This document shows, one piece after another, positions 1 through 64,000 of a stretch of DNA of 64,000 bases. Location: NCBI RefSeq assembly GCF_014654895.1, contig NZ_BNBE01000001.1:3184501-3248500 (forward strand). The letters run 5' to 3'. A program made the position numbers and the translations under genes. This DNA comes from Streptomyces filamentosus. GTDB taxonomy: Bacteria > Actinomycetota > Actinomycetes > Streptomycetales > Streptomycetaceae. The notes beneath the pieces are model-generated. The model made no database searches. It saw only the letters and a program-made list of their open reading frames with translations, and was not told the DNA's origin. How positions within the stretch are numbered: position 1 is the first letter of the stretch; each line of letters opens with the position of its first letter.

Positions 1-563
1 CGGCGGCCCTGCTGAACCCGCTCTGCCTGGCGCTGGCGCCGCTGGCCGTCATCCCGATGGTCGTCTACCCGTACGGCAAGAGGTTCACGAACTTCCCGCA
101 CGCGATCCTGGGCCTCGCGCAGGCGATCGGCCCGATCGGCGCCTGGCTCGCGGTCACCGGTGCGTGGTCGTGGGACGCGGTGATCCTGGGCCTGGCGGTC
201 GGCGTCTGGATCGGCGGCTTCGACCTGATCTTCGCCTGCCAGGACGTGCAGGCGGACCGGGCGCACGGCGTGATGTCGGTGCCGGCCCGCTTCGGCATCC
301 CGGCGGCCCTGTGGGGCGCCCGCGCCTCCGCCGTCGTCACCACGGGACTGCTGGTCTGGTACGCGCTCGCCACCGGCGCCGGGATCTTCTTCTGGGTCGG
401 CCTGGTGATCGTCGCCGCCGCCTTCTGCTACGAGCACTCGATCGTGAAGCCGCACGACCTGTCGCGCCTGAACAGGGCGTTCTTCACGACCAACGGCTTC
501 ATCGGCATCTCGCTCTTCCTCTGCGCCCTGCTCGACCTGCTGGTCCGCGGGCTCACCCCGTAG
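1..563 (+). CDS. mqnP: UbiA-family prenyltransferase, probably MqnP (5'-truncated by the window edge)
   Basis: The open frame enters the window at base 3 and ends at the TAG at 561-563, so only the C-terminal ~186 residues are visible. They show alternating hydrophobic helices and the second aspartate-rich motif of UbiA enzymes (GFDLIFACQDVQADRAHG), which binds Mg-prenyl diphosphate. UbiA proteins attach a polyprenyl chain to an aromatic acceptor in the membrane. The ubiX-like gene 10 bp downstream and mqnE 1.5 kb away make the futalosine-route prenyltransferase MqnP (acting on 1,4-dihydroxy-6-naphthoate) the best call. The substrate is inferred from context and could only be a different aromatic acid if the neighbours mislead. 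Confidence 0.85.
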   Translation, partial: AALLNPLCLALAPLAVIPMVVYPYGKRFTNFPHAILGLAQAIGPIGAWLAVTGAWSWDAVILGLAVGVWIGGFDLIFACQDVQADRAHGVMSVPARFGIPAALWGARASAVVTTGLLVWYALATGAGIFFWVGLVIVAAAFCYEHSIVKPHDLSRLNRAFFTTNGFIGISLFLCALLDLLVRGLTP

Positions 564-573
564 GCTCCGCAGC

Positions 574-1263
574 ATGAACGACGGCAAGCGCACCCCCTGG
601 GTCGTGGGGGTCTCCGGGGCGTCGGGTACGCCCTACGCGGCGTCCGTGCTGAGGGGGCTGCTCGCGGCGGGTGAGGGCGTCGACCTGGTGGTGTCGCGGG
701 CCTCGCGGCTCACCCTGCTCGACGAGACGGGCATCGGCTTCCGCGACGCGCACTGGCGCGAGGACCTGGCGGCGTGGCTGGCGCGGGGCGCGGACGGCAA
801 GCCCGACGCGTACGACGTGCCGGTGGAGGCGCTGGAGGACGTGCGGTACTGGCCGGCGGGCGACCTGGCGGCGGGGCCGTCCTCGGGGTCGTACCCGGCG
901 AAGGGGATGCTGATCGTGCCGGCCTCGACCGCCGCGGTGGCGGGAGTGGCGCTCGGTCTGTCGAAGGACCTGCTCCAGCGGGTGGCGAGCGTGACGCTCA
1001 AGGAGCGGCGGCCGCTGGTGGTCGCGGTGCGGGAGACCCCGCTGAGCGGGCAGACGCTGAGGCAGATGGTGGCGCTGGACGAGGCGGGCGCCGTGGTGCT
1101 GCCCGCCTCTCCGGCGTTCTACGCGGGGGCGACGCACATCCAGGACCTGGTGGACTTCGTCGCGGGGCGGGTGCTCGACGCGGCAGGGGTGCCGCACGAG
1201 CTGTACCGCCGGTGGCGGGGGGAACTCGGAGGAGGAGCTCCGGGGGTTCCCCGTGCCGGTTAG
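574..1263 (+). CDS. UbiX-like flavin prenyltransferase
   Basis: 229 residues with the N-terminal flavin-binding start of the UbiX/Pad1 family (VVGVSGASGTPYA at about residues 10-22) and the conserved PASTAAVAG region near 112-120 and KERRPLVVAVRETPLS near 143-158. UbiX prenylates FMN with dimethylallyl phosphate to make prFMN, the cofactor of UbiD decarboxylases. Beside mqnP and mqnE it most likely serves the MqnL-type UbiD decarboxylation of prenylated naphthoate in menaquinone synthesis; the UbiD partner is not in the window and probably lies upstream. It starts 10 bp after mqnP with no clear ribosome site, suggesting coupling. A 63-residue insertion (about 50-100) rich in acidic residues makes it longer than E. 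coli UbiX (~190). Confidence 0.85.
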   Translation: MNDGKRTPWVVGVSGASGTPYAASVLRGLLAAGEGVDLVVSRASRLTLLDETGIGFRDAHWREDLAAWLARGADGKPDAYDVPVEALEDVRYWPAGDLAAGPSSGSYPAKGMLIVPASTAAVAGVALGLSKDLLQRVASVTLKERRPLVVAVRETPLSGQTLRQMVALDEAGAVVLPASPAFYAGATHIQDLVDFVAGRVLDAAGVPHELYRRWRGELGGGAPGVPRAG

Positions 1264-1385
1264 CGCTTCTTCGCGGCCTTCTTCGTGGCCCGCTTCGAGG
1301 CGGAGGCGGTCTGGTGGGCACGCGAGCGGTTGGCCAGGTCCTGAAGCTCGCGCATACGGGCGTAGGCCATCTCGATCGTGTACAC
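1260..1385 (-). CDS. Small basic conserved-type protein, 41 aa
   Basis: A GTG at 1385-1383 is preceded by AGGAG about 8 nt upstream on the minus strand. The 41-residue product begins VYTIEMAYARMRELQDLANR and ends in a lysine-rich tail (KRATKKAAKKR), similar in composition to bacterial histone-like tails. It overlaps the 3' end of the ubiX-like gene by 4 bp, convergently. I know of no characterised function; a nucleic-acid-associated role is only suggested by the tail. An upstream in-frame ATG at 1493 would give 77 residues, but that extension is non-typical in composition and reaches into the AsnC gene's promoter. Confidence 0.6.
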   Translation of the reverse strand: MYTIEMAYARMRELQDLANRSRAHQTASASKRATKKAAKKR

Positions 1386-1463
1386 GGTGTTCTCACTCCT
1401 GAAAGATCGTCTTTGATCTGTTGAAAGATTCGCAGGGCTGCAACCCCTGCATGCCTTAGATTC

Positions 1464-1511
1464 TATACCTAAACTTGCGGTATCGCTGGACAATGGAAGG
1501 TCGTATACCTA
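1464..1511 (+). promoter_or_regulatory. Candidate AsnC/Lrp operator: repeated TATACCTA
   Basis: TATACCTA occurs at 1464-1471 and again at 1504-1511, exactly 40 bp apart; the second copy runs into the AsnC start codon. Between them GGTAT at 1479-1483 forms an inverted half-site with ATACC at 1465-1469. The stretch is AT-rich against its surroundings. Spaced repeats at helical-turn intervals over the gene's own start suit autoregulation by an Lrp-type octamer; binding is inferred. Confidence 0.45.
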
Positions 1512-1966
1512 TGGACGCCGTGGACAGGCAGCTCATCCAGGCCCTGCGCGAGAACGGCCGCGCCTCCTACGCCGAGCTGGGCCGGCTCGTCGGGCTCTCC
1601 GGCCCCTCCGTCACCGACCGCATCAACCGCCTGGAGGCGGCCGGGGTCATCACCGGCTACCGCGCCACCGTGGACGCCGCCTCCCTCGGCCTCGGCGTCA
1701 CCGCCCTCATCGGCATCTCCCTCTCCGACGCCGCCGACCACGAGGACGTGGCCCGCCGCCTGAAGGACCTCGCCGAGATCGAGGACTGCTGGTTCATCGC
1801 CGGCGACGACTCCTTCATGCTCAAGGTCCGCGCCAGCGACGTCGACGGTCTGGAGAAGACGATCCGCCGCCTCTCCGGCACCAAGGGCGTCTCCCGCACC
1901 CGCACCACGATCGTGCTCTCCACCAAGTGGGAGAACCGGGTCGGAGATCTGCCCGAGGAGGGCTGA
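1511..1966 (+). CDS. Lrp/AsnC-family transcriptional regulator
   Basis: 151 residues from the ATG at 1511. Residues 1-50 form the AsnC winged HTH (MDAVDRQLIQALRENGRASY, then GLSGPSVTDRINRLEAAGVI), followed by the RAM/ligand-binding alpha-beta domain ending near VLSTKWENR. Length is normal for the family. In-frame starts at 1475 and 1493 would add 6-12 residues; I prefer 1511 because homologous proteins begin MDAVDRQ. It lies between ubiX-like and mqnE genes, 50 bp before mqnE, so control of menaquinone genes is plausible, as is autoregulation through the TATACCTA repeats. The effector, usually an amino acid, cannot be read from the sequence. Confidence 0.85.
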   Translation: MDAVDRQLIQALRENGRASYAELGRLVGLSGPSVTDRINRLEAAGVITGYRATVDAASLGLGVTALIGISLSDAADHEDVARRLKDLAEIEDCWFIAGDDSFMLKVRASDVDGLEKTIRRLSGTKGVSRTRTTIVLSTKWENRVGDLPEEG

Positions 1967-2015
1967 GAGTACGGTGGGTGAAGCCTGATTTCGGAGATAT
2001 GGGAGGCGGCCGGAG

Positions 2016-3179
2016 ATGGACGCTGGGCTCAAGCGGGAGCTGGAGCAGAAGGTGCTCGCCGGGGAGCGGCTGAGCCGTGAGGACGGCATCGCCCTCTACG
2101 ACTCCGACGACCTCGCCTGGCTCGGCGGGCTGGCCCACGAGGTCAGGACCCGCAAGAACGGCGACGTGGTCCACTTCAATGTCAACCGGCATCTGAACAT
2201 GACCAACGTGTGCACCGCCTCCTGCGCCTACTGCTCCTTCCAGCGCAAGCCGGGGGAGAAGGACGCGTACACGATGCGCATCGAGGAGGCCGTCCGCCTC
2301 GCCAAGGCGATGGAGAACGAGAACCTCACCGAGCTGCACATCGTCAACGGGCTCCACCCCAACCTGCCCTGGCGGTACTACCCGCGCTCGCTCTCCGAGC
2401 TGAAGAAGGCCCTGCCGAACGTCTCCCTCAAGGCCTTCACCGCCACCGAGATCCACCACTTCGAGACCATCTCGGGCATGTCGGCCTCCGACATCCTCGA
2501 CGAGCTCATCGAGGCGGGCCTGGAGTCGCTGACCGGCGGCGGCGCCGAGATCTTCGACTGGGAGGTCCGGCAGCACATCGTGGACCACCGCACCCACTGG
2601 GAGGACTGGTCCCGGATCCACCGCCTCGCCCACGAGAAGGGCCTGAAGACCCCCTCGACGATGCTCTACGGGCACATCGAGGAGCCGCGCCACCGCGTCG
2701 ACCACGTGCTGCGGCTGCGGGAGCTCCAGGACGAGACCGGCGGCTTCCAGGTCTTCATCCCGCTGCGCTACCAGCACGACTTCGTGGACATGCAGGACGG
2801 CAAGGTCCGCAACAAGCTCCAGGCGCGCACGACGATGGCGACCGGCGCGGAGGCCCTGAAGACCTTCGCGGTCTCCCGGCTCCTCTTCGACAACGTCCCG
2901 CACGTCAAGGTCTTCTGGGTCATGCACGGCGTCCAGACCGCGCAGCTCGCGCTCCAGCACGGCGCGGACGACATGGACGGCTCGGTGGTCGAGTACAAGA
3001 TCACGCACGACGCCGACAACTACGGCACCCCGAACAAGCTGACCCGCGAGGACCTGCTGGAGCTCATCCGCGACGCGGGCTTCCGGCCGGTCGAGCGGAA
3101 CACCCGGTACGAGATCATCCGCGAGTACCCGGGCCCGGACGCCGACCGGCGGGAGACGCCGCAGGCGATGCGCGTCTGA
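2016..3179 (+). CDS. mqnE: Aminofutalosine synthase MqnE
   Basis: 387 residues, a radical SAM enzyme with the CTASCAYC cluster motif (Cys66, Cys70, Cys73) in the context NMTNVCTASCAYCSFQRKPG, diagnostic of the MqnE/MqnC/CofH group. MqnE joins SAM with 3-[(1-carboxyvinyl)oxy]benzoate to give aminofutalosine in the futalosine route to menaquinone. Other hallmarks are AMENENLTELHIVNGLHPNLP and GLESLTGGGAEIFDWEVR. The ATG at 2016 has a GGGAGG ribosome site. The gene is probably transcribed apart from the AsnC regulator and is followed by a strong hairpin. Cytosolic. Length and motifs fit MqnE better than MqnC. Confidence 0.95.
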   Translation: MDAGLKRELEQKVLAGERLSREDGIALYDSDDLAWLGGLAHEVRTRKNGDVVHFNVNRHLNMTNVCTASCAYCSFQRKPGEKDAYTMRIEEAVRLAKAMENENLTELHIVNGLHPNLPWRYYPRSLSELKKALPNVSLKAFTATEIHHFETISGMSASDILDELIEAGLESLTGGGAEIFDWEVRQHIVDHRTHWEDWSRIHRLAHEKGLKTPSTMLYGHIEEPRHRVDHVLRLRELQDETGGFQVFIPLRYQHDFVDMQDGKVRNKLQARTTMATGAEALKTFAVSRLLFDNVPHVKVFWVMHGVQTAQLALQHGADDMDGSVVEYKITHDADNYGTPNKLTREDLLELIRDAGFRPVERNTRYEIIREYPGPDADRRETPQAMRV

Positions 3180-3201
3180 GGCCCGTCCGCGCGGGACGGA
3201 G

Positions 3202-3230
3202 AGGCCCGGCGGGTGATCCCCGCCGGGCCT
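3202..3230 (+). terminator. Intrinsic terminator after mqnE
   Basis: A perfect 12-bp stem (AGGCCCGGCGGG at 3202-3213, complement at 3219-3230) with a 5-nt loop lies between mqnE and the convergent AraC gene, so it may serve both. There is no long T tract, as is common in Streptomyces. Confidence 0.75.
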
Positions 3231-3233
3231 TCC

Positions 3234-4100
3234 TCACGCCCCGGTGCGCTCCACCGGGATCCACAGCTCCGCCGCCGCCGTCGTCCAGTCCGCCGAGGGG
3301 CGGACCGAGAGGATCTCGGGGCCGGGGCGGCTCTCGTACGGGTTCGACGGGAACCACTCGGTGAAGACGTCCCGCCACAGGTACTGGAGCGCCTGCGGGT
3401 AGGGGCCCTCGTTCTCGAAGACGGCCCAGGTGCCGGCGGGGACGTCCAGGGTCTCGTACGGCTCCGGCGCCCGGTCCTTCGCGACCGCGCCGTACCAGTG
3501 GTCGAGCTCCACGCCCTCCTCGCGGCTGCCGGAGAGGTGGACGACGGCGGAGACGAGCCCGGCGGGCTCCCCGGCCGACAGGGCGGCGAGCCGGCCCAGC
3601 GCCTCCTGGCCGAGGCCCCGGATCTGGGCGGCGATCGCCGGGTTCTCGCCCTGGTGGACGAGCGGGACCCTGGCCCGGTCCCCGACGATCCGGAAGGCGT
3701 CCCTGGTCACGGTGCGGTACTTCATGCTGCTGTTCCCTTCGACGACGAGCCGGAAGGACATGCGCGGCTGGGCGGTGAGCGCGGCCCCGGTGCGGCGGGC
3801 CTCGCCGGGGCCGACGCCGTGGAACGCGCGGAACGCGCGGGCGAATGCCTCCCCGGAGCCGTAGCCGTACCGGACGGCGATCTCCAGGAGCGTCCGCTCC
3901 CCGGCGAGCACCTCGGCGCCCGCGACGGTGAGCCGTCTGCGCCGCACGTACTCCGACAGCGGCATCCCCGCGAGGGCGGAGAAGAGCCGCCGGAAGTGGT
4001 ACTCGGAGGTGGCGGCGATCCGGGCGAGCGCGGCGGGGTCGAGCTCGCCGTCGAGGCGCGCCTCGACGTGGTCGAGGGCCCGGTTCAGTCCGTCCAGCAC
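3234..4100 (-). CDS. AraC-family regulator with GyrI-like effector domain
   Basis: 288 residues from a GTG at 4100. Two AraC HTH motifs occupy residues ~10-105 (AALARIAATSEYHFRRLFSA and LLEIAVRYGYGSGEAFARAF), followed by a GyrI/SOUL-like effector-binding domain (MKYRTVTRDAFRIVGDRARV to the end, with VPAGTWAVFENEGPYP typical of the fold). This HTH-first, GyrI-second order matches Rob/BmrR-like activators that sense small hydrophobic or cationic compounds. The ribosome site is weak. No adjacent transporter identifies its target; the GNAT gene upstream on the same strand (96 bp away) may be unlinked. Confidence 0.9.
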   Translation of the reverse strand: MLDGLNRALDHVEARLDGELDPAALARIAATSEYHFRRLFSALAGMPLSEYVRRRRLTVAGAEVLAGERTLLEIAVRYGYGSGEAFARAFRAFHGVGPGEARRTGAALTAQPRMSFRLVVEGNSSMKYRTVTRDAFRIVGDRARVPLVHQGENPAIAAQIRGLGQEALGRLAALSAGEPAGLVSAVVHLSGSREEGVELDHWYGAVAKDRAPEPYETLDVPAGTWAVFENEGPYPQALQYLWRDVFTEWFPSNPYESRPGPEILSVRPSADWTTAAAELWIPVERTGA

Positions 4101-4196
4101 GGGGCCTGTCCTTCTCTCTCTGGTTCGGTCCCCCCACCGTAGGAACGGGGCGCGGCCCCGGACCCGACAATCCCTGCCCGATCGGGTCGGGTCGGG

Positions 4197-4730
4197 TCAG
4201 GTCAGGGGCAGCAGCATGGTGATGTCGTCGCGGTCGTCGCCGGGGGCCACGCGGATCGCGCCGGGCACCCGCCCGACCTCCTTGTACCCGGCCCGGGCGT
4301 AGAAGGAGTCGACGCCGGTCCCGCCGCGGACGCCGAGCCGGATCGCCTCGACGGCCTCGAAGCCGGGGGCGGTGCGGGCGGCGTGCTCCACGGCGGCCAT
4401 GAGGTCGAGACCGTACCCCTTGCCCTGGTGGCGGGGGTGGACCATCACCGTGTACAGCCACACCCAGTGGGTCATCAGGCGGTGCGCGTTGAAGGCGAAG
4501 AAGGCGGTGGCGGCGATCCGGCCGTCCTCGTCGCGGCCGACGAGGAGCCGGGTGGTGCCCCGGTCCATGCCGGTGAGGTGCTTGAGGAGGGAGGGGCGGA
4601 TCTCCTCGGGGGTGACGGGCGGGACGAAGCCGACGGCGCCGCCCGCGTTGGAGACGTCGGCCCAAAGGGCGAGGACGCCGTCGGTCAGGGAGCGGTCGAC
4701 CGTCGGATCGACCTCGAAGGTAAGGGTCAT
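4197..4730 (-). CDS. GNAT-family N-acetyltransferase
   Basis: 177 residues with the acetyl-CoA pyrophosphate loop VHPRHQGKGYGLDLM (about 93-107) and the preceding strand VWLYTVMVHP. The C-terminal GTGVDSFYARAGYKEVGRVPGAIRV is the usual GNAT beta6-beta7 region. The ORF ends in VAPGDDRDDITMLLPL. Substrate unknown. The ATG at 4728-4730 is overlapped by an inverted repeat (ATAGAT 4729-4734, ATCTAT 4742-4747) that sits in an AT-rich promoter and may be an operator. It is transcribed toward the AraC gene. Confidence 0.85.
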   Translation of the reverse strand: MTLTFEVDPTVDRSLTDGVLALWADVSNAGGAVGFVPPVTPEEIRPSLLKHLTGMDRGTTRLLVGRDEDGRIAATAFFAFNAHRLMTHWVWLYTVMVHPRHQGKGYGLDLMAAVEHAARTAPGFEAVEAIRLGVRGGTGVDSFYARAGYKEVGRVPGAIRVAPGDDRDDITMLLPLT

Positions 4731-4747
4731 AGATGGACTGTATCTAT
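4729..4747 (-). promoter_or_regulatory. Inverted repeat over GNAT start/promoter
   Basis: ATAGAT and ATCTAT (4729-4734 and 4742-4747, spacer 7) form a perfect 6-bp inverted repeat covering the start codon and immediate upstream of the minus-strand GNAT gene. Function inferred only from position and symmetry. Confidence 0.35.
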
Positions 4748-4932
4748 TACTTCAGGGAGGGCTCAAGAGGATTCCGTCCCTCGGACGCCCCGCCCGGCGC
4801 CCGCGACCCCCGGCCGGTCCGGCCCGCCCCGTCCCCACCCCCCTTCGGGCGGCCGCCGCCCCCCGTGCTTCACTGGAGGACGGCTCGTCCCGTATGGGGA
4901 AGATTCGGAACCTCGGAACGAAAGAGTGGGTC

Positions 4933-5199
4933 ATGCTCCGCTACTCGCTGATGCGGCTCGGCATCTTCGCCGGGTGCTTCCTCGCCCTGTGGGGCCTCGT
5001 CTACGCCGGCGTGCTCCCGCGCGGCCTCGGCGACTCCAACCTCCTGTGGGTCCTCCTCCTCTCCATCGTCGTCTCCGCCCCCCTCAGCTTCGTCCTGCTC
5101 CGCAAGCAGCGCGACGACCTGAGCGCCGAGATCGTCGAGAAGGTCGACCGCGCCAAGGGCCGCCTCGACGCCAACCGGACCCGCGAGGACGCGCTCTGA
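4933..5199 (+). CDS. DUF4229 small membrane protein
   Basis: 88 residues starting MLRYSLMRLGIFAGCFLALW with two predicted transmembrane helices (about 6-24 and 33-50) and a charged cytoplasmic tail (LLRKQRDDLSAEIVEKVDRAKGRLDANRTRE). Length and the LRYSLMRLGIFAG start fit the actinobacterial DUF4229 family, of unknown role. A start 13 codons upstream (MGKIRNLG...) is open but unlike the family. Upstream 4748-4932 holds no other gene that I can support. Confidence 0.8.
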   Translation: MLRYSLMRLGIFAGCFLALWGLVYAGVLPRGLGDSNLLWVLLLSIVVSAPLSFVLLRKQRDDLSAEIVEKVDRAKGRLDANRTREDAL

Positions 5200-5245
5200 G
5201 GGAGCGGCCGGGGGTGGGATCCGGGAGTGTACCCAGGGCCGGGCG

Positions 5246-5812
5246 TCACTCCCCGGAGAGCAGGGCCCTCACCGCCGAAGGCCCGTTGAAGTCGGCCGAG
5301 AGCGCGTCCATCAGCACCTCGTCGCAGACCTCTCCGAGCCAGTAGCCGGACTCCCGCAGCCTCCCGGCGTGCCGGAAGCCGGCGCGTTCGTACGCCGCGA
5401 CGGCCGCCGAGTTGGGCGCCAGCACCTTCAGCCAGACCATGCGCAGGGCCGACACGTGGAACGCGTAGTCGAGGGTGAGGCGGGTCGCCTCCGCGCCCAG
5501 GCCGCGTCCGCGCGCTTCCCTGGCGAGCATGACGACGAACTCGGCCGTGCGGACGGAGTCGTCGGGCAGGAGTGTGGTCACGCCCACGGGGACGGGTTCG
5601 TCGCCGGTCAGGTCGTAGACCGTGAAGCGGATGTTGGCCCCCCGGAGCTGGTGCGCCATGCCCTCGGCACGGGCTTCCAGTGACTCGGGGACCTGTCGGC
5701 CGTAGCCGACCATCAGCGTCGGGTCCTGTTCCCACCGCCAGTAGGTCTCGGTGAGGTCCGCCCGGTAGGGGCCCAGGGCGCAGGTGGGGGTGGAGAGCCA
5801 GAGGTCGGTCAC
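5246..5812 (-). CDS. GNAT acetyltransferase of the lasso-peptide operon (AlbT-like)
   Basis: 188 residues, RimJ/RimL-type GNAT, with the acetyl-CoA loop EARGRGLGAEATRLTLDYAF and the C-terminal LKVLAPNSAAVAAYERAGFR. The GTG start at 5812-5810 overlaps the TGA of the leader-peptidase gene (GTGA), so it is translationally coupled as the last gene of the lasso operon. In the published albusnodin system a GNAT acetylates the lysine just after the ring (Lys10); the present core has Lys at the same place, so this is the expected enzyme. The assignment rests on operon position and the remembered albusnodin work. A generic GNAT that merely sits at the operon end is the alternative. Confidence 0.85.
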   Translation of the reverse strand: MTDLWLSTPTCALGPYRADLTETYWRWEQDPTLMVGYGRQVPESLEARAEGMAHQLRGANIRFTVYDLTGDEPVPVGVTTLLPDDSVRTAEFVVMLAREARGRGLGAEATRLTLDYAFHVSALRMVWLKVLAPNSAAVAAYERAGFRHAGRLRESGYWLGEVCDEVLMDALSADFNGPSAVRALLSGE

Positions 5813-6363
5813 GGAGCAGCTCCGATGGTGAGGGCCGTGGTGCAGGCGCGGGTCGATGCGGGCTCGGCGATGGGGACGCCGTCGTGAGTGGCGATCCAGG
5901 CGTGGAGGCGGACGGGGTCGGGGGCGACACCGTGGTGCCAGACGACGGAGCGGCGGCGCAGGGCGAGGAGCAGGACGGCGGCGGCCGATTCTTCCAGGCA
6001 GGCGGTGCGGTCGGGAGAGCTCCAGGCGGCGCGCCGTACGGCGCCGACGGCTGAGGCCGCCTGCCGGGTGTCGGCGGGCCCGACGGTGACGGAGTGGGCC
6101 GCACGCACGATGCGCAGGACGCGTCGCATGGCAGTCCGCCGGGGCCCCGCGCGTTTTACGGCGAGGACGAGGAAGAGAGCGGTGGCCGCCAGGGGGCTCC
6201 ACGCGCCAGGTGGCCGGGTCAGCCCGGCGGGATGCTCCGTGCTGCCCCAGCTCGCGGCCGGGGCGGTGGTCGGGCCGGACCTGGCCGGGAGCGCGCAGCG
6301 GACGCGGCCCGTGTCGTAGTCGATGAGGACGCGGACGTGTCCGAAGTCGACGAGGGCGTCCAT
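5809..6363 (-). CDS. Lasso peptide leader peptidase (B2-type, transglutaminase-like)
   Basis: 184 residues. The C-terminal half has the B2 catalytic triad in order: Cys122 (RTACLEESAAAVLLLAL), His154 (VRLHAWIATHDG) and Asp161. B2 proteins are cysteine proteases that cut the leader from the precursor before ring closure. The first ~25 residues (VRVLIDYDTGRVRCALP) resemble only the opening strands of an RRE/PqqD fold, and no separate RRE (B1) gene is present, so leader recognition must be unusual or handled by this N-terminus. The ATG overlaps the cyclase stop (TGATG). A hydrophobic stretch at 57-69 is present. Confidence 0.85.
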   Translation of the reverse strand: MDALVDFGHVRVLIDYDTGRVRCALPARSGPTTAPAASWGSTEHPAGLTRPPGAWSPLAATALFLVLAVKRAGPRRTAMRRVLRIVRAAHSVTVGPADTRQAASAVGAVRRAAWSSPDRTACLEESAAAVLLLALRRRSVVWHHGVAPDPVRLHAWIATHDGVPIAEPASTRACTTALTIGAAP

Positions 6364-8156
6364 CAGACCGCCTTCCCGGGGACGGGGGAGGCCCATACCG
6401 GTGGGGGTGTGCGGTCGATCGCGTGCAGCCAGGCGTCCACGGTGAGCGCCTGCTCGATGGTGGCCAGCGGCATGGGCACTCCGGCAGAGGCCCGCCGCAC
6501 GTCGGCCCGGAAGCGGGCCAGGTCGAGCAGGCCGAGTGCGGCGAGGCGCAGGCCCGCCGAGTCGAGCAGTTCGGGCAGGGCGGCGCGCATGCCGCTGTAG
6601 TGGTCGGCCTCGAAACCGCCCTTCGTCGTGCGGGCACGGACCTCGGCGGGCAACGTGTCGGCGAACGCCTTGGTCAGGGTCGGCTTGTAGGCGTGGAGCG
6701 GAGGCCGGTCGCGGAGCGGGGTCCGCAGGATCGCGTCCACCACCCGGGCGTCCAGGAAAGGGTTGTGCAGGTCGATTCCTTCGCTCGCCGCCAGTTCGGC
6801 GTCCGCGGCGGCCGTGCGGGCCACTTCCCGGATCTCGTCCACGAGGACGCGGACGGAGGCGTCCAGCCCCGGGAGGACGTCGGGCCGGGCTGCGGCCCGT
6901 TCGGCGGCCCGTGCGAGGAGCCGGAGGGCGTCCGGAGTCGCCCAGGGCGGGACGGGCAGGGTGGGGAACCAGCGGACGTCGCCCGTGCCCAGGCGCTCGC
7001 CGGGGTTCGTGGCCAGGCGGGCCAGCGCCTGGGCGCGGGTGGTCCGCGCCATGGCCGCGGCGTCCCGGAGCAGGGGCGTGACCGGAGTGCGGCGGAGCCG
7101 AGCCCAGCCGACGGCCTCGCCCGCCGCCCGGCGGTAGTGGCCGTGGTGTACGAGATCGGCGAGATGAGCGGGCGGCTGGAACAGGACGCTGTCGCCGCCG
7201 TCCCCGGTCAGATGGGTACGGGTTCCCAGCGTTTCCCGCATCCATCGGAGCTGTCCGAGGAGACGAGTGTGCGTGAGCGTGGACGGAGCGGGCTCGTCGG
7301 TCACGGGTACGCCGTGCAGGCGGGTGTACGGCCGGTGCGCGGCGGTCAGGGGAAGCGGCCGGTGCGCGATGCGTCCGTTCGAGGCGGCGACGGCGAGCCG
7401 GGCGTACGAGAGGTCGGCTCCGTCCGTCATCCCCTCCGGGTGGACGGTGACGGCGTCGAGTGGGCGGTCGAGCATGGAGGCGGCGACGACGGAGAGCGTG
7501 GTGGAGTCCAGCCCGCCGGACAGGTCGCCGGCGAGCGCCGGGTCGGCGGTGGCCCGGAGGCGTACGGCTGAGGTCAGTGCATTGCGCAGCCGCAGGTGCG
7601 GCGGTCCGCCGACCGGGTCGGGACGCCAGGTGGCAGAGGCCGCGTACGGACTGCCGTCAGGGGGAAGTGCCACGCGGCAGCCCGGCGGGAGCTGTTCGAC
7701 CCCGTCGAAGTGGCTCCGGCCTTCGGCGAGGACCGGTAGGGACGGGGCGAGCACGGCACAGGCCAGTCGTTCGACGTCGATCCGGGAGCCGGCCAGGGCC
7801 GCGAGGAACCTCGCCGACGTGGACCAGGCCCACGTTCCTTCCCACGCGACCGCGTACACGGGCAGCGCGCCCACCGGATCGGTGTGCACGACCACGCCGT
7901 TCCCCGCGTCCTCCATCACCGCGTACGCACCGGGCCACCGCCACGCGACGGACGCGGGCACCGCCCGGCGGGCCAGGCCCCGGACCTCGCCGTCGTCCGC
8001 CCCGCACGGTCCGGCGACGAGCACGCACCGGTCGGCGTGCCGCGCGACGCGTACGGGAATCCCGCCCGACCGCCAGGCGGTCGGCGCGGCGAGGACGTGC
8101 GCACCGACCGGGTGGGGCAGGCCGGGCCGGTTCGCGCTGAATCCCCCGATGGGCAT
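6363..8156 (-). CDS. Lasso peptide cyclase (asparagine synthetase-like C protein)
   Basis: 597 residues. The ATP-PPi loop SGGLDS is at residues 213-218, and GDGGDSVLF plus EGIDLHNPFLDARVVDAI follow, as in lasso macrolactam synthetases. The enzyme adenylates the side-chain carboxylate of the ring acid (here Asp9) and joins it to the Gly1 amine. The N-terminal glutaminase-like domain lacks the catalytic Cys2 (it begins MPIGG), as expected for lasso cyclases that do not use glutamine. The start at 8156 has AAGGAG 7 nt upstream; an extension to 8222 lacks a ribosome site. It follows the precursor gene after a 75-bp gap with a hairpin. Confidence 0.92.
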   Translation of the reverse strand: MPIGGFSANRPGLPHPVGAHVLAAPTAWRSGGIPVRVARHADRCVLVAGPCGADDGEVRGLARRAVPASVAWRWPGAYAVMEDAGNGVVVHTDPVGALPVYAVAWEGTWAWSTSARFLAALAGSRIDVERLACAVLAPSLPVLAEGRSHFDGVEQLPPGCRVALPPDGSPYAASATWRPDPVGGPPHLRLRNALTSAVRLRATADPALAGDLSGGLDSTTLSVVAASMLDRPLDAVTVHPEGMTDGADLSYARLAVAASNGRIAHRPLPLTAAHRPYTRLHGVPVTDEPAPSTLTHTRLLGQLRWMRETLGTRTHLTGDGGDSVLFQPPAHLADLVHHGHYRRAAGEAVGWARLRRTPVTPLLRDAAAMARTTRAQALARLATNPGERLGTGDVRWFPTLPVPPWATPDALRLLARAAERAAARPDVLPGLDASVRVLVDEIREVARTAAADAELAASEGIDLHNPFLDARVVDAILRTPLRDRPPLHAYKPTLTKAFADTLPAEVRARTTKGGFEADHYSGMRAALPELLDSAGLRLAALGLLDLARFRADVRRASAGVPMPLATIEQALTVDAWLHAIDRTPPPVWASPVPGKAV

Positions 8157-8194
8157 CCGGTCACTCCTTCGTTCCGAGGGGTCGGGGATCGGGG

Positions 8195-8223
8195 AGTGGC
8201 CCCGGCGGGAAGCCGGGGCCACT
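8195..8223 (-). terminator. Hairpin between lasso precursor and cyclase genes (attenuating terminator)
   Basis: A perfect 11-bp stem (AGTGGCCCCGG 8195-8205, CCGGGGCCACT 8213-8223) with a 7-nt loop starts 9 bp after the precursor stop. In RiPP operons such a structure lets the precursor transcript exceed that of the enzymes, either by partial termination or by protecting the short mRNA's 3' end. Confidence 0.75.
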
Positions 8224-8231
8224 CGACGGGG

Positions 8232-8363
8232 TCAACAGTTGTAGGCGCGCCGCTTGTCCTCGCTCTGGCCGCCGCCCTGGCCCTCGGTCAGTTCGGCGGC
8301 GTCCCCGATGTCGAGGACCTCTGCCTCGGCAGGGGTGTCCTCCGTGTGCGACAGATCGGTCAT
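8232..8363 (-). CDS. Albusnodin-type lasso peptide precursor
   Basis: 43 residues: a 27-residue acidic leader (MTDLSHTED...DAAELTE) and a 16-residue core, GQGGGQSEDKRRAYNC. Thr at -2 of the leader, Gly1 and Asp9 fit a lasso ring closed between Gly1 and Asp9, leaving tail KRRAYNC with Lys10 next to the ring and a free C-terminal Cys. From memory the core equals that of albusnodin, an Nε-acetylated lasso peptide from Streptomyces albus. The leader lacks the usual YxxP recognition motif. An AAAGGA ribosome site lies 7 nt before the ATG at 8363. The same reading frame is open upstream into another small gene (see 8232-8651). Confidence 0.93.
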   Translation of the reverse strand: MTDLSHTEDTPAEAEVLDIGDAAELTEGQGGGQSEDKRRAYNC

Positions 8364-8651
8364 GGCTGTTCCTTTCCGTGGTCGGTCCGTGCGGATCCCG
8401 TTCGTCGGAACGGGACGATCTCCCTCCCCTTCCGCGGGGAGGTCGCGGCCCGGGGCGGGCCGGATGTTGTCGGCCGCCGTGGTCCAGGCGATGCCTGCGG
8501 CGGGTTGGAGGTGTGCGATGCGGAGGAGCCGGCCGTCGTGCCGTTCGTGGACGACGGCCGTCAGCACCCCTTCACCTCCGCTCGCGATGTCGCGGACCCT
8601 TCGGCGGAGGAGAGGGTGCCCCTCCAGCCCTTCCGCGTCCGGCTCGTTCAC
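8232..8651 (-). CDS. Small unknown protein upstream of, and in frame with, the lasso precursor
   Basis: A GTG at 8651-8649 overlaps the TGA of the preceding 48-codon gene (GTGA). About 66 residues look like a real small domain (RRRVRDIASGGEGVLTAVVH, then GIAWTTAADNIRPA), of the short unknown type often found beside Streptomyces GntR genes. There is no stop codon before the lasso ATG at 8363, so full translation would give 139 residues ending in the complete lasso precursor. Whether the ribosome terminates, restarts at 8363 or really makes a fusion is open; the last 30 residues before the ATG are low-complexity. Function unknown. Confidence 0.5.
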   Translation of the reverse strand: MNEPDAEGLEGHPLLRRRVRDIASGGEGVLTAVVHERHDGRLLRIAHLQPAAGIAWTTAADNIRPAPGRDLPAEGEGDRPVPTNGIRTDRPRKGTAMTDLSHTEDTPAEAEVLDIGDAAELTEGQGGGQSEDKRRAYNC

Positions 8652-8794
8652 CGCTCGGGCTCCTCCTCGGCATCGGACCACCGGTCGAGGAAAATCCGCC
8701 ACCCGGCCTCGGCACGGGCTCGGAGGGCCGGGCTCAGGCCTGCCGGTGGCACGGGGGCAGCGGGCTGCGCCGCGTCAGGGTCCGTCGTCTCCAT
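8648..8794 (-). CDS. Small unknown protein, 48 aa
   Basis: ATG at 8794, stop at 8650-8648. The product has a Pro/Ala-rich N-terminus and an amphipathic C-terminus (ALRARAEAGWRIFLDRWSDA, then acidic EEEPER). Its stop overlaps the GTG of the next small gene, so the two are coupled and read into the lasso operon. No ribosome site with normal spacing; the transcript may start at or near the ATG, directly under the repeated GntR-type operator. I do not recognise the family. Confidence 0.55.
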   Translation of the reverse strand: METTDPDAAQPAAPVPPAGLSPALRARAEAGWRIFLDRWSDAEEEPER

Positions 8795-8802
8795 GCCTCA
8801 GA

Positions 8803-8841
8803 CTTTAAGCGCAAGCCGCTTTAAGTGGCAAGCCCTTAAGG
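8803..8841. promoter_or_regulatory. Repeated operator in the divergent lasso/GntR promoter region
   Basis: Two direct repeats, CTTTAAGCGCAAGCC (8803-8817) and CTTTAAGTGGCAAGCC (8819-8834), then CTTAAG (8835-8840), lie in the 112-bp gap between the 48-aa gene (minus) and the UTRA gene (plus). AAGCG and CGCTT also face each other around 8809-8821. It is the most AT-rich spot nearby and the only obvious promoter region for the whole lasso operon. Binding by the adjacent GntR protein is inferred from position and repeat form. Confidence 0.6.
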
Positions 8842-8906
8842 TTGAGCTCGGCTCTTCGGGGGTGAGGAAGTAGGGTCACTGGCAACAGTGAGCTGGAGGT
8901 AGGCAC

Positions 8907-9452
8907 ATGTCGGGCGATGCGTGGATCAGTGAGACCGCGCCGTACCTGGCCCCGCGCGAGCCCGGTCGGAGCGACGCGTGGACCGATGAGGCCGCCCGCC
9001 GGGGGCGTCGTGGTGGCCAGCGGCTTCTCCACGCGGGCGAGGTGGAGGCACCCGAGGCGGTCCGTGTCGCTCTGGGGCTCGCCGAGGGAGAGCGGGTGGT
9101 CGTCAGGCGTCGGTTGATCCTGCTGGACGACCACCCCGTGGAGCTGGCCGACTCCTACTATCCGCTCTCCGTCGCGGGCGGCACGCCCCTCGCGGAGCCG
9201 CGCAAGGTGCCCGGCGGCGCCGTCACCCTGCTCAAGGAGCTGGGGTACACCGGCGCCGAGGTCGTCGAGGACGTGAGCGCCGCCCTGGCCGGCGCGGAGG
9301 AGCGCGGACACCTGGAGCTGGCCGAGGGGAGCGCCGTCCTCCGGCTTCTCCGGCTGACACGGACCGCCGACGGGGTGCCCATGGAGGCGTCCCTGATGAC
9401 CATGCCGGCCGGCAGGCACCTCACGTACCGGCTCGGGAAGCAGGGTGCGTGA
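8907..9452 (+). CDS. UTRA effector-domain protein lacking the GntR HTH
   Basis: 181 residues. The UTRA-type ligand domain (VRRRLILLDDHPVELADSYY ... TPLAEPRKVPGGAVTLLKEL ... ASLMTMPAGRHLTYRL) fills most of the chain. The first ~40 residues (SDAWTDEAARRGRRGGQRLL) are not a winged helix, so it cannot bind DNA by itself in GntR fashion. GGAGGT precedes the ATG. It overlaps the next gene, a complete GntR regulator with a homologous UTRA domain, and may form heterodimers or sense the ligand for it. The pair looks like a tandem duplication followed by HTH loss. Confidence 0.8.
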   Translation: MSGDAWISETAPYLAPREPGRSDAWTDEAARRGRRGGQRLLHAGEVEAPEAVRVALGLAEGERVVVRRRLILLDDHPVELADSYYPLSVAGGTPLAEPRKVPGGAVTLLKELGYTGAEVVEDVSAALAGAEERGHLELAEGSAVLRLLRLTRTADGVPMEASLMTMPAGRHLTYRLGKQGA

Positions 9453-10219
9453 TGGCGAGGGAGATCAAGGACCCGAGATCGCCGCACCAGAAGATCGCGG
9501 CGGAGCTCCGGCGGCGGATCACTCGCGGAGACCTCCTGCCCGGCAGCAAGCTGGGCTCGACGGCCGAACTGATGGAGCAGTACGGCGGCGTGGCCAACAC
9601 GACCGTCCAGAAGGCACTTCAGATGCTGAAGGCCGAGGGGCTCCTCGAAGGGTTGCCGGGCAAAGGCGTGTACGTGCGGCAGCACGCACAGGAATGCGTC
9701 GAACCGGTCGCCTACATGAGGCCGGCGAGGCCGGGCGAGCCCTACCCGTGGGTGTCCGAAGCCGCGAAGCGGCAGCAGGTCGGCAGATCCCGGCTCCTCG
9801 ACGTCGAGGTCGTCGTCCCGCCGGTGGAGGTGGCCGAGGCCCTGCGGCTCGGGGACGGCGAACGGGCCGTGCTCCGCAAGCAGCTCCTGTTCCTGGACGA
9901 GGAGCCGACGGAGCTCGCGCGGTCGTACTACCCGCTGGGTCTGGTCGAGGGCACCGCCGTACTGGAGCGGAAGCTGATCCGGGGAGGTACGCCGGCGCTG
10001 CTCGACTCGATGGGGCTGCCCCCGCGCGAGTTCGTGGACGAGCTGTCGTCCGAGATCCCGACGGAGGAGGAGGTCGTGGCGCTGGAGCTCCCGAAGGACA
10101 TGCCCGTCCTCGTCGCCTTCAGGGTCGTCTACTCCGACGGCGGGCGTCCGATCGAGGCCACGTTGATGACGAAGGCGGCGCACCGGTACCGGATGCGCTA
10201 CCGGCTGCCCGTCCCCTAA
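9452..10219 (+). CDS. GntR-family regulator (HTH + UTRA)
   Basis: 255 residues from the ATG at 9452 (a GTG one codon earlier is also possible); TGATG overlap with the UTRA-only gene. Residues ~10-70 are the GntR winged HTH (SPHQKIAAELRRRITRGDLL, then VANTTVQKALQMLKAEGLLE and GKGVYV); residues ~105-250 are a UTRA domain (ERAVLRKQLLFLDEEPTELA). Such HutC-subfamily proteins repress until a small ligand binds. It most likely binds the repeats at 8803-8841 and so controls the lasso operon and its own gene. Confidence 0.88.
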   Translation: MAREIKDPRSPHQKIAAELRRRITRGDLLPGSKLGSTAELMEQYGGVANTTVQKALQMLKAEGLLEGLPGKGVYVRQHAQECVEPVAYMRPARPGEPYPWVSEAAKRQQVGRSRLLDVEVVVPPVEVAEALRLGDGERAVLRKQLLFLDEEPTELARSYYPLGLVEGTAVLERKLIRGGTPALLDSMGLPPREFVDELSSEIPTEEEVVALELPKDMPVLVAFRVVYSDGGRPIEATLMTKAAHRYRMRYRLPVP

Positions 10220-10377
10220 TCCCGTCCCCTAATCCCGCCCCCTGGCCCCGTCCCTGATCCCTTCCCCTGTTCCCGCCCCACGGCCCCGCCCCGTGCCCCC
10301 GTCCGGAGGCCCCGTGAGGGGATTCCGTATGCGGGGGAGGGGTGTAAGGGCTGCGTAAGGTTCCTCACAGGTGGGGT

Positions 10378-10423
10378 GCCCCTGGTGTGAGTCGCATGGG
10401 TTTCCATGGCTCTGGCCAGGGGC
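10378..10423 (+). terminator. Possible terminator after the GntR gene
   Basis: GCCCCTGG (10378-10385) pairs with CCAGGGGC (10416-10423) around a loop that itself contains CATGG...CCATG (10395-10408), followed by a T-rich CTTTCTGCGTTTC. Placed 160 bp after the GntR stop and 90 bp before the leader peptide. Confidence 0.4.
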
Positions 10424-10458
10424 TTTCTGCGTTTCGGTCGGGGGTGGCCGGTTCCTGC

Positions 10459-10488
10459 CCTCAAAGAACAGCTTTGAGGTTCTCAAAG
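10459..10488 (+). promoter_or_regulatory. Inverted-repeat operator before the Cys leader peptide
   Basis: CCTCAAAG (10459-10466) and CTTTGAGG (10472-10479) are a perfect inverted repeat with a 5-nt spacer; a third half-site CTCAAAG follows at 10482-10488. It ends 22 bp before the leader peptide ATG in an AT-rich pocket, so it likely overlaps the symporter promoter. The binding protein is unknown. Confidence 0.5.
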
Positions 10489-10510
10489 TTCAAGTGTTAA
10501 CGTATCGGCC

Positions 10511-10618
10511 ATGACGACAGCAGTGCGCCTCTCTCACGCCCCGGGCACCCCGCTCGTGGCGCGCCTGCACGTCGACCTCTGCCGCTGTATGTCCGCGGTC
10601 TGTTGCCGCGTGCTCTGA
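10511..10618 (+). CDS. Cysteine-rich leader peptide (putative attenuator uORF)
   Basis: 35 codons from the ATG at 10511, ending VDLCRCMSAVCCRVL before the TGA at 10618. Four Cys codons fall in the last 12 positions. Streptomyces have a family of short putative leader peptides of the form (V)SRRHVDLxRxxSxxC upstream of sulfur-metabolism genes, and this one keeps the LHVDLCRCMSAVC core. Ribosome stalling when Cys-tRNA is scarce would alter folding of the 90 nt to the symporter start. This points to cysteine-responsive expression of the next gene; the mechanism is inferred. Confidence 0.75.
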   Translation: MTTAVRLSHAPGTPLVARLHVDLCRCMSAVCCRVL

Positions 10619-10707
10619 CCCGGCATCATGCAGCGGCCCGCGTGAAAGCGTGTGTGTGCCGCACCCCCGTCCCCGTATTCCCCCCGATACGCATCTGTGG
10701 AGTGCCC

Positions 10708-12039
10708 GTGTCCGCGTCCGCCACCGAGGCCAAGCCCTCGTCCCGGATACCCAAGGTCCCCTTCTGGGCCCAGATCGTCGCCGGTCTCGTGCTCGGCGTC
10801 CTGCTGGGCTGGATCGCCCGCAGCCAGGACGTCGCCTGGCTCAAGGAGACCCTGATCCAGGTCGGCGGCATCTTCGTCCAGCTGCTGAAGCTGGCCGTCG
10901 CCCCGCTCGTGTTCTTCGCGATCCTGGTCTCGATCACCAACCTCCGGAAGGTCAACAACGCGGCCCGCCTCGCCGCCCAGACCCTCCTCTGGTTCATGAT
11001 CACCTCGCTCGTCGCGGTCGCCATCGGCATCACGATCGGCCTGGTCACCAACCCCGGCGCCGGCACCGGCCTCACGCCCGCCGACGGCAAGGCCCCCGAG
11101 GGCCAGGGCAGCTGGATCGACTTCCTCACCGGCATCATCCCGACGGACGTCATCACGCCGTTCACCGAGCTGAACGTCCTCCAGATCGTCTTCATGGCCG
11201 CCGTCGCCGGCATCGCCGCCCTCCAGCTCGGCGAGAAGGCCCAGCCGATCCTCTCCCTCTCCGAGTCGATCCTGGAGCTGCTCCAGAAGGCCCTGTGGTG
11301 GGTCATCCGCCTCGCCCCGATCGGCACCGCCGGCCTCATCGGCAAGGCGATCGTCAACTACGGCTGGGACCTCCTCGGCAAGTACGCGACCTTCACCGCC
11401 GACGTCTACATCGGCTGCGCCCTGGTCCTCTTCGGCGTCTACCCGCTGCTGCTCGCGACCGTCGCCAAGGTGAACCCGGTCCAGTTCTTCAAGGGCGCCT
11501 GGCCCGCCATCCAGCTGGCCTTCGTCTCCCGCTCCTCGGTCGGCACCATGCCGGTCACCCAGCGCGTCACCGAGCGCCTCGGCGTCCCGAAGGAGTACGC
11601 CTCCTTCGCCGTCCCGTTCGGCGCCACCACCAAGATGGACGGCTGCGCCGCGATCTACCCGGCGCTCGCCGCGATCTTCATCGCGCAGATCTTCGACGTC
11701 CAGCTGGGCGTCAAGGAGTACCTGCTCATCGCCTTCGTCTCGGTGATCGGCTCCGCCGCCACCGCCGGCCTCACCGGTGCCACGGTCATGCTGACGCTGA
11801 CCCTCTCCACCCTGGGCCTCCCGCTGGAGGGCGTCGGCCTGCTCATGGCGATCGACCCGATCCTCGACATGATCCGGACCGCCACCAACGTCGCCGGCCA
11901 GGCGCTCGTCCCGGTGATCGTCTCCGCCCGCGAGAAGATCCTCGACCTCACCGCGTACGAGAACGCCTCGGCGTCCCCGATCGACGGCCCCGAGGACACC
12001 CGCGAGGCCGCCCCGGAGAAGGTCGCGGTCGCTGCCTGA
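10708..12039 (+). CDS. DAACS-family cation symporter, possibly for cystine
   Basis: 443 residues with about eight membrane helices and the two re-entrant loops of the dicarboxylate/amino acid:cation symporter family. Visible motifs are AFVSRSSVGTMPVT (hairpin 1 serine-rich motif), FGATTKMDGCA (TM7-type NMDGT-like motif) and AIDPILDMIRTATNV (TM8 region). The GTG at 10708 has GGAG 6 nt upstream. Annotation pipelines would say glutamate/dicarboxylate; the RSS motif and the cysteine-rich leader peptide 90 bp upstream make an L-cystine importer of the TcyP type attractive. Substrate is inference. Confidence 0.85.
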   Translation: MSASATEAKPSSRIPKVPFWAQIVAGLVLGVLLGWIARSQDVAWLKETLIQVGGIFVQLLKLAVAPLVFFAILVSITNLRKVNNAARLAAQTLLWFMITSLVAVAIGITIGLVTNPGAGTGLTPADGKAPEGQGSWIDFLTGIIPTDVITPFTELNVLQIVFMAAVAGIAALQLGEKAQPILSLSESILELLQKALWWVIRLAPIGTAGLIGKAIVNYGWDLLGKYATFTADVYIGCALVLFGVYPLLLATVAKVNPVQFFKGAWPAIQLAFVSRSSVGTMPVTQRVTERLGVPKEYASFAVPFGATTKMDGCAAIYPALAAIFIAQIFDVQLGVKEYLLIAFVSVIGSAATAGLTGATVMLTLTLSTLGLPLEGVGLLMAIDPILDMIRTATNVAGQALVPVIVSAREKILDLTAYENASASPIDGPEDTREAAPEKVAVAA

Positions 12040-12147
12040 CCCCGTCCCCCGACGCCTGCGTGCCCCTCGCCCCCGTCCGGGCGGGGGGCACGTAGGCTTT
12101 CGCGGACGACTCGGCGATCGATCTTGGAAGCGGGGCGGAGAAGACGC

Positions 12148-12783
12148 GTGGCGGGGACCAAGAGGCTGCCGCGGGCCGTGCGGGAGCGGCAGATGCTGGA
12201 CGCCGCCGTGGCCTGCTTCGCGCGGCAGGGGTACCAGGCGGCGTCGATGGACGAGATCGCCGAGCTCGCGGGGGTGTCGAAGCCGCTCGTCTACCTGTAC
12301 CTGAACTCCAAGGAGGAGCTCTTCACCGCCTGCATCCGGCGGGAGGCGCAGGCGCTGCTCGCCGCGGTCGCCGAGGTCGTGACCGACGTGTCGGTGCCGC
12401 CGGACGAGCGGCTGTGGGCGGGGCTCCTCGCCTTCTTCGAGCACACCGCGGGCCACCCGGACGCCTGGGCGGTGCTCAGCCGGCACGCGCGGACGCAGGG
12501 CGAGCCGTTCGCGACGGAGGCGGCGCGGATGCGGGAGGAGATCGCCGACTTCGTGACCGGCCTGATCGGGGAGGCCGCGCGGGCGGCCCACGGGCCGGTC
12601 GAGATCGGCCCGCGCGACGTGGCGGCGCTGGCGCAGGCGCTGGTGGGCTCCGCCGAGTCGCTGGCGACCTGGGCCAACGGGACGCCGGGGGCGACGGCCC
12701 GGGAGGCGGCGGCCACGCTGATGAACTTCGCCTGGTCCGGGCTCGGGAACCTCATGAAAAACGAGCGATGGTCTCCCCGCTGA
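12148..12783 (+). CDS. TetR-family regulator
   Basis: 211 residues from the GTG at 12148 (a TTG at 12124 is also in frame but has no ribosome site). The HTH is at about 14-60 (MLDAAVACFARQGYQAASMD, then GVSKPLVYLYLNSKEELF). The rest is an all-helical ligand domain. It stands 108 bp after the symporter on the same strand and 288 bp before a long-chain acyl-CoA ligase; a TTAC/GTAA repeat directly after its stop suggests it regulates that ligase. Confidence 0.85.
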   Translation: MAGTKRLPRAVRERQMLDAAVACFARQGYQAASMDEIAELAGVSKPLVYLYLNSKEELFTACIRREAQALLAAVAEVVTDVSVPPDERLWAGLLAFFEHTAGHPDAWAVLSRHARTQGEPFATEAARMREEIADFVTGLIGEAARAAHGPVEIGPRDVAALAQALVGSAESLATWANGTPGATAREAAATLMNFAWSGLGNLMKNERWSPR

Positions 12784-12784
12784 G

Positions 12785-12806
12785 CCTTACCGCGCAGTAA
12801 GGTTAC
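12785..12806 (+). promoter_or_regulatory. TTAC/GTAA operator-like repeats upstream of the acyl-CoA ligase
   Basis: CCTTAC (12785-12790) and GTAAGG (12797-12802) form a 6-bp inverted repeat, and GTAA/TTAC recurs at 12797-12806, giving three alternating half-sites. It begins 2 bp after the TetR stop codon. A TetR-type operator is inferred. Confidence 0.45.
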
Positions 12807-12861
12807 CCGCTAGTCAAGACGGCGCCCCCGCGCGCCGCCCCTCCCGCCGTGCCGGGGCGCC

Positions 12862-12990
12862 CCGCCGTACCCGCGCCACCGCCGTACCCGCGCCCCACCG
12901 CCGTACCCGCCCCACCGCGCCACCCCGCCGCGCTCCCGGCCTCCGCCGGGGCCCGCGCCACCGCCGTACCCGCCCCACCGCCGTACCCCC
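12862..12990 (+). repeat. Degenerate minisatellite, core CCGCCGTACCCGC
   Basis: The core CCGCCGTACCC appears at 12862, 12879, 12898, 12961 and 12978 with spacings of 17-19 bp and one 63-bp interruption. It fills most of the 288-bp gap between the TetR and ligase genes. It looks like slippage-prone GC-rich sequence rather than a protein-coding or CRISPR repeat. Confidence 0.6.
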
Positions 12991-13071
12991 ACCGCGCCAC
13001 CCCGCTCCGCCGCACTTCTGCTCCACGACGCACGACCTTTCGTTCATCGCGCAGAACCGAGGAGCCGCCCC

Positions 13072-14952
13072 GTGCCGCCCGATCCCGCCGCCGTCCCCGC
13101 CGCCCCCGTCCTGACCCTCGTCGACGGCCGGGTGCGGGAGGTCTCCGTCCCGGCGCTCGTGCCCCGGGTGGACCGCGGCTCGCTCGCGGACCTGCCGTAC
13201 GACAACGCCCGGCAGGAGCCGGACGCGGTGGTCTTCTCCCGGAAGGACGCGGCGGGGCAGTGGCAGGACGTCACCGCCGCCCGCTTCGCCGCCGACGTGC
13301 ACGCCGTCGCCAAGGGGCTCGTCGCGCACGGGCTCGGACCCGGCGACCGGCTCGCGCTGATGGCCAGGACCACCTACGAGTGGACGCTGCTCGACTTCGC
13401 GGCCTGGGCCGCCGGGCTGGTCACCGTCCCCGTCCACCCGACCTCCTCCGCCTTCCAGACCCGCTGGATCCTCCAGGACTCGGGGGCCGTCGCCTGCGTC
13501 GTCGAGGACGCGGACCAGGCGCGGACCGTCTCCGCCGAACGCCGGCAGCTGCCCGGCCTCGCCCACCTGTGGGTGATCGACGCAGGCGCGGTCGAGCAGC
13601 TGCGCAGGGCGGGGGCGCGGGTCCCGGACGAGGCGGTGACGGCCCGGCGCGGACTGCTCACCCCCGGTGCGCTCGCCACCCTCGTCTACACCTCGGGCAC
13701 CACGGGCCGCCCCAAGGGCTGCGCCCTCACCCACGCCAACTTCTTCGCCGAGGTCGACAACGCGGTCCGCCTCCTGCACCCGGTCTTCGCCCCCGAGGGC
13801 GGCGAACCGCCGTCCACGCTGCTCTTCCTGCCCCTCTCGCACGTCTTCGGCCGGATGGTGGCGGTGGGCTGCGTCCGGGCGCGGGTACGGGTCGGGCACG
13901 CGCCGTCGGTGGAGGGCGAGGCGCTCCTCGACGACCTGGCGGCCTTCCGGCCGACGTTCCTGCTCGCGATCCCGTACGTGATGGAGAAGGTCCACGACCG
14001 GGCCCGGGCCGCCGCCGAACGCGCCGGGAGGGGCGCCGCCTTCGACCGCGCGGCCCGCGCCGCCCGCCGCTTCGGCGCCACGGACGCGCCCTCGCTCTCC
14101 GCGCGGGCCGCGCGCGCCCTCTACGACCCGCTGGTCTACCGCCGGATCCGGGCCGCGCTCGGCGGGCGCGTGCGGTACGTGATCTGCGGCGGCTCGCCGC
14201 TGGGCGTGCGGCTCGCGGAGTTCTTCCGGGGCGCGGGCGTCGAGGTCTTCGAGGGGTACGGCCTGACGGAGACGACCGCCGCGTCCACGGTCACCCCGCC
14301 GCTCGCGCCGCGCACCGGCACGGTGGGCCTGCCGCTGCCGGGCACCGGGGTGCGGATCGCCGCCGACGGGGAGGTGTGGCTGCGCGGCCCGCACGTCTTC
14401 GCCGGCTACTGGGACGCGCGGCGCGGCACCGCGGTCCCGTACACGGACGACGGCTGGTTCCCCACCGGCGACCTCGGCGACCTCGACGGCGACGGCTACC
14501 TCACGATCACCGGCCGCAAGAAGGACCTCCTGGTCACCTCGGCCGGCAAGAACGTCGCCCCGGCCCCGCTGGAGGACCGGCTGCGCGCCCACCCGCTGGT
14601 CGCCCAGTGCATGGTGGTCGGCGACGACCGCCCGTACGTCTGCGCCCTCGTCGTCCTGGACCACGAGGGCCTCGCCCACTGGCGGCGGATGCGCCGCAAG
14701 GACCACCTGGCCCTGTGGGAGCTGGCCCGGGACCGGGAGCTCCTGGCGGTGGTGCAGAAGGCCGTCGACGACGCCAACCGCCTGGTCTCCCGGGCCGAGT
14801 CGATCCGCGCCTTCCGCGTCCTGACCACCGAGTTCTCCGAGGCCTCGGGCCACCTCACCCCCTCCCTGAAGCTCCGGCGGCGGGCGGTCCTGCGGGACTT
14901 CGCGCGCGAGATCGAGGAGCTGTACGAGGACGGCGGGAGGTACGCGGAGTAG
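13072..14952 (+). CDS. Long-chain fatty-acid--CoA ligase (FadD15-like AMP-forming)
   Basis: 626 residues; GTG start with GAGGAG 10 nt upstream. ANL-superfamily motifs in order: A3 LVYTSGTTGRPKGC (~204-217), A5 GYGLTETTAAS, A7 WFPTGDLGD, A8 GRKKDLLVTSAGKNVAP and a C-terminal lid. The GRKKDLLVTSAGKNVAP form is typical of membrane-associated long-chain ligases. It activates free fatty acids to acyl-CoA with ATP. It has no CTGACG operator, so it is probably not part of that regulon, and may answer to the TetR gene upstream. Confidence 0.88.
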   Translation: MPPDPAAVPAAPVLTLVDGRVREVSVPALVPRVDRGSLADLPYDNARQEPDAVVFSRKDAAGQWQDVTAARFAADVHAVAKGLVAHGLGPGDRLALMARTTYEWTLLDFAAWAAGLVTVPVHPTSSAFQTRWILQDSGAVACVVEDADQARTVSAERRQLPGLAHLWVIDAGAVEQLRRAGARVPDEAVTARRGLLTPGALATLVYTSGTTGRPKGCALTHANFFAEVDNAVRLLHPVFAPEGGEPPSTLLFLPLSHVFGRMVAVGCVRARVRVGHAPSVEGEALLDDLAAFRPTFLLAIPYVMEKVHDRARAAAERAGRGAAFDRAARAARRFGATDAPSLSARAARALYDPLVYRRIRAALGGRVRYVICGGSPLGVRLAEFFRGAGVEVFEGYGLTETTAASTVTPPLAPRTGTVGLPLPGTGVRIAADGEVWLRGPHVFAGYWDARRGTAVPYTDDGWFPTGDLGDLDGDGYLTITGRKKDLLVTSAGKNVAPAPLEDRLRAHPLVAQCMVVGDDRPYVCALVVLDHEGLAHWRRMRRKDHLALWELARDRELLAVVQKAVDDANRLVSRAESIRAFRVLTTEFSEASGHLTPSLKLRRRAVLRDFAREIEELYEDGGRYAE

Positions 14953-14965
14953 GCGCCGGCTCCCG

Positions 14966-15619
14966 TCAGGGCCACAGGAGTTCGCGGGTCCAGGCGTCGC
15001 CCTCGCGGCGGTAGCGGAGGCGGAGGTGGCGGCGGCGGGCGTCGCCCTGGAAGAACTCGACCTCGGTGGGGGCGAGGACGTACAGGGTCCAGGTGGGGGC
15101 GTCGGCGGCCGGGTCGGCCTCGGCGCGGGCCCAGGCGGCGGCGCTCGCCTCGGCGAGGGCCTCCGGGGAGTCCAGGGGCTCGCTCTGCCGGCCGGTGAGG
15201 GCGGCGGCGAGGGCGCCGGTGGTGCGGGCGTGGAGGTCGGCGTACGCCTCCTCGCGGCTCGCGGTGCCGACGGGGCCGCGGACCCGGACCTGGCGGCCCC
15301 GCACCGGCCAGTAGAAGCCGAGGGCGGCCTCGGGGCGGGCCGCGAGCTGGCGGCCCTTGGCGCTGGTGGCGTGCGAGGCGAAGTGCCAGCCGCGGGCGTC
15401 GGCGTCGTGCAGCATGACGGTGCGGACGTCGGGGCGGCCGTCCGCGCCGGCCGTGGCGAGCGAGGGCGTGTGCGGCTCGGTCTGCCCGGCGGCGACGGCG
15501 TCGAGGAACCAGGCGTGGAAGAGCGCGAGGGGCTCCTCGGGGGCCGTCGCCGGGTCGAAGGGGGGCAGCTCGGTGTCCCAGACGCGCAGCGAGCGCAGGG
15601 CGTGGTGGAAGTCGCTCAT
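14966..15619 (-). CDS. Pyridoxamine 5'-phosphate oxidase-family protein
   Basis: 217 residues from the ATG at 15619. FMN-binding split-barrel features of PdxH-like proteins: PDVRTVMLHDADARGWHFASHATSAKG (~62-88), EAALGFYWPVRGRQVRVRGP (~95-114) and the C-terminal dimerisation segment DARRRHLRLRYRREGDAWTRELLWP replacing the RLH...R...W...LAP end of true PdxH. It may oxidise pyridoxamine phosphate, or be an FMN/F420 reductase of the same fold. It lies 80 bp downstream of the thiolase-like gene on the same strand and may be cotranscribed. Confidence 0.8.
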   Translation of the reverse strand: MSDFHHALRSLRVWDTELPPFDPATAPEEPLALFHAWFLDAVAAGQTEPHTPSLATAGADGRPDVRTVMLHDADARGWHFASHATSAKGRQLAARPEAALGFYWPVRGRQVRVRGPVGTASREEAYADLHARTTGALAAALTGRQSEPLDSPEALAEASAAAWARAEADPAADAPTWTLYVLAPTEVEFFQGDARRRHLRLRYRREGDAWTRELLWP

Positions 15620-15699
15620 GGGGCGAGGGTAGGCGGCGGTGGCGCCGCCGGGAGGCGGGCGCGGTCCTCCCGGCGGGTCCCGCGCGGCCCCCCGCGGCG

Positions 15700-16878
15700 T
15701 CAGGTCCTGCCCAGGACCACCGTGCCCGAGGAGCAGAACCAGCCGCCGGTGCCGGAGGCCACGGCCAGTTCGGGGAGGGAGCCGTCGGGGCGGCGGACCT
15801 GGCGGCCGGGGGCCTCGCCGCGGAGCTGGCGGACGGCCTCGACGAGGAGGAAGAGGCCGCGCATGCCGGGGTGGCAGGCGGAGAGCCCGCCGCCGTCGGT
15901 GTTGACGGGGACCGCGGACCCGTCCGCGAGGTACGCGCCGCCCTCGCCCTTGGCGCAGAAGCCCAGGTCCTCCACGGTCACCAGGGTCATGTAGGTGAAG
16001 GCGTCGTAGATCTCGGCGACGTCGACGTCGGCGGGGGTGACCCCGGCGCGCTCGAAGGCGAGGCGTCCGCTGACGGCGGCGGGGGAGACGGTGAAGTCCG
16101 CCCACTCGGACATCGTGGTGTGGGAGGTGTGCTCGCCGGTGCCGAGGACCCAGACCGGGGCCTTGCGGGTGTCGGGGACGTACTCCTCCGCGACGAGCAG
16201 CACCGCGCAGCCGCCGTCGCTGCGGATGCAGCAGTGGAGCTTGGTGAAGGGGTCGGCGATCATCGGGCCGCCGAGGACCTCGTCGACGGTGACGGGGGTG
16301 CGGAACATGGCCTCGGGGTTGAGCGCCGCGTTCTCCCGCGCCCGGACGGCGACCCCGGCGAGCTGCTCCAGGGTGGTGCCGTACTCGTGCATGTGGCGGC
16401 GGGCGGCCATCGCGTACTTGGCGACGAGGGTGTGGCCGTACGGCACCTCGAACTGGAGCGGGCCGCGGGCGCCGAAGGAGAGGTTGGCGGTGCGGCGGCG
16501 GGCCTTGATGTCGGCGCGCGCGGTGGAGCCGTAGACGAGGAGCACGGCGTTGGCCCGGCCCGCCGCGATGGCGTCGGCGGCGTGGGCGGCCATGACCTCC
16601 CAGGTGGCGCCGCCGACGGAGGTGGAGTCGACCCAGGTGGGGCGCAGGCCCAGGTATTCGGCGACCTCGACGGGGGCCAGGGTGCCGAGTCCGGCGGAGG
16701 CCAGGCCGTCGACGAGGGAGCGGTCGAGGCCGCTGTCGGCGAGGGCGCGGCGGGCGGCCTGGGCGTGCAGGGCGTAGGGGGTGGCCGTGTCGACCCGGCC
16801 GCAGTCGGAGAGGGCGACGCCGGCGACGGCGACCCGGCGCCGGCCGGGCGGGGGCGGGGTGGTGCCGGAGGCGGTCAT
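15700..16878 (-). CDS. Thiolase-superfamily / lipid-transfer protein (SCP-x type)
   Basis: 392 residues with thiolase-like halves but the layout of SCP-x/lipid-transfer thiolases: RHMHEYGTTLEQLAGVAVRARENAALNPEA in the middle, AEIYDAFTYMTLVTVEDLGF, then NTDGGGLSACHPG, which retains the CHPG catalytic pair of thiolases, and GGWFCSSGTVVLG near the end. It probably cleaves or forms a C-C bond on a bulky acyl-CoA. Its ATG lies 2 bp from a CTGACG-type operator that overlaps a TACCGT -10 box, implying a leaderless, repressed message divergent from the acyl-CoA dehydrogenase gene. Confidence 0.82.
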   Translation of the reverse strand: MTASGTTPPPPGRRRVAVAGVALSDCGRVDTATPYALHAQAARRALADSGLDRSLVDGLASAGLGTLAPVEVAEYLGLRPTWVDSTSVGGATWEVMAAHAADAIAAGRANAVLLVYGSTARADIKARRRTANLSFGARGPLQFEVPYGHTLVAKYAMAARRHMHEYGTTLEQLAGVAVRARENAALNPEAMFRTPVTVDEVLGGPMIADPFTKLHCCIRSDGGCAVLLVAEEYVPDTRKAPVWVLGTGEHTSHTTMSEWADFTVSPAAVSGRLAFERAGVTPADVDVAEIYDAFTYMTLVTVEDLGFCAKGEGGAYLADGSAVPVNTDGGGLSACHPGMRGLFLLVEAVRQLRGEAPGRQVRRPDGSLPELAVASGTGGWFCSSGTVVLGRT

Positions 16879-16879
16879 G

Positions 16880-16900
16880 GATCTGACGGTACATCAGATC
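16880..16900 (-). promoter_or_regulatory. CTGACG-type operator (site A)
   Basis: CTGACGGTACATCAG within a longer inverted repeat (GATCTGA...TCAGATC, 16880-16900), 2 bp upstream of the minus-strand thiolase-like start and over its likely -10 TACCGT. One mismatch from CTGACG-N3-CGTCAG. Confidence 0.7.
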
Positions 16901-16954
16901 GCTCCGATCGGGACCCGCGCTTCTCTGGGCAACCGGCCTTCCCCCGCCCTAACA

Positions 16955-16967
16955 TGACGCACCGTCA
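16955..16967 (+). promoter_or_regulatory. CTGACG-type operator (site B)
   Basis: TGACGCACCGTCA, a perfect 5+5 inverted repeat (16955-16967), overlaps a TAACAT -10 box (16950-16955) and ends 17 bp before the acyl-CoA dehydrogenase ATG. GGAGGG follows as ribosome site. Confidence 0.72.
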
Positions 16968-16984
16968 GATACGGAGGGAGCCCC

Positions 16985-18157
16985 ATGGACACCGCCGCCG
17001 AAGCGGACACCGCCGCGCTCACCGAGGAACAGCGGGAGATCCGCCGCACCCTGCGGGAACTGCTCGACCGCCGCCCCCGCACCACCCCCACCGCCCCCGA
17101 GGGGTACGACCCCGACCTGTGGGCCCGCATGTCCGGCGACCTCGGCCTCGCCGGACTCGCCCTCCCCGAGGAGTACGGGGGCACCGGACGCGGCACCCAC
17201 GAACTCGCCCTCGCCTGCGAGGAGACCGGCCGCGCCCTCGCGCCCTCGCCGCTGCTCGCCACCAGCGTCCTCGCCGCCCCCCTCGTCGCCGCCCTCGGCA
17301 CCCCCGCCCAGCGCGCCGAACTGCTGCCCCGCATCGCCGACGGCGGCCTGACCTGCGCGCTCGCCGCCCCCGGCGGCTCCCTCGCCCACGCCCTCGGCCT
17401 CACCGGCGACAACACCACCGGCGCCTGGTCCGGCGACGGCCGGGCCGGCGGCGTCCAGGCCCGCCCCGCCCCCGGCGGCGACGGCTGGCTCCTCTACGGC
17501 GAGGCGGAACGGGTCCTCGACGGACACAGCGCCGGACTCCTCCTCGTCGCCGCCCACACCGGCGGCTTCGCCCGCAGCCGCACCCTCCTCTACCTGGTGC
17601 GCGCCGACGACGCGGGCCCCGGCCTCGTCCGCACCCGCGAGACCGGCCTCGACCCCACCCGCGCCCAGGCCACCGTCCAGCTCCGCGACGTCCCGGCCGC
17701 CCTCCTCGGCGAGGACCCCGCCGACCCCGCCGCCGTCCTCACGGTCCTCGCCGCCGTCGGCCGCACCGCCGCCGTCCTCCTCGCCGCCGAGGCCACCGGC
17801 GCCGCCCGGGGCGCCCTGGAACGCACCCTCGGCCACGCCGCCCGCCGCGCGCCCGGCGCCACCGGAACCCCGGCCGCCCGGCACCGCCTCGCCGACGTCC
17901 ACGTCCAGGTCGAGACCGCCCGCGCCCTGACGTACTGCGCCGCCCGCGAACCGGGACCCGGGCCCGAGAGCGGCCCCCTCGCCCTCGCCCAGGCCCTCGA
18001 AGCCCTCCGCGCCGCCGCCGGCGAAGCCGTGCCCCCGCAGGAGGCCGACCGCTACGGCCGCCGCGCCGCCGCCGACGAACTCCTCTTCGGCCCCGCCGGA
18101 CGCCTCCGCGCCCGCGCGGCGCAGCGCACCGGACTCCCCGGAGAGGCGGCCGCCTGA
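16985..18157 (+). CDS. Acyl-CoA dehydrogenase-like protein with degenerate active-site motifs
   Basis: 390 residues with the N-terminal helical and middle beta domains of acyl-CoA dehydrogenases (LGLAGLALPEEYGGTGRG; ALALACEETGRALAPSPLLA). The C-terminal domain keeps LLAAEATGAARGALERT, HRLADVHVQVETARAL and ADELLFGPAGRLRARAA, but the usual RxQFG flavin motif reads RRAPGATG and the HGGxGFTWE segment is replaced by a shorter PPQEADRYGRR. It may therefore be the non-catalytic or altered subunit of a heteromeric ACAD, as known for steroid-type FadE pairs, or an enzyme with changed chemistry. Preceded by operator B; its stop overlaps the next start (TGATG). Confidence 0.78.
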   Translation: MDTAAEADTAALTEEQREIRRTLRELLDRRPRTTPTAPEGYDPDLWARMSGDLGLAGLALPEEYGGTGRGTHELALACEETGRALAPSPLLATSVLAAPLVAALGTPAQRAELLPRIADGGLTCALAAPGGSLAHALGLTGDNTTGAWSGDGRAGGVQARPAPGGDGWLLYGEAERVLDGHSAGLLLVAAHTGGFARSRTLLYLVRADDAGPGLVRTRETGLDPTRAQATVQLRDVPAALLGEDPADPAAVLTVLAAVGRTAAVLLAAEATGAARGALERTLGHAARRAPGATGTPAARHRLADVHVQVETARALTYCAAREPGPGPESGPLALAQALEALRAAAGEAVPPQEADRYGRRAAADELLFGPAGRLRARAAQRTGLPGEAAA

Positions 18158-18630
18158 TGCGCGTCGGAGTGAAACTCGTCCAGAAGGTCTCCTCCACCCG
18201 GACCTTCGCCCGGATCGCCCCGCACGTCATCCCCGCCCTCGACAAGGCGGTGCACCGGCTCAGCGGCGGAAAGAAGCTGCTCAGCACCCAGATGCTGCCC
18301 GGGGTCGTGCTCACGGCCACCGGCGCGAGGAGCGGACGGCGGCGGACCACGCCGCTCGCCTGCATGCCGGAGCCCGAGCGGGGGACCTGGCTGCTCGTCG
18401 GCTCCAACTTCGGCCGTCCCGGACACCCCTCCTGGACGGCGAACCTGCTCGCCCATCCGGACGCGGAGATCAGCTGGAAGGGCGAGACCGTCGCCGTGCG
18501 GGCCGAACGGCTGACGGGGGAGGAGCGGGCGGCGGCCTGGAAGGCGGCCCTCGCCTTCTGGCCCCCGTACGCCTCCTACCAGGCGCGGGTGGACCGCGAG
18601 ATCCGGCTCTTCCGGCTCACCCGCAGGTGA
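18157..18630 (+). CDS. Deazaflavin (F420)-dependent nitroreductase-family protein (DDN-like)
   Basis: 157 residues of the DDN/Rv1558-like split-barrel family: QMLPGVVLTATGARSGRRRTTPLACM, then VGSNFGRPGHPSWTANLLAHPDAEISWKGE, where GARSG and NFGRPGHPSW are family hallmarks binding F420. These enzymes use F420H2 to reduce quinones, enones or similar. It is coupled by overlap to the ACAD-like gene and so is inside the CTGACG regulon. fbiC at 50.8 kb supplies the cofactor pathway. Substrate unknown. Confidence 0.85.
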   Translation: MRVGVKLVQKVSSTRTFARIAPHVIPALDKAVHRLSGGKKLLSTQMLPGVVLTATGARSGRRRTTPLACMPEPERGTWLLVGSNFGRPGHPSWTANLLAHPDAEISWKGETVAVRAERLTGEERAAAWKAALAFWPPYASYQARVDREIRLFRLTRR

Positions 18631-18775
18631 ATCCGGGCCCCGGCGGGACGGCGGCGCCCCCCCGGGGGCGGGCCGGGCCCCGACACGACGGCGCCGACGG
18701 CGGTCCCGTCTCCCGGGGGAGGCGGTGACCGGCGCCGGCGCCGACGACAGGACGGGGGAAGGAACGGGCTCCGGG

Positions 18776-19423
18776 TTATCTGACCGGCTTCTTGCCGGTG
18801 ATGCCCAGGTGCACCAACAGGGCCAGGTTCGGCTTGAGTTCGGCCTGCTTCACGCCCCAGGTGGTGAAGCCCTTCTGGTGGCCGGCGACCGAGGCCAGCA
18901 TCGCCACGAGGGAGCCCGCCATCGCGGCGGCGCTGACCTCCTTGTCGACCTTGCCCTTGGCCTGGAGCTCCTTCACCGCGTCCGTCAGGGAGTTGGTGAC
19001 CGAGTTCAGGATCTTCATGCGGATCTTGTAGAACCGCTTGTCGCCCTCGGCGGCGCCGAGGTCCACGACCCGCAGGATCGCGTCGTGGCGCCGCCAGAAG
19101 TCGAGGAAGCCGTCGACGAGGTCCTCGGAGGTCTGCCAGGCGGCCTTGCCGACCCAGGAACGGCCGGAGACCAGCTCGGTCAACCCGGCGCCCTCCTTGG
19201 CCATTTCCTCGGCGATCTCCAGGACGGCGCCCTCGACGTCCGGGAAGTACTGATAGAACGTCGCGGGTGAAGTGCCCGCCTTCCGGGCCACGTCGATGAC
19301 CTTGACGTCCCGGTACGGCGAGGAGCTGAGCATCTCGGCGAGGCAGTCGAGCAGCTTCTGCCGCGTCGCCTGGCCGCGTCGTCCGGCCACACGGCCGTCG
19401 ACGGTGCGTACTTGTCCTGTCAT
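18776..19423 (-). CDS. TetR-family regulator, candidate repressor of the CTGACG regulon
   Basis: 215 residues. HTH at ~20-65 ([40 protein letters not shown]) followed by a helical ligand domain with a long lysine-rich C-terminal part ([32 protein letters not shown]). The ATG lies inside a CTGACGGCATGACAG sequence on its own strand, a weak version of the operator found before nine catabolic promoters here; it stands 0.1-40 kb from those genes. That makes it the best local candidate for the regulator, with autoregulation at its start codon. A regulator elsewhere on the chromosome is the alternative. Confidence 0.85.
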
Positions 19424-19431
19424 GCCGTCAG
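19417..19431 (-). promoter_or_regulatory. Weak CTGACG-type site over the TetR start codon
   Basis: On the minus strand CTGACGGCATGACAG (19431-19417) includes the ATG of the TetR gene. The left half is perfect, the right half TGACAG has two mismatches to CGTCAG. Confidence 0.4.
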
Positions 19432-19838
19432 CTTACCGAGGGGGGATCGGCGCGCGATTCGGCCGACTGCAAATGGGGTGCGGACCGTTCCCCGAGGTCG
19501 GCGGGGGTGTCCCCGGCGGGTCGCGGGGGCCGGAACGCGCCACGGAGGGCGGGGCGGGGGCGAGGTCCCTTCCCGGGGGCCGGTTCTTGAACAGCCTGTG
19601 GACAACCCCGTGGACAAGTCGATCAAGGCCGGCCACCCCGGCTCCGTGCGGCCTCCCGGTCCCGTACGGCCCCCCGGTCCCGCACGGCCCCCCGGCCCCG
19701 CACGACCTCCCGACTCCGCACGGCCCCCCGGTCCCGTACCGCCACTCCCCCCGGCGCCCGCCCCTCCCGCCCCGAGCGCCCGCCCCGTACGGCGCACACC
19801 GGAGCGCGCCCCCGACCCCGCCGCCCTAGCGTGGAGGC
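19424..19838. other. 415-bp intergenic region with DnaA-box-like pair and 18-bp tandem repeat
   Basis: No supportable gene. Two DnaA-box-like sequences, TGTGGACAA (19597-19605) and CGTGGACAA (19609-19617), lie 3 bp apart. Five tandem 18-bp units, consensus GCACGGCCCCCCGGTCCC, run from 19646 to 19735; in the plus frame they would encode (V/A)RPPGP repeats, but the frame has no convincing start and overlaps the next gene out of frame. A TAGCGT box at 19827-19832 precedes the VOC gene ATG by 6 bp. Confidence 0.6.
19646..19735 (+). repeat. Five tandem 18-bp repeats
   Basis: Units begin at 19646, 19664, 19682, 19700 and 19718; units 2, 3 and 5 differ from each other by only one or two bases, unit 4 is the most diverged. 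Non-coding by context. Confidence 0.7.
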
Positions 19839-20897
19839 ATGGCCGGTTACACAGAGGGCACCCCCTGCTGGGTGGACGCGCAGCTCCCCGACCTGGAGGC
19901 GGGCAAGCGCTTCTACGGCGAGCTCTTCGGCTGGACCTTCGACGACGACCGCGACGAGGCCCTGCTCGGCGGGCGCCGGGTCGCCGGGCTCCTCCCCAAG
20001 CGGGACGGCCGCATGCCCACCACCTGGACCGTCTACCTCGCCACCGGCGACGCCGGCACCGTCGCCGCCCGGGTGAAGGCCGCCGGCGGGCGGATGGTCA
20101 TGGAGCCGTACCCCGTCGGCCCCTTCGGCGTCCTCGCCCTCGCCGCCGACCCCGGCGGCGCCGTCCTCGGCCTGCGCCAGTCCGGCGACGACGACGGCTT
20201 CGAGGTCGTCAACGAGCCGGGCTCCTTCTGCTGGATGGAGGTCTACACCCGCAGCCCCGGCGCCGTGGACACCTTCTACGCCTCCGTCTTCGGCTGGCTC
20301 GGCCGCCAGGCCGACCCGGCGGAGGAGGGCCGCGAACCCGGCTTCGACTACCGCGTCTGGTCCCCGCCCGGCTCCCGCGCGGGCGACGACACCGCCTTCG
20401 GCGGCCGGGCCGTCATCACCGACGCCTTCCCCGCCGAGATGCCGGACCACGTCCTCGTCTACTTCGCCGTCCGCGACTGCGACGAGGCGTGCGCCACCAC
20501 CGTCCGGCTCGGCGGCCGGGTCGCCGAACCCCCCGCCGACACCCCCTACGGCCGGATCGCCGTCCTCCACGACAACCAGGGCGCCCGCTTCGCCGTCCTC
20601 GCCGAACCGGCCGCCGGGGCCCCCGCGGGGCCCGCCCGCGCCACCACCCCCGCCGGGGAGGACACCGCGGGGGAGCCGCCCGCCGAGCCCCTCCTCTCCG
20701 AGCCGGGCTCCGGCGCCCTCTCCACCGACACCGTCCCCCTCACCCGCCCGGCGTCCGGCGCCTCCGAACTCTCCGGGCCGTCGTCCGGGCCGCCGTCCGA
20801 GCCGCGGTCCGGGCCGCCCTCCGGCCGCTCGAAGCCGTCCTCCGATCCGTACGCGAAGCCGTCCTCCGGCCTCTCGGAGCCGCCGTCCGGGGCGTGA
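19839..20897 (+). CDS. Two-domain VOC (glyoxalase-like) protein with Ser/Pro-rich tail
   Basis: 352 residues. Two vicinal-oxygen-chelate modules: ~1-125 ([20 protein letters not shown] ... [20 protein letters not shown]) and ~130-265 ([20 protein letters not shown] ... [20 protein letters not shown]), the usual layout of Streptomyces CFP-30-like VOC proteins. The final ~85 residues are disordered Ser/Pro/Gly sequence (PSSGPP, PSSDP, PPSGA repeats), absent from ordinary members (~260 aa). Reaction unknown. It sits 125 bp before the kinase gene on the same strand, with no evidence of a shared function. Confidence 0.85.
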
Positions 20898-21022
20898 GGC
20901 CGCTCCTCCGCGTGACCCGTGACACCCCGATCCGCCCCCGGGTTCGCAACCGGGGCTCCGGACAGGAAGAATCAGGGGTCCGGGCCGTACCGTCATGGCC
21001 CGTACGGGGAGGTGGCAGGCAA

Positions 21023-23380
21023 GTGGAACAGCTGACGCAGCACGACCCGAGACGCATCGGGCCCTTCGAGGTGCTGGGCCGGCTCGGCGCGGGCGGCATG
21101 GGTCTGGTCTATCTCGCGCGCTCGGCGTCCGGCCGGCGCGTGGCGATCAAGACCGTGCGCACGGAGCTCGCGGAGGACCAGCTGTTCCGGGTCCGCTTCA
21201 CCCGGGAGGTCGAGGCCGCCCGGGCGGTGTCCGGGTTCTACACCGCGGCCGTCGTCGACGCCGACCCGCGCGCCGCCGTGCCGTGGCTCGCCACCGCGTA
21301 CGTGCCCGCGCCCTCGCTGGAAGAGATAGTGAACGAGTGCGGGCCGCTCCCGGCCCAGGCCGTCCGCTGGCTCGCCGCCGGAGTCGCCGAGGCCCTCCAG
21401 TCCATCCACGGCGCCGGGCTCGTCCACCGCGACCTCAAGCCGTCCAACGTCCTCGTCGTCGAGGACGGCCCCCGGGTGATCGACTTCGGCATCGCGTCCG
21501 GCGTCTCCAACACACGGCTGACGATGACCAACGTCGCCGTGGGCACCCCCGCCTACATGTCGCCCGAGCAGGCCCGCGACTCCCGCAGCGTCACCGGCGC
21601 CAGCGACGTCTTCTCGCTGGGCTCCATGCTGGTCTTCGCCGCCACCGGCCACGCGCCCTTCCACGGCGCCAACCCGGTCGAGACCGTCTTCATGCTGCTG
21701 CGCGAGGGCCCCGACCTGGAGGGCCTGCCCGAGGAGCTGCGGCCCCTCATCGAGGCGTGCATGAAGATGGACGTGGCGCAGCGGCCCACCCCGGCCGACC
21801 TCCAGGCCATGCTCGCCCCGCACCTCTTCGGCCCGGGCAGCGACGACAGCGGCACCGCCTCCGCGTGGCTGCCCGAGAGCGCCGTCGCCATGATCGAGAC
21901 CCGCCGCGGCGGCCGGCCGGTCCCGCAGCCGCCGGTCTCCCCGCCGCCGATGCCGCCGCGCCCGCCCGTCCCGTACGACGGCCGCGATCCGCGCGACCCG
22001 GAGCCCGCCCACGCGGGCGGCCGGCACGCGGGCCCGGCGGAGGGCTCCGGCGGGCCGGTGCGGCTCGGCGGAGCCACCGTGCCGATCGGCCCCGGGCCCC
22101 GGGTCGCCGACACCCGGGCGGCGCTCGCCGTGGGCCACGCCGCCGACCCGCACGCCACCGGCTGGGTCCGCCCGCCCGGCGGCGAGGTCACCCCGGCGCC
22201 CGCCCCCGCGCCCGTGCCGCAGCCGGCCGCGCAGCCGGAGCCCGGCCCGTGGCGGCCGTGGCGCTTCCGCATGTCGAACGACGTGTGGGGCACGCCGGTC
22301 GTCGACGGCGACCTGCTCTACGTCACCTCCTTCGAGGTGCACGCGCTGGACACCGGCTCCGGCCGGCGCCAGTTCAAGACCCGGGACGTGGCCTGGTCGA
22401 TGGCGGTGGCCCAGGGCCGCATCCACGCCTCCGACGGCCCCACCCTGTACGCGCTGGACGCCACCGACGGCGGCGAGCGCTGGCGGCACCGCACGGACGC
22501 CTGGGTGTACTCCCTCCGGGTGGACCGGGGCACCGTCGTCACCGGCACCCGGGGCGGCGGCGTGCAGGGCTGGGAGGCGTCCAACGGCGCCAAGCTGTGG
22601 GAGGTCACCGGCTGCCAGACCGACTTCGAGACCCCGGAGGCGGGCCCGGCGATCCACGGCGACACCGTGTACGTGTGGCAGGACGCCCGGCTGAAGGCCC
22701 TGGACGCCCGCACGGGCGTCGAGCGCTGGTCGTACCCGATCGGCGACGCGGCCTCCTGCGGGCACGTGCCGGTCCGGGTCGCCCCCGCCGAGGACGGCTG
22801 CGTGTACGTCTCGGCCGGCACCCGCGTCCTGTCGATCGACATCGCCGCCGGGCACGTCCGCTGGCACTTCGAGGCGCCCGCCGTCTTCCTCTCCCCGCCC
22901 GCCTTCGCGCCCGGCCCGGCCGTCACCGGCGGCGGCGTCTACCTCGCCGACCACCTCGGCACGGTCTACGCCCTCGACGCCACCACCGGCCAGGACCGCT
23001 GGCGGATCGCGACCGAGCAGCGCCAGTCGGCCGAGCCGGTGCTCGTCGCGGACGGCAACGTCCACGTCGGCAGCGGCAGCGCGCTCTACACCCTGGACGC
23101 GGTCACCGGCACCCCGAGGTGGCGGTTCGCGGCCGGCGCCGAGCTGGTCGGCACCCCCGTCGTCGCCGACGGCCGGGTCCACTTCGGCTCCGCCGACCAC
23201 GTCCTCTACACCCTGGACGCGACCGGCGGGCAGCTCCGCTGGAAGCTCGCCACCGGCGGCGAGATCACCGGCTCGCCGGTGGCGAAGGGCGGGGTCGTGT
23301 ACGCGTGCAGCAAGGACCGCTGCGTGTACGCGCTGGACGCCGCGAAGGGCACCGCGACCGGCCGGGGCGCGGCCCGCTAG
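21023..23380 (+). CDS. Ser/Thr protein kinase fused to a PQQ-type beta-propeller
   Basis: 785 residues from a GTG at 21023. Hanks-type kinase at ~13-275: G-loop GAGGMG (22-27), Lys43 in [14 protein letters not shown] with Asp137, DFG 154-156, [11 protein letters not shown] Pro-rich linker (~300-410) leads to a propeller from ~413 to the end with repeated YALDAxTGxxRW blades ([60 protein letters not shown]). No transmembrane helix is visible between kinase and propeller, so the sensor appears cytosolic, unlike PknB-type receptors. The frame is open far upstream but overlaps the VOC gene; GTG 21023 directly precedes the kinase fold. Confidence 0.9.
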
Positions 23381-23970
23381 ACGCCGGGGCGCCCGTCCCG
23401 GTCGTGGCCGTCGCCGGGCGGTTCGGCCGGGACGTCGAAGCGGCCGGGGGCGGCGTAGGGCATGGAGCGGGTCTCGGCGTCGTACGGGGCCGCGGGCGGC
23501 GGTCCGTCGAGCGTCGGACGCGTGGGCGGCGGTCCGGGCGGCAGGCGGTGGGAGGCGGCCCGGCGGCCCGACATGACGAGGGCGCCGAGCAGGAGCAGCA
23601 CCCCGCCGCCGAAGGCGTTCGCGACGCCGTCGCCGAGCCCGCGGCCGTCCCCGGAGACCACCAGGCTGCCCTCGGCCTGCCCGACCCGGACCATCCACAG
23701 GACGGTGAAGCCGAGGACGACCACCCCGGCGGCGGCGACGAGCAGCCGGGAGCGCAGCACCACGCCGAGCAGGGCGACGAGGGCGGCGAAGGCGAAGGGC
23801 AGCAGGATCGAGCGGAGCACCCCGGCGTCCTCGCCGGTGATGCCGGTGAAGAGGTCCCCGATCGCGTAGTCGCTGCCGTGACGGCCGTCGTACCAGGCAC
23901 GGAAGGGGCTCCAGACGGCGGCCGTCGCTCCGGCGAGGGCCAGGACCGAGCCGACGACGTTGCGGATCAT
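23377..23970 (-). CDS. Membrane protein of unknown function
   Basis: 197 residues with four hydrophobic helices (about 5-22, 55-72, 77-94 and 115-135) and a proline-rich cytoplasmic tail ([20 protein letters not shown]). It begins [20 protein letters not shown]. Similar short four-helix proteins are common in Streptomyces, without known role. It overlaps the kinase gene tail-to-tail by 4 bp. Confidence 0.7.
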
Positions 23971-24113
23971 CGGTGGGCCTCCTCGGGGGGCTCTCGCGGT
24001 CCGGCTCTCTCGCTCTCGACGCTACGCCCGCCGGGCGGGACCCGCCATGCGGGCCGGGGGCCCCGCTAGGGTGTGGCGCGCACATGACGGACGGACGGGA
24101 CGGGGAGACGACG

Positions 24114-24752
24114 ATGGTGCGGACCCGGGTGAAGATGGCCGCCGTGCTGACGGTCGTGGTGCTGGCGCTGACCGGCTTCCAGACCAGCAGCAGCGGCGGC
24201 GGCAAGGGCGGAAGCGGCAAGAGCAAGAGCAAGAGCAAGAGCAGCGGCGGCGGGGGCGGCTGCTCCAGCGACAAGAAGGACAACGACGACTACGAGGGCT
24301 CGGGCTCCGGCGGTTCCGGCTCGGACTCCGGTTCCGGCAGCGGCTACACCGCCGACCCCGCGCCCTCCGTCTCGGCCACCACCACCGCCGGCGCCAGGGT
24401 GACCGTCGTCGACTGCGTGAAGCCCGCCCAGAAGAAGCGCAAGGGGAAGCCCGCCCGCAGGGCCGACACCACGGCGACGCTGCGGATCGCCGACGAGGGA
24501 CGGTACGGCTCCAGCGGCACCTACCGGGTGACGCTGGAGTTCCGGGACGGCACCGGGTCCCCGGTCGACACGGCGGTGACGACGGTGAGCCCGGGGGCCG
24601 GGGGACGGCTGGACTTCGAGCTGGGGATGACGAAGCCCCGGGCCGTCGACAAGGTCAGGAAGTGCGTGGTCCGGGACGTGACCGAGGTCCCCGCCCCCAC
24701 CGGCACCCCGTCCGCCGCTACCGCGTCCGGTACCCCGTCCGCCGGCTCGTGA
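24114..24752 (+). CDS. Secreted low-complexity protein of unknown function
   Basis: 212 residues from the ATG at 24114 (GGGGAG 6 nt upstream). A signal peptide (MVRTRVKMAAVLTVVVLALT) is followed by SGGGKGGSGKSKSKSKSS and an acidic/Gly-Ser stretch to ~85, then a folded part with RVTVVDCVKPAQ and KVRKCVVRDVTEV, whose two cysteines could pair. No lipobox. A start at 24084 adds 10 residues. Its 3' end overlaps the enoyl-CoA hydratase gene by 35 bp in opposite orientation. Function unknown. Confidence 0.7.
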   Translation: MVRTRVKMAAVLTVVVLALTGFQTSSSGGGKGGSGKSKSKSKSSGGGGGCSSDKKDNDDYEGSGSGGSGSDSGSGSGYTADPAPSVSATTTAGARVTVVDCVKPAQKKRKGKPARRADTTATLRIADEGRYGSSGTYRVTLEFRDGTGSPVDTAVTTVSPGAGGRLDFELGMTKPRAVDKVRKCVVRDVTEVPAPTGTPSAATASGTPSAGS

Positions 24753-25494
24753 ACAGCTCCGCCTGCCGGTCCGCCGGCAGGTTGCCGAGCGTCACCAGGT
24801 GCGGGGCCTGGGCGAGGGCCTGGGACCTGACGGCCTCTTTGGCGGACCACAGGGCCCGCACCGTGCCCTGCACGGCCCCGGTGGGGTAGGAGGCGAGGAC
24901 GGCCGCCGCCTCCCGCGCGGCGGCCAGCGCCCCGCCGGCCTCCGTCACCTCGCTGACCAGCCCCGTCTCGTACGCCCGGCGCGCGGACACCCGCTCGGCG
25001 GAGCCCATGAGCGCCATCCGGGCGACCTCGCCGAAGGGCATCCGCTGCGCCATGTGGACGGTCTCGAAGGCGCTGACCATGCCGTAGGTGGTGTGCGGGT
25101 CGAAGAAGGCCGCGGTCTCGCCGGCGATGAGGAACTCGGCCTCGCCGAGCAGGTAGAAGGCGCCGCCGCAGGCCATCCCCTCCACCGCGGCGATCACCGG
25201 TTTCCACAGGTCGTTGGCCTTGGGGCCGATCGCGACCAGCGGGTCGTCGATGGTGTACGGGGAGGAGGGCTGCGGCACCCGTCCGGCGTCGTCGCGGTCG
25301 ATGCCGGTGCAGAAGGCCCGCCCGCCGGCGCCGGTGACGACGATCGCCCGGATCCCGTCCTCGTACCGGAACCCCCGCCAGACCGCGCCGAGTTCGCGGG
25401 CCATGGCGAGGGTGAGCGCGTTGTGCCGCTCGGGCCGGTCGAGGGTGACGACGGCGACGCCGGTCTCCTCGTCCCGTTCCAGCGAGATCGTCAT
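24718..25494 (-). CDS. Enoyl-CoA hydratase/isomerase-family protein
   Basis: 258 residues with crotonase motifs: TLDRPERHNALTLAMARELG (~17-36), VVTGAGGRAFCTGIDRDD (~52-69) and the oxyanion-hole segment AAVEGMACGGAFYLLGEAEF (~99-118). It hydrates or isomerises enoyl-CoA esters. The ATG overlaps the DUF35 stop (ATGA), and the three-gene unit thiolase/aldolase-DUF35-hydratase starts under the operators at 27.1 kb. The second catalytic Glu seen in hydratases is not obvious (FFDPHTTYGMVSAF), so isomerase, hydrolase or other crotonase chemistry is possible. Confidence 0.88.
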   Translation of the reverse strand: MTISLERDEETGVAVVTLDRPERHNALTLAMARELGAVWRGFRYEDGIRAIVVTGAGGRAFCTGIDRDDAGRVPQPSSPYTIDDPLVAIGPKANDLWKPVIAAVEGMACGGAFYLLGEAEFLIAGETAAFFDPHTTYGMVSAFETVHMAQRMPFGEVARMALMGSAERVSARRAYETGLVSEVTEAGGALAAAREAAAVLASYPTGAVQGTVRALWSAKEAVRSQALAQAPHLVTLGNLPADRQAELFTSRRTGYRTR

Positions 25495-25916
25495 CCGCGC
25501 TCCAGGAGCCAGCGGGGCACGGCGATGCCGTCGATCTCGGTGAAGGCGACGCGGACGGGGGCGCCGATGCGGAGCCGGGCCGGGTCGACGGAGTCGAGGC
25601 GGGCGTCGGGGGCGGCGACGACGTTTCCGGCGAGGCGGATGCGGGGGGCGTCGGCGAGTTCGACGAGGACCGCGTTGTAGGGGGCCTGTTCGGCGTAGTC
25701 GGGGAGCAGCGGCGGGTGCGGGAGCACGTACGACCAGATGCGGCCGCGCCCGGACATGAGCCGCCACTCGGTGGCGAAGGACTGGCAGTGGGGGCAGCAG
25801 GGGCGGGGCGGGAAGCGGAGCTCGCCGCAGTCCGCGCAGCCTTGCACGCGCAGTTCGCCGCGGGCGGTGAACTCCCAGAAGGGGGCGCCGTCTTCGTCGA
25901 TGACGGGGTTCAGCAT
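25491..25916 (-). CDS. Zn-ribbon OB-fold (DUF35) acyl-CoA-associated protein
   Basis: 141 residues. A rubredoxin-like zinc ribbon with Cys27, Cys30, Cys41 and Cys44 (GCADCGELRFPPRPCCPHC) precedes an OB-fold domain (GRGRIWSYVLPHPPLLPDYA ... IRLAGNVVAAPD). DUF35 proteins pair with thiolase-like lipid-transfer proteins; in steroid side-chain degradation such a pair forms an aldol lyase. Here the gene is 5 bp from such a thiolase homologue, so a 1:1 complex is expected. Confidence 0.9.
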   Translation of the reverse strand: MLNPVIDEDGAPFWEFTARGELRVQGCADCGELRFPPRPCCPHCQSFATEWRLMSGRGRIWSYVLPHPPLLPDYAEQAPYNAVLVELADAPRIRLAGNVVAAPDARLDSVDPARLRIGAPVRVAFTEIDGIAVPRWLLERG

Positions 25917-25920
25917 CGGG

Positions 25921-27063
25921 TCAGCTCCTGAGGAGTAGGGCCGAGGTGGGGACGCCCTCGCCGGCGGTGACGAGGCAGGTGGCGGCGTCCGGCACCTGGG
26001 CGGTGGAGGTGCCGCGGAGCTGCTTCACGCCCTCGTTGATGAGGTTGAAGCCGTGGACGTATGCCTCGGAGAGCCCGCCGCCGCCGGTGTTGAGGGGGAG
26101 CCGGCCGCCGAGTTCGAGGGCGCCGCCCTCGGTGAAGGAGGCGCCCTCGCCGCGCTTGCAGAAGCCGTAGCCCTCCAGGGAGAGCGGCACGAGCGGGGTG
26201 AAGGCGTCGTAGATCTGGGCGACGTCCACGTCGTCCGGGCCGAAGTCGGCGGTCCGCCACAGGTGGCGGGCGGCGGTCCAGGCGGGGCCGGAGAGCGGGT
26301 CGTCGTTCCAGTAGTTGACCATGCCGTGGTGCTGGGCGGGCAGGCCCTGGGCGGCGGAGTGGACGTAGACGGGCCGCTGCCGGCAGTCGCGGGCCCGTTC
26401 GGCGGAGACGACGACGCAGGCGAGGGCGCCGTCGGTCTCCAGGCAGTTGTCGAAGAGGCAGAGGGGCTCGCTGATCCAGCGGGAGGTCATGTACATCTCG
26501 CGGGTCAGCGGGCGCTCGTACATGATCGCGTCCGGGTTCTGGTTGGCGCGGTTGCGGCAGGCGAGGGCGACGTTGAAGAGGTGGTCGCGGGTGGCGCCGT
26601 ACTCGTGCATGTAGCGGCGGGCGAGCATGCCGATCTCGTCGGCGGGGCGGAGCAGCCCGTAGGGGCGGGTCCACTGGCCGGGGGTGGGGAGCTGGACGGC
26701 GGTGTTCTTCCAGGGGCGGGGGCCGGAGCCGCGCTTGCGGGACCGCCAGGCGACGCCGACGCTCGCCTGGCCGGTGGCGACGGCGGCGGCGAGGTGGCCG
26801 ACGGTGGCGCAGGAACCGCCGCCGCCGTAGCCGACCTTGGAGAAGAAGGTGACGTCGCCGGCGCCGATGGCCTTGGCGACCTCGACCTCGTCGGTCTCCT
26901 CCATGGTGTACGAGGCGAAGGCGTCGACCTCGGACGGGGCGATGCCGGCGTCGTCGAGGGCGGCGAGGATCGCCCGGCAGGCGAGGGCCTTCTCGGTCTC
27001 CGGGAGCTGTTTCGCGAAGGCGGTCTGTCCTATGCCGACGATGGCGGTGGCGTCCTTGAGCAC
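25921..27063 (-). CDS. Thiolase-like lipid-transfer protein, possible aldolase (Ltp-type)
   Basis: 380 residues, start ATG 27063. Features: AIVGIGQTAFAKQLPETEKA at the N-terminus, ARRYMHEYGATRDHLFNVAL, DVAQIYDAFTPLVPLSLEGY, and NTGGGGLSEAYVHGFNLINE. Where the paralogue at 15.7 kb retains CHPG, this one has a tyrosine (SEAYVHG), the pattern of Ltp-type retro-aldolases rather than true thiolases. With the adjacent DUF35 protein it could split an aldol adduct of a bulky acyl-CoA. Divergent from the acyl-CoA synthetase across two operators. Confidence 0.85.
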   Translation of the reverse strand: MLKDATAIVGIGQTAFAKQLPETEKALACRAILAALDDAGIAPSEVDAFASYTMEETDEVEVAKAIGAGDVTFFSKVGYGGGGSCATVGHLAAAVATGQASVGVAWRSRKRGSGPRPWKNTAVQLPTPGQWTRPYGLLRPADEIGMLARRYMHEYGATRDHLFNVALACRNRANQNPDAIMYERPLTREMYMTSRWISEPLCLFDNCLETDGALACVVVSAERARDCRQRPVYVHSAAQGLPAQHHGMVNYWNDDPLSGPAWTAARHLWRTADFGPDDVDVAQIYDAFTPLVPLSLEGYGFCKRGEGASFTEGGALELGGRLPLNTGGGGLSEAYVHGFNLINEGVKQLRGTSTAQVPDAATCLVTAGEGVPTSALLLRS

Positions 27064-27088
27064 CGGACCTCCTCATGGGGCAGCACTG

Positions 27089-27130
27089 CTGACAGCGCGT
27101 CAGGCTACAACTAATCTGACGGATAGTCAG
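27089..27130. promoter_or_regulatory. Two CTGACG-type operators (sites C and D) between divergent genes
   Basis: CTGACAGCGCGTCAG (27089-27103) and CTGACGGATAGTCAG (27116-27130), centres 27 bp apart, each one mismatch from the palindrome. The first is 25 bp from the thiolase-like start (minus); the second overlaps a TAATCT -10 box (27112-27117) for the synthetase (plus). Confidence 0.72.
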
Positions 27131-27154
27131 CTACACCGAGGCTGGGGGTTCGAC

Positions 27155-28705
27155 ATGCGTGGTGACCTGGAGTGGGGCACGATCCCGGGACTCGTCCGGG
27201 CGGCGGGGGAGCGGTGGGGCGGACGGGAGGCGGTCGCCGAAGGGCGCGTCCGCGTCTCGTACGCCGAACTCGCCGCCCGCGTCGAGCGGTCCGCCGCCGC
27301 CTGCCTGGCCGCCGGGACACGGCCCGGGGACCGGGTCGCGGTCTGGGCGCCCAACAGCCTCGACTGGATCGTCGCCGCCCTCGGCGCCGTCACCGCCGGC
27401 GCCGTCCTCGTCCCGCTCAACACCCGCTTCAAGGGCACCGAGGCCGCCGACGTCCTGGCCCGCTCCCGCGCCCGGCTCCTCTTCGTCACCGGCACCTTCC
27501 TCGGCACCTCGTACGTGGCCTCCCTGCGCCGCGCCGGGGTGCCCCTGCCGCACCTGGAACGGGTCGTCGTCCTCGGCGACACCGCCCCCGAGGAGACCGG
27601 CTGGACCACCTGGAAGGCGTTCCTCGCCGAGGGCGACCGGATCCCGGCGGAGCGCGTACGGGCCCGCGCCGACGCGATCGACCCCGACGCCCCCTCCGAC
27701 GTCATCTACACCTCCGGCACCACCGGCCGCCCCAAGGGCGCCGTCATCACCCACGCCCAGACCCTGCGCTGCTACGAGGACTGGGCGGCCCTCGCCGGAC
27801 TCGCGGAGGGGGACCGCTACCTGGTGGTGAACCCCTTCTTCCACACCTTCGGATACAAGGCGGGCGTCCTCGCCTGTCTGATGCGCGGGGCGGTGATCGT
27901 GCCGCAGCCCGTCTTCACCGCCGACACCGTCCTCGCCAACGTCGCCGCCGAGCGGATCAGCGTGCTGCCCGGCCCGCCCACCCTCCACCAGGCGCTCCTC
28001 GACCACCCGGCCCGCGCCGCCCACGATCTGTCCTCCCTCCGGCTGGTCGTCACCGGCGCCGCCGTCGTCCCGCTGCTCCTCGTCGAGCGCCTCCGCTCCG
28101 AGCTGGGCATCGGCACCGTCCTCACCGCCTACGGCCTCTCCGAGGCGAGCGGCCTCGTCACCATGTGCCGCCGCGACGACCCCGACGCGACGATCGCCAC
28201 CACCTCCGGCCGCGCCGTCCCCGGCACCGAGGTCCGGCTCTCGGACACCGGCGAGGTCCTGGTCCGGGGCCACAACGTGATGCGCGGCTACTTCGAGGAC
28301 GAGGCGGCCACGGCCGAGGCGATCGACCCGGACGGCTGGCTGCGCACCGGCGACATCGGCGTCCTCGACGGGGCGGGCAACCTCCGGATCACCGACCGCC
28401 TCAAGGACATGTTCATCGTCGGCGGCTTCAACGCCTACCCCGCCGAGATCGAGCAACTCCTGGGCCTGCACCCGGACATCGCCGACGTCGCCGTCATCGG
28501 CGTCCCCGACGCCCGGCTCGGCGAGGTCGGCAAGGCGTTCGCGGTGCGGCGGCCGGGTGCGCGGGTCACCGCCGACGACCTGATCGCCTGGTCCCGGCGG
28601 GAGATGGCGAACTACAAGGTGCCCCGGCAGGTCGAGTTCGTCACCGAACTCCCGCGCAACGCGAGCGGGAAGGTGGTCAAGGGGGAGCTGCGGAAGCGGG
28701 GTTGA
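27155..28705 (+). CDS. AMP-forming acyl-CoA synthetase (FadD3-like)
   Basis: 516 residues. ANL motifs: DVIYTSGTTGRPKGAVITHA (A3), LTAYGLSEASGLVTM (A5), GWLRTGDIGVLD (A7), ITDRLKDMFIVGGFNAYPAEIE (A8) and the catalytic lysine in RNASGKVVKGEL. The FNAYPAEIE form and size match short/medium and ring-derived acid ligases such as FadD3, rather than long-chain ligases. It would commit the regulon's substrate to CoA thioester form. The ATG at 27155 lies 25 bp after operator D. Confidence 0.88.
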   Translation: MRGDLEWGTIPGLVRAAGERWGGREAVAEGRVRVSYAELAARVERSAAACLAAGTRPGDRVAVWAPNSLDWIVAALGAVTAGAVLVPLNTRFKGTEAADVLARSRARLLFVTGTFLGTSYVASLRRAGVPLPHLERVVVLGDTAPEETGWTTWKAFLAEGDRIPAERVRARADAIDPDAPSDVIYTSGTTGRPKGAVITHAQTLRCYEDWAALAGLAEGDRYLVVNPFFHTFGYKAGVLACLMRGAVIVPQPVFTADTVLANVAAERISVLPGPPTLHQALLDHPARAAHDLSSLRLVVTGAAVVPLLLVERLRSELGIGTVLTAYGLSEASGLVTMCRRDDPDATIATTSGRAVPGTEVRLSDTGEVLVRGHNVMRGYFEDEAATAEAIDPDGWLRTGDIGVLDGAGNLRITDRLKDMFIVGGFNAYPAEIEQLLGLHPDIADVAVIGVPDARLGEVGKAFAVRRPGARVTADDLIAWSRREMANYKVPRQVEFVTELPRNASGKVVKGELRKRG

Positions 28706-28793
28706 CCCCGTGGGGGCGAGGCGGCCCCCTACCGAATTTCCGGAGTACTGGAATCCGTTTATGGAAAGAAGGGCGGGGCCGCAACCACCTGAC

Positions 28794-28807
28794 GACGTGT
28801 CCACGTC
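28794..28807 (+). promoter_or_regulatory. Perfect palindrome upstream of the LppU-like gene
   Basis: GACGTGTCCACGTC, 6+6 with a 2-nt centre, 42 bp before the GTG start, followed by the AT-rich CATAAAGACG. Operator role inferred. Confidence 0.4.
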
Positions 28808-28848
28808 ATAAAGACGCCACGTGCCCCCTCTCCCTCCGAGGAGCAGCA

Positions 28849-29535
28849 GTGTCCACGCAGGAGATCCCCCTCACCCTCACCCCGCAGCAGGCCGCCACCG
28901 GCGTCGTCATCCCGGTGACCCTCCCGGGGAACCTCCCCGGCGGCGGCCGCACCGAGATCCACGTCCCGCCCTGCCGGAACGGCGACGTCGTCCCCGTCCC
29001 CTTCGCGGGCACCACCGTCCTCCTCCGCATCACCGTCGCCGGCGGCCAGGCCCCCCGGCAGCGGAAGTCCGGCGTCGCCGGCTGCCTCGTGCCGCTCCTC
29101 GTCATCGGTGCGATCGTCGGCGGCTCGTACCTCCTGGGCGACGACGACGACGAGGAACCCACCGTCTCCCGGCCGACGATCCCCACCTTCTCCGTCTCGC
29201 CCTTCCCCAGCCTCGACCTCGGCCTCCCGACCGACCCCGCCGCCACCCCCACCGAAGAGGAGCCCGACCCCTACGAGAAGGGCACCTGCCTCAACGGCAC
29301 CCTCCCCGACTCGGAGACCGCCCAGTCCGTCAGCGGCGTCGACGAGGTCCCCTGCTCGGCCTCGGACGCCCACTACAAGGTCATCCAGACCTTCCCCTTC
29401 ACCTCCGACATGAACAAGTGCAACGCCAACCCCAGGACCCAGTACGCCTTCTCGCACCGCTACACCATGAACGGCACCACCATCAGCGAGTACGTCTACT
29501 GCCTCGTCGGCCTCGGCTCCTACGCCCGCGGCTGA
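28849..29535 (+). CDS. LppU/SCO3897-family membrane-anchored protein
   Basis: 228 residues from a GTG with GAGGAG upstream. Cytoplasmic N-terminal ~80 residues with a beta-rich segment (IPLTLTPQQAATGVVIPVTL), one transmembrane helix (~86-104, CLVPLLVIGAIVGGSYLLG), an acidic/Pro/Ser linker and an extracytoplasmic LppU-like domain with four cysteines (GTCLNGTLPD, EVPCSASDAHYKVIQTFPF, NKCNANPRTQYAF, YVYCLVGLG). Role unknown. The 3' end overlaps the DUF2079 gene by 16 bp. Confidence 0.75.
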   Translation: MSTQEIPLTLTPQQAATGVVIPVTLPGNLPGGGRTEIHVPPCRNGDVVPVPFAGTTVLLRITVAGGQAPRQRKSGVAGCLVPLLVIGAIVGGSYLLGDDDDEEPTVSRPTIPTFSVSPFPSLDLGLPTDPAATPTEEEPDPYEKGTCLNGTLPDSETAQSVSGVDEVPCSASDAHYKVIQTFPFTSDMNKCNANPRTQYAFSHRYTMNGTTISEYVYCLVGLGSYARG

Positions 29536-30965
29536 CCCTTCTCGCGGTGCAGCAGGACGATCCCGTCGCCGTCCCGCACCACCCGCCAGGCCGGATCCCC
29601 GGCCACCGCGCGCAGCACCCCGTCCGTCGCCCCCGCCGGGAAGCCGTCCGCCCGGTCCAGGACCAGCCATTCCACGGCCGGCGCCCGGTCGAGGAGGGCC
29701 GGGGTCGCGAGCCGCACCGTCGTGCGGTCCGTCAGGTGCGGGGCGAGCGCGTTGCTCGCCGCCACCCGCGCCCCGTCCGGCACCCGCCCCACCGCCGCCC
29801 GCGCCGCCGCCTCCCTCGGCCCCTCCCGCCAGAAGCCCGGGGTGGCGAGCTGCGCCGTCGGCTGGAGGGGCAGCAGCAGGAGCACGGCCCCGAGCGCCGC
29901 GAGCAGGGGCCCCCGGCCGTCGCCGCGCGGCCACGGCACCGGCGGCCGCGCCCCGCGCCGCACCGCGTCCACCAGCGCCGCGAACGCCACCGGCACGAGC
30001 ACCGCCGAGTAGTGCAGCCCCGGCTCCCAGTGCGACGGCACCGACGAGGTGAACCGCCAGGCCAGCGTGGGCAGCAGCAGCCACGCCAGCGGACTGCGCA
30101 CCACCAGGCCCCCGGTGACCGCGAGCAGCGCCAGGACGGTCAGCGCCTTCACGGGCCAGCCGTCGAGGAACCCGTACGCGCCCCCGATCCGTTCCGCGTA
30201 CAGGTACCGCCCGTCCGGCGCGAAGCCCGGGACCACCACCTTCAGGACGAGCAGCGCGGCGAGGACGGACCCGCAGGCCAGGAACCATCCGGTGCGCCGC
30301 TCCCGCCGGTCGCGCGCCCGGTGGACGATCAGCAGCCCGAGGACCGCCGCCGTCGCCCCCAGGTCCTCCTTCACGAGCAGCAGCCCGGCCGCCCACCAGG
30401 CCGCCGCCCGCGACCGCCCGTCCAGGTACGCCCGGCAGGCCAGCGCCAGCAGCGGCAGCGCGAACGCCACCTCGTGGAAGTCGAAGCCGATCAGCGTCTG
30501 CACGCCCCACGCCAGCCCGCAGGCCGCCGCGACCACCGGACCGGCGAACTCCCCGTGGGGCAGGTGCCGTCCGGCCGTCCGCCCCGTCACGTACACCGTC
30601 GCCGCGACGAGGGCCGCCTGCGCCACGAGCAGCACCTCCACGTGCGGCACCAGCCGGTACACCGGGCCGAGCAGCGCGAGCACCGGATGGAAGTGGTCCC
30701 CCAGCAGCGGCAGCGCCTCCCCCTCGAAACCGGCCGGCGCGGTCGCCGTCCGGATCTCCGACGCGGGCAGCCGCCCCTCCGCCCACGACCGCACCGCCTG
30801 CCCGAAGATCCCCAGGTCGTAGCCGGTCGTCCGGAACCGGGCGTGGTTGCGCAGCGCGAAGGCCGCGTGCAGGACGAAGAGGACGAGGGCGACGCACGCG
30901 GGCCCGGCCCTGCCGACCGGGGCGGCGACGCGCCGGGGCTTCTCGACGGCGGTGATCATGAGCAT
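29520..30965 (-). CDS. DUF2079 multispanning membrane protein
   Basis: 481 residues with about nine to ten hydrophobic helices and the DUF2079 signature near the N-terminus (RNHARFRTTGYDLGIFGQAV) and EALPLLGDHFHPVLALLGPV, IGFDFHEVAFALPLLALA, LLVKEDLGAT. The fold belongs to the GT-C-like membrane glycosyltransferase group, but no donor or acceptor is known. It is divergent from the response regulator and shares its operator-bearing promoter region, so it may be a target of that two-component system. Confidence 0.88.
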   Translation of the reverse strand: MLMITAVEKPRRVAAPVGRAGPACVALVLFVLHAAFALRNHARFRTTGYDLGIFGQAVRSWAEGRLPASEIRTATAPAGFEGEALPLLGDHFHPVLALLGPVYRLVPHVEVLLVAQAALVAATVYVTGRTAGRHLPHGEFAGPVVAAACGLAWGVQTLIGFDFHEVAFALPLLALACRAYLDGRSRAAAWWAAGLLLVKEDLGATAAVLGLLIVHRARDRRERRTGWFLACGSVLAALLVLKVVVPGFAPDGRYLYAERIGGAYGFLDGWPVKALTVLALLAVTGGLVVRSPLAWLLLPTLAWRFTSSVPSHWEPGLHYSAVLVPVAFAALVDAVRRGARPPVPWPRGDGRGPLLAALGAVLLLLPLQPTAQLATPGFWREGPREAAARAAVGRVPDGARVAASNALAPHLTDRTTVRLATPALLDRAPAVEWLVLDRADGFPAGATDGVLRAVAGDPAWRVVRDGDGIVLLHREKGQPRA

Positions 30966-30985
30966 GGGGGCAGCCTCGGCGACAC

Positions 30986-31028
30986 CCCCTGAAGGGCCCC
31001 TGAAGCCCCCTGAGGATTTCCTCAGGGG
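30986..31028. promoter_or_regulatory. Heptamer direct repeats and inverted repeat: likely response-regulator box
   Basis: CCCCTGA occurs at 30986, 30997 and 31007, i.e. at 11- and 10-bp steps, and the third copy continues into a perfect inverted repeat, CCCCTGAGGA (31007-31016) and TCCTCAGGGG (31019-31028). OmpR-type regulators bind heptamer direct repeats at about 11-bp phase. A GATACT box at 31048-31053 precedes the regulator ATG by 7 bp. Confidence 0.65.
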
Positions 31029-31060
31029 ACCCCGTCCGGCGACCGGCGATACTCGGACCC

Positions 31061-31735
31061 ATGCGCATCCTGGTGATCGAGGACGAGGAACGGATGGCCG
31101 CCTCGCTGCGGCGCGGCCTCACCGCCGTCGGCTACACCGTCGACACCGCCCACGACGGCGTCACCGGCCTCCACCTCGCCCGCGAACACCGCTACGCCGC
31201 CGTCCTCCTGGACCTCATGCTGCCCGGCCTCAGCGGCTACCAGGTCTGCGCCCGGCTGCGCGCCGAGGGCAACGACGTGCCGGTGCTGATGCTCACCGCG
31301 AAGAACGGCGAGTACGACGAGGCCGAGGGCCTCGACACCGGCGCCGACGACTACCTCGCGAAACCCTTCTCGTACGTCGTCCTGGAAGCCCGGCTGCGCG
31401 CCCTCGTCCGGCGCGGCGGCGCCCGCGTCCCCACCCTCCTCGAAGCCGGCGACCTGTGGCTCGACCCGGCCCGCCGCACCTGCGGCCGGGGCGCCGAACA
31501 GATCGCCCTCACCCCGAAGGAGTTCGCCGTCCTCCACTGCCTGCTGGGCCGGCTCGACGAGGTGGTGCCCGTCCTGGACGTCCTCGACGAGGTCTGGTCG
31601 GCGGACTTCACCGGCGACCCCAACATCGTGCACGTCTACATCAGCGCCGTGCGGAAGAAGATCGACGCCCCCTTCGGCCGCGAGACCATCGAGACGGTGA
31701 GGGGCGCGGGCTACCGGGTGAGCGGCCGTGCGTGA
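31061..31735 (+). CDS. OmpR-family two-component response regulator
   Basis: 224 residues: receiver domain with phospho-acceptor Asp51 (LLDLMLPGLSG), DE/ED pocket (IEDEERM), Thr/Lys switch (MLTAKN, LAKPFSY), then a winged-helix output domain (IALTPKEFAVLHCLLGRL ... NIVHVYISAVRKKI ... GAGYRVSG). Likely leaderless from the GATACT box. The stop overlaps the kinase start by 8 bp. Expected to bind the repeats at 30986-31028 and thus its own and the DUF2079 promoters. Confidence 0.95.
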   Translation: MRILVIEDEERMAASLRRGLTAVGYTVDTAHDGVTGLHLAREHRYAAVLLDLMLPGLSGYQVCARLRAEGNDVPVLMLTAKNGEYDEAEGLDTGADDYLAKPFSYVVLEARLRALVRRGGARVPTLLEAGDLWLDPARRTCGRGAEQIALTPKEFAVLHCLLGRLDEVVPVLDVLDEVWSADFTGDPNIVHVYISAVRKKIDAPFGRETIETVRGAGYRVSGRA

Positions 31736-33224
31736 CTCCTCCGCCCCTCCCGCGCGCCCGGTCTGGGCGACCCGCCCGGTGTGGGCCTCCGGCCTGGCGG
31801 CGGCCCTGGTCGTCGGCACCGCCGTGGCCTGGCTCCAGTACGCCGACCGCGCCGCCGGACCGCGCTCCCCCTGGCCCGCCGTCCACATCAACCACGACCG
31901 CGTCGGCCCGCAGATCGAGCAGATCACCACCTGGGGCACCTGGGCCGGAGCGCTGTACGTCGCCTCCGTCTGCCTCCTCGCGGGGAAGGGCGGCCCGTGG
32001 TGGGTACGGCTCCGGGGCGCGGCGGTCGCCGGAGCGGTGACGGCCTGCCTGTACGCCACCTACGGCAGCTGGCTCGTCCGCGAGAACGAACAGCACAAGG
32101 TCGACGTCGCGGAGAAGGCGTTCCGCTGGGCCCTCGTCTGCATCGGCCCCTCCGCCGGCCTCCTCACGGCGGCGGCCGTCGCCGCAGCGGTGGGCCGGGG
32201 CGGCGCCCGGATCTCCTTCCGGGGCCGGGTGGCGCTGACGGCCGCAGCGGCGACCGGAGCGCTGTTCCTCGGGGGCGTCCACACCTTCCAGACCCTGAAC
32301 GACGCCTACGACTCGCTCGACAAGGTCTACTGGATCGCCCTCACCACCGGCGTGCCGCTCACGGCCCTGCTCACCGGCTTCCTCGTGCACGTCATGGTCG
32401 CGCGGGCGCTGCGGCCGGTCGACGCGATCCGGCGCGAACTCGCCGACATCACCGGGCAGTCACTGGACCGCCGCGTCCCGGTCCCGCCCACGGAGGACGT
32501 CATCGCGGACCTCGCCCGCACCACGAACGCCACCCTCGACCGGGTCGAGGCCGCGGCCACCCGGCAACGCGAGTTCACCGCCGACGCGGCCCACGAACTC
32601 CGCAGCCCGCTCGCCTCGCTGCGGGCCCAGCTCGAATCGGCGCTGCGACACCCGGAGTCGGTGGACGACTGGCGGCAGGTCGTCACGGAGGCGGCCACCG
32701 ACGTCGTCCGCCTCCAGCACCTCGCCGACGACCTCCTGCTCCTCGCCGGCCACGGCGCGGCCCCGCCCGTCCGCATCCCCGTCGACCTGTCGGCCCTCGC
32801 GGAGGACCTGGTGCGCGAACACCAGCACCTCCCGGAGTCCGCCGCGCTCCGTCTCCGCTGCGAGGCACCCGCCCCCGCGGTCCTCCCCGGCAACCCGGCC
32901 CACCTGGACCGGCTCCTCCGCAACCTCCTGGCGAACGCCTGCCGCCACGCGCGGACGGAGGTCACGGTGACGGTGACCCGCTCCGGCCCCGAGCTGCTCC
33001 TGTCCGTCCACGACGACGGCCCCGGCATCCCGCCCGCCGACCGCACCCGCGTCTTCGACCGCTTCACCCGCCTCGACGAGGCCCGCACCCGCACCACCGG
33101 CGGCGCCGGACTGGGCCTCCCCATCGCCAGGGACCTCACCACCTCCCATGCCGGCACCCTCTCCATCGAGGACGCGGAAACCGGCGGAGCCCTGTTGGTG
33201 GCGCGGTTCCCGGCCGGGGGGTGA
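31728..33224 (+). CDS. Sensor histidine kinase
   Basis: 498 residues from a GTG overlapping the regulator gene. Four hydrophobic helices in the first ~225 residues frame the sensor; a HAMP-like segment follows (ARALRPVDAIRRELADITGQ). H-box DAAHELRSPLASLRAQLE with His289, N-box LLRNLLANACRHAR, G1 VHDDGPGIPPADR, G2 GGAGLGLPIAR. A signal reaching the membrane or periplasm is likely. Downstream lies, tail to tail, a gene for a small secreted peptide. Confidence 0.93.
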   Translation: MRDSSAPPARPVWATRPVWASGLAAALVVGTAVAWLQYADRAAGPRSPWPAVHINHDRVGPQIEQITTWGTWAGALYVASVCLLAGKGGPWWVRLRGAAVAGAVTACLYATYGSWLVRENEQHKVDVAEKAFRWALVCIGPSAGLLTAAAVAAAVGRGGARISFRGRVALTAAAATGALFLGGVHTFQTLNDAYDSLDKVYWIALTTGVPLTALLTGFLVHVMVARALRPVDAIRRELADITGQSLDRRVPVPPTEDVIADLARTTNATLDRVEAAATRQREFTADAAHELRSPLASLRAQLESALRHPESVDDWRQVVTEAATDVVRLQHLADDLLLLAGHGAAPPVRIPVDLSALAEDLVREHQHLPESAALRLRCEAPAPAVLPGNPAHLDRLLRNLLANACRHARTEVTVTVTRSGPELLLSVHDDGPGIPPADRTRVFDRFTRLDEARTRTTGGAGLGLPIARDLTTSHAGTLSIEDAETGGALLVARFPAGG

Positions 33225-33232
33225 GGGCTGGG

Positions 33233-33370
33233 TCAGCGGCCGGCGCGGAGGTCGTCGTGGGAGGTGTCGGCGGTGGTGATGTGCACGTTGGCCGAGGCGG
33301 GTGCGGCCGCGCCGAAGGCGAGGGCGACGGCGACGAACGTCAGGGCGAGCAGGCGTGTCGTGCTGCGCAT
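33233..33370 (-). CDS. Small secreted peptide; predicted mature form begins NVHITT
   Basis: 45 residues, ATG at 33370 with GAGGAG 6 nt upstream. MRSTTRLLAL starts a clear signal peptide with h-region to ~22 and an Ala-x-Ala site (APASA, residues 23-27). Cleavage after Ala27 would release an 18-residue peptide, NVHITTADTSHDDLRAGR. Its first residues match the NVHVTT repeat of the neighbouring 74-aa protein. The gene is convergent with the histidine kinase (8 bp between stops). No known family; a signalling or matrix role is speculation. Confidence 0.72.
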   Translation of the reverse strand: MRSTTRLLALTFVAVALAFGAAAPASANVHITTADTSHDDLRAGR

Positions 33371-33677
33371 GGGGACTCCTCATGAAGCGGGGACAATCGG
33401 GCAGATCGATCCTCGCGGCGGCGTTCGGACGACCGCGAAGCGGAACGGACTACTTCGTCAGGTGGTCCGCGCACGCGGGAAGGGGCCGGGCAGATGCCCG
33501 GCCCCTTCCTGTCGGTGGCCCGATCGCGTTGCGCACGGTCCTCGCCGGACGGATCCCCCCTGGTTCCGCCGGGCGTTCCCCCGGACCGTGTGCTCCCCCG
33601 TCGACCGGGCCCCGGTGGATGGCACCGGCGGCTCCCCCGATGGCGCCGCCGGTGCCGTCAACCCCGTGGGGAGTGGT
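33371..33677. other. 307-bp intergenic region with one strong hairpin
   Basis: No supportable gene on either strand. It contains the upstream region of the secreted-peptide gene and a perfect 14-bp hairpin at 33478-33509; the remainder (33510-33677) shows nothing I can identify. Confidence 0.6.
33478..33509 (-). terminator. Intrinsic terminator after the NVHVT-repeat gene
   Basis: GGAAGGGGCCGGGC (33478-33491) and its exact complement (33496-33509) around a 4-nt loop AGAT. Placed between the two small minus-strand genes, it would end the repeat-protein transcript and isolate the secreted-peptide gene. Confidence 0.75.
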
Positions 33678-33902
33678 CTACTTGGCCGGCTCGGTGGTGA
33701 CGTGCACGTTGCCGAGCGGCTCGGCCGTCACGGCGTCGCCGAGGGGCTCGGTGGTGACGTGCACGTTCTTCACACCGATCTTCTCGGCTATCGCCTCGGC
33801 CGCGTCCTCACCGCCGGTGACGTGCACGTTCTTCACCTCGATGTCGACGGGCTCGCCCGTGACGTGGACGTTGGCCGGCTTGATGATCTGGTCGTCGCTC
33901 AT
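33678..33902 (-). CDS. 74-aa protein with four NVHVT repeats
   Basis: ATG at 33902 with AGGAG 7 nt upstream. The acidic protein carries NVHVT at residues 11-15, 25-29, 46-50 and 65-69, in contexts NVHVTGEP, NVHVTGGE, NVHVTTEP and NVHVTTEP; lysine precedes copies 2 and 3 (VKNVHVT), and a Lys ends the chain. No signal peptide or membrane helix. The repeats are codon-level similar (the plus strand shows GTGACGTGCACGTT three times). Unrecognised family. The shared motif with the secreted peptide 300 bp away suggests a common partner or precursor-like role; unproven. Confidence 0.75.
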   Translation of the reverse strand: MSDDQIIKPANVHVTGEPVDIEVKNVHVTGGEDAAEAIAEKIGVKNVHVTTEPLGDAVTAEPLGNVHVTTEPAK

Positions 33903-33937
33903 TGCTGTCTCCTGTCGTTCGAGATCAGGTAGGTCCG

Positions 33938-33979
33938 AGGTCCGTCCGGCCGTTCCCCCATGGACAGCCGGACGGACCT
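33938..33979 (-). terminator. Hairpin after the AfsR-like gene
   Basis: A 13-bp perfect stem (33938-33950 with 33967-33979, core TCCGTCCGGC) and a 16-nt loop, 138 bp past the AfsR-like stop. It also lies just upstream of the NVHVT gene and could fold in that gene's 5' region. Confidence 0.6.
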
Positions 33980-34116
33980 TTGCTCAGGGGCCGCTCACCC
34001 TATTGCCTGCTGGTGACAGCCTCTTCGCTGACCCGCCTGCCCCCCGACGCGACGGATCGATGAAGGAAGCATCGCGCGGGGCGATAAACGAACGATGAAC
34101 GCCGTGGTCCCGCTGG

Positions 34117-37100
34117 TCAGGCCGCGGCGGCGGGGTGCAGGAGGGCGCGGACCTCGGCCGCCTCGGGGGAGCCGAGGCGCGTGTAGATGTCGAGGGCCTC
34201 CGCCCAGCAGACCTGGGCGCGGTCCCGCTGGCCCAGGCCGCTGAGCGCGCGGCCCAGGACGGTGAGCACGTTGCCGCGCCGCCACTCCCCGCCGATGTCG
34301 CGCAGGACCGTCAGCGCCATCTCGGCGTTGGAAGCCGCCTGGGCGTTCTTGCGCCCGGCGAGGTCCACCTCGGCCAGCCGGAAGAGGGCCATGCCCTGCC
34401 ACAGGCGCTGCCGGCTGCTGGTGAAGACGGCCAGCGCGTCCCGGAGTCTGCTCGACGCCTCGGAGAGCTGCCCGCTGCGGGTGAGGGCGACTCCCAGGGC
34501 GTACCACCCGTTCGCCCCCTTGAGGGCGTGGCCGAGCGCGTCGTACATCTCCGCTCCCTGGAGCGCCAGTCGTACGGCGCTCTCGGTGCGCCCCGTCAGC
34601 AGATGGATCCGGGAGAGGTTGCAGAGGGCGCTCGCCTCGCCCGCGGAGTCCTTCGCGGACCGGAACTCCGTGATGGCCTGCTGGAGATGGGTCTCGCCCT
34701 CGGAGTAGTGGTTGCGGTAGATGGCGGTCACCCCGAGCAGGTTGGCCGACCAGCACAGGGACATCGGGTCCGCGTTGGCGGTGGCGAGGCGGCGGGCCTC
34801 ACCGGCCTCGGTGTCGGCCTGGTCGAAGCGGCCGGACAGCTGGTGGACGTACGCCAGCGTGATCGCCGCGCGGCCCTCCGCCCGTACGTCCCCCGTCTTC
34901 GACGCCGCGCCCCGCAGGACCGTCGCCACCGCCTCGTACTCCTTGGAGTTGGCGCCTGACTCGGCGAGGTCCAGGGAGGCCCAGAGGAGGTCGACGGCGC
35001 GGCGGAGGGTGGCGGGGGCGGCGGCGGACTGGCGGACGCAGGCGAGGAGGCAGTGGGACTCGGCGTAGAGCCAGTCCTGGGCCTGGTGGCGGTCGGTGAA
35101 GGTCAGGCCCTGGTGGGTGGTGGGTTCCAGGTGGTCGACGAGGCGGTCGCCGGGGCGTTCGACGGCGTAGACCCCGGCGGCCGTCGAGAGGTAGAAGTCG
35201 AGGAGGCGGGAGAGGGCCGCCTCCTTCTCCGACGGGGGGTGCTCGTCGCGGTCTGCGCAGGCGCGGGCGTAGAGCCGGACCAGGTCGTGGTAGCGGTAGC
35301 GGCCGGGGGCGGCCGACTCCAGGAGGGACGTGTCGACCAGGGCCTCCAGGAGGTCCTCGGTGTCCCAGAGGGGGAGGTCCAGGACGGCGGCCGCCGCCGC
35401 GAGGGAGATGTCGGGGCCGTCGGCGAGGCCGAGGAGGCGGAAGGCGCGGGCCTGGTGGGGTTCGAGCTGGCCGTAGCCGAGCTCGAAGGTCGCCTTGACG
35501 GCGAGGTCGCCGGCCTGGAGCTCGTCGAGGCGGCGGCGCTCGTCGGCGAGCTTCGCGGCGAGGACCGAGACCGTCCAGGTGCGGCGGGCCGCGAGCCGCG
35601 ACGCGGCGATGCGGATCGCGAGGGGGAGGAAGCCGCAGGCGGCGACGACGTCGAGGGCCGCCTCGCGCTCCGCCTGGACCCGCTCCTCGCCGACGATCCG
35701 GGTGAAGAGCTGGAGCGCCTCCTCGGGGGACATCACGTCGAGGTCGACGAGGTGCGCGCCCGCGAGGTCGACCATGCGGATGCGGCTGGTGACGAGGGCC
35801 GCGCAGCCGGCCGTGCCGGGCAGCAGGGGGCGGATCTGGGCGGCGTCCCGGGCGTTGTCGAGGAGGACCAGGACGCGGCGGCCGTCGAGCGTGGAGCGGT
35901 AGAGGGCGGCCCGGTCCTCCAGGGAGTCGGGAATGGCCGAATCCGGTGTGCCGAGGGCGCGGAGGAAGGAGCCGAGGACGGTCTCGGGCGCGGCGGCGCG
36001 GGCGCCCGCGCCCTGGAGGTCGACGTACAGCTGCCCGTCCGGGAAGTGCGGGCGTGCCTCGTGGGCGACGTGCACGGCGAGCGTGGTCTTGCCGACGCCG
36101 CCGATGCCGGCGAGCGCCGAGACGGCCATGACCGAGCCCTCGGCGGTCGCGAGCTGCGCGCCCAGCTCCCGTACGAAGGCGGCCCGGCCCGTGAAGTCGG
36201 GGACCGTTGCGGGTAGTTGAGCCGGCCGGGAGACGGGGGACGCGGCCGGGGCCTGTTCCTCGACGGGACGGGCGAGTTCGGCGTCGCCCTGGAGGATGCG
36301 CTGCTGGAGCCGGGAGAGTTCGGGGGTGGGGTCGACGCCGAGCTCGTCGGCGAGGAGCCGGCGGGTGTCGGCGTACACGGCGAGGGCCTCGGCCTGCCGT
36401 CCGCCCCGGTAGAGCGCGAGCATCAGCAGTTCGCGCAGCCGCTCGCGCAGCGGGTGCGCGGCGGTGAGCGCGGTCAGTTCGGAGACGGCCTCGGCGTGCG
36501 CGCCGGTCTCCAGGTCGACGTCGAGGCGGGTCTCCAGGAGGGTGAGCCGCCATTCCTCCAGGCGGGTCCGCTGGGTCTCGGCGTAGGGGCCGGGGACGGA
36601 GGCCAGGGCCTCGCCGTCCCACAGGTCGAGGGCCTCGGCGAGCCGGGCCCGGGCGGCGGACCGGTCGCCGCCGGCCCGCAGCTTCTCGGCCTCGGCGGCG
36701 AGTTGCTGCGCGCGGGTGAGGTCGAGCGCGCTGGTCTTCAGGGAGTACCCGCCGGACTCGCTGGTCAGCACCTCGGCGCCGAGGACCTTGCGGAGCCGGG
36801 AGGCGTACGTGCGGAGCGCGGCGAGCGCCTGGGAGGGGGGCTCCTCGCCCCAGAGCGCGTCGATGAGTTCGGAGGCGGTGGCGGTGCGGCCGCGGCGGAG
36901 GAGCAGGGCGGCGAGGAGGGCGCGCTGCTGCGGCGACCCGGTGGCCAGCGCCTCTCCGTCCCGCCAGGCCCGCACGGGCCCGAGCACGCCGAACCGCAGT
37001 CCGGTGCCGGGCTCGGCCGCGGTCCTCGCACCGGCTCCCGCGGCGGTGTCCGTGACGGTTCCCGCGGCGGTGTCCGTGACGGCTCCCGTGACGGCTCCCG

Positions 37101-37305
37101 TGCCGGCCCCGGCGGCGGTTCCCGTGCCGGTCCCGGTGTCCGTACCCGCGTGCGCTTCCGTCCCGGCCCCGTGGATGGCCGGTTCTTTTCGGTCCGTCCC
37201 CGGCCGGTCCGTGCCCTCCCGGTGCCGGGGCACGCCGAAGTCCGTTCCGGCCCCGCTCCGGCCGGAGCCCTGCGCCGGGACGCGTGGCCCGCTCTCCTGC
37301 CCCAT
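34117..37305 (-). CDS. AfsR/SARP-family regulator (BTAD, NB-ARC, TPR)
   Basis: 1062 residues from the ATG at 37305 (GGGGAG just upstream). After ~95 low-complexity residues with Gly/Thr/Ala repeats (GTDTGTGTGTAAG), an OmpR-like DNA-binding domain (~100-190: RFGVLGPVRAWRDGEALATG) and BTAD domain (~195-340), an NB-ARC ATPase with P-loop GIGGVGKTTLA (~400) and LVLLDNARDAAQIRPLLPG, then TPR repeats to the end. Such proteins act as ATP-dependent activators of secondary metabolism and may be phosphorylated by Ser/Thr kinases. The frame is open further upstream (to 37590) but that part covers DnaA-box-like repeats and is unlikely coding. No biosynthetic cluster adjoins it other than the distant lasso operon. 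Confidence 0.9.
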   Translation of the reverse strand: MGQESGPRVPAQGSGRSGAGTDFGVPRHREGTDRPGTDRKEPAIHGAGTEAHAGTDTGTGTGTAAGAGTGAVTGAVTDTAAGTVTDTAAGAGARTAAEPGTGLRFGVLGPVRAWRDGEALATGSPQQRALLAALLLRRGRTATASELIDALWGEEPPSQALAALRTYASRLRKVLGAEVLTSESGGYSLKTSALDLTRAQQLAAEAEKLRAGGDRSAARARLAEALDLWDGEALASVPGPYAETQRTRLEEWRLTLLETRLDVDLETGAHAEAVSELTALTAAHPLRERLRELLMLALYRGGRQAEALAVYADTRRLLADELGVDPTPELSRLQQRILQGDAELARPVEEQAPAASPVSRPAQLPATVPDFTGRAAFVRELGAQLATAEGSVMAVSALAGIGGVGKTTLAVHVAHEARPHFPDGQLYVDLQGAGARAAAPETVLGSFLRALGTPDSAIPDSLEDRAALYRSTLDGRRVLVLLDNARDAAQIRPLLPGTAGCAALVTSRIRMVDLAGAHLVDLDVMSPEEALQLFTRIVGEERVQAEREAALDVVAACGFLPLAIRIAASRLAARRTWTVSVLAAKLADERRRLDELQAGDLAVKATFELGYGQLEPHQARAFRLLGLADGPDISLAAAAAVLDLPLWDTEDLLEALVDTSLLESAAPGRYRYHDLVRLYARACADRDEHPPSEKEAALSRLLDFYLSTAAGVYAVERPGDRLVDHLEPTTHQGLTFTDRHQAQDWLYAESHCLLACVRQSAAAPATLRRAVDLLWASLDLAESGANSKEYEAVATVLRGAASKTGDVRAEGRAAITLAYVHQLSGRFDQADTEAGEARRLATANADPMSLCWSANLLGVTAIYRNHYSEGETHLQQAITEFRSAKDSAGEASALCNLSRIHLLTGRTESAVRLALQGAEMYDALGHALKGANGWYALGVALTRSGQLSEASSRLRDALAVFTSSRQRLWQGMALFRLAEVDLAGRKNAQAASNAEMALTVLRDIGGEWRRGNVLTVLGRALSGLGQRDRAQVCWAEALDIYTRLGSPEAAEVRALLHPAAAA

Positions 37306-37388
37306 TGGCTCCCCCTGCCCGTACCGCTGGTATCGCCCTGGACAGTCTGCCTTGTCCGGAGGGAGCGCGTCAGCATCGGGTCGGCCGT

Positions 37389-37536
37389 TGTGGACAACTG
37401 CGGACGAGGGCTGTGGACGGCCACGGACGGCTGTGGACGACGCCGGGGACGGCTGTGCGCGACGCCGCGCATGGCTGTGGACGGCGCCAAGGAGCGCGGG
37501 AGAGGGGGGGAGGGGGGAGGGGACGGCTGTGGACAA
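37389..37536 (+). repeat. Cluster of five DnaA-box-like TGTGGAC sequences
   Basis: TGTGGACAA at 37389-37397 (within the palindrome TTGTGGACAA) and 37528-37536, and TGTGGACGG/TGTGGACGA at 37412, 37432 and 37476. TTGTCCACA is the Streptomyces DnaA box on the other strand; two copies match it exactly in the core. Spacing is 20-52 bp. Confidence 0.5.
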
Positions 37537-37661
37537 GTGCCGGCGACGCCCCCGCGAAGCCCCGCGCCCGCCCCGTACTCGCCCTCGCACCCACCCCGAA
37601 CCCGCCTCGCGCCCACCCCACCCCGCGCCCGCCCCGTCCGCACCCCCCGCCGCCGCAGTAG

Positions 37662-37676
37662 CTGACGGTTCGTCAG
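37662..37676 (+). promoter_or_regulatory. CTGACG-type operator (site E), perfect
   Basis: CTGACGGTTCGTCAG. The left half CTGACG doubles as a -35 hexamer 17 bp before TACCGT (37685-37690), which is 7 bp before the ATG at 37698, so a bound repressor would cover the promoter of a leaderless message. Confidence 0.78.
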
Positions 37677-37697
37677 ATCGGCGCTACCGTGAACGGC

Positions 37698-38924
37698 ATG
37701 GAGACCCAGGAGACCTTCCCCAGGATCATCTCGGTGGACGACCACACCGTGGAGCCCCCGCACGTCTGGCGCGACCGGCTCCCGTCCCGGTACCGCGGCA
37801 CCGGCCCCCGGATCGTCCGGGCCCCGCTGAAGGAGATGACCTTCCTCGGTGGCAAGTTCGCGCCCGTCATGGGCGCGAAGGGCGACGACGGGCCGATCGG
37901 CGACTGGTGGGTCTACGAGGACCTGCACCGGCCGCTCACCCGGCTCGACACCGCCGTCGGCTACGACCGCGACGAGATACGCCTCGAAGTCATCACCTAC
38001 GAGCAGATGCGGCCGGGCTCCTTCTCCGTCCCGGACCGGCTCGCCGACATGGACGTCAACCACGTCCAGTCCGCGCTCTGCTTCCCGACCTTCCCGCGCT
38101 TCTGCGGGCAGACCTTCACCGAGGCGTCCGACCGCGAGCTCGGGCTGCTCTGCGTGCGCGCGTACAACGACTGGATGGTGGAGGAGTGGTGCGGGCCCGA
38201 GGCGCGGGGCCGCCTGATCCCGCTCACCCTCATCCCGCTCTGGGACCCGGAGCTGGCCGCCGCCGAGGTGCGGCGCAACGCCGCCCGGGGGGTCCGGGCC
38301 GTCGCCTTCTCCGAGATCCCGCCGCACCTCGGGCTCCCCTCGGTCCACACCGACCACTGGGACCCCTTCCTCCGGGCGTGCGACGAGACCGGCACGGTCA
38401 TCGCCATGCACATCGGCTCGTCCAGCCGCATGCCGTCCACCTCGGCGGACGCCCCGCCGGCGGTCGGCTCCACGATCACCTTCGCCAACTGCTGCTTCTC
38501 GATGGTCGACTGGCTGATGAGCGGCAAGTTCGAGCGCTTCCCGAACCTGCGGATCATGTACGCGGAGGGCCAGATCGGCTGGATCCCGTACATCCTGGAG
38601 CGGGCGGACGTGGTCTGGGAGGAGAACCGCGCCTGGGGCGGCGTCGCCGACAAGGTCACCCGGCCGCCGTCGGAGCTCTTCGCCGGGCACGTCTTCGGCT
38701 GCTTCTTCGACGACGCCTTCGGGCTGCGCAACCTCGACGCGATCGGCGCGGCGAACGTCCTCTACGAGACGGACTACCCGCACTCCGACTCCACCTGGCC
38801 GAAGTCCAAGGAGGTGGGGGAGGCGCAGATGGGCCACCTGCCGCCGGACGTCGTCGAGCGCATCGTGCGCGGCAACGCGATCGACCTGCTGGGGCTGAGC
38901 CCGGAGGGCCTTTGGAGGCCGTGA
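37698..38924 (+). CDS. Amidohydrolase-2 family TIM-barrel enzyme
   Basis: 408 residues of the COG2159 (ACMSD/decarboxylase-like) group. Metal-binding motifs are visible: SVDDHTVEPPHVW (replacing DxHxH by DDHxxE), MHIGSSS, and the C-terminal ETDYPHSDSTWP aspartate. KFERFPNLRIMYAEGQIGWI is typical. These enzymes hydrolyse or decarboxylate ring-cleavage acids. Under operator E; an in-frame GTG at 37689 adds three residues. It shares the regulon with two CoA-type modules, so a late hydrolytic ring opening is possible. Confidence 0.87.
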   Translation: METQETFPRIISVDDHTVEPPHVWRDRLPSRYRGTGPRIVRAPLKEMTFLGGKFAPVMGAKGDDGPIGDWWVYEDLHRPLTRLDTAVGYDRDEIRLEVITYEQMRPGSFSVPDRLADMDVNHVQSALCFPTFPRFCGQTFTEASDRELGLLCVRAYNDWMVEEWCGPEARGRLIPLTLIPLWDPELAAAEVRRNAARGVRAVAFSEIPPHLGLPSVHTDHWDPFLRACDETGTVIAMHIGSSSRMPSTSADAPPAVGSTITFANCCFSMVDWLMSGKFERFPNLRIMYAEGQIGWIPYILERADVVWEENRAWGGVADKVTRPPSELFAGHVFGCFFDDAFGLRNLDAIGAANVLYETDYPHSDSTWPKSKEVGEAQMGHLPPDVVERIVRGNAIDLLGLSPEGLWRP

Positions 38925-38930
38925 CGTAGA

Positions 38931-38947
38931 GGGCCGTGGAACGGCCC
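38931..38947 (+). terminator. Hairpin after the amidohydrolase gene
   Basis: GGGCCGT (38931-38937), GGA loop, ACGGCCC (38941-38947), then a second CCCCCG...CGGGGG pairing to 38971. Lies between convergent genes. Confidence 0.6.
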
Positions 38948-38978
38948 CCGCCGGTTGCGCCCGAGCGGGGGTCCTCCG

Positions 38979-39296
38979 CTAGATGGCCAGGACGTGCCGC
39001 AGCGCTGTGGCCACCTGCGTCATCGTCTGTGCGGAGAGGGCGCCGAGGTCGGCTTTGATGTCGTCCCGGTACATCGGGCCGAGGTCGTCGCAGAGAATCC
39101 GGCCGACCACTGGGTCATTCGGCCCCAGCTTGACGATGCTCGCGATGTCGGGCTTGTCGCTCGTGGTGATGCGGACCACCAGGCACTCGTCCAGCTTCTG
39201 GTTGCGCGCATTGTTGGAGACGACGAGCCAGGGCTTGAGGCCGAACCCCAGATCGGCGCGGTACAGCCGTCCCCGCACGGGAACGATCTCCGTCAC
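38979..39296 (-). CDS. MazF/PemK-type toxin (mRNA interferase)
   Basis: 105 residues: RGRLYRADLGFGLKPWLVVSNNARN (beta1-beta2 of the MazF fold, with the PWLVVS form of the RPxxVVS motif), VRITTSDKPD, and the C-terminal GRILCDDLGPMYRDDIKADL with the CDDL segment in place of CDQI/AEQI. MazF toxins cut mRNA. The ATG overlaps the antitoxin gene (ATGA). Length normal. Confidence 0.85.
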   Translation of the reverse strand: MTEIVPVRGRLYRADLGFGLKPWLVVSNNARNQKLDECLVVRITTSDKPDIASIVKLGPNDPVVGRILCDDLGPMYRDDIKADLGALSAQTMTQVATALRHVLAI

Positions 39297-39595
39297 TCGC
39301 CCGCTCCGCCGCTTCGCCTGCGAGCGCGACGTGCGGCGGCGTAGGCGCGGTCCTCGTCGTCCTGAGCCGCGGCCAGTGCCGCGTAGCCGTTCTCCAGGGC
39401 CTTCTCCTGGACGGCGACCCGGCCGGCGTTGAGCAGTGCGCGGAGGATCTCGGCATCCGAGGTGTCGTCGCTCACGTTTATCCCGGTGACCTGACGCAGG
39501 GCCGTGTTCTCCGGGCTGTCATGGCGGCGTACGCGTTCCATCGCCTCTTCGACGAGTGCGTCGAGGGGGACGCTCTTTCGAGTCATGGTGGCCAT
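39293..39595 (-). CDS. Antitoxin partner of the MazF-type toxin
   Basis: 100 residues, acidic to neutral, helical throughout (VPLDALVEEAMERVRRHDSP, AEILRALLNAGRVAVQEKAL, DDEDRAYAAARRARRRSGGAGE). It is the first gene of a two-gene overlap with the toxin. The N-terminal MTRKSVPLDALVEEAM could be a short RHH-like DNA-binding arm. A second start at 39586 is possible. The TA pair is inserted between catabolic genes of the CTGACG regulon. Confidence 0.75.
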   Translation of the reverse strand: MATMTRKSVPLDALVEEAMERVRRHDSPENTALRQVTGINVSDDTSDAEILRALLNAGRVAVQEKALENGYAALAAAQDDEDRAYAAARRARRRSGGAGE

Positions 39596-39606
39596 GCTTC
39601 ACAGTG

Positions 39607-39625
39607 TGCGGCAGATTGTGCTGCA
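39607..39625 (-). promoter_or_regulatory. Imperfect palindrome in the toxin-antitoxin promoter
   Basis: TGCGGCA (39607-39613) and TGCTGCA (39619-39625), one mismatch, 12 bp upstream of the antitoxin start in an AT-rich stretch. Suits TA autoregulation. Confidence 0.4.
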
Positions 39626-39728
39626 TATCAAGTCGGAGGCGATGCGGCAAGGCGTCGGGCGGTCGTCGCTCCCCCGGAGGCCCTTGCCTGATGGCCCGTC
39701 AGGCGACAGCATGACCCCGTCGCCGTAA

Positions 39729-39743
39729 CTGACGATGCGTCAG
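39729..39743 (+). promoter_or_regulatory. CTGACG-type operator (site F), perfect
   Basis: CTGACGATGCGTCAG, overlapping a possible TAACT -10 and ending 14 bp before the ATG of the oxidoreductase gene; AAGGGGG follows as ribosome site. Confidence 0.78.
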
Positions 39744-39757
39744 ACAAGGGGGTCCCC

Positions 39758-40675
39758 ATGGTGGTCTACGGCATGCAGCTGCCCGTCCAGTCCCAGTCCG
39801 TGATCTACGCCGAGCCCTGGGAGGCCGCCGCGGGACCCGCCGACCTGGTCGCGATCGCCCGCGCCGCGGACGCGCACGGCTTCGACTACGTCGCCTGCTG
39901 CGACCACGTGGCCATCCCGCGCCGGCTCGCCGCCGGGATGGGCACGGTCTGGTACGACCCGGTCGCCACGCTCTCCTTCCTGGCCGCCGCCACCGAGCGG
40001 GTCCGGCTGCTCTCGCACGTCGCCGTCGTGGGGCTGCGCCACCCGCTGGTCACCGCGAAGGCGTACGCGACCCTCGACCACCTCTCCGGCGGCCGGCTGG
40101 TCCTCGGGGTGGGGGCCGGGCACGTGCAGGAGGAGTTCGAGGCGGTCGGCGCGGACTTCGCGGGGCGCGGCGGGGTGCTCGACGAGACGCTCGACGCGCT
40201 GCGGGCGGCGCTCGGCCCGGAGGAGTACCCGGAGCACCTGGGGGAGCGCTTCTCCTTCAAGGACCTGGGGCAGCGGCCCCGGCCCGCGCAGGAGCGGGTC
40301 CCGGTCTGGGTGGGCGGCTCCTCGCCGGCGGCGGTGCGGCGGGCCGCGCTCAAGGGCGACGGCTGGCTGCCGCAGGGCGACCCCCGGGACGTGCTGGCCC
40401 GCCGGATCGGGCGGATCCGGCGGCTGCGCGAGGAGGCGGGGACCTCGGGCCCCTTCGTCTTCGGCGCGATCGCCGAGCCGCTGTACGTCGGCACCCCCGC
40501 CTGGGAGACCGGGCGCCGCACGCTCACGGGCCCGCCCGAGGAGCTGGCGGCCTCGCTGCGGGAGTACGGGGCGATGGGCGTCGGCCAGATCCAGGTGCGG
40601 TTCCGCAGCCGGAGCCGCGGCGAACTCATCGACCAGATGGCGGCCTTCGCCGAAGGGGTCGCCCCGCATCTGTAG
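39758..40675 (+). CDS. LLM-class (luciferase-like) F420-dependent oxidoreductase
   Basis: 305 residues. TIM-barrel luciferase-like features: FDYVACCDHVAIPR, VRLLSHVAVVGLRHPLVTAK, TLDHLSGGRLVLGVGAGHVQEEF and VPVWVGGSSPAAVRRAALKGDGWLP, the family's F420-binding C-terminal pattern. It could oxidise an alcohol or act on a Baeyer-Villiger-type step with F420. First gene under operator F, 10 bp before an SDR gene. Confidence 0.87.
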   Translation: MVVYGMQLPVQSQSVIYAEPWEAAAGPADLVAIARAADAHGFDYVACCDHVAIPRRLAAGMGTVWYDPVATLSFLAAATERVRLLSHVAVVGLRHPLVTAKAYATLDHLSGGRLVLGVGAGHVQEEFEAVGADFAGRGGVLDETLDALRAALGPEEYPEHLGERFSFKDLGQRPRPAQERVPVWVGGSSPAAVRRAALKGDGWLPQGDPRDVLARRIGRIRRLREEAGTSGPFVFGAIAEPLYVGTPAWETGRRTLTGPPEELAASLREYGAMGVGQIQVRFRSRSRGELIDQMAAFAEGVAPHL

Positions 40676-40685
40676 GGAGTACGGC

Positions 40686-41447
40686 ATGGGCAAGCTGGAC
40701 GGACGGGTCGTCGTCGTCACGGGGGCCGCGCGCGGGCAGGGCGAGCAGGAGGCGCGGCTCTTCGCCGCCGAGGGGGCGCGGGTGGTCCTCGCGGACGTGC
40801 TCGACGGCCCCGGGGAGGCCCTGGCGAAGGAGCTGGGGGAGGAGCGGGCCGCGTACGTCCACCTGGACGTGACCCGCGAGGAGGAGTGGGCCGCCGCCGT
40901 CGCGGTGGCGAAGGAGCGGTTCGGGCACGTCGACGGCCTGGTGAACAACGCCGGGATCCTCCGCTTCAACGAGCTGCTCTCGACCCCGCTGGAGGAGTTC
41001 CGGGCGGTCGTCTCGGTCAACCAGACCGGCTGCTTCCTGGGCATCCGTGCGGTGGCGCCGGAGATCGCGGCGGCCGGCGGCGGCACGATCGTCAACACCG
41101 CCTCGTACACGGGCGTGACGGGGATGGCCGGGGTCGGCGCCTACGCGGCCTCCAAGCACGCGGTGCTCGGGCTGACCCGGGTGGCGGCCCTGGAGCTGGC
41201 CCCGAAGGGCATCCGGGTGAACGCGGTCTGCCCGGGGGCGATCGACACGGCCATGAGCAACCCGGAGGGGGTGGACCCGGCCGCCACCGGCGGGCTGTAC
41301 CGCAAGCTCGTGCCGCTCGGCCGGATCGGCCGCCCGGAGGAGGTGGCGGCCCTCGCCCTCTTCCTGACCTCGGACGACTCCTCGTACGTGACGGGCCAGC
41401 CGTTCGTGATCGACGGCGGCTGGCTGGCCGGGGTCTCCCTGTTCTGA
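40686..41447 (+). CDS. SDR-family oxidoreductase (hydroxysteroid dehydrogenase-like)
   Basis: 253 residues of classical SDR: TGAARGQG nucleotide motif (~11-18), NNAGIL, catalytic YAASK (~152-156), and PGAIDTAMS. Sequence style is that of 3-alpha/20-beta-hydroxysteroid dehydrogenases, which oxidise ring hydroxyls. Ten bp after the LLM gene, so cotranscribed. No terminator before the next operators. Confidence 0.9.
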   Translation: MGKLDGRVVVVTGAARGQGEQEARLFAAEGARVVLADVLDGPGEALAKELGEERAAYVHLDVTREEEWAAAVAVAKERFGHVDGLVNNAGILRFNELLSTPLEEFRAVVSVNQTGCFLGIRAVAPEIAAAGGGTIVNTASYTGVTGMAGVGAYAASKHAVLGLTRVAALELAPKGIRVNAVCPGAIDTAMSNPEGVDPAATGGLYRKLVPLGRIGRPEEVAALALFLTSDDSSYVTGQPFVIDGGWLAGVSLF

Positions 41448-41453
41448 ACGCAT

Positions 41454-41513
41454 CTGACGATCCATCAGGTATTGACAGGGCGCAGCTCATCCAAGAATCT
41501 GACGACACGTCAG
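41454..41513 (+). promoter_or_regulatory. Promoter with two CTGACG-type operators (sites G and H)
   Basis: Site G CTGACGATCCATCAG (41454-41468, one mismatch) ends 3 bp before a consensus -35 TTGACA (41472-41477). After 17 bp a GAATCT -10 (41495-41500) runs into site H, CTGACGACACGTCAG (41499-41513, perfect). The repressor sites thus bracket a textbook sigma-70 promoter. Downstream, GAGGA precedes the GTG at 41538. Confidence 0.85.
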
Positions 41514-41537
41514 AAACTCACGAGGACGGTGACTTCC

Positions 41538-42662
41538 GTGGAATTCGGGATCTTCGTACAGGGATACGTCGGCAAGCGCGCCGAGACCGATCCCGAAGCC
41601 GAGCACAAGGCACTCATGGAGGAGACCGAGTACGTCATCCAGGCGGACAAGTCCAACTTCAAGTACGCCTGGGCCTCCGAGCACCACTTCCTGGAGGAGT
41701 ACTCGCACCTCTCGGCCAACGACGTCTACCTGGGCTACCTCGCCCACGCCACCGAGCGCATCCACCTCGGCTCCGGCATCTTCAACCCGCTCGCCCCGGT
41801 CAACCACCCGGTGAAGGTCGCGGAGAAGGTCGCCATGCTCGACCACCTCTCCGAGGGGCGCTTCGAGTTCGGCTCCGGACGCGGCGCGGGCAGCCACGAG
41901 ATCCTCGGCTTCTTCCCGGGCATCACGGACATGAACCACACCAAGGAACTCTGGGAGGAGACGATCGCCGAGTTCCCCAAGATGTGGCTCCAGGACGAGT
42001 ACGTCGGCTTCCAGGGCAAGCACTGGTCCCTGCCGCCCCGCAAGATCCTCCCCAAGCCGTACGGCTCCTCCCACCCCGCCATGTGGTACGCGGCCGGCTC
42101 CCCGTCCTCGTACGCCATGGCCGGGAAGATGGGCCTCGGCGTCCTCGGCTTCAGCGTCCAGAAGGTCTCCGACATGGAATGGGTCGTCGAGTCCTACAAG
42201 AACGCCATCAAGGAGGCCAAGGCCGTCGGCGACTTCGTCAACGACAACGTCATGGTCACCTCCACCGCGATCTGCGCCGAGACCCACGAGAAGGCCGTCG
42301 AGATCGCCGCGGGCGGCGGACTGAACTACCTCCAGTCGCTGCTCTTCCGCTACCACGACACCTTCCCCCGCCCCGAAGGCGTCCCCGAGTGGCCCGAGCT
42401 GCTCCCCGAGTACTCCGCCGAGATCATCGAACTCCTCATCGCCGAGGAGCTGATGATCTGCGGCGACCCGGGCGAGGTCCTCGCGCAGTGCCGCCGCTGG
42501 GAGCGGGCCGGTGCCGACCAGCTCTCCTTCGGCCTCCCGGTGGGGATCGGCTACGAGGACACGATGAACACGATCAAGCTGATCGGCGAGCACGTGATCC
42601 CCGAGATCGACACCGACCCGGTCCACCGCACCACCCGCTTCCGGCAGGCCGCCGGGCGGTAG
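41538..42662 (+). CDS. LLM-class flavin/F420-dependent oxidoreductase
   Basis: 374 residues from the GTG at 41538 (an upstream GTG at 41529 is too close to the ribosome site). Luciferase-like TIM barrel: FKYAWASEHHFLEEYSHLSA (the EHHF signature of bacterial-luciferase-like monooxygenases), IHLGSGIFNPLAPVNHPVKV, AMLDHLSEGRFEFGSGRGAG. The EHHF motif and size point to a monooxygenase, perhaps using reduced flavin, rather than to the F420 dehydrogenase subgroup. Strong repressible promoter at G/H. Next genes are amidohydrolase and aldehyde dehydrogenase. Confidence 0.87.
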   Translation: MEFGIFVQGYVGKRAETDPEAEHKALMEETEYVIQADKSNFKYAWASEHHFLEEYSHLSANDVYLGYLAHATERIHLGSGIFNPLAPVNHPVKVAEKVAMLDHLSEGRFEFGSGRGAGSHEILGFFPGITDMNHTKELWEETIAEFPKMWLQDEYVGFQGKHWSLPPRKILPKPYGSSHPAMWYAAGSPSSYAMAGKMGLGVLGFSVQKVSDMEWVVESYKNAIKEAKAVGDFVNDNVMVTSTAICAETHEKAVEIAAGGGLNYLQSLLFRYHDTFPRPEGVPEWPELLPEYSAEIIELLIAEELMICGDPGEVLAQCRRWERAGADQLSFGLPVGIGYEDTMNTIKLIGEHVIPEIDTDPVHRTTRFRQAAGR

Positions 42663-42895
42663 CGGAGGGGGCGGGGCGCCGGGCGCGGGCACGGACGCCC
42701 GCCTCCCCCCTCCCGACCACCACAGCGCGGGGCGGTGTCTTCCCGGACCGCCGCCCCGTACCTGCCCCGGCCGGAAGCCGTTCCGCGGCGGCCCCGAGCC
42801 GGGGCACACCCGCGTACCGAGCACGTCCACGCACCGAGCGCGCCCGCGCGCGAAAGCCACGCACCGAGCACGTCCACGTACAGAAAGGGACCGCC

Positions 42896-44623
42896 ATGCT
42901 CGACCACCTCATCAAGGGCGCCACCGTCGTGGACGGCACCGGCGGCCCCGCGTACGTCGCGGACGTGGGGATCCAGGGGGGACGGATCACCTTCCCGCCG
43001 CCCGGCGCGGCCGCCCGCACCACCGAGGACGCCACCGGACTCGTCCTCGCCCCCGGCTTCGTCGACCCGCACACCCACTACGACGCCCAGCTCTTCTGGG
43101 ACCCGTACGCCACCCCCTCCATGAACCACGGCGTCACCACCGTCGCCGGAGGCAACTGCGGCTTCACCCTCGCCCCGCTCCACCCGGACCGGCCCGAGGA
43201 CGCCGACTACACCCGCCGCATGATGTCCAAGGTCGAGGGCATGGCGCTCAAGGCCCTCGAAGAGGGCGTCGACTGGAGCTGGTCCTCCTTCGGCGAGTAC
43301 CTCGACGCCCTGGAGGGGCGGATCGCCGTCAACGCCGGCTTCATGGTCGGCCACTGCGCCCTGCGCCGCTACGTGATGGGCGCCGACGCCGTCGGCGGCC
43401 GGCCCACCGAGGCGCAGCTCGCCGAGATGACCGCCCTCCTCAAGGAGGCCATGGAGGCCGGCGCCTGGGGCCTGTCCACCACCCAGTCGGCCACCCACTC
43501 CGACGGCGACGGCGCCCCCGTCGCCTCCCGGCACGCCGCCCCCGACGAGCTGATCGCCCTCGCGAAGGCGGTCGGCGAGCACGAGGGCACCCAGATCGAG
43601 GCGATCCTCGCGGGCTGCCTCGACCAGTTCTCCGACGCCGAGATCGACCTCTTCGTCGAGATGTCCGCGGCAGCCGGACGGCCCCTGAACTGGAACGTCC
43701 TCACCATCGACGCCGCGGTCCCCGAACGCGTCCCCCGCCAGCTCACCGCCTCCGAACGGGCCCGCAGGTCCGGCGGCCGGATCGTCGCCCTCACCATGCC
43801 GATCCTCACTCCCATGAACATGTCCCTCGGCACCTTCTGCGCCCTCAACCTCATCCCCGGCTGGGGCGAGGTCCTGGGCCTGCCCGTGCCCGAGCGGATC
43901 GCGCGGCTCCGCGACCCGGAGGTGCGCGCGGAGATGCTGCGCCGCGCCGACTCCAAGGAGGCCGGCGTCTTCCGCCGCCTCGCGGACTTCGGCCGGTACG
44001 TCATCGGCGACACGTACAGCCGCGAGAACGAGGGCCTGACCGGCCGCGTCGTGGAGGACATCGCCGCCGAACGCGGCCAGGACCCCTTCCAGTGCCTCGT
44101 CGAGATCTGCGCCAACGACGACCTGAGGACCGTCCTGTGGCCGATGCCCACCGACAACGACCCGGCCTCCTGGGCGCTGCGCCGCGAGACCTGGGACCAC
44201 GAGGACGTCCTCCTCGGCGGCTCCGACGCCGGCGCCCACCTGGACCGCATGTGCGGGGCCCCGTACACCACCCGCTTCCTCGGCGACTGCCTGCGCGGCC
44301 GGAAGCTGGTGCCGCTGGAGCGGGCCGTGAAGATGCTCAGCGACGACCCGGCCCGGCTCTTCGGCCTGCGCGAGCGCGGCCGGATCGCCGAGGGCTTCCA
44401 CGCCGACCTGGTCCTCTTCGACCCCGGGCGGATCGACGCGGGCCCCGCGACCCTCGTCCACGACCTGCCCGGCGACAGCCCGCGCCTCGACTCCCGCGCG
44501 GTCGGCGTCGTCTCCGTGCGCGTCAACGGCGTGGAGACGGTCCGCGACGACGAGGTGACCGGGGCCGTTCCCGGGCGCGTCCTGCGCTCGGGCCGCGACA
44601 CGAGGACGGTGGGCACCCGATGA
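42896..44623 (+). CDS. Amidohydrolase of the N-acyl-D-amino-acid deacylase group
   Basis: 575 residues. Metal-site motifs: VDPHTHYDAQLFWDPYATPS, GVTTVAGGNCGFTLAP, and LLGGSDAGAHLDRMCGAPYT near the C-terminus, with the Lys/His ligands expected between. COG3653 enzymes cleave amide or urea-like bonds, but many members in catabolic clusters have other hydrolase roles. GAAAGGGA precedes the ATG. 233 bp after the LLM gene; the gap contains a 16-bp direct repeat (42816 and 42863). Its stop overlaps the aldehyde dehydrogenase start. Confidence 0.85.
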   Translation: MLDHLIKGATVVDGTGGPAYVADVGIQGGRITFPPPGAAARTTEDATGLVLAPGFVDPHTHYDAQLFWDPYATPSMNHGVTTVAGGNCGFTLAPLHPDRPEDADYTRRMMSKVEGMALKALEEGVDWSWSSFGEYLDALEGRIAVNAGFMVGHCALRRYVMGADAVGGRPTEAQLAEMTALLKEAMEAGAWGLSTTQSATHSDGDGAPVASRHAAPDELIALAKAVGEHEGTQIEAILAGCLDQFSDAEIDLFVEMSAAAGRPLNWNVLTIDAAVPERVPRQLTASERARRSGGRIVALTMPILTPMNMSLGTFCALNLIPGWGEVLGLPVPERIARLRDPEVRAEMLRRADSKEAGVFRRLADFGRYVIGDTYSRENEGLTGRVVEDIAAERGQDPFQCLVEICANDDLRTVLWPMPTDNDPASWALRRETWDHEDVLLGGSDAGAHLDRMCGAPYTTRFLGDCLRGRKLVPLERAVKMLSDDPARLFGLRERGRIAEGFHADLVLFDPGRIDAGPATLVHDLPGDSPRLDSRAVGVVSVRVNGVETVRDDEVTGAVPGRVLRSGRDTRTVGTR

Positions 44624-46077
44624 CGATCACCGAGAAGCTGTACGTCGGCGGCGCGTGGACCGAGCCCGAGGGCGGCCACTACGAGGTGGTGAACCCGGCC
44701 ACCGAGGAGGTCGTCGGCCTCGCCCCCGAGGCGTCGAGGGCCCAGGTGCACGAGGCGGCCGCCGCCGCCCGGGAGGCCTTCGCCGACTGGTCCCGGACGA
44801 AGCCCGAGGAGCGGGCCGCGATCCTCGACAGGGCCGCCGGCCTCATGGCCCGCGACGCCGCGGCCCACGTCGAGCTGGCCCGCGCCGAGACCGGCGCCAC
44901 CACCGCCACCGCCCGGAGCATGCAGGTCGCCGTCGGCTCCGCCCGCTTCCGCCGGTACGCCCGGGGCGCCCTGGAACCGGTCGAGCAGGCCCTGCCGCCG
45001 CAGATCAGCGAGGCCGGGCCGATGGGACGGGCCGGCGTCCTCGGGGCGGTCGCGGTGCGCCGCCCGGTCGGCGTCGTCACCTGCATCACCTCGTACAACA
45101 ACCCCTGGGCCAACCCGGCGGGCAAGATCGCCCCCGCCCTCGCCATGGGCAACACGGTCGTGGTGAAGCCCGCCCCGCAGGACCCCCTGTCGGTCTTCGC
45201 GATGGTCCGCGCCCTGGAGGAGGCGGGCGTCCCCGCCGGGGTGGTCAACCTGGTCACCGGCTCGGCGCCCGCCGCGGGCGAGGCGGCCGTCGACTCCCCG
45301 GACGTCGACATGGTCTCCTTCACCGGCTCCACCGCCGTCGGCCAGGCCATCGGCGAGGTCTGCGGCCGCACCCTCAAGCGGCAGCTGATGGAACTCGGCG
45401 GGAAGGGCGCGGCGCTGGTCTTCGACGACGCCGACCTGGACGCGGCGGTCATGGGCATCGGGACGACCTTCGCCTTCTACAGCGGCCAGATCTGCACCGC
45501 CCCGACCCGGGTCCTCGCCCAGCGCGGGATCCACGACCGGCTGGTCGAGAAGCTGGCCGCCTACACCGGCCACCTGAGGGTGGGGGACCCGGCGGAGAGG
45601 GGCACGGTGGTCGGCCCGGTGATCTCGGCGGCCCACCGCGACCGGGTGGAGTCCTACGTGGAGCTCGGCCGGAAGGAGGGGGCGCGGGTCGTCGCGGGCG
45701 GCGAGCGCCCGGACCTCGCGAAGGGCTTCTACGTGGCCCCGACGCTGCTCGCCGACTGCACCGCCGGGATGCGGGTGGTGCGCGAGGAGATCTTCGGCCC
45801 GGTCGTCGTGGTCGTCCCCTTCGACGACGAGGAGGAGGGGATCGCGCTCGCCGGGGACACCGACTACGGCCTGATCGACTACGTGTGGTCCGGGGACGTC
45901 GCCCGCGCCTTCCGGGTCGGCGCCCGGCTGCGGTCCGGCGGGGTCGGGATCAACACCATCGGCCGGAACATGGAGGCGCCCTTCGGCGGCTTCAAGAAGA
46001 GCGGCGTCGGGCGGGACGTGGGCTCGTACGCGCTCCACGCCTACAGCGAGCTCCAGGCGATGGTGTGGCCGGGCTGA
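44620..46077 (+). CDS. Aldehyde dehydrogenase
   Basis: 485 residues, ATGA overlap with the amidohydrolase gene. ALDH motifs: CITSYNNPWANPAGKIAPAL, VSFTGSTAVGQA, catalytic Glu in MELGGKGAAL, catalytic Cys in YSGQICTAPTRVL, and EIFGPVVVVVPFDDEEEGI. NAD(P)-dependent oxidation of an aldehyde to acid. As the last gene of the G/H-driven unit it probably handles an aldehyde made by the LLM monooxygenase or the amidohydrolase. Confidence 0.92.
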   Translation: MTITEKLYVGGAWTEPEGGHYEVVNPATEEVVGLAPEASRAQVHEAAAAAREAFADWSRTKPEERAAILDRAAGLMARDAAAHVELARAETGATTATARSMQVAVGSARFRRYARGALEPVEQALPPQISEAGPMGRAGVLGAVAVRRPVGVVTCITSYNNPWANPAGKIAPALAMGNTVVVKPAPQDPLSVFAMVRALEEAGVPAGVVNLVTGSAPAAGEAAVDSPDVDMVSFTGSTAVGQAIGEVCGRTLKRQLMELGGKGAALVFDDADLDAAVMGIGTTFAFYSGQICTAPTRVLAQRGIHDRLVEKLAAYTGHLRVGDPAERGTVVGPVISAAHRDRVESYVELGRKEGARVVAGGERPDLAKGFYVAPTLLADCTAGMRVVREEIFGPVVVVVPFDDEEEGIALAGDTDYGLIDYVWSGDVARAFRVGARLRSGGVGINTIGRNMEAPFGGFKKSGVGRDVGSYALHAYSELQAMVWPG

Positions 46078-46396
46078 GGGGGCCGGGCTGAACGGGTCGG
46101 GCGGGCCGGGCCGAGCGGGCCGGCCGACCGCTGGAGAGGCCGTGCCGCAAGGGCCGGACGTTCTCCCGGAAAATTCCTCGGGAAAATTTTGAAACGGACA
46201 TTTCGGGCTCTGCTGCGGTTCCCGCATATCGGACACTCGGCGTCCGACCTACCAGTTGGTCGGTCCGCCGGGTTCGTCGATCTTTCAATCATTGGCGGGT
46301 GTCCCGATCTGCCCTCGCAATGCAAGGCGATGATCGATCAAGTGAGCGGAGTCAAGCGCTCCGGATAAGGAAACCGCAGCATTTAACGTCACGTTC
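46078..46396. other. 319-bp intergenic region with palindromes upstream of the APC permease
   Basis: No gene. It contains an unusually AT-rich patch (46168-46205, GGAAAATTCC and GGGAAAATTTT), an inverted repeat CCGACC/GGTCGG (46244-46249 and 46258-46263) with an inner ACC/GGT pairing, and the palindrome AACGTCACGTT (46385-46395) one base before the permease ATG. Confidence 0.6.
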
Positions 46397-47962
46397 ATGA
46401 CTCAGGTGGACGTGCGGCCCCAGGCCGGAGACACGGTAAGGGGCGTCGATGCCCCGGGGGACACGCAAGGCGTGCGCAAGAAGGGCCTCGGCGGCAACTC
46501 CGTCGGCCTCTTCGGCAACGCGGTCATCGGCATATCCACCGTCGCCCCGGTCTACTGCCTGACCTCCACACTGGGCTCCACCGCCGGCGAGGTCGGCCTC
46601 CAGATGCCCGCCGTCTTCCTCGCGGGCTTCCTCCCCATGCTCCTCGTCGCCTTCGCGTACCGGGAGCTCAACAAGGTCATGCCGGACTGCGGCACCTCCT
46701 TCACCTGGACGGTGAAGGCCTTCGGCCCCAAGATCGGCTGGATGTGCGGCTGGGGCCTGGTGATCGCCACGATCATCGTGCTCTCCAACCTGGCCGGCGT
46801 CGCCACCTCGTACTTCTGGCTCCTCGCGGGCGAGATCACCGGCAACGGGTCGATCGCCGCCCTGGACGACAACAAGGCCGTCCACATCGTCACCTGCCTC
46901 GCCCTCATCGCCGCCGCCACCGCGATCAGCTACCGCGGCATGACGGCCACCAAGGGCGTCCAGTACACCCTCGTCGTCCTCCAGCTCGTCGTCCTCGCCG
47001 TCTTCGTCGCCCTGGCCCTCTCCAAGGCCGGCTCCTTCGAGACCTCCGTGGACTTCTCCTGGTCCTGGATGAACCCCTTCGCCGTCGAGTCCTTCGCGGC
47101 CTTCACCGCGGGCCTCTCCCTCTCGATCTTCATGTACTGGGGCTGGGACACCTGCATGGCGTCCAACGAGGAGACCGTCGGCAGCGACAAGACCCCCGGC
47201 CGCGCCGCACTCATCGCGATGGTCGTCCTGGTCGGCTCCTACCTGGCCACCGGCATCGCCGCCCAGATGGCCGTCGGCTCCGGCGACCAGGGCCTCGGCC
47301 TCGCCAACCCGGAGACCTCCGACAACGTCTTCGCCGCCCTCGCCGGCCCCGTCATGGGCCCGGTCCTCGGCATCCTGCTCTTCGTCGCGGTCCTGGCCTC
47401 CGCCGCCGCGAGCCTCCAGACCACCTTCATCCCGGTCGCCCGCACGGTCCTCGCCATGTCCACCTACGAGGCCCTGCCGAAGTCCTTCACGAAGGTGCAC
47501 CCGGTCTTCAAGACCCCCGGCAAGGCCACCGTCGTCGCGGGCGTCGCCACCGGCGTCTTCTACACCGTGATGACCCTGGTCAGCGAGCACGTCCTGGTCG
47601 ACACCATCTACGCGCTCGGCCTCATGATCTGCTTCTACTACGGCATCACGGCCTTCGCCTGCGTCTGGTACTTCCGCGCCGAGCTCTTCCGCTCCTTCCG
47701 CGACCTGGCCTTCAAGGGCCTCCTGCCGGCCCTCGGCGGCCTGATGCTCACCGCCGTCTTCGGCAAGACCCTCTACGACATGTGGGACCCGGCCTACGGC
47801 TCCGGCTCCGCCGTCTTCGGCGTCGGCTCCGTCTTCGTCATCGCGGTCGGCCTGCTCGTCCTCGGCGCGGTCCTCATGCTGGTCATGCAGCGCCGCAGCC
47901 CGGCCTTCTTCCGCGGCGAGGTCCTCACCAAGGAGACCCCGTCGCTGGTGGTCGCCGACTGA
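46397..47962 (+). CDS. APC-superfamily amino acid/polyamine permease
   Basis: 521 residues with about 12 transmembrane helices. The APC start is visible (GNSVGLFGNAVIGISTVAPV at ~34-53, the G-S/A-G helix-1 region) and FMYWGWDTCMASNEETVGSD in the middle, near the helix-6 substrate region. Moves an amino acid or related amine in symport or exchange. A palindrome directly before the ATG and others upstream suggest its own regulator, not CTGACG type. Substrate not readable. Confidence 0.9.
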   Translation: MTQVDVRPQAGDTVRGVDAPGDTQGVRKKGLGGNSVGLFGNAVIGISTVAPVYCLTSTLGSTAGEVGLQMPAVFLAGFLPMLLVAFAYRELNKVMPDCGTSFTWTVKAFGPKIGWMCGWGLVIATIIVLSNLAGVATSYFWLLAGEITGNGSIAALDDNKAVHIVTCLALIAAATAISYRGMTATKGVQYTLVVLQLVVLAVFVALALSKAGSFETSVDFSWSWMNPFAVESFAAFTAGLSLSIFMYWGWDTCMASNEETVGSDKTPGRAALIAMVVLVGSYLATGIAAQMAVGSGDQGLGLANPETSDNVFAALAGPVMGPVLGILLFVAVLASAAASLQTTFIPVARTVLAMSTYEALPKSFTKVHPVFKTPGKATVVAGVATGVFYTVMTLVSEHVLVDTIYALGLMICFYYGITAFACVWYFRAELFRSFRDLAFKGLLPALGGLMLTAVFGKTLYDMWDPAYGSGSAVFGVGSVFVIAVGLLVLGAVLMLVMQRRSPAFFRGEVLTKETPSLVVAD

Positions 47963-47999
47963 CCCGGGGCCGCACGCGCCCCTGAGTCACCCAGAAACG

Positions 48000-48045
48000 C
48001 GAAGGTGACGGCCCCGTGGGGGGTGCCGTCACCTTCGTGCCTTTT
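48000..48045. terminator. Strong terminator after the permease
   Basis: CGAAGGTGACGGC (48000-48012) and GCCGTCACCTTCG (48025-48037) pair perfectly over 13 bp; TTTTT follows at 48042-48046. Between convergent genes, it serves the permease and possibly the small secreted-protein gene. Confidence 0.85.
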
Positions 48046-48058
48046 TCCGGTCCCGGTG

Positions 48059-48274
48059 CTACTTCCCGACGGGCAGCAGCCCGCTCACGGCCTGGTTGGC
48101 CGGGGGCAGGTCGGCGGCCTGCGGCGGCAGGGGCTTCGGGTTCAGGACGCCGCTGAGGGGGACGACCGAGGGCAGGTTCATGCCGCCCGTGTCGGCCGCC
48201 GCGGTGCCGGCGGCGGCGAGGCCCCCGGCGGCGGCGAAGGCGGTCAGGGCGGCTGCGGTGAGGATCCTCTTCAT
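48059..48274 (-). CDS. Small secreted protein, 71 aa
   Basis: MKRILTAAALTAFAAAGGLA signal peptide with cleavage expected after AAA (~27), then a ~44-residue Pro/Leu-rich mature part (MNLPSVVPLSGVLNPKPLPPQAAD). Resembles the common small Streptomyces secreted proteins with MNLPS/LPG segments. No cysteines, hence not a chaplin. Function unknown. Confidence 0.75.
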   Translation of the reverse strand: MKRILTAAALTAFAAAGGLAAAGTAAADTGGMNLPSVVPLSGVLNPKPLPPQAADLPPANQAVSGLLPVGK

Positions 48275-48333
48275 GGCCCGTCCAACGCGCCCCGGGTGCG
48301 GGCGGTTACGAGCCCGCTCCCTACGATCCCGCC

Positions 48334-48888
48334 ATGGACGAGGAGTACGGGAACGGGGGCTGGCGGCTGCGGCCGGGCCGGCCCGGGGACGTCGAGGCCG
48401 TGGCCGAGCTGCGGGCGGTCGTCCTGCGCGCCGACCTGGAGCGGCTCGGCCGCTACGACCCGCACCGGGTGCGGCAGCGGCTGCGGGACGGGTTCTCGCC
48501 CGCGCACACCTCGGTGGTCGAGACCCCGGACCGTCCCCTCGCCGGGTGCGTCACCTTCCGGCCGGGGCCGGACCACTTCCGCCTGGAGCACTTCTACCTG
48601 GACCCCGCCCTCCAGGGCCGGGGCCTGGGCACCGCCGTCCTGCGGCGGCTCCTGGACCGGGCCGACGCGGAGGGCGCGGCCGTGCGGCTCGACGTGCTCC
48701 GGGGGAGCCCGGCCCGCAGGCTCTACGAGCGGGCGGGATTCGTGGCGGAGGCGGAGGACGGGGTGGACGTCTCCATGGTCAGGAGGCCGGAGCCCCCGCA
48801 CCCGCCCCCGGGGTGCCTGGGACTCCCGCTGCCTCCGGGGCCTTCCGGGCCTACGGGGCTTCCGGTGCCTCCGGTGCCTCCGCGATGA
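48334..48888 (+). CDS. GNAT-family N-acetyltransferase
   Basis: 184 residues, leaderless-looking (TACGAT 7 bp upstream of the ATG). GNAT core LEHFYLDPALQGRGLGTAVLRRLLDRA with the acetyl-CoA loop PALQGRGLGTAV, then VRLDVLRGSPARRLYERAGF. The C-terminal ~30 residues are Pro/Leu-rich repeats (PPPGCLGLPLPPGPSGP) probably disordered. Overlaps the next gene by 38 bp tail to tail. Substrate unknown. Confidence 0.85.
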   Translation: MDEEYGNGGWRLRPGRPGDVEAVAELRAVVLRADLERLGRYDPHRVRQRLRDGFSPAHTSVVETPDRPLAGCVTFRPGPDHFRLEHFYLDPALQGRGLGTAVLRRLLDRADAEGAAVRLDVLRGSPARRLYERAGFVAEAEDGVDVSMVRRPEPPHPPPGCLGLPLPPGPSGPTGLPVPPVPPR

Positions 48889-49627
48889 GGGCGGTGGCGA
48901 CCGTGCGGAAGCCGAGGCGGGCGTAGAGGCGCTCCACGTCCGCGTCCGAGGCCGTCAGGAAGACCACTTCGGTCCCGGCCGCGCGGGCCTCCGCGACCAG
49001 CGCGGCCGTCACCGCGAGCCCCAGGCCCCGGCGGCGGGCCTCCGGCCGGGTGCCGACCCCCACGACCTCCGCGACGCCGCCGACCGGCTGGACCTGGCCG
49101 CCCGCGAGCCCCTCCCCGCCCGCCGCGTCGAAGGCACCGACGAGGACGGTCAGACCGGCCGCGACGCGCTCCGCGACCCGCCGCGCGTCCCCGGGGCCCG
49201 CGGTCGCGCCGAAGGCCGCGTACGGGGCGGCGACGGCCGCCGGCAGGCCCGGGTCGTCCGCGCCGACCGTCCGCACCACGGCCCCCGCGGGCTCCGGCAC
49301 GGGCAGCGGCTCGCCCTCCAGGACCATCAGCGGATGCTCGTGCACCACGAGCCCGCTCGCCTCCACGGCGGCCCGCAGCCCCGGCGTCGTCTCCGCCACC
49401 CACTCGAACGCCTCCGGCAGCCCCAGCTCCCGCTGCCGCGCCCGCACCCTCTCCACGTCCTCCACCCGCACCGGCCCGGCGTGGCCGAGCACGGGCCGCG
49501 CGTAGAACGGCCACCCGTCGGAGCCCTCCCGCACGAAGAAGGTCAGCGGCCCGAAGTCCTCGGCGCGGGCGGAGGAGCGGGGAACGGCGTCGTAGTACGC
49601 CTCGATTCGATTCAGCACGCGCGCCAT
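48851..49627 (-). CDS. GNAT-family N-acetyltransferase
   Basis: 258 residues. An N-terminal half typical of two-lobed Streptomyces GNATs (MARVLNRIEAYYDAVPRSSA, LTFFVREGSDGWPFYARPVL, FEWVAETTPGLRAAVEASGL) is followed by a GNAT core (EVVGVGTRPEARRRGLGLAV, EVVFLTASDADVERLYARLGFR). Substrate unknown. Tail overlap with the preceding gene. Confidence 0.85.
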   Translation of the reverse strand: MARVLNRIEAYYDAVPRSSARAEDFGPLTFFVREGSDGWPFYARPVLGHAGPVRVEDVERVRARQRELGLPEAFEWVAETTPGLRAAVEASGLVVHEHPLMVLEGEPLPVPEPAGAVVRTVGADDPGLPAAVAAPYAAFGATAGPGDARRVAERVAAGLTVLVGAFDAAGGEGLAGGQVQPVGGVAEVVGVGTRPEARRRGLGLAVTAALVAEARAAGTEVVFLTASDADVERLYARLGFRTVATALIAEAPEAPEAP

Positions 49628-49887
49628 CCAAGCAGCCCGGCGGCGGCGCCACCGGCGGTTTTTCCCGCCGGGAACCGCCGGCGGGCGCGCACGCCCCCCT
49701 CACCCTCCAGCGCTTCCGCGAGCAGGTCTGGGAGCGCGGCGGGTACGGCGACCTGGCGGCCGTCCACCGGGCGGTGGACCCGGGCCGGGGCCGGGGCGCG
49801 GGCTGAAGGAGGGGTGCGGCGGGGACGCGCGCACCCGTTCCCGCCGCACCCCTCGGAATCCGCCGGCGCAGCCCCTACCGTGCGGTC

Positions 49888-50721
49888 ATGCGGATCTCGA
49901 CCACGATCTTCCTGACCGACGAGACCATCACGCCCGTGCGGCTCGCCCGCGAGCTGGAGGCGCGCGGCTTCGCGGGGCTGTACCTGCCGGAGCACACCCA
50001 CATCCCCGTGTCCCGGGAGACCGAGCACCCCGTGGGCGGCGAGGCGGCCCGCGAGTACGGGCGGACCCTGGACCCCTACGTGGCCCTCGCCCAGGCGGCG
50101 GCGGTCACCGAACGGCTCGCGCTCGGCACGGGCATCTCCCTGCTCGCCCAGCACGACCCGATCGCGCTGGCCAAGCAGATCGCGACGCTCGACCACCTCT
50201 CCGGCGGCCGCTTCACCCTCGGCCTCGGCTACGGCTGGAACCGCGAGGAGGCCGCCGACCACAACGTCGTCTGGCGCACCCGCCGGGACCTCGTCCACGA
50301 CCGCCTCGCCCTCATGCGGGCCCTGTGGGCCCCCGAGCCCACCGCGTACGAGGGCGCCCACGGCCACTCCGTCCGGGCGTCCGAGGCCTGGCCGAAGCCG
50401 GCCGGCGGCGCGCCCCGCGTCCTCCTCGGCGGCGCCGCGGGCCCGAAGCTCTTCGCCGCCGTCGCCGCGCACGCCGACGGCTGGATGCCGATCGGCGGCC
50501 GCGGCCTGACGAAGGACCTCCCCCTCCTCCGCCGCGCCTGGGAGGACGCCGGCCGCGACCCGAAGACCCTCCAGGTCGTCCCCTACGCCGTCCTCCCTAC
50601 CCCCGGCAAGCTCGCCCACTACGCCGACCTGGGCTGCGAGGAGACCGTCCTCCAGCTCCCGCCCGCCCCCGAACCGGAGGTCCTGCGCGTCCTGGACGGG
50701 TACGCCGCGTACGCGGAGTGA
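49888..50721 (+). CDS. LLM-class F420-dependent oxidoreductase
   Basis: 277 residues of the TIGR03619-like group: RGFAGLYLPEHTHIPVSRET, ERLALGTGISLLAQHDPIAL, TLDHLSGGRFTLGLGYGWNR, then RVLLGGAAGPKLFAAVAAHADGWMP. TACCGT stands 7 bp before the ATG (leaderless). No CTGACG operator, so apparently outside that regulon, but directly upstream of fbiC. The 260 bp before it contains an in-frame ORF scrap (49680-49806) and nothing else supportable. Confidence 0.85.
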   Translation: MRISTTIFLTDETITPVRLARELEARGFAGLYLPEHTHIPVSRETEHPVGGEAAREYGRTLDPYVALAQAAAVTERLALGTGISLLAQHDPIALAKQIATLDHLSGGRFTLGLGYGWNREEAADHNVVWRTRRDLVHDRLALMRALWAPEPTAYEGAHGHSVRASEAWPKPAGGAPRVLLGGAAGPKLFAAVAAHADGWMPIGGRGLTKDLPLLRRAWEDAGRDPKTLQVVPYAVLPTPGKLAHYADLGCEETVLQLPPAPEPEVLRVLDGYAAYAE

Positions 50722-50778
50722 CGGACGAGCCCCCGTGCGCGGGTTCAGGCGCCCGCGCACGCTTCGTATGCTCGGTGC

Positions 50779-53385
50779 ATGACGGACCACCAGGACGGCC
50801 TGCCGGCCGAGCAGCAGAGCGGGACCCCGACCCGGAACTCCATGCGGCGGGCGCTGAGGCGGGCGCGGGACGGGGTCGCGCTCGACGTGGGCGAGGCGGC
50901 GGTGCTGCTGCGGGCCAGGGGCGAGGACCTGGACGAGCTGGTGGCGGTGGCGGGGCGGGTGCGGGACGCGGGCCTGGAGGCGGCGGGGCGGCCGGGGGTG
51001 ATCACGTACTCGAAGAGCGTGTTCATACCGCTGACCCGGCTGTGCCGTGACAAGTGCCACTACTGCACCTTCGTGACCGTGCCCGGGAAGCTCCGGCGTG
51101 ACGGGCACGGGATGTTCATGTCGCCCGACGAGGTGCTGGACATCGCCCGGCGCGGGGCCGCGCTCGGCTGCAAGGAAGCCCTGATCACGCTCGGCGACAA
51201 GCCGGAGGAGCGGTGGCCGGAGGCGCGGGAGTGGCTGGACGCGCACGGCTACGACGACACGCTGGCGTACGTGCGGGCGATGTCGGTGCGGATCCTGGAG
51301 GAGACCGGGCTGCTGCCGCACCTCAACCCGGGCGTCCTGTCGTGGACGGACTTCCAGCGGCTGAAGCCGGTGGCGCCGTCCATGGGGATGATGCTGGAGA
51401 CGACCGCGACCCGGCTGTGGTCCGAGCCCGGCGGCCCGCACTTCGGCTCGCCGGACAAGGAACCGGCCGTGCGGCTGCGGGTGCTGGAGGACGCCGGACG
51501 CTCGTCCGTGCCCTTCACCTCGGGGCTGCTGCTCGGCATCGGGGAGACGTACGAGGAGCGGGCGGAGTCGCTGTTCGCGCTGCGGCGGGTGGCCCGCGCA
51601 TACCACGGCGTGCAGGAACTGATCATCCAGAACTTCCGGGCCAAGCCCGACACCGCCATGCGGTCGACGCCCGACGCCGAACTCGACGACCTGGTCGCGG
51701 CCGTGGCCGTCGCCCGGCTCATCATGGGCCCCTCCGCCTGCCTCCAGGCCCCGCCGAACCTGGTGGACGCGGAGTACGGGCGGCTGATCGCCGCCGGCAT
51801 CGACGACTGGGGCGGCGTCTCCCCGCTCACCATCGACCACGTCAACCCGGAGCGGCCCTGGCCCCGCATCGACGAGCTGGCCGGGCACTCGGCCGCCGCC
51901 GGGTTCGAGCTGCGCGAACGGCTCTGCGTCTACCCGGAGTTCGTGAAGCGCGGCGAGCCGTGGCTGGACCCCCGGATCGTGCCGCACGTGCGGGCGCTGG
52001 CCGACCCGGAGACGGGCCTCGCGAACCCGGACGCGGTGGTGCGCGGCCTGCCCTGGCAGGAGCCCGACGAGGTCTTCACCGCCACCGGCCGCACCGACCT
52101 GCACATCGCCGTCGACACCGAGGGCCGCACCGGGGACCGGCGCACCGACTTCGACGACGTCTACGGCGACTGGGAGGCGCTGCGCGAGGCCGCCGCGCCC
52201 GGCATGGCGCCCGAGCGGATCGACGCCGACGTGCGCGAGGCCCTCGCCGTCGCCGCCGACGACCCGACGCGGCTCACCGACCCGCAGGCGCTGGCCCTCT
52301 TCCACGCCGACGGGCCCGCCCTGGACGCGCTGGCCCGCGTCGCGGACGACGTGCGCCGGTCGGTCTCGGGCGACGAGGTGACGTACATCGTCACCCGGAA
52401 CATCAACTTCACCAACGTCTGCTACACCGGCTGCCGCTTCTGCGCCTTCGCCCAGCGCCGCACCGACGCCGACGCCTACACCCTCTCCCTCGACCAGGTC
52501 GCCGACCGCGCCCAGCAGGCGTGGGAGGTCGGCGCGGTCGAGGTGTGCATGCAGGGCGGCATCCACCCCGACCTGCCCGGCACCGCCTACTTCGACATCG
52601 CCCGCGCGGTGAAGGAGCGGGTCCCGGGCATGCACGTGCACGCCTTCTCGCCGATGGAGGTCGTCAACGGCGCCTCCCGCACCGGCCTCTCGATCCGGGA
52701 GTGGCTGACGGCGGCGAAGGAGGCCGGGCTCGACTCGATTCCCGGCACGGCCGCCGAGATCCTCGACGACGAGGTCCGCTGGGTGCTGACCAAGGGCAAG
52801 CTGCCCGCCGCCACCTGGATCGAGGTGGTCACCACCGCCCACGAGCTGGGCATCCGCTCGTCCTCGACGATGATGTACGGGCACGTGGACCAGCCCCGCC
52901 ACTGGCTCGGGCACCTGCGCACGCTGGCCCGCATCCAGCAGGAGACCGGCGGCTTCACCGAGTTCGTGACGCTGCCGTTCATCCACACCAACGCGCCCGT
53001 CTACCTCGCCGGCATCGCCCGCCCGGGTCCGACGGTCCGCGACAACCGCGCGGTGACCGCGATGGCCCGCCTGCTCCTGCACACCCACATCCCCAACATC
53101 CAGACCAGCTGGGTGAAGCTGGGCGCGGAGGGCGCGGCGGAGATGCTGCGCTCCGGGGCGAACGACCTCGGCGGCACGCTGATGGAGGAGACCATCTCCC
53201 GCATGGCGGGGTCGAGTTACGGGTCGTACCGATCGATCCGCGATCTGGAGGCGATCGCGGAGGCGGCCGGGCGCCCCTCCCGCCCCCGCACCACCCTCTA
53301 CGGCCGGGTCCCGGCCGAACGGCAGGAGGCCGCCCGCGCGTCGGACGGCCACCTGCCGGAGCTGCTGCCGGTGGTCGAGGGCTGA
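50779..53385 (+). CDS. fbiC: FO synthase FbiC (CofG-CofH fusion)
   Basis: 868 residues, two radical SAM halves. CofG-like: LCRDKCHYC with Cys89, Cys93, Cys96; CofH-like: [12 protein letters not shown] with Cys548, Cys552, Cys555. Later motifs [13 protein letters not shown] and [20 protein letters not shown] fit CofH. The fused enzyme condenses 5-amino-6-ribitylaminouracil and tyrosine into FO, the F420 chromophore. Actinobacteria carry this fused form. It supports the several F420-type enzymes of the window. Confidence 0.96.
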
Positions 53386-53659
53386 GGACGGCCGCCCGCC
53401 GGGGCCGATGCCCGCCAGGCCCGATGCCGTCCTCCCCGGACGGCGGCGGCCCCGGCGCGGGGGAGGAGCGCGGGGCCCGTGTCGCGGGGGGCGTGCGGCG
53501 GGCGGCCCGGGCCGCCCGCGAACCCCGGATGAACTCCGGTCAAAAGCGGCCTGAAGGGCGTCCGATCACATAAGTCTCTGACCCCCGAACGGGCAGACCC
53601 GGTCGATTACAGTGCTGCGGAGACCGCTGAACGGCACCTCGGACGGGGGAGGGCACACC

Positions 53660-54754
53660 GTGACCACCACTGCCGCGGCCGTATGGGGCCGCACGGAACA
53701 ACAGGACTTCCGCTCCCGCGTCCGGGGCTGCCTCCTCGGCGCCGCCGTGGGCGACGCGGTCGGCGCGGGCGTGCACGACCGGACGCTGGAGGAGATCCGC
53801 GCGGCGCACGGCGGGGCGGGCCTGACGGAGCCCCCGGACGGCGTCCTGCCCGTCACGGCGGCCACCCAGATGAGCCTCTTCACCGTCGACGGCCTGGTCC
53901 GCGCCCACGTCCGCCGCGACGGGGGCGTCTGGCACCCGCCCACCGACGTCCACCGCGCACACCTGCGCTGGGCGGCCACCCAGCGCGACTGGGGCCCCGA
54001 CGAGCGCCGCCGCGACAACGGCTGGCTGGGCCGCCAGGAGTGGCTCTACGCCCGCCGGCTGGCGCCGCGCGCCTGCCTCACCGGTCTCGGCGACGAGCGG
54101 CTCGGCACCCCGGAGCGGCCCAAGAACCCGGAGGCCGCCGACTCCGGCGCCCTCGCCCGCTCCGCGCCCTTCGGCCTGCTCGTCGGCTGGGAGCCGCAGC
54201 TCGTCTGCCAGCTGGCCGTCGAGTGCGCCGCCCAGACGCACGGCGCCCCGGCCGCCGTGCTCGCCGCCGGCGCGCTCGCGGTCACCGTCCACGGCGTCGC
54301 CCGGGGCGCCTCCGTGGAGGCGGCGGTGGGCACGGCCCTGGAGCTGCTGGCCCCCCGCCCCGGCCACGAGCCGGTGACGCGGGCGCTGGCCCGTGCCCTC
54401 GGAGCCGTACGGGAAGGGGTCCCGGACGCGGACCGGGTGACGGCGCTCGGGGCGGACGAGGACCGGGCCGAGGGGCAGCTGGCGGCGGCGGTCTACTGCG
54501 CCCTGGTCGGCGAGGACGTCCGGCACGGCCTGAGGCTGGCGGTCAGCCACGGCGGGCCGTCCGCCGTGACCGGCGCGGTCACCGGCGCGCTGCTCGGCGC
54601 CCAGCACGGCGAGACGGCCCTCCCGCCCGCCTGGCTGGCGGCGCTGGAGGGCCGGTCCACGGTCCTGGAGCTGTCGGACGACTTCGCGATGGAGCTCACC
54701 CAGTCCGCCGCCCTCCACACCCCCACCTGGCACGAGCGCTACCCGGTCCTCTGA
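53660..54754 (+). CDS. ADP-ribosylglycohydrolase-family protein
   Basis: 364 residues from the GTG at 53660 with GGGGGAGGG upstream. The DraG-like fold is recognisable from FRSRVRGCLLGAAVGDAVGA at the start, PVTAATQMSLFTVDGLVRAH (with the divergent TDDT region as AATQM), and the C-terminal GGPSAVTGAVTGALLGAQHG. Those enzymes use paired Mg ions to hydrolyse ADP-ribosyl linkages. The metal-binding TDDT motif appears altered (TAATQ), so activity should be doubted. Confidence 0.85.
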   Translation: MTTTAAAVWGRTEQQDFRSRVRGCLLGAAVGDAVGAGVHDRTLEEIRAAHGGAGLTEPPDGVLPVTAATQMSLFTVDGLVRAHVRRDGGVWHPPTDVHRAHLRWAATQRDWGPDERRRDNGWLGRQEWLYARRLAPRACLTGLGDERLGTPERPKNPEAADSGALARSAPFGLLVGWEPQLVCQLAVECAAQTHGAPAAVLAAGALAVTVHGVARGASVEAAVGTALELLAPRPGHEPVTRALARALGAVREGVPDADRVTALGADEDRAEGQLAAAVYCALVGEDVRHGLRLAVSHGGPSAVTGAVTGALLGAQHGETALPPAWLAALEGRSTVLELSDDFAMELTQSAALHTPTWHERYPVL

Positions 54755-54767
54755 ACCGGGCGGGGGC

Positions 54768-55553
54768 TCAGTGCATCAGCTCGCCCGCGTTGACCAGGAG
54801 GGACTGGCCGGTGATCGCGCGGGCCCGGGGGGAGGCGAGGAAGACGACGGCCTCGGCGACGTCCGCGTCCGACGCCAGCTCCGGCAGCGCCATCCGGGAG
54901 GCGAGCCGCCCCAGGACCTCCTCCTCCGGCACCCCCTCCGTCTGCGCGGTGAAGCGGACGAACGCCTCCACCGGCGGCCCCCACATCCAGCCGGGCAGCA
55001 CGGTGTTGACCCGGATCCGCTCCGTCCCGAGCTCCCGCGCCAGCGAGTACATGGCCGAGGTCAGCGCCCCCTTGGACGCCGCGTAGGCGGCCTGCCGGAC
55101 CTGCGAGGGCGCGGCGACGGCCGACTGGGTGCCTATGAAGACGACCGAGCCGCCGCCCGCCGCCCGCAGCGCGGGCAGACAGGCGCGGGTCATCCGCAGC
55201 GTCCCGAGGAGGTTGACGTCGAGGACGCCCTGCCAGGTGGCGAAGTCGGCGTCCGCGAGCCCGCCGAAGTACGAGTCCCAGGCGGCGACGTGCACGACGG
55301 CGTCGATCGCGCCGAAGCGCTCGACGGCGAGCGCGGCCAGCGCCCCGCACTGCGCCTCGTCGGTGATGTCGGTGGCGAGGTGGGCGGTGCGCCGCCCGTC
55401 CGGGTCGATCGCGGCGGCCGTCTTGGCGAGGTTCGCCGCGGTCCTGGCGCCGAGGACCGCGTTCCCGCCGTCGCGCACCACCGCCTCCGCGATCCGGTGG
55501 CCGAGGCCGGCCCCGACGCCCGACACGACGACCGTCTTCCCCTGGAGCAGCAT
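54768..55553 (-). CDS. SDR-family oxidoreductase
   Basis: 261 residues, classical SDR: VVSGVGAGLGHRIAEA (Gly motif), VHVAAWDSYFGGLADADFAT in place of NNAG, catalytic YAASKGALTSAMY, and a C-terminal LASPRARAITGQSLLVNAGE. Divergent from the 55643 gene with operator I 30 bp before its ATG. Likely dehydrogenates a hydroxyl-CoA or alcohol in the same pathway. Confidence 0.88.
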   Translation of the reverse strand: MLLQGKTVVVSGVGAGLGHRIAEAVVRDGGNAVLGARTAANLAKTAAAIDPDGRRTAHLATDITDEAQCGALAALAVERFGAIDAVVHVAAWDSYFGGLADADFATWQGVLDVNLLGTLRMTRACLPALRAAGGGSVVFIGTQSAVAAPSQVRQAAYAASKGALTSAMYSLARELGTERIRVNTVLPGWMWGPPVEAFVRFTAQTEGVPEEEVLGRLASRMALPELASDADVAEAVVFLASPRARAITGQSLLVNAGELMH

Positions 55554-55582
55554 CCGGGTGCCTCCCGCCTCTGGTCACTGAT

Positions 55583-55597
55583 CTGACGGTCCGTCAG
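55583..55597. promoter_or_regulatory. CTGACG-type operator (site I), perfect
   Basis: CTGACGGTCCGTCAG, centred between divergent starts at 55553 (SDR, minus) and 55643 (plus), so one site can control both. Confidence 0.78.
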
Positions 55598-55642
55598 AGT
55601 AGGTGACCCGAGCCGCACGGGGAAGAGCCGAGGGGAGCCGCG

Positions 55643-56467
55643 ATGAGCGACGCCGACGCGTACGGGGAGCTGGCCGCCACCGGGCCGTACGGGACACGTC
55701 CCGGGCACGCCCTGATCACCATGGTGGAACCGCACCCGGGCCACGAGTACGCCTACAACCGCTGGTACGAGGACGACCACTACTACGCCGGGGCGATGGC
55801 GATGCCCTGGATGTTCGCCGGCCGCCGCTGGGTCGCCACCCGCGACCTCCAGGAACTGCGGACGCCCGAGGAGTCGGCCGTCGCGCGGCCCGTCACCGCC
55901 GGCTGCTACCTCTCCACGTACTGGATCACCGAGGGCCGCTACGACGAGCACATGAAGTGGACCGTCGCCATCAACAAGCGGCTCAACCGCGACGCCCGCG
56001 TCCACCACGCCCGCACCCACGTCTTCACGTCCTTCCAGGACCACGAGGCGACCGTGTACCGGGACGGGGCGGCGGGCCCCCGCGACCTCCACGCCCTCGA
56101 CCACCCCTACGCGGGCCTGATCCTCCAGGTCGTGGACTGCGCCGGCCCCGAGGAGCGCGCCGCCCTCCTCGAACGGCTCGCCGCCCGCGAACTCCCGCGC
56201 CGCCTCGCCGGCTCCCCGGCGGCCATGGTCACCGTCTTCCGCCCCACCCCGCTCCCCGGCGACCGCATGACGTACGTGAAGCAGGTCGAGGGTGTCGACA
56301 CCCGCCTCACCCTCCTCTGGTTCCTGGAGCGGGACCCCCGCGACTGCTGGCGGGACCACTTCGCCGACCTCGACGCCCTCCCGGGCGGAGCGGGCCGCGT
56401 GGAACTGGTCGCCCCCTTCGTCCCCACGGTCCCGGGGACGGACCGGTACGTGGACCGGCTGCGGTGA
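55643..56467 (+). CDS. EthD-like or ferredoxin-fold protein of unknown function
   Basis: 274 residues. GHALITMVEPHPGHEYAYNRWYEDDHYYAG resembles the opening of dimeric alpha-beta-barrel (EthD-like) proteins, with a repeated pattern later (VYRDGAAGPRDLHALDHPYAGLILQVVDCA, ERLAARELPRRLAGSPAAMV). No catalytic motif recognised. It shares operator I with the SDR gene, so it should act in the same regulon; a ring-modifying or intermediate-binding role is conceivable. Confidence 0.6.
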   Translation: MSDADAYGELAATGPYGTRPGHALITMVEPHPGHEYAYNRWYEDDHYYAGAMAMPWMFAGRRWVATRDLQELRTPEESAVARPVTAGCYLSTYWITEGRYDEHMKWTVAINKRLNRDARVHHARTHVFTSFQDHEATVYRDGAAGPRDLHALDHPYAGLILQVVDCAGPEERAALLERLAARELPRRLAGSPAAMVTVFRPTPLPGDRMTYVKQVEGVDTRLTLLWFLERDPRDCWRDHFADLDALPGGAGRVELVAPFVPTVPGTDRYVDRLR

Positions 56468-56625
56468 GGTGACGGACCCCCGGACATGAGCGAGCCCCCT
56501 CGGCCAGGACGGCGGACCGGACGAGAGGGCGGGCCCTGCGGGTGGTGCGGGTACTTCGGATGGTGCGGGCACTGCGGGCACTCCGGGTGCCGGAGGCGGT
56601 ACCGGGGGAGGTTCTTCCGCGGACC

Positions 56626-56826
56626 TCAGAGGGTCCCGTTGCTCACCTGGCCGACGAAGGCGTTCCACGAGCCCGGTCCGAAAGAGAGCGACGGGCCCTC
56701 GGGAGCCTTGGAGTCGCGGACGTCGATGGCGGCGACGACCGGGGACTTCACCTCGACGCAGGCGCCGTTGCCGCCGGAGTAGGAGGACTTGGTCCAGCTG
56801 TCGGTCGCACCCTGGGTGATGGCCAT
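56626..56826 (-). CDS. DUF397 protein
   Basis: 66 residues, the usual DUF397 size and signature (WTKSSYSGGNGACVEVKSP ... VAAIDVRDSKAPEGPSLSFG ... WNAFVGQV). Found next to XRE/DUF5753 regulators in Streptomyces, as here (XRE gene upstream at 57.1-58.0 kb on the same strand); the pairs influence development and antibiotic production. Separated from the XRE gene by a hairpin. Confidence 0.9.
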   Translation of the reverse strand: MAITQGATDSWTKSSYSGGNGACVEVKSPVVAAIDVRDSKAPEGPSLSFGPGSWNAFVGQVSNGTL

Positions 56827-57129
56827 GATGTGCTCAACTCCGGTTCTGCCCTGAGGGCTTCAGTGTCGATGCCGGTGTGGTCTTCACCGGCCTGATCGAC
56901 GCTACTCGCCGGTCCCGAGCGACGGGACCGGCGTTCACACGACCGGGTGGCATATTCCATCCGAGCTTCCGCCGGGCCGAGCCGGGGGTGTACCGTACCT
57001 GCCCCCTGTGGTTCAGACCTGTCCGTCCCGCCGGATCTGGCCGGGCCTGTCCGCACCTGCCTGACCTGCCCGAACCGCCCCGACTGCCGGGACCGCCCCG
57101 ACCGCCGGCCGTCCCGGCCGCCGGGACCG
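56827..57129. other. 303-bp intergenic region between DUF397 and XRE genes
   Basis: Contains the perfect hairpin 56907-56933 and, towards the XRE stop (57030-57125), GC-rich near-repeats of CCGCCCCGAC/CCGGGACCG. No gene supportable. Confidence 0.6.
56907..56933 (-). terminator. Hairpin between XRE and DUF397 genes
   Basis: CGCCGGTCCCG (56907-56917) and CGGGACCGGCG (56923-56933), perfect 11-bp stem, 5-nt loop. May partly terminate XRE transcription before DUF397. Confidence 0.7.
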
Positions 57130-57990
57130 TCAGCCCTGCACGTACCCCTTGGCGATCTTCTCGACGAACTCCCGGGTCTGCTCCACGCCCAGCGCCTGCG
57201 CCCGCAGGTGCTCGTACATGAAGCTGTACTTCGCCACGTCCGGCGCCTTCTCCAGGTACAGGTCGCTCGTCACGCCCTCGATGTAGACGACGCTGGAGTC
57301 GGAGGTGTCCGGGAACTCCAGGATCGAGTACTGGCCGCTGATGCCCGGGTGCGCGCCCGTGTGGAAGGGCAGCACCTGCACCGTCACGTGCGGCAGGTAC
57401 GACTGCTCGAGGAGGTGCTCCAACTGCTCGGCCATCACCTGCGGGTTGCCCACGATCCGGCGCAGCGCGGCCTCGTCGATGACCGCCCACAGGCGCAGCG
57501 GGCTCTCCTCGTCGCGGATCCGGTCCTGGCGGCGGGTGCGGACGTTGGTCCGCTTCTCGACGTCGGCCGGCGTCGACTCGGGCAGCGCGCCGGAGATGAC
57601 GGCGTGGGCGTACGCGCGGGTCTGGAGCAGGCCGGGGATGATCTGCGGCTCGTAGACGCGCAGGCTCTGCGCGTCGGTCTCCAGGCCGATGTAGACGCTG
57701 TACGGGATGTCGCCGAAGGCGTGCCACCAGCCCTGCTGGCGCGAGTCCTTGGCCATCTGCATGAGGGAGTTGACCATGGCCTCGTCCTCGACCTCGTACA
57801 CCCCGCACAGGTCGCGCACGTCGCGCTGGCTGATGGAGCGGCGGCCGTTCTCGAGACGGCTGATCTTGGACTGGGAGACGAGGAGGCGCTCGGCCACCTG
57901 CTCGGCCGTCATGCCCTTGCCCTCGCGGAGCTTGCGCAGCTCCTGGCCCAATCGGCGTCGCCTGACGGTGGGGTTGACACTGGACGCCAC
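57130..57990 (-). CDS. XRE-family regulator with DUF5753 domain
   Basis: 286 residues from the GTG at 57990 (GGAGG ~11 nt upstream). XRE HTH at ~12-65 (LGQELRKLREGKGMTAEQVA, LLVSQSKISRLENGRRSISQ) and a C-terminal DUF5753 domain (GLETDAQSLRVYEPQIIPGL ... VQVLPFHTGAHPGISGQYSI ... VYIEGVTSDLYLEK). Typical partner of DUF397 proteins. The frame is open 50 codons further upstream but that stretch is unlike the family. Confidence 0.93.
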   Translation of the reverse strand: MASSVNPTVRRRRLGQELRKLREGKGMTAEQVAERLLVSQSKISRLENGRRSISQRDVRDLCGVYEVEDEAMVNSLMQMAKDSRQQGWWHAFGDIPYSVYIGLETDAQSLRVYEPQIIPGLLQTRAYAHAVISGALPESTPADVEKRTNVRTRRQDRIRDEESPLRLWAVIDEAALRRIVGNPQVMAEQLEHLLEQSYLPHVTVQVLPFHTGAHPGISGQYSILEFPDTSDSSVVYIEGVTSDLYLEKAPDVAKYSFMYEHLRAQALGVEQTREFVEKIAKGYVQG

Positions 57991-58111
57991 GGAAACTGCA
58001 CCTCCGGCTGCTGTCTGCGATGCGTAGCTGTGAGTATCTACTGCTTGGCAGACTGCCACCAATGGCGCTGCGCGCGGGGGGAAACCGCGACAACGCGAGC
58101 GCGGACGCGAA

Positions 58112-58141
58112 GGTGCGGGGCGCCCGAAGACGCCCCGCACC
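58112..58141 (-). terminator. Terminator after the GPP34 gene
   Basis: GGTGCGGGGCG (58112-58122) and CGCCCCGCACC (58131-58141), perfect 11-bp stem, 8-nt loop, 96 bp past the GPP34 stop, before the XRE gene on the same strand. Confidence 0.72.
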
Positions 58142-58236
58142 CCCTGTGCGGCTCCCGGAAAAGCGTGTGGTGCGTGGTGGTGCGTGACGTGCGGTGGCGG
58201 TGCGTGGTGTCGCGTCTCCGGGCCGGCGGCCGCCGT

Positions 58237-58938
58237 CTAGTGGACGGCGGCGCGGGCCATGCCGCCGCGCGGCTGGGCGGGTACGCCCGGGCCGTTGCCG
58301 CGGCGCGGCTGTGCGGCCGCCCCGTTCTGGACGTCCATCACCGCGTGCGCGACGAGACCGCCCATGGGGTCGTGCCGGATCAGGTCGCGCAGCCGGGACC
58401 GCGACGACCGTCCTTCGTTGCCGGGGTACAGGTGCTTGCCGAGACCGACCGCGTGGGCCAGCGCGGCGAGCGCCGCGGTCCGCGGGTCCGGCGGTACGCC
58501 GGTGCGGATCGCACTGTCCAGCCGGGTCCTGATCTCCCGGCTGATCGCCGTGTCCGTCGCCTGGTAGCGAGTCGTCGGCAGCACCCCGCACATCTGGCCC
58601 TCCACGGCATGCACCATGCCGCATCGCTCCAGATGCGAGAGATACGTCTGGCGGAGCCCCAGTCGGGGTCCGCCGATCCAGTGGACGGCCCGGACCGGAC
58701 TGCCGCGTCTGCGCAGCAGTTCCAGTGCGGAGTCCAGGGTCGGATCTCCGGTCGGCCGTGGCATCACCACGGCGATACGATCCCCGTCAGGGGCTATCCG
58801 TCCTGCCAGCGCCAGCTCCACGAGCTGTGCTCCGGCCAGGCCCAGATCGAGCGACTGCGGCTGCGCTGTGGTACCCGTGGTCGGGTCCAGAGCGAGCAGT
58901 AGAAGCTCTTCCGGAATACTTCTGCGGCTCCTGCCCAT
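58237..58938 (-). CDS. GPP34 (GOLPH3/VPS74-like) family protein
   Basis: 233 residues. GOLPH3-type pattern: IPEELLLLALDPTTG at the start, then LDLGLAGAQLVELALAGRIA, GDPTLDSALELL, and VRAVHWIGGPRLGLRQTYLSHLERCGMVH. In eukaryotes these bind PI4P; in Streptomyces they are abundant, of unknown role. The C-terminal ~40 residues are basic, Pro/Gly-rich and disordered (NGAAAQPRRGNGPG). Upstream lies an inverted repeat GATGAATG...CATTCATC (58956-58989). Confidence 0.85.
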   Translation of the reverse strand: MGRSRRSIPEELLLLALDPTTGTTAQPQSLDLGLAGAQLVELALAGRIAPDGDRIAVVMPRPTGDPTLDSALELLRRRGSPVRAVHWIGGPRLGLRQTYLSHLERCGMVHAVEGQMCGVLPTTRYQATDTAISREIRTRLDSAIRTGVPPDPRTAALAALAHAVGLGKHLYPGNEGRSSRSRLRDLIRHDPMGGLVAHAVMDVQNGAAAQPRRGNGPGVPAQPRGGMARAAVH

Positions 58939-58955
58939 CCATGCCTCCCCGCGTG

Positions 58956-58989
58956 GATGAATGACAGGGTGACCCCTCTCACATTCATC
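58956..58989 (-). promoter_or_regulatory. Inverted repeat upstream of the GPP34 gene
   Basis: GATGAATG (58956-58963) and CATTCATC (58982-58989), perfect 8-bp arms with an 18-nt spacer containing AGGGTGACCCCT, 18 bp before the start at 58938. Operator role inferred. Confidence 0.4.
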
Positions 58990-59121
58990 TGTCGAGAGTG
59001 CCTGGGTGGTTCGTCCTGGAACCAGTAGGTATGTCGTTCTCGTCTAGCACGGGGGCCAAGGGGTTCACACAGGACACTGGTAGACGGTTCGGACGTACGC
59101 ATGACGCATGGAGGAGGCACG

Positions 59122-61608
59122 GTGGCGGGCGAGTCCCCCGACAGGGCGGAGCAGCAGGGGTCGTCGGAGGGCAGGACGCCGGGATCGTCGTCGACGGTTG
59201 CGTCCTCGGACTCCCCGGCGCCCGCGACGGCCGGGCCGGGACGGGTGGACCAGCCGACGGCGGTCTTCAAGACCCTGGCGCCGCGCACCCCCGAGGACGA
59301 CGCGGAGCCGGCGAAGGCGAAGGCGAAGCCGGTGGGATCGGAGTCGGGGTCGGGGTCGGGGTCGGATGCGGCTTCGGAGTCGGCTTCCGAGGCGGTGGAG
59401 CCGGCTGACGGTTCCGGCGCGCCGGAGGGCGACCGCCTGAAGGACGCCGTGGCGGCCTGGGTCGCGAAGGCGGCGGAGGGCGGGGACGCCGAGGGCTCCC
59501 GTGGTTCCCAGGGCTCCCAGAGCCCTGAGGGCGGTGCCGCGGGCGAGGACCGGCCCGGGGACGCCTCCGGGGCCGCTGAGGCCGAGGGAGGGGCGTCCGG
59601 GGCCGCGGGAGAGCCCGGGACGGCCGAGGGGCCCGCCGAGGCCGTGGAGGCCGCTGCGGAGCCCGAGAAGGCCCCGGCGGACGCCGAGGAGCCCGTGGAG
59701 GCCCCCGAGGCGCCGAAGGCGTCGGAGGCGCCGTCCTGGTTCGCCGCGAAGAAGCCGGCGGAGCAGGCGGCCGGGCGGACGACCGCGAAGCCGGGGGAGA
59801 GGCCGGCGGAGACGCCCGAGCCCCCGAAGTCCGACGCTCCGAAGTCCGACTCCGCGCAGTCCGACGCTCCGAAGGACGCGGCTCCGAAGGCCGACGCGTC
59901 CGGGCCCGCCGCCACCGACTCCACCACCACCGCGGAGCCGGCCGCGGCGAAGCCCGCTGCCGAGGACCCCGTCGACCAGCCCACCACCATGTTCCGCGCC
60001 GTCCGGCCGCCGGCCGCGCCCGCCGTGGACCAGCCGACGACCGCGCTCAAGCTGCCGCGCGACCTGGAGGGCCCCGGCTCCGACAGCGAGCGGACGAGCA
60101 CCTTCGTACCGCTGCGCCCGGACCTCCCGACGAAGTCCGGGCCGTCCGCGAACAGCTCGGACAAGTCGGATGAGAAGGATGGACCGGCCGCGGCGTCCAC
60201 GTCGGCGGCCCCGGCCTCCCCTGCCTCCCCGGCGAAAGCTTCCGCCGCCCCCGCGAAGGCCGGCGCCACGCCCCCGCCCGCTCCGGCGGAGGCCGAGCGG
60301 ACCCGGCAGCAGCCGCTCCCGCCGCTGCCGCCGCTGGACCTGCTCGCCGAGCTGACGAACACCCCGCCCCCGCCGCCGAGCGCCTGGCGGACGACGATGC
60401 GCCGGATCCGGATCTGGACCCCGCTGGTCCTGATCCTCCTGATCGTCTTTGCGATCGCGCAGGTGGTCCGGCCGCTGCCCGCGCCCGTCCTGAAGCTCTC
60501 CGCCGAGCCCACGTTCACCTTCGGCGGCGGCCCGCTCCAGATGCCGTGGCCGAACGAGGGCCAGGGCGCGGTGGAGGTCGAGGGCGTCGGTTCCATGGGC
60601 ACGTACGGGGCGCAGAAGCCGGCCCCGATCGCGTCCGTGACGAAGACGATGACCGCGTACGTGATCCTCCGCGACCACCCGATCAAGGGGAAGCAGCAGG
60701 GCCCCGAGATCACCATCGACAAGAAGGCCGCGGAGCAGGCGAACGCCACGCACGAGTCGACGGCGGCCGTGCGGGAGGGCCAGACCTACACGGAGAAGGA
60801 GCTCCTGGAGCTCCTGATGATCCCCTCCGCGAACAACGTGGCCCGGCTGCTCGCGCGCTGGGACGCCGGTTCGGAGCAGGCGTTCGTGGACAAGATGAAC
60901 GCCGCCGCGAAGGACCTGGGCATGACCCAGTCCCGCTACACCGACCCGTCCGGCCTGCTCGACTCGACCGTGTCGACCCCGCGGGACCAGCTGAAGCTGG
61001 CGAAGGCGGTCATGCAGTACGACGTGTTCCGCGAGATCGTGAACATGCCGAACGTGACGGTCGACGGCATCCCCGGCCGCATCGAGAACAACAACAACAT
61101 CCTGCTCAAGGATGGTGTGAGCGGCATCAAGACCGGCTCGTCCACGCCCGCCGGCGGCAACCTGCTCTGGTCGGCGAACACCCTGGTCGACGGCCAGCCC
61201 CGCCGCATCCTCGGCATCGTGATGGGCGCGAAGAACGCCAAGATCCTCAACGACAAGCTCCAGCTGTCGATCGACTACAGCTACGAGCTGATCAAGAAGG
61301 CCCAGGAGGACGTCACCTCCGCGGCCGTCGTCAAGAAGGGCCAGGTCGTCGGCTACGTCGACGACGGGCTCGGCGGCCGGACCCCGGTCGTGGCGACGAA
61401 GGAGATCAAGGCGGTCGGCTGGCCGGGCCTGAAGGTCGAGCTGGCGCTGACCGACGGCGGCAGGGCCGTCCCGCACTCCGGCAGGGCCGGGGACGTCGTC
61501 GGCACGATCGCGGTCGGCGAGGGCGCGGGGAAGGTCAGCTCCCCCGTGGCCCTCCAGGAGGACCTGGTCGAGCCCGGCTTCGACAAGAAGCTCACCCGGG
61601 TCGGCTGA
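59122..61608 (+). CDS. D-Ala-D-Ala carboxypeptidase (peptidase S11) with long N-terminal cytoplasmic region
   Basis: 828 residues from the GTG at 59122 (GGAGGA upstream; an ATG at 59101 is possible). Residues 1-430 are disordered, Ala/Glu/Pro-rich, with three VDQPT elements (VDQPTAVF at 42, VDQPTTMF at 284, VDQPTTAL at 302). One transmembrane helix (~431-450, WTPLVLILLIVFAIAQVV) then the S11 domain: SVTK (Ser505-Lys508), SAN (569-571), KTG (670-672). It trims pentapeptide stems outside the membrane. The VDQPTT repeats look like kinase or FHA targets; that is inference. Confidence 0.9.
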   Translation: MAGESPDRAEQQGSSEGRTPGSSSTVASSDSPAPATAGPGRVDQPTAVFKTLAPRTPEDDAEPAKAKAKPVGSESGSGSGSDAASESASEAVEPADGSGAPEGDRLKDAVAAWVAKAAEGGDAEGSRGSQGSQSPEGGAAGEDRPGDASGAAEAEGGASGAAGEPGTAEGPAEAVEAAAEPEKAPADAEEPVEAPEAPKASEAPSWFAAKKPAEQAAGRTTAKPGERPAETPEPPKSDAPKSDSAQSDAPKDAAPKADASGPAATDSTTTAEPAAAKPAAEDPVDQPTTMFRAVRPPAAPAVDQPTTALKLPRDLEGPGSDSERTSTFVPLRPDLPTKSGPSANSSDKSDEKDGPAAASTSAAPASPASPAKASAAPAKAGATPPPAPAEAERTRQQPLPPLPPLDLLAELTNTPPPPPSAWRTTMRRIRIWTPLVLILLIVFAIAQVVRPLPAPVLKLSAEPTFTFGGGPLQMPWPNEGQGAVEVEGVGSMGTYGAQKPAPIASVTKTMTAYVILRDHPIKGKQQGPEITIDKKAAEQANATHESTAAVREGQTYTEKELLELLMIPSANNVARLLARWDAGSEQAFVDKMNAAAKDLGMTQSRYTDPSGLLDSTVSTPRDQLKLAKAVMQYDVFREIVNMPNVTVDGIPGRIENNNNILLKDGVSGIKTGSSTPAGGNLLWSANTLVDGQPRRILGIVMGAKNAKILNDKLQLSIDYSYELIKKAQEDVTSAAVVKKGQVVGYVDDGLGGRTPVVATKEIKAVGWPGLKVELALTDGGRAVPHSGRAGDVVGTIAVGEGAGKVSSPVALQEDLVEPGFDKKLTRVG

Positions 61609-61630
61609 CCCGGCCGGCCCACCCGCGCAC

Positions 61631-61658
61631 AGGGCGCCCCGGACGTCCGGGGCGCCCT
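61631..61658 (+). terminator. Terminator after the carboxypeptidase gene
   Basis: A 28-bp perfect palindrome (arms AGGGCGCCCCGG and its complement, centre ACGT), 23 bp after the stop codon. Strong stem without T run. Confidence 0.85.
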
Positions 61659-61749
61659 GCTGTTAGCGTCTTCGGGGGACGAGACGCGACACGCGGGACG
61701 CGCGGGACGCGAGACGGGTAGCAGGGAAGCAGCACGGGAAAGGGCCGCA

Positions 61750-63627
61750 GTGACCACCGCCGAGCCGACACGCGCGGGCCGCAGCACGGCCGCCGCACCC
61801 CTTCCCGACCCGTCCGGCACCCCCACGCCCCCCACCTCCGGTTCACCCTCGCGAATAGTGCTTCCGAACCAGCGCACCGCCCCCGGGCGGACCCCGCCGC
61901 CGCCCACGCCGTTCCGGCGCAAGCGTCGCTACCCCGTGATGGTGGCGACGGGCGTCGCCGCGCTCCTCCACCTCCTGTGGTTCTTCTGGTTCGCGAACAG
62001 CGGCGGCGACCTCGCCGCGCAGGACGCCTGGGCCGAGTTCGTCGGACGGCACCCGGACTCCGCGTACAACCTGGCCTGGTACGGGGGCATGCACCCGGTC
62101 TCGTACAGCGTGGTCTCGCCGTACGTGATGTCCGTGCTCGGCGTCCGCTCGACGATGATGATCGCGGGGACGCTGTCCGCCGCCCTGACCGCGCTGTTCC
62201 TGGTGCGGGTGCCGGCGGTGCGGAACCCGCTGGCGTGCTCCCTCGCCGGGGTCTTCGCCTTCCTCTGCAACGCGCTGTCCGGCCGGGTGACCTTCGGCCT
62301 CGGCATGATGTTCGCGCTCGGCGCGGTCGCCGCCGTCTTCTGCTGGCCGCACCGCTGGCGCCGCAAGCGCTGGGCGAAGGCGGTCTTCGCGGTCCCGCTG
62401 TCCGGGCTCGCCACGGCGTGCAGCCCCGTCGCGGGCCTCTTCCTCGGCGTGGTGGCGGCCGCCCTCTTCCTCAACAAGCGGCGCCCGGGGGCGTACGCGA
62501 TCGGCCTCGCCCCGGTGGCGGTCGTCGCGCTCTCCTCCTGGCTCTTCCCCTTCTCCGGCACCCAGCCGATGGCCTTCGCCTCGACCGCGCTGCCGCTGGT
62601 CTTCGGGATCCTCGTCCTCTTCCTCGTGCCGAAGGACTGGCGGACGGTCCGCACGGCCGCCGCCTGCTACACCGTCGGCACCTTCCTGACCTGGCTGATC
62701 GACTCGCAGATCGGCTCGAACATCTCCCGGCTGCCGATGCTCTTCGCGGGCGTGGTGCTGCTGGCGGCCCTGCCGTACGCCCGGCCGCGTTCGCGGCGCT
62801 GGTACGCGCTCGTCCTCGCCGTCCTCGGCCTGAACTTCTGGATCGGCTTCAAGGGCGTCGACGACGTCATCCGCACCCGCCCCGACGCCTCCTGGGCCTT
62901 CGAGGTGGCGCCGCTGATCAACCAGCTCCAGGTGCGGGAGGCGCGGAAGGCGCGCGTCGAGGTCGTCCCCGCCTCCAGCCACCGGGAGTCCTCGGCGCTC
63001 AGCCCGTACATCAACCTGGCGCGCGGCTGGAACCGGCAGGCGGACATGGAGCGCAACCCGCTCTTCTACGACGACACCCTCAACGCCGTGAACTACCGCG
63101 AGTGGCTCCACCGCTGGGCCGTCCGGTACGTCGTCCTCCCCACCGGCGCCCCCGACTCCGGCGCCGCCCGCGAGGCGGAGCTCGTCGACAAGGGCCTGCC
63201 GTACCTGAACCAGATCTGGTCCGACGCGAACTGGCGGCTGTACGAGGTCGCCGGCGCCACCCCCCTCGCCGACGCCCCCGCGCAGGTCGAGCGCGCCGCC
63301 GAGAACGAGGTCGTCCTCCACCTCGACCGCCCGGCCCGGGTCAGGATCCGCGTCCCCTACTCGCCGTGGCTGGCGCTGATGGACGAGAACGGCGGCAAGC
63401 TGGAGCCCCCGCAGGAGACGGAGGAGTCCAAGCTGGCCCGCGAGGAGTCCGAGACCGAGCTCCCGAAGGTCTTCGCCAACGAGGACGGCTGCCTGGTGAA
63501 GGCCGAGCCGGACGAGCAGGGCGACGAGTGGACGGAACTGGTCGCGCCCAAGGCCGGCACGTACCGCCTGGCCGCCCCCTACAAGCTCTTCCCGCGCGGC
63601 ACGGCCTGCCCGGAGGAACTGCGCTGA
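61750..63627 (+). CDS. Large membrane protein, GT-C/glycosyltransferase-like, unknown function
   Basis: 625 residues from a GTG. A Pro/Thr-rich basic N-terminus (~1-60) then about ten transmembrane helices (from YPVMVATGVAALLHLLWFFW to ~390), with HPVSYSVVSPYVMSVLGVRS resembling the first loop of GT-C glycosyltransferases; the C-terminal ~230 residues are soluble (SPYINLARGWNRQADMERNP, YNDDT-like FYDDTLNAVNYREWLHRW) and may be periplasmic. Possible MptB/arabinosyl-transferase-like family; not assignable. Signal peptidase follows 105 bp downstream. Confidence 0.75.
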   Translation: MTTAEPTRAGRSTAAAPLPDPSGTPTPPTSGSPSRIVLPNQRTAPGRTPPPPTPFRRKRRYPVMVATGVAALLHLLWFFWFANSGGDLAAQDAWAEFVGRHPDSAYNLAWYGGMHPVSYSVVSPYVMSVLGVRSTMMIAGTLSAALTALFLVRVPAVRNPLACSLAGVFAFLCNALSGRVTFGLGMMFALGAVAAVFCWPHRWRRKRWAKAVFAVPLSGLATACSPVAGLFLGVVAAALFLNKRRPGAYAIGLAPVAVVALSSWLFPFSGTQPMAFASTALPLVFGILVLFLVPKDWRTVRTAAACYTVGTFLTWLIDSQIGSNISRLPMLFAGVVLLAALPYARPRSRRWYALVLAVLGLNFWIGFKGVDDVIRTRPDASWAFEVAPLINQLQVREARKARVEVVPASSHRESSALSPYINLARGWNRQADMERNPLFYDDTLNAVNYREWLHRWAVRYVVLPTGAPDSGAAREAELVDKGLPYLNQIWSDANWRLYEVAGATPLADAPAQVERAAENEVVLHLDRPARVRIRVPYSPWLALMDENGGKLEPPQETEESKLAREESETELPKVFANEDGCLVKAEPDEQGDEWTELVAPKAGTYRLAAPYKLFPRGTACPEELR

Positions 63628-63731
63628 GGCCCCGGCGGGCAGCTCGTCGGGCCGCCCGCCGGGTCACTCATAAGGAGGGTGAACCCGGCAGGGGACTGCG
63701 CGGGCCCCGCCGGGAGCCCTAGGGTCGTCCC

Positions 63732-64000
63732 ATGCGGCAGGAACCAACTGGATCGGGGACGGCGGACGTGACGGACGCACGAGACGTGGCGACGGAGACG
63801 AAGCCCGGCACCGGAACCGACACCGACACCCATGCCGGTGGGGAGGCCGGTGCGCGGGAGGCGGCGGGGCCGCCCGGCCGCCGTCGCCGCCGCAGGCTCT
63901 CCCCGTGGGTGGAGTACCCGCTCCTCGCCGTGGTCGCCCTGGTGCTGGCCTTCCTGATCAAGACCTTCCTGGTGCAGGCGTTCCTGATCCCCTCGGGCTC
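63732..64000 (+). CDS. Signal peptidase I (3'-truncated by the window edge)
   Basis: Only the first ~89 codons are present. After a polar, Thr/Asp/Gly-rich N-terminus and an Arg cluster (PPGRRRRRR), a hydrophobic segment (VEYPLLAVVALVLAFLIKTF) leads to LVQAFLIPSG, the start of the catalytic domain with the Ser of S26 peptidases (…IPSGSM…) about to appear. TAGGGT 6 bp before the ATG suggests a leaderless message; a GTG at 63768 is an alternative. Removes signal peptides of exported proteins. Confidence 0.9.
   Translation, partial: MRQEPTGSGTADVTDARDVATETKPGTGTDTDTHAGGEAGAREAAGPPGRRRRRRLSPWVEYPLLAVVALVLAFLIKTFLVQAFLIPSG

Follow-up and report, generated by a model that had tools for sequence, protein, structure and literature searches.

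Five-residue words shared by AfsS and a predicted secreted peptide co-vary with TPR residues of AfsR in Streptomyces

AfsR and AfsS form a global switch of antibiotic production in Streptomyces. According to the excerpts cited here, AfsR has a tentative TPR sensor domain, for which that text names no ligand, and its NOD and TPR domains inhibit the activator part of the protein, an inhibition that ATP relieves (PMC10936776). AfsS of S. coelicolor was published as a protein of 63 amino acids with three repeats (PMC2267785). The same kind of excerpt calls its mode of action as yet unknown (PMC10972967). A review attributes the action of AfsS to DNA binding upstream of the regulator genes of act and red (PMC6988585), and a commentary states that constitutive afsS alone drives actinorhodin overproduction (PMC8290100). 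Peptide sensing of the RRNPP kind is described from Bacillota; Actinomycetota typically use small-molecule signals (PMC10075063, in the part cited).

The locus that we compare with these systems lies in a window of 64,000 nucleotides from Streptomyces filamentosus, and all positions below refer to this window (Table 1). The original prediction had singled out two adjacent small open reading frames with a common motif, both on the same strand next to a histidine kinase and an AfsR-type regulator, in an arrangement that it did not recognise. Both reading frames are present as described. The larger one (74 amino acids) contains NVHVT at residues 11-15, 25-29, 46-50 and 65-69, and the last two copies read NVHVTTEP. 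The DNA pattern AAYGTSCACGTSAC occurs five times in the 8.85-Mb genome, four times within this one gene, and its reversed control does not occur at all; hence the repeats are not a matter of chance. The smaller reading frame (45 amino acids) encodes a prepeptide that begins with charged residues, continues with a hydrophobic segment and has an APASA site. Cleavage after APASA, a site assigned by our own AxA-type rule, would leave the 18 residues NVHITTADTSHDDLRAGR, which begin with NVHITT. The pair of genes is found again in relatives.

The neighbouring regulator is of the AfsR type, as predicted: it passes the NCBIfam model NF053617 (SARPRegAfsRStmc) with 1730 bits at a cut-off of 1430. The claim of a common strand is correct for the two small genes and afsR, which are all on the minus strand, but not for the kinase and response regulator, which are convergent on the plus strand (31061-33224). 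The repeats of the 74-residue protein and its lack of a signal peptide stand as well, but the unrecognised arrangement turns out to involve a known protein. Its gene follows afsR directly on the same strand, behind a predicted AfsR box made of two direct repeats (CGTTCATCG/CGTTTATCG; consensus from the cited part of PMC10972967). Furthermore, in one genome the AfsR C-terminus shows 100% identity to the S. coelicolor PDB chain, and the protein encoded in this place has 63 amino acids and three copies of DNHMP, in agreement with the published size and repeat number. From position, box and this agreement, we identify the repeat protein as AfsS.

The spacer between afsS and the peptide gene contains a hairpin on the 3' side of afsS, which recurs in two groups of aligned relatives (8 and 12 species) and separates the two genes in both groups. 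A promoter and terminator scan of the locus found nothing, and no terminator at the hairpin. For both small proteins the best Pfam and NCBIfam matches were far below the cut-offs, and Rfam matches at E up to 0.5 were all far below the families' own thresholds. Further upstream of afsR, the window holds two small overlapping reading frames on the minus strand (38979-39296 and 39293-39595), which we take to resemble a toxin of the MazF/PemK type and its antitoxin.

Table 1. Features of the afsR-afsS-peptide locus, in window positions.
Feature	Position	Strand	Basis
afsR, SARP-NOD-TPR regulator, 1157-aa ORF	34117..37590	-	NF053617; BTAD, NB-ARC, TPR domains
AfsR residues 788-1157, modelled helical superhelix of ~40-residue repeats	34120..35229	-	AlphaFold2, mean pLDDT 92.7
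Word-tracking AfsR codons 951, 957, 958, 981	34738-34740, 34720-34722, 34717-34719, 34648-34650	-	co-variation with AfsS word
Word-tracking AfsR codons 1024, 1067, 1104	34519-34521, 34390-34392, 34279-34281	-	co-variation with AfsS word
Predicted AfsR box 5' of afsS, CGTTCATCG + CGTTTATCG, starts 11 nt apart	34082..34101	-	sequence match
afsS, 74 aa, without signal peptide, four NVHVT repeats	33678..33902	-	ORF and repeat
AfsS repeat 1, NVHVT	33858..33872	-	sequence
AfsS repeat 2, NVHVT	33816..33830	-	sequence
AfsS repeat 3, NVHVTTEP	33753..33767	-	sequence
AfsS repeat 4, NVHVTTEP	33696..33710	-	sequence
Hairpin directly 3' of afsS, possible terminator, no U tract	33621..33656	-	spacer alignments, 8 + 12 species
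Second spacer hairpin, 15-base arms fully complementary	33478..33509	-	sequence; conserved in the group of 8
Predicted secreted-peptide gene, 45-aa prepeptide	33233..33370	-	ORF; profile A1 (contains this peptide), E 3.6e-13
Predicted mature 18-residue peptide NVHITTADTSHDDLRAGR	33236..33289	-	AxA-type site by rule

A plain protein search found relatives of AfsS in 26 of 199 genomes and relatives of the peptide in three. Hence we anchored the loci on AfsR, which was found in 197 of the 199. A repeat reading frame follows afsR in 154 of 159 genomes by rule. Among the five exceptions, G008 ends with its contig, AfsS of G101 and G349 was then read by eye, G142 has a match 11 kb away, and the fifth is G012. 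AfsS of G238 and G090, where the rule had picked the wrong reading frame, was assigned by hand. At least one exact CGTTYATCG lies 5' of afsS in 52 of 60 loci.

The repeated word differs among species (for example, NVHVT, DQHAT, DNHMP, GEGHTP or DSNRP) and is uniform inside each protein. It has the form [DNE]-x-H-x-[T/S/P/G] in most genomes; words without histidine also exist (DSNRP, DSTRP, DEQMP, DTYAT and NWQPT). AfsS repeats without histidine were read in Streptomyces sp. SPB074 and SID11385 and in Wenjunlia vitaminophila (L172, L173 and L174; DTYAT, DSYAT and NWQPT, respectively). Relatives that have both small genes keep the same kind of word while the letters NVHVT vary, rather than losing the motif, the outcome that would have spoken against the original prediction.

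AfsR consists of Trans_reg_C, BTAD, NB-ARC and TPR domains. The NF053617 match begins at residue 190 of the annotated reading frame; the listed start is probably too far upstream, and the true start further downstream. We set the start of the TPR part at residue 902, compared to a published boundary of about 942. Foldseek matches the modelled C-terminal part best to TPR domains (TM about 0.45-0.6), many of them in complexes with peptides or partners; the peptide-bound ones include LGN, KLC1 and Rap-CSF (4gyo). In TPR domains, alternate (A-type) helices line the inner groove. The AlphaFold2 model places residues 951, 957, 958, 1024, 1067 and 1104 on alternate helices (model residues 155-171, 235-251, 275-291 and 315-331), residue 981 in a loop, and residues 1015, 1057, 1087 and 1091 on other helices. 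Second AfsR-like genes, 66-70% identical to the C-terminal half of the query, were seen at G149:C2, G019:C2, G075:C2, G006:C8 and G128:C2:4514111.

Residues of the TPR part change with the AfsS word. In a discovery set of 71 genomes, we compared AfsR columns with word positions after removing the overall AfsR distance. For word positions 1, 4 and 5 the leading columns belong to the TPR region at the C-terminus; several of those for position 2 precede it closely. Tyr958 is present in all 52 species with a non-Pro word and in none of the 19 with Pro, and Arg1104 in 52 of 52 and 2 of 19, respectively. Lys1024 marks 20 of 29 species with an Asn-initial word (the other nine have Arg instead) and none of the 42 others; Asp981 is found in 26 of the 29 and 6 of the 42. 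An acidic residue at 951 occurs in 23 of the 27 species whose word has N, S, G, R or K in second place and in 0 of 44 others.

We held out 81 other genomes, i.e. 60 AfsR stretches obtained after the rules had been fixed and 21 loci whose columns were previously unexamined (G018 was left out). Tyr958, scored by the stated rule (Tyr or not), accompanies 62 of 62 non-Pro words and none of the 18 Pro words. The automatic column rule leaves it unranked because residues unseen in discovery count against a column. Arg1104 is present with 59 of 62 non-Pro words versus 0 of 19, and the three misses have G, G and A at position 5. Lys1024 separates the Asn-initial words completely (15 of 15 versus 0 of 66), and Asp981 is found with all 15 of them but also with 13 of the 66 others. 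Acidic 951 follows its rule in 44 of 46 genomes versus 1 of 34, and words with Asn at position 2 go with Asp951 in 28 of 28. AfsR of S. coelicolor (H958, M1104, R1024, N981) was read before its AfsS and predicts a word of the form D...P; the word is DNHMP. Here four of the five columns fit, and the rule for 951 is broken (Asn951 with Asn at position 2).

Uncorrected for relatedness, the raw association is spread over the part of AfsR examined and does not single out the TPR domain. The partial correlation (best of four word positions, 116 genomes combined, loci with short AfsR pieces excluded) exceeds 0.2 in 24 of 78 variable columns on A helices, 13 of 85 on B helices, 6 of 45 in loops and 2 of 100 outside the TPR part. 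These co-variation data show, with relatedness partly controlled, that AfsR TPR residues track the AfsS word, and we regard the coupling to the modelled TPR groove as the strongest new result.

The 45-residue reading frame is, by its signal region and its position, a member of a predicted family of Sec-signal peptides that is tied to the afsS locus. The peptide gene is the third after afsR and afsS, and this order recurs: a reading frame downstream of afsS on the same strand, with a Sec-type signal by rule. Its signal region is conserved (consensus MTRTKK...PALA) and precedes between one and about six copies of the same kind of word. Of 392 genomes of the genus, at least 63 have the family at this locus, a lower bound since the search was guided by profiles, and it is absent from many species. 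The reading frame looks coding because its GC3 is high (0.96; mean 0.90 over 60 peptide genes, this one included) and because 12 of 13 species pairs give a dN/dS below 1 (the remaining pair gives 1.28).

A first profile, A1, matched 226 of the 392 genomes at E up to 0.01. Many of the weak matches are probably generic signal peptides; only strong ones were used, and their positions were checked. Of the best 30 loci, 29, all except L204, follow afsR on its own strand. A better profile matched 48 of 199 genomes at E 1e-5, in some cases away from afsR, and gave no match in the other 151 at this threshold. In a sample of 197 genomes of the order, only the window's own genus, one of six, gave matches. 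In the S. coelicolor-type genome no peptide was found within 1.49 kb.

Several signal-bearing proteins with such words were observed elsewhere. One of 116 amino acids in G097 (L255, reading frame at 1501 of the reverse complement), not beside afsR, has N-terminal copies of DQHVS, ENHAT and DAHVT and then an unrelated C-terminal part. Two proteins in G051 (L273), with DDHST five times and with DDHGG/DDHSG, lie about 0.9 kb apart in a stretch without a recognisable afsR tail. Others, away from afsR in G081 (L217) and G371 (L210 and L213), contain ENHSS, DRNQT or NNHGT; G371 has five A1 matches.

We assembled 60 pairs of AfsS and peptide, 59 from the 392 genomes of the genus and one from S. roseolus (L168). 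Signal-like reading frames that were rich in Arg or unlike the signal consensus were excluded, and four later pairs (G036, G064, G089 and G137) stand outside the pair statistics. Because their AfsR pieces are short, G018 and G006 were excluded from the trees and from the position-wise comparison of 58 pairs. Examples of AfsS and peptide words, respectively, with the best-matching copy taken for each pair, are NVHVT/NVHIT, DQHAT/DQHVT, NTHVT/NTHIT, DGHAT/DGHTT, ERHQT/ERHQS, NNHGT/NNHSS, GEGHIP/GEGHLP, DNHAP/DNHAP and DNGMP/DNPMP. In G036, AfsS has DSNRP nine times, and the peptide has DNNRP four times and GQHTP once.

The double-centred alignment score of mature peptides against their own AfsS is 20.9, compared to a maximum of 8.2 in 100,000 permutations. 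Peptides fit their own AfsS better than the mean of the AfsS of the five nearest AfsR relatives in 44 of 58 cases and worse in 14 (Wilcoxon p 6e-7). Against the single nearest relative, 36 fit better, 18 worse and 4 equally (p 0.0067). For single positions we used a neutral first-motif rule, from which 16 hand-picked peptide words differed. By this rule 28 of 58 pairs agree at word position 2 (20,000 permutations: mean 8.0, maximum 20) and 30 differ (for example, in G070, G040, G140 and G124), and Pro or non-Pro at position 5 agrees in 56 of 58. The peptide thus tends, by these scores, to carry its own species' variant of the AfsS word.

To explain these couplings, we propose that the AfsS repeats are ligands of the AfsR TPR domain, mimicked by the secreted peptide, which would diffuse and be imported again; taken as a whole, we hold this explanation to be an even call. 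What we infer beyond the recurrent gene order, the word coupling of AfsS and peptide and the coupling of AfsS to the AfsR TPR domain with its hold-out is physical binding, import and the direction of the effect. The AfsS repeats would occupy the concave groove of the C-terminal sensor domain, so the product of AfsR's target gene would report back to AfsR. We consider this step likely. The peptide would leave the cell through Sec and be trimmed outside, often into several copies; an oligopeptide importer would then return it to the cytoplasm, where it would bind in the same groove. In this way AfsR activity could be set by neighbouring cells or by the medium. That the peptide acts on AfsR after import is plausible, and we lean a little against it. 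We take the ligand to relieve the inhibition of AfsR because NOD and TPR domains inhibit the activator domain (PMC10936776, in the part cited). By analogy to STAND proteins in general we guess, with a slight preference, that it is an agonist rather than an antagonist. Against this proposal, AfsS may have a target other than AfsR, since it is described as binding upstream of act and red (PMC6988585) and as sufficient for actinorhodin overproduction when constitutively expressed alone (PMC8290100), both as given in the excerpts. The pairs that differ at position 2, the genomes with no peptide match and the broken 951 rule of S. coelicolor count against it as well, and of the nine AfsS proteins without histidine among the 58 pairs, five have peptides that retain it.

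Alternatively, AfsS binds the AfsR TPR domain and the peptide acts only extracellularly, on the surface, in the matrix or on another receptor. Its likeness to AfsS would then stem from afsS repeats that were fused to a signal sequence, with occasional duplication or gene conversion. The peptide repeats do resemble AfsS repeats (TPQDNHAT-like units), and related secreted proteins exist away from afsR. The occurrence of the peptide is patchy, and there is no AfsR box in front of it (no exact box between afsS and the peptide gene in any of the 60 loci). Moreover, where the words differ, AfsR fits AfsS and not the peptide: among the 12 pairs with different classes at position 2, residue 951 agrees with AfsS in 11. 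By this comparison AfsR is tied to AfsS more tightly than the peptide is. However, the signal regions align across 54 of the 60 peptides, which points to one old family rather than to repeated rebirth, and differences of a single letter (NVHIT and NVHVT, ERHQS and ERHQT) look like tracking and not like recent conversion. We consider a purely extracellular role rather unlikely.

The couplings could also mostly reflect shared ancestry, with related genomes sharing variants of AfsR, AfsS and peptide that have no functional link. There are few supported independent switches: the trees contain one to six independent pairs per trait with branch support; most of these agree with the expected direction or show no difference, and none of the sign tests shown reaches 0.05. 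A count of coinciding branches gives no uniform ranking and places several columns from outside the TPR part near the top. Within tight AfsR clusters the preference for the own pair is not significant (p 0.10-0.16 at cuts of 0.15-0.25; 0.009 at 0.30), and AfsS hardly varies inside them. At word position 2 the control does not separate the TPR part from the rest, since a balanced accuracy of 0.9 in the hold-out is reached by 1 of 255 TPR columns and by 1 of 142 columns before residue 902; residue 951 ranks first, and the other column is 873, 78 residues (about two repeats) before it. At positions 5 and 1, however, non-TPR columns of the same ancestry do worse (0 of 41 and 0 of 142, versus 4 and 5 TPR columns of 255). 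Furthermore, Tyr958 and the Pro/non-Pro state each change six times in the tree of the arm region, with agreement in 131 of 131 rows, and five times in a fuller tree, with agreement in 121 of 121 (loci with short AfsR pieces excluded from both). The preference of peptides for their own AfsS also persists against the nearest relatives. Ancestry as the main cause is thus improbable.

An N-terminal X-X-His is a copper/nickel site. The words could accordingly be metal-binding motifs, with His-rich repeats in AfsS and such a site in the mature peptide. Histidine is the most constant residue of the word, and [DNE]xH is the N-terminus of 47 of the 60 mature peptides, a count biased by our cleavage rule, which favoured sites in front of [DNEG]xH. 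However, AfsS words without histidine (DNGMP or DNPMP) go together with peptides without histidine (DNPMP or DNSMP) in at least four species that have a peptide. The other AfsS words without histidine given above likewise speak against metal binding, which also leaves unexplained why AfsR TPR residues change with the word. We consider it very unlikely.

Least credible is that the peptide signals to the neighbouring histidine kinase, as one variant of the original prediction had it. Two-component genes adjoin the peptide gene here, and in G076, G098 and G004 they are located within 6 kb behind afsR. However, among 92 loci of 6 kb or more a close homologue of the kinase is found there in only four; three of these (this one included) have a peptide, and G004 has the kinase with no peptide detected. 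The kinase is not part of the afsR-afsS-peptide unit, and we regard the two-component system as a bystander at most loci. Of the options originally listed, shared binding to one receptor is still favoured, but the likely receptor is the AfsR TPR domain, whose residues track the word, rather than the kinase.

Returning to AfsS and peptide as ligands of AfsR, its furthest extension makes AfsR a peptide receptor. Its TPR groove would read a species-specific five-residue word on AfsS and on the exported peptide, a private and rapidly diversifying code for the onset of antibiotic production with an intracellular and an extracellular form of the ligand. We put this forward tentatively and would sooner expect it to be wrong than right. 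That both peptide and AfsS change in step with the presumed sensor pocket of AfsR suggests an undescribed peptide signal that controls antibiotic production. The coupling at the level of residues makes both the action of AfsS and the ligand of the AfsR TPR domain directly testable. If the proposal is true, synthetic five-residue words could start or stop antibiotic production in a species-specific way, and peptide signalling like that known from Bacillota would extend to actinomycetes.

The excerpts of the AfsS and AfsR literature cited here mention no secreted partner. Titles and abstract openings among the matches listed from the open-licence literature likewise name neither a secreted peptide beside afsS nor a contact between AfsS and the AfsR TPR domain. 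The third gene of the afsR-afsS locus, and with it the family of predicted secreted peptides, is described in none of these. Compared to AfsR-AfsS of S. coelicolor, the locus has the same gene order, the same AfsR box and the same kind of small repeat protein (there 63 amino acids with three DNHMP). It differs by the predicted secreted peptide with the motif downstream, and by our proposal that AfsS is the ligand of the AfsR TPR domain.

Three kinds of peptide system come close. Phage Rap systems have tandem Phr propeptides with several pheromone-like copies per precursor, as here, but the part of the source cited names no separate cytoplasmic protein with the same motif (PMC11343458). The second half of AfsR matches the NB-ARC/TPR proteins of the FxSxx-COOH and HaaA RiPP systems (HaaT, E 3.7e-96; FxSxx_TPR, E 4.8e-24), names that derive from small-peptide systems; however, its scores are far below the cut-offs (323 of 1125 and 85 of 300, respectively).

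RRNPP systems (Rap, Rgg, NprR, PlcR, PrgX) encode a secreted propeptide near a regulator with a C-terminal TPR domain. This locus resembles them in the C-terminal TPR domain of AfsR, whose modelled part matches the fold of Rap-CSF; its putative propeptide, with a Sec-type signal by rule, is encoded third after afsR and afsS and is absent from many species. RRNPP receptors begin with an XRE-type HTH or a Rap domain. AfsR, in contrast, is a SARP-NB-ARC-TPR (STAND) regulator with Trans_reg_C, BTAD and NB-ARC in its N-terminal half, and its locus adds an intracellular protein with several repeats of the same word. Hence, because its N-terminal part is of another family and because the signal has an intracellular twin, the AfsR system would resemble RRNPP sensing without being a member of it.
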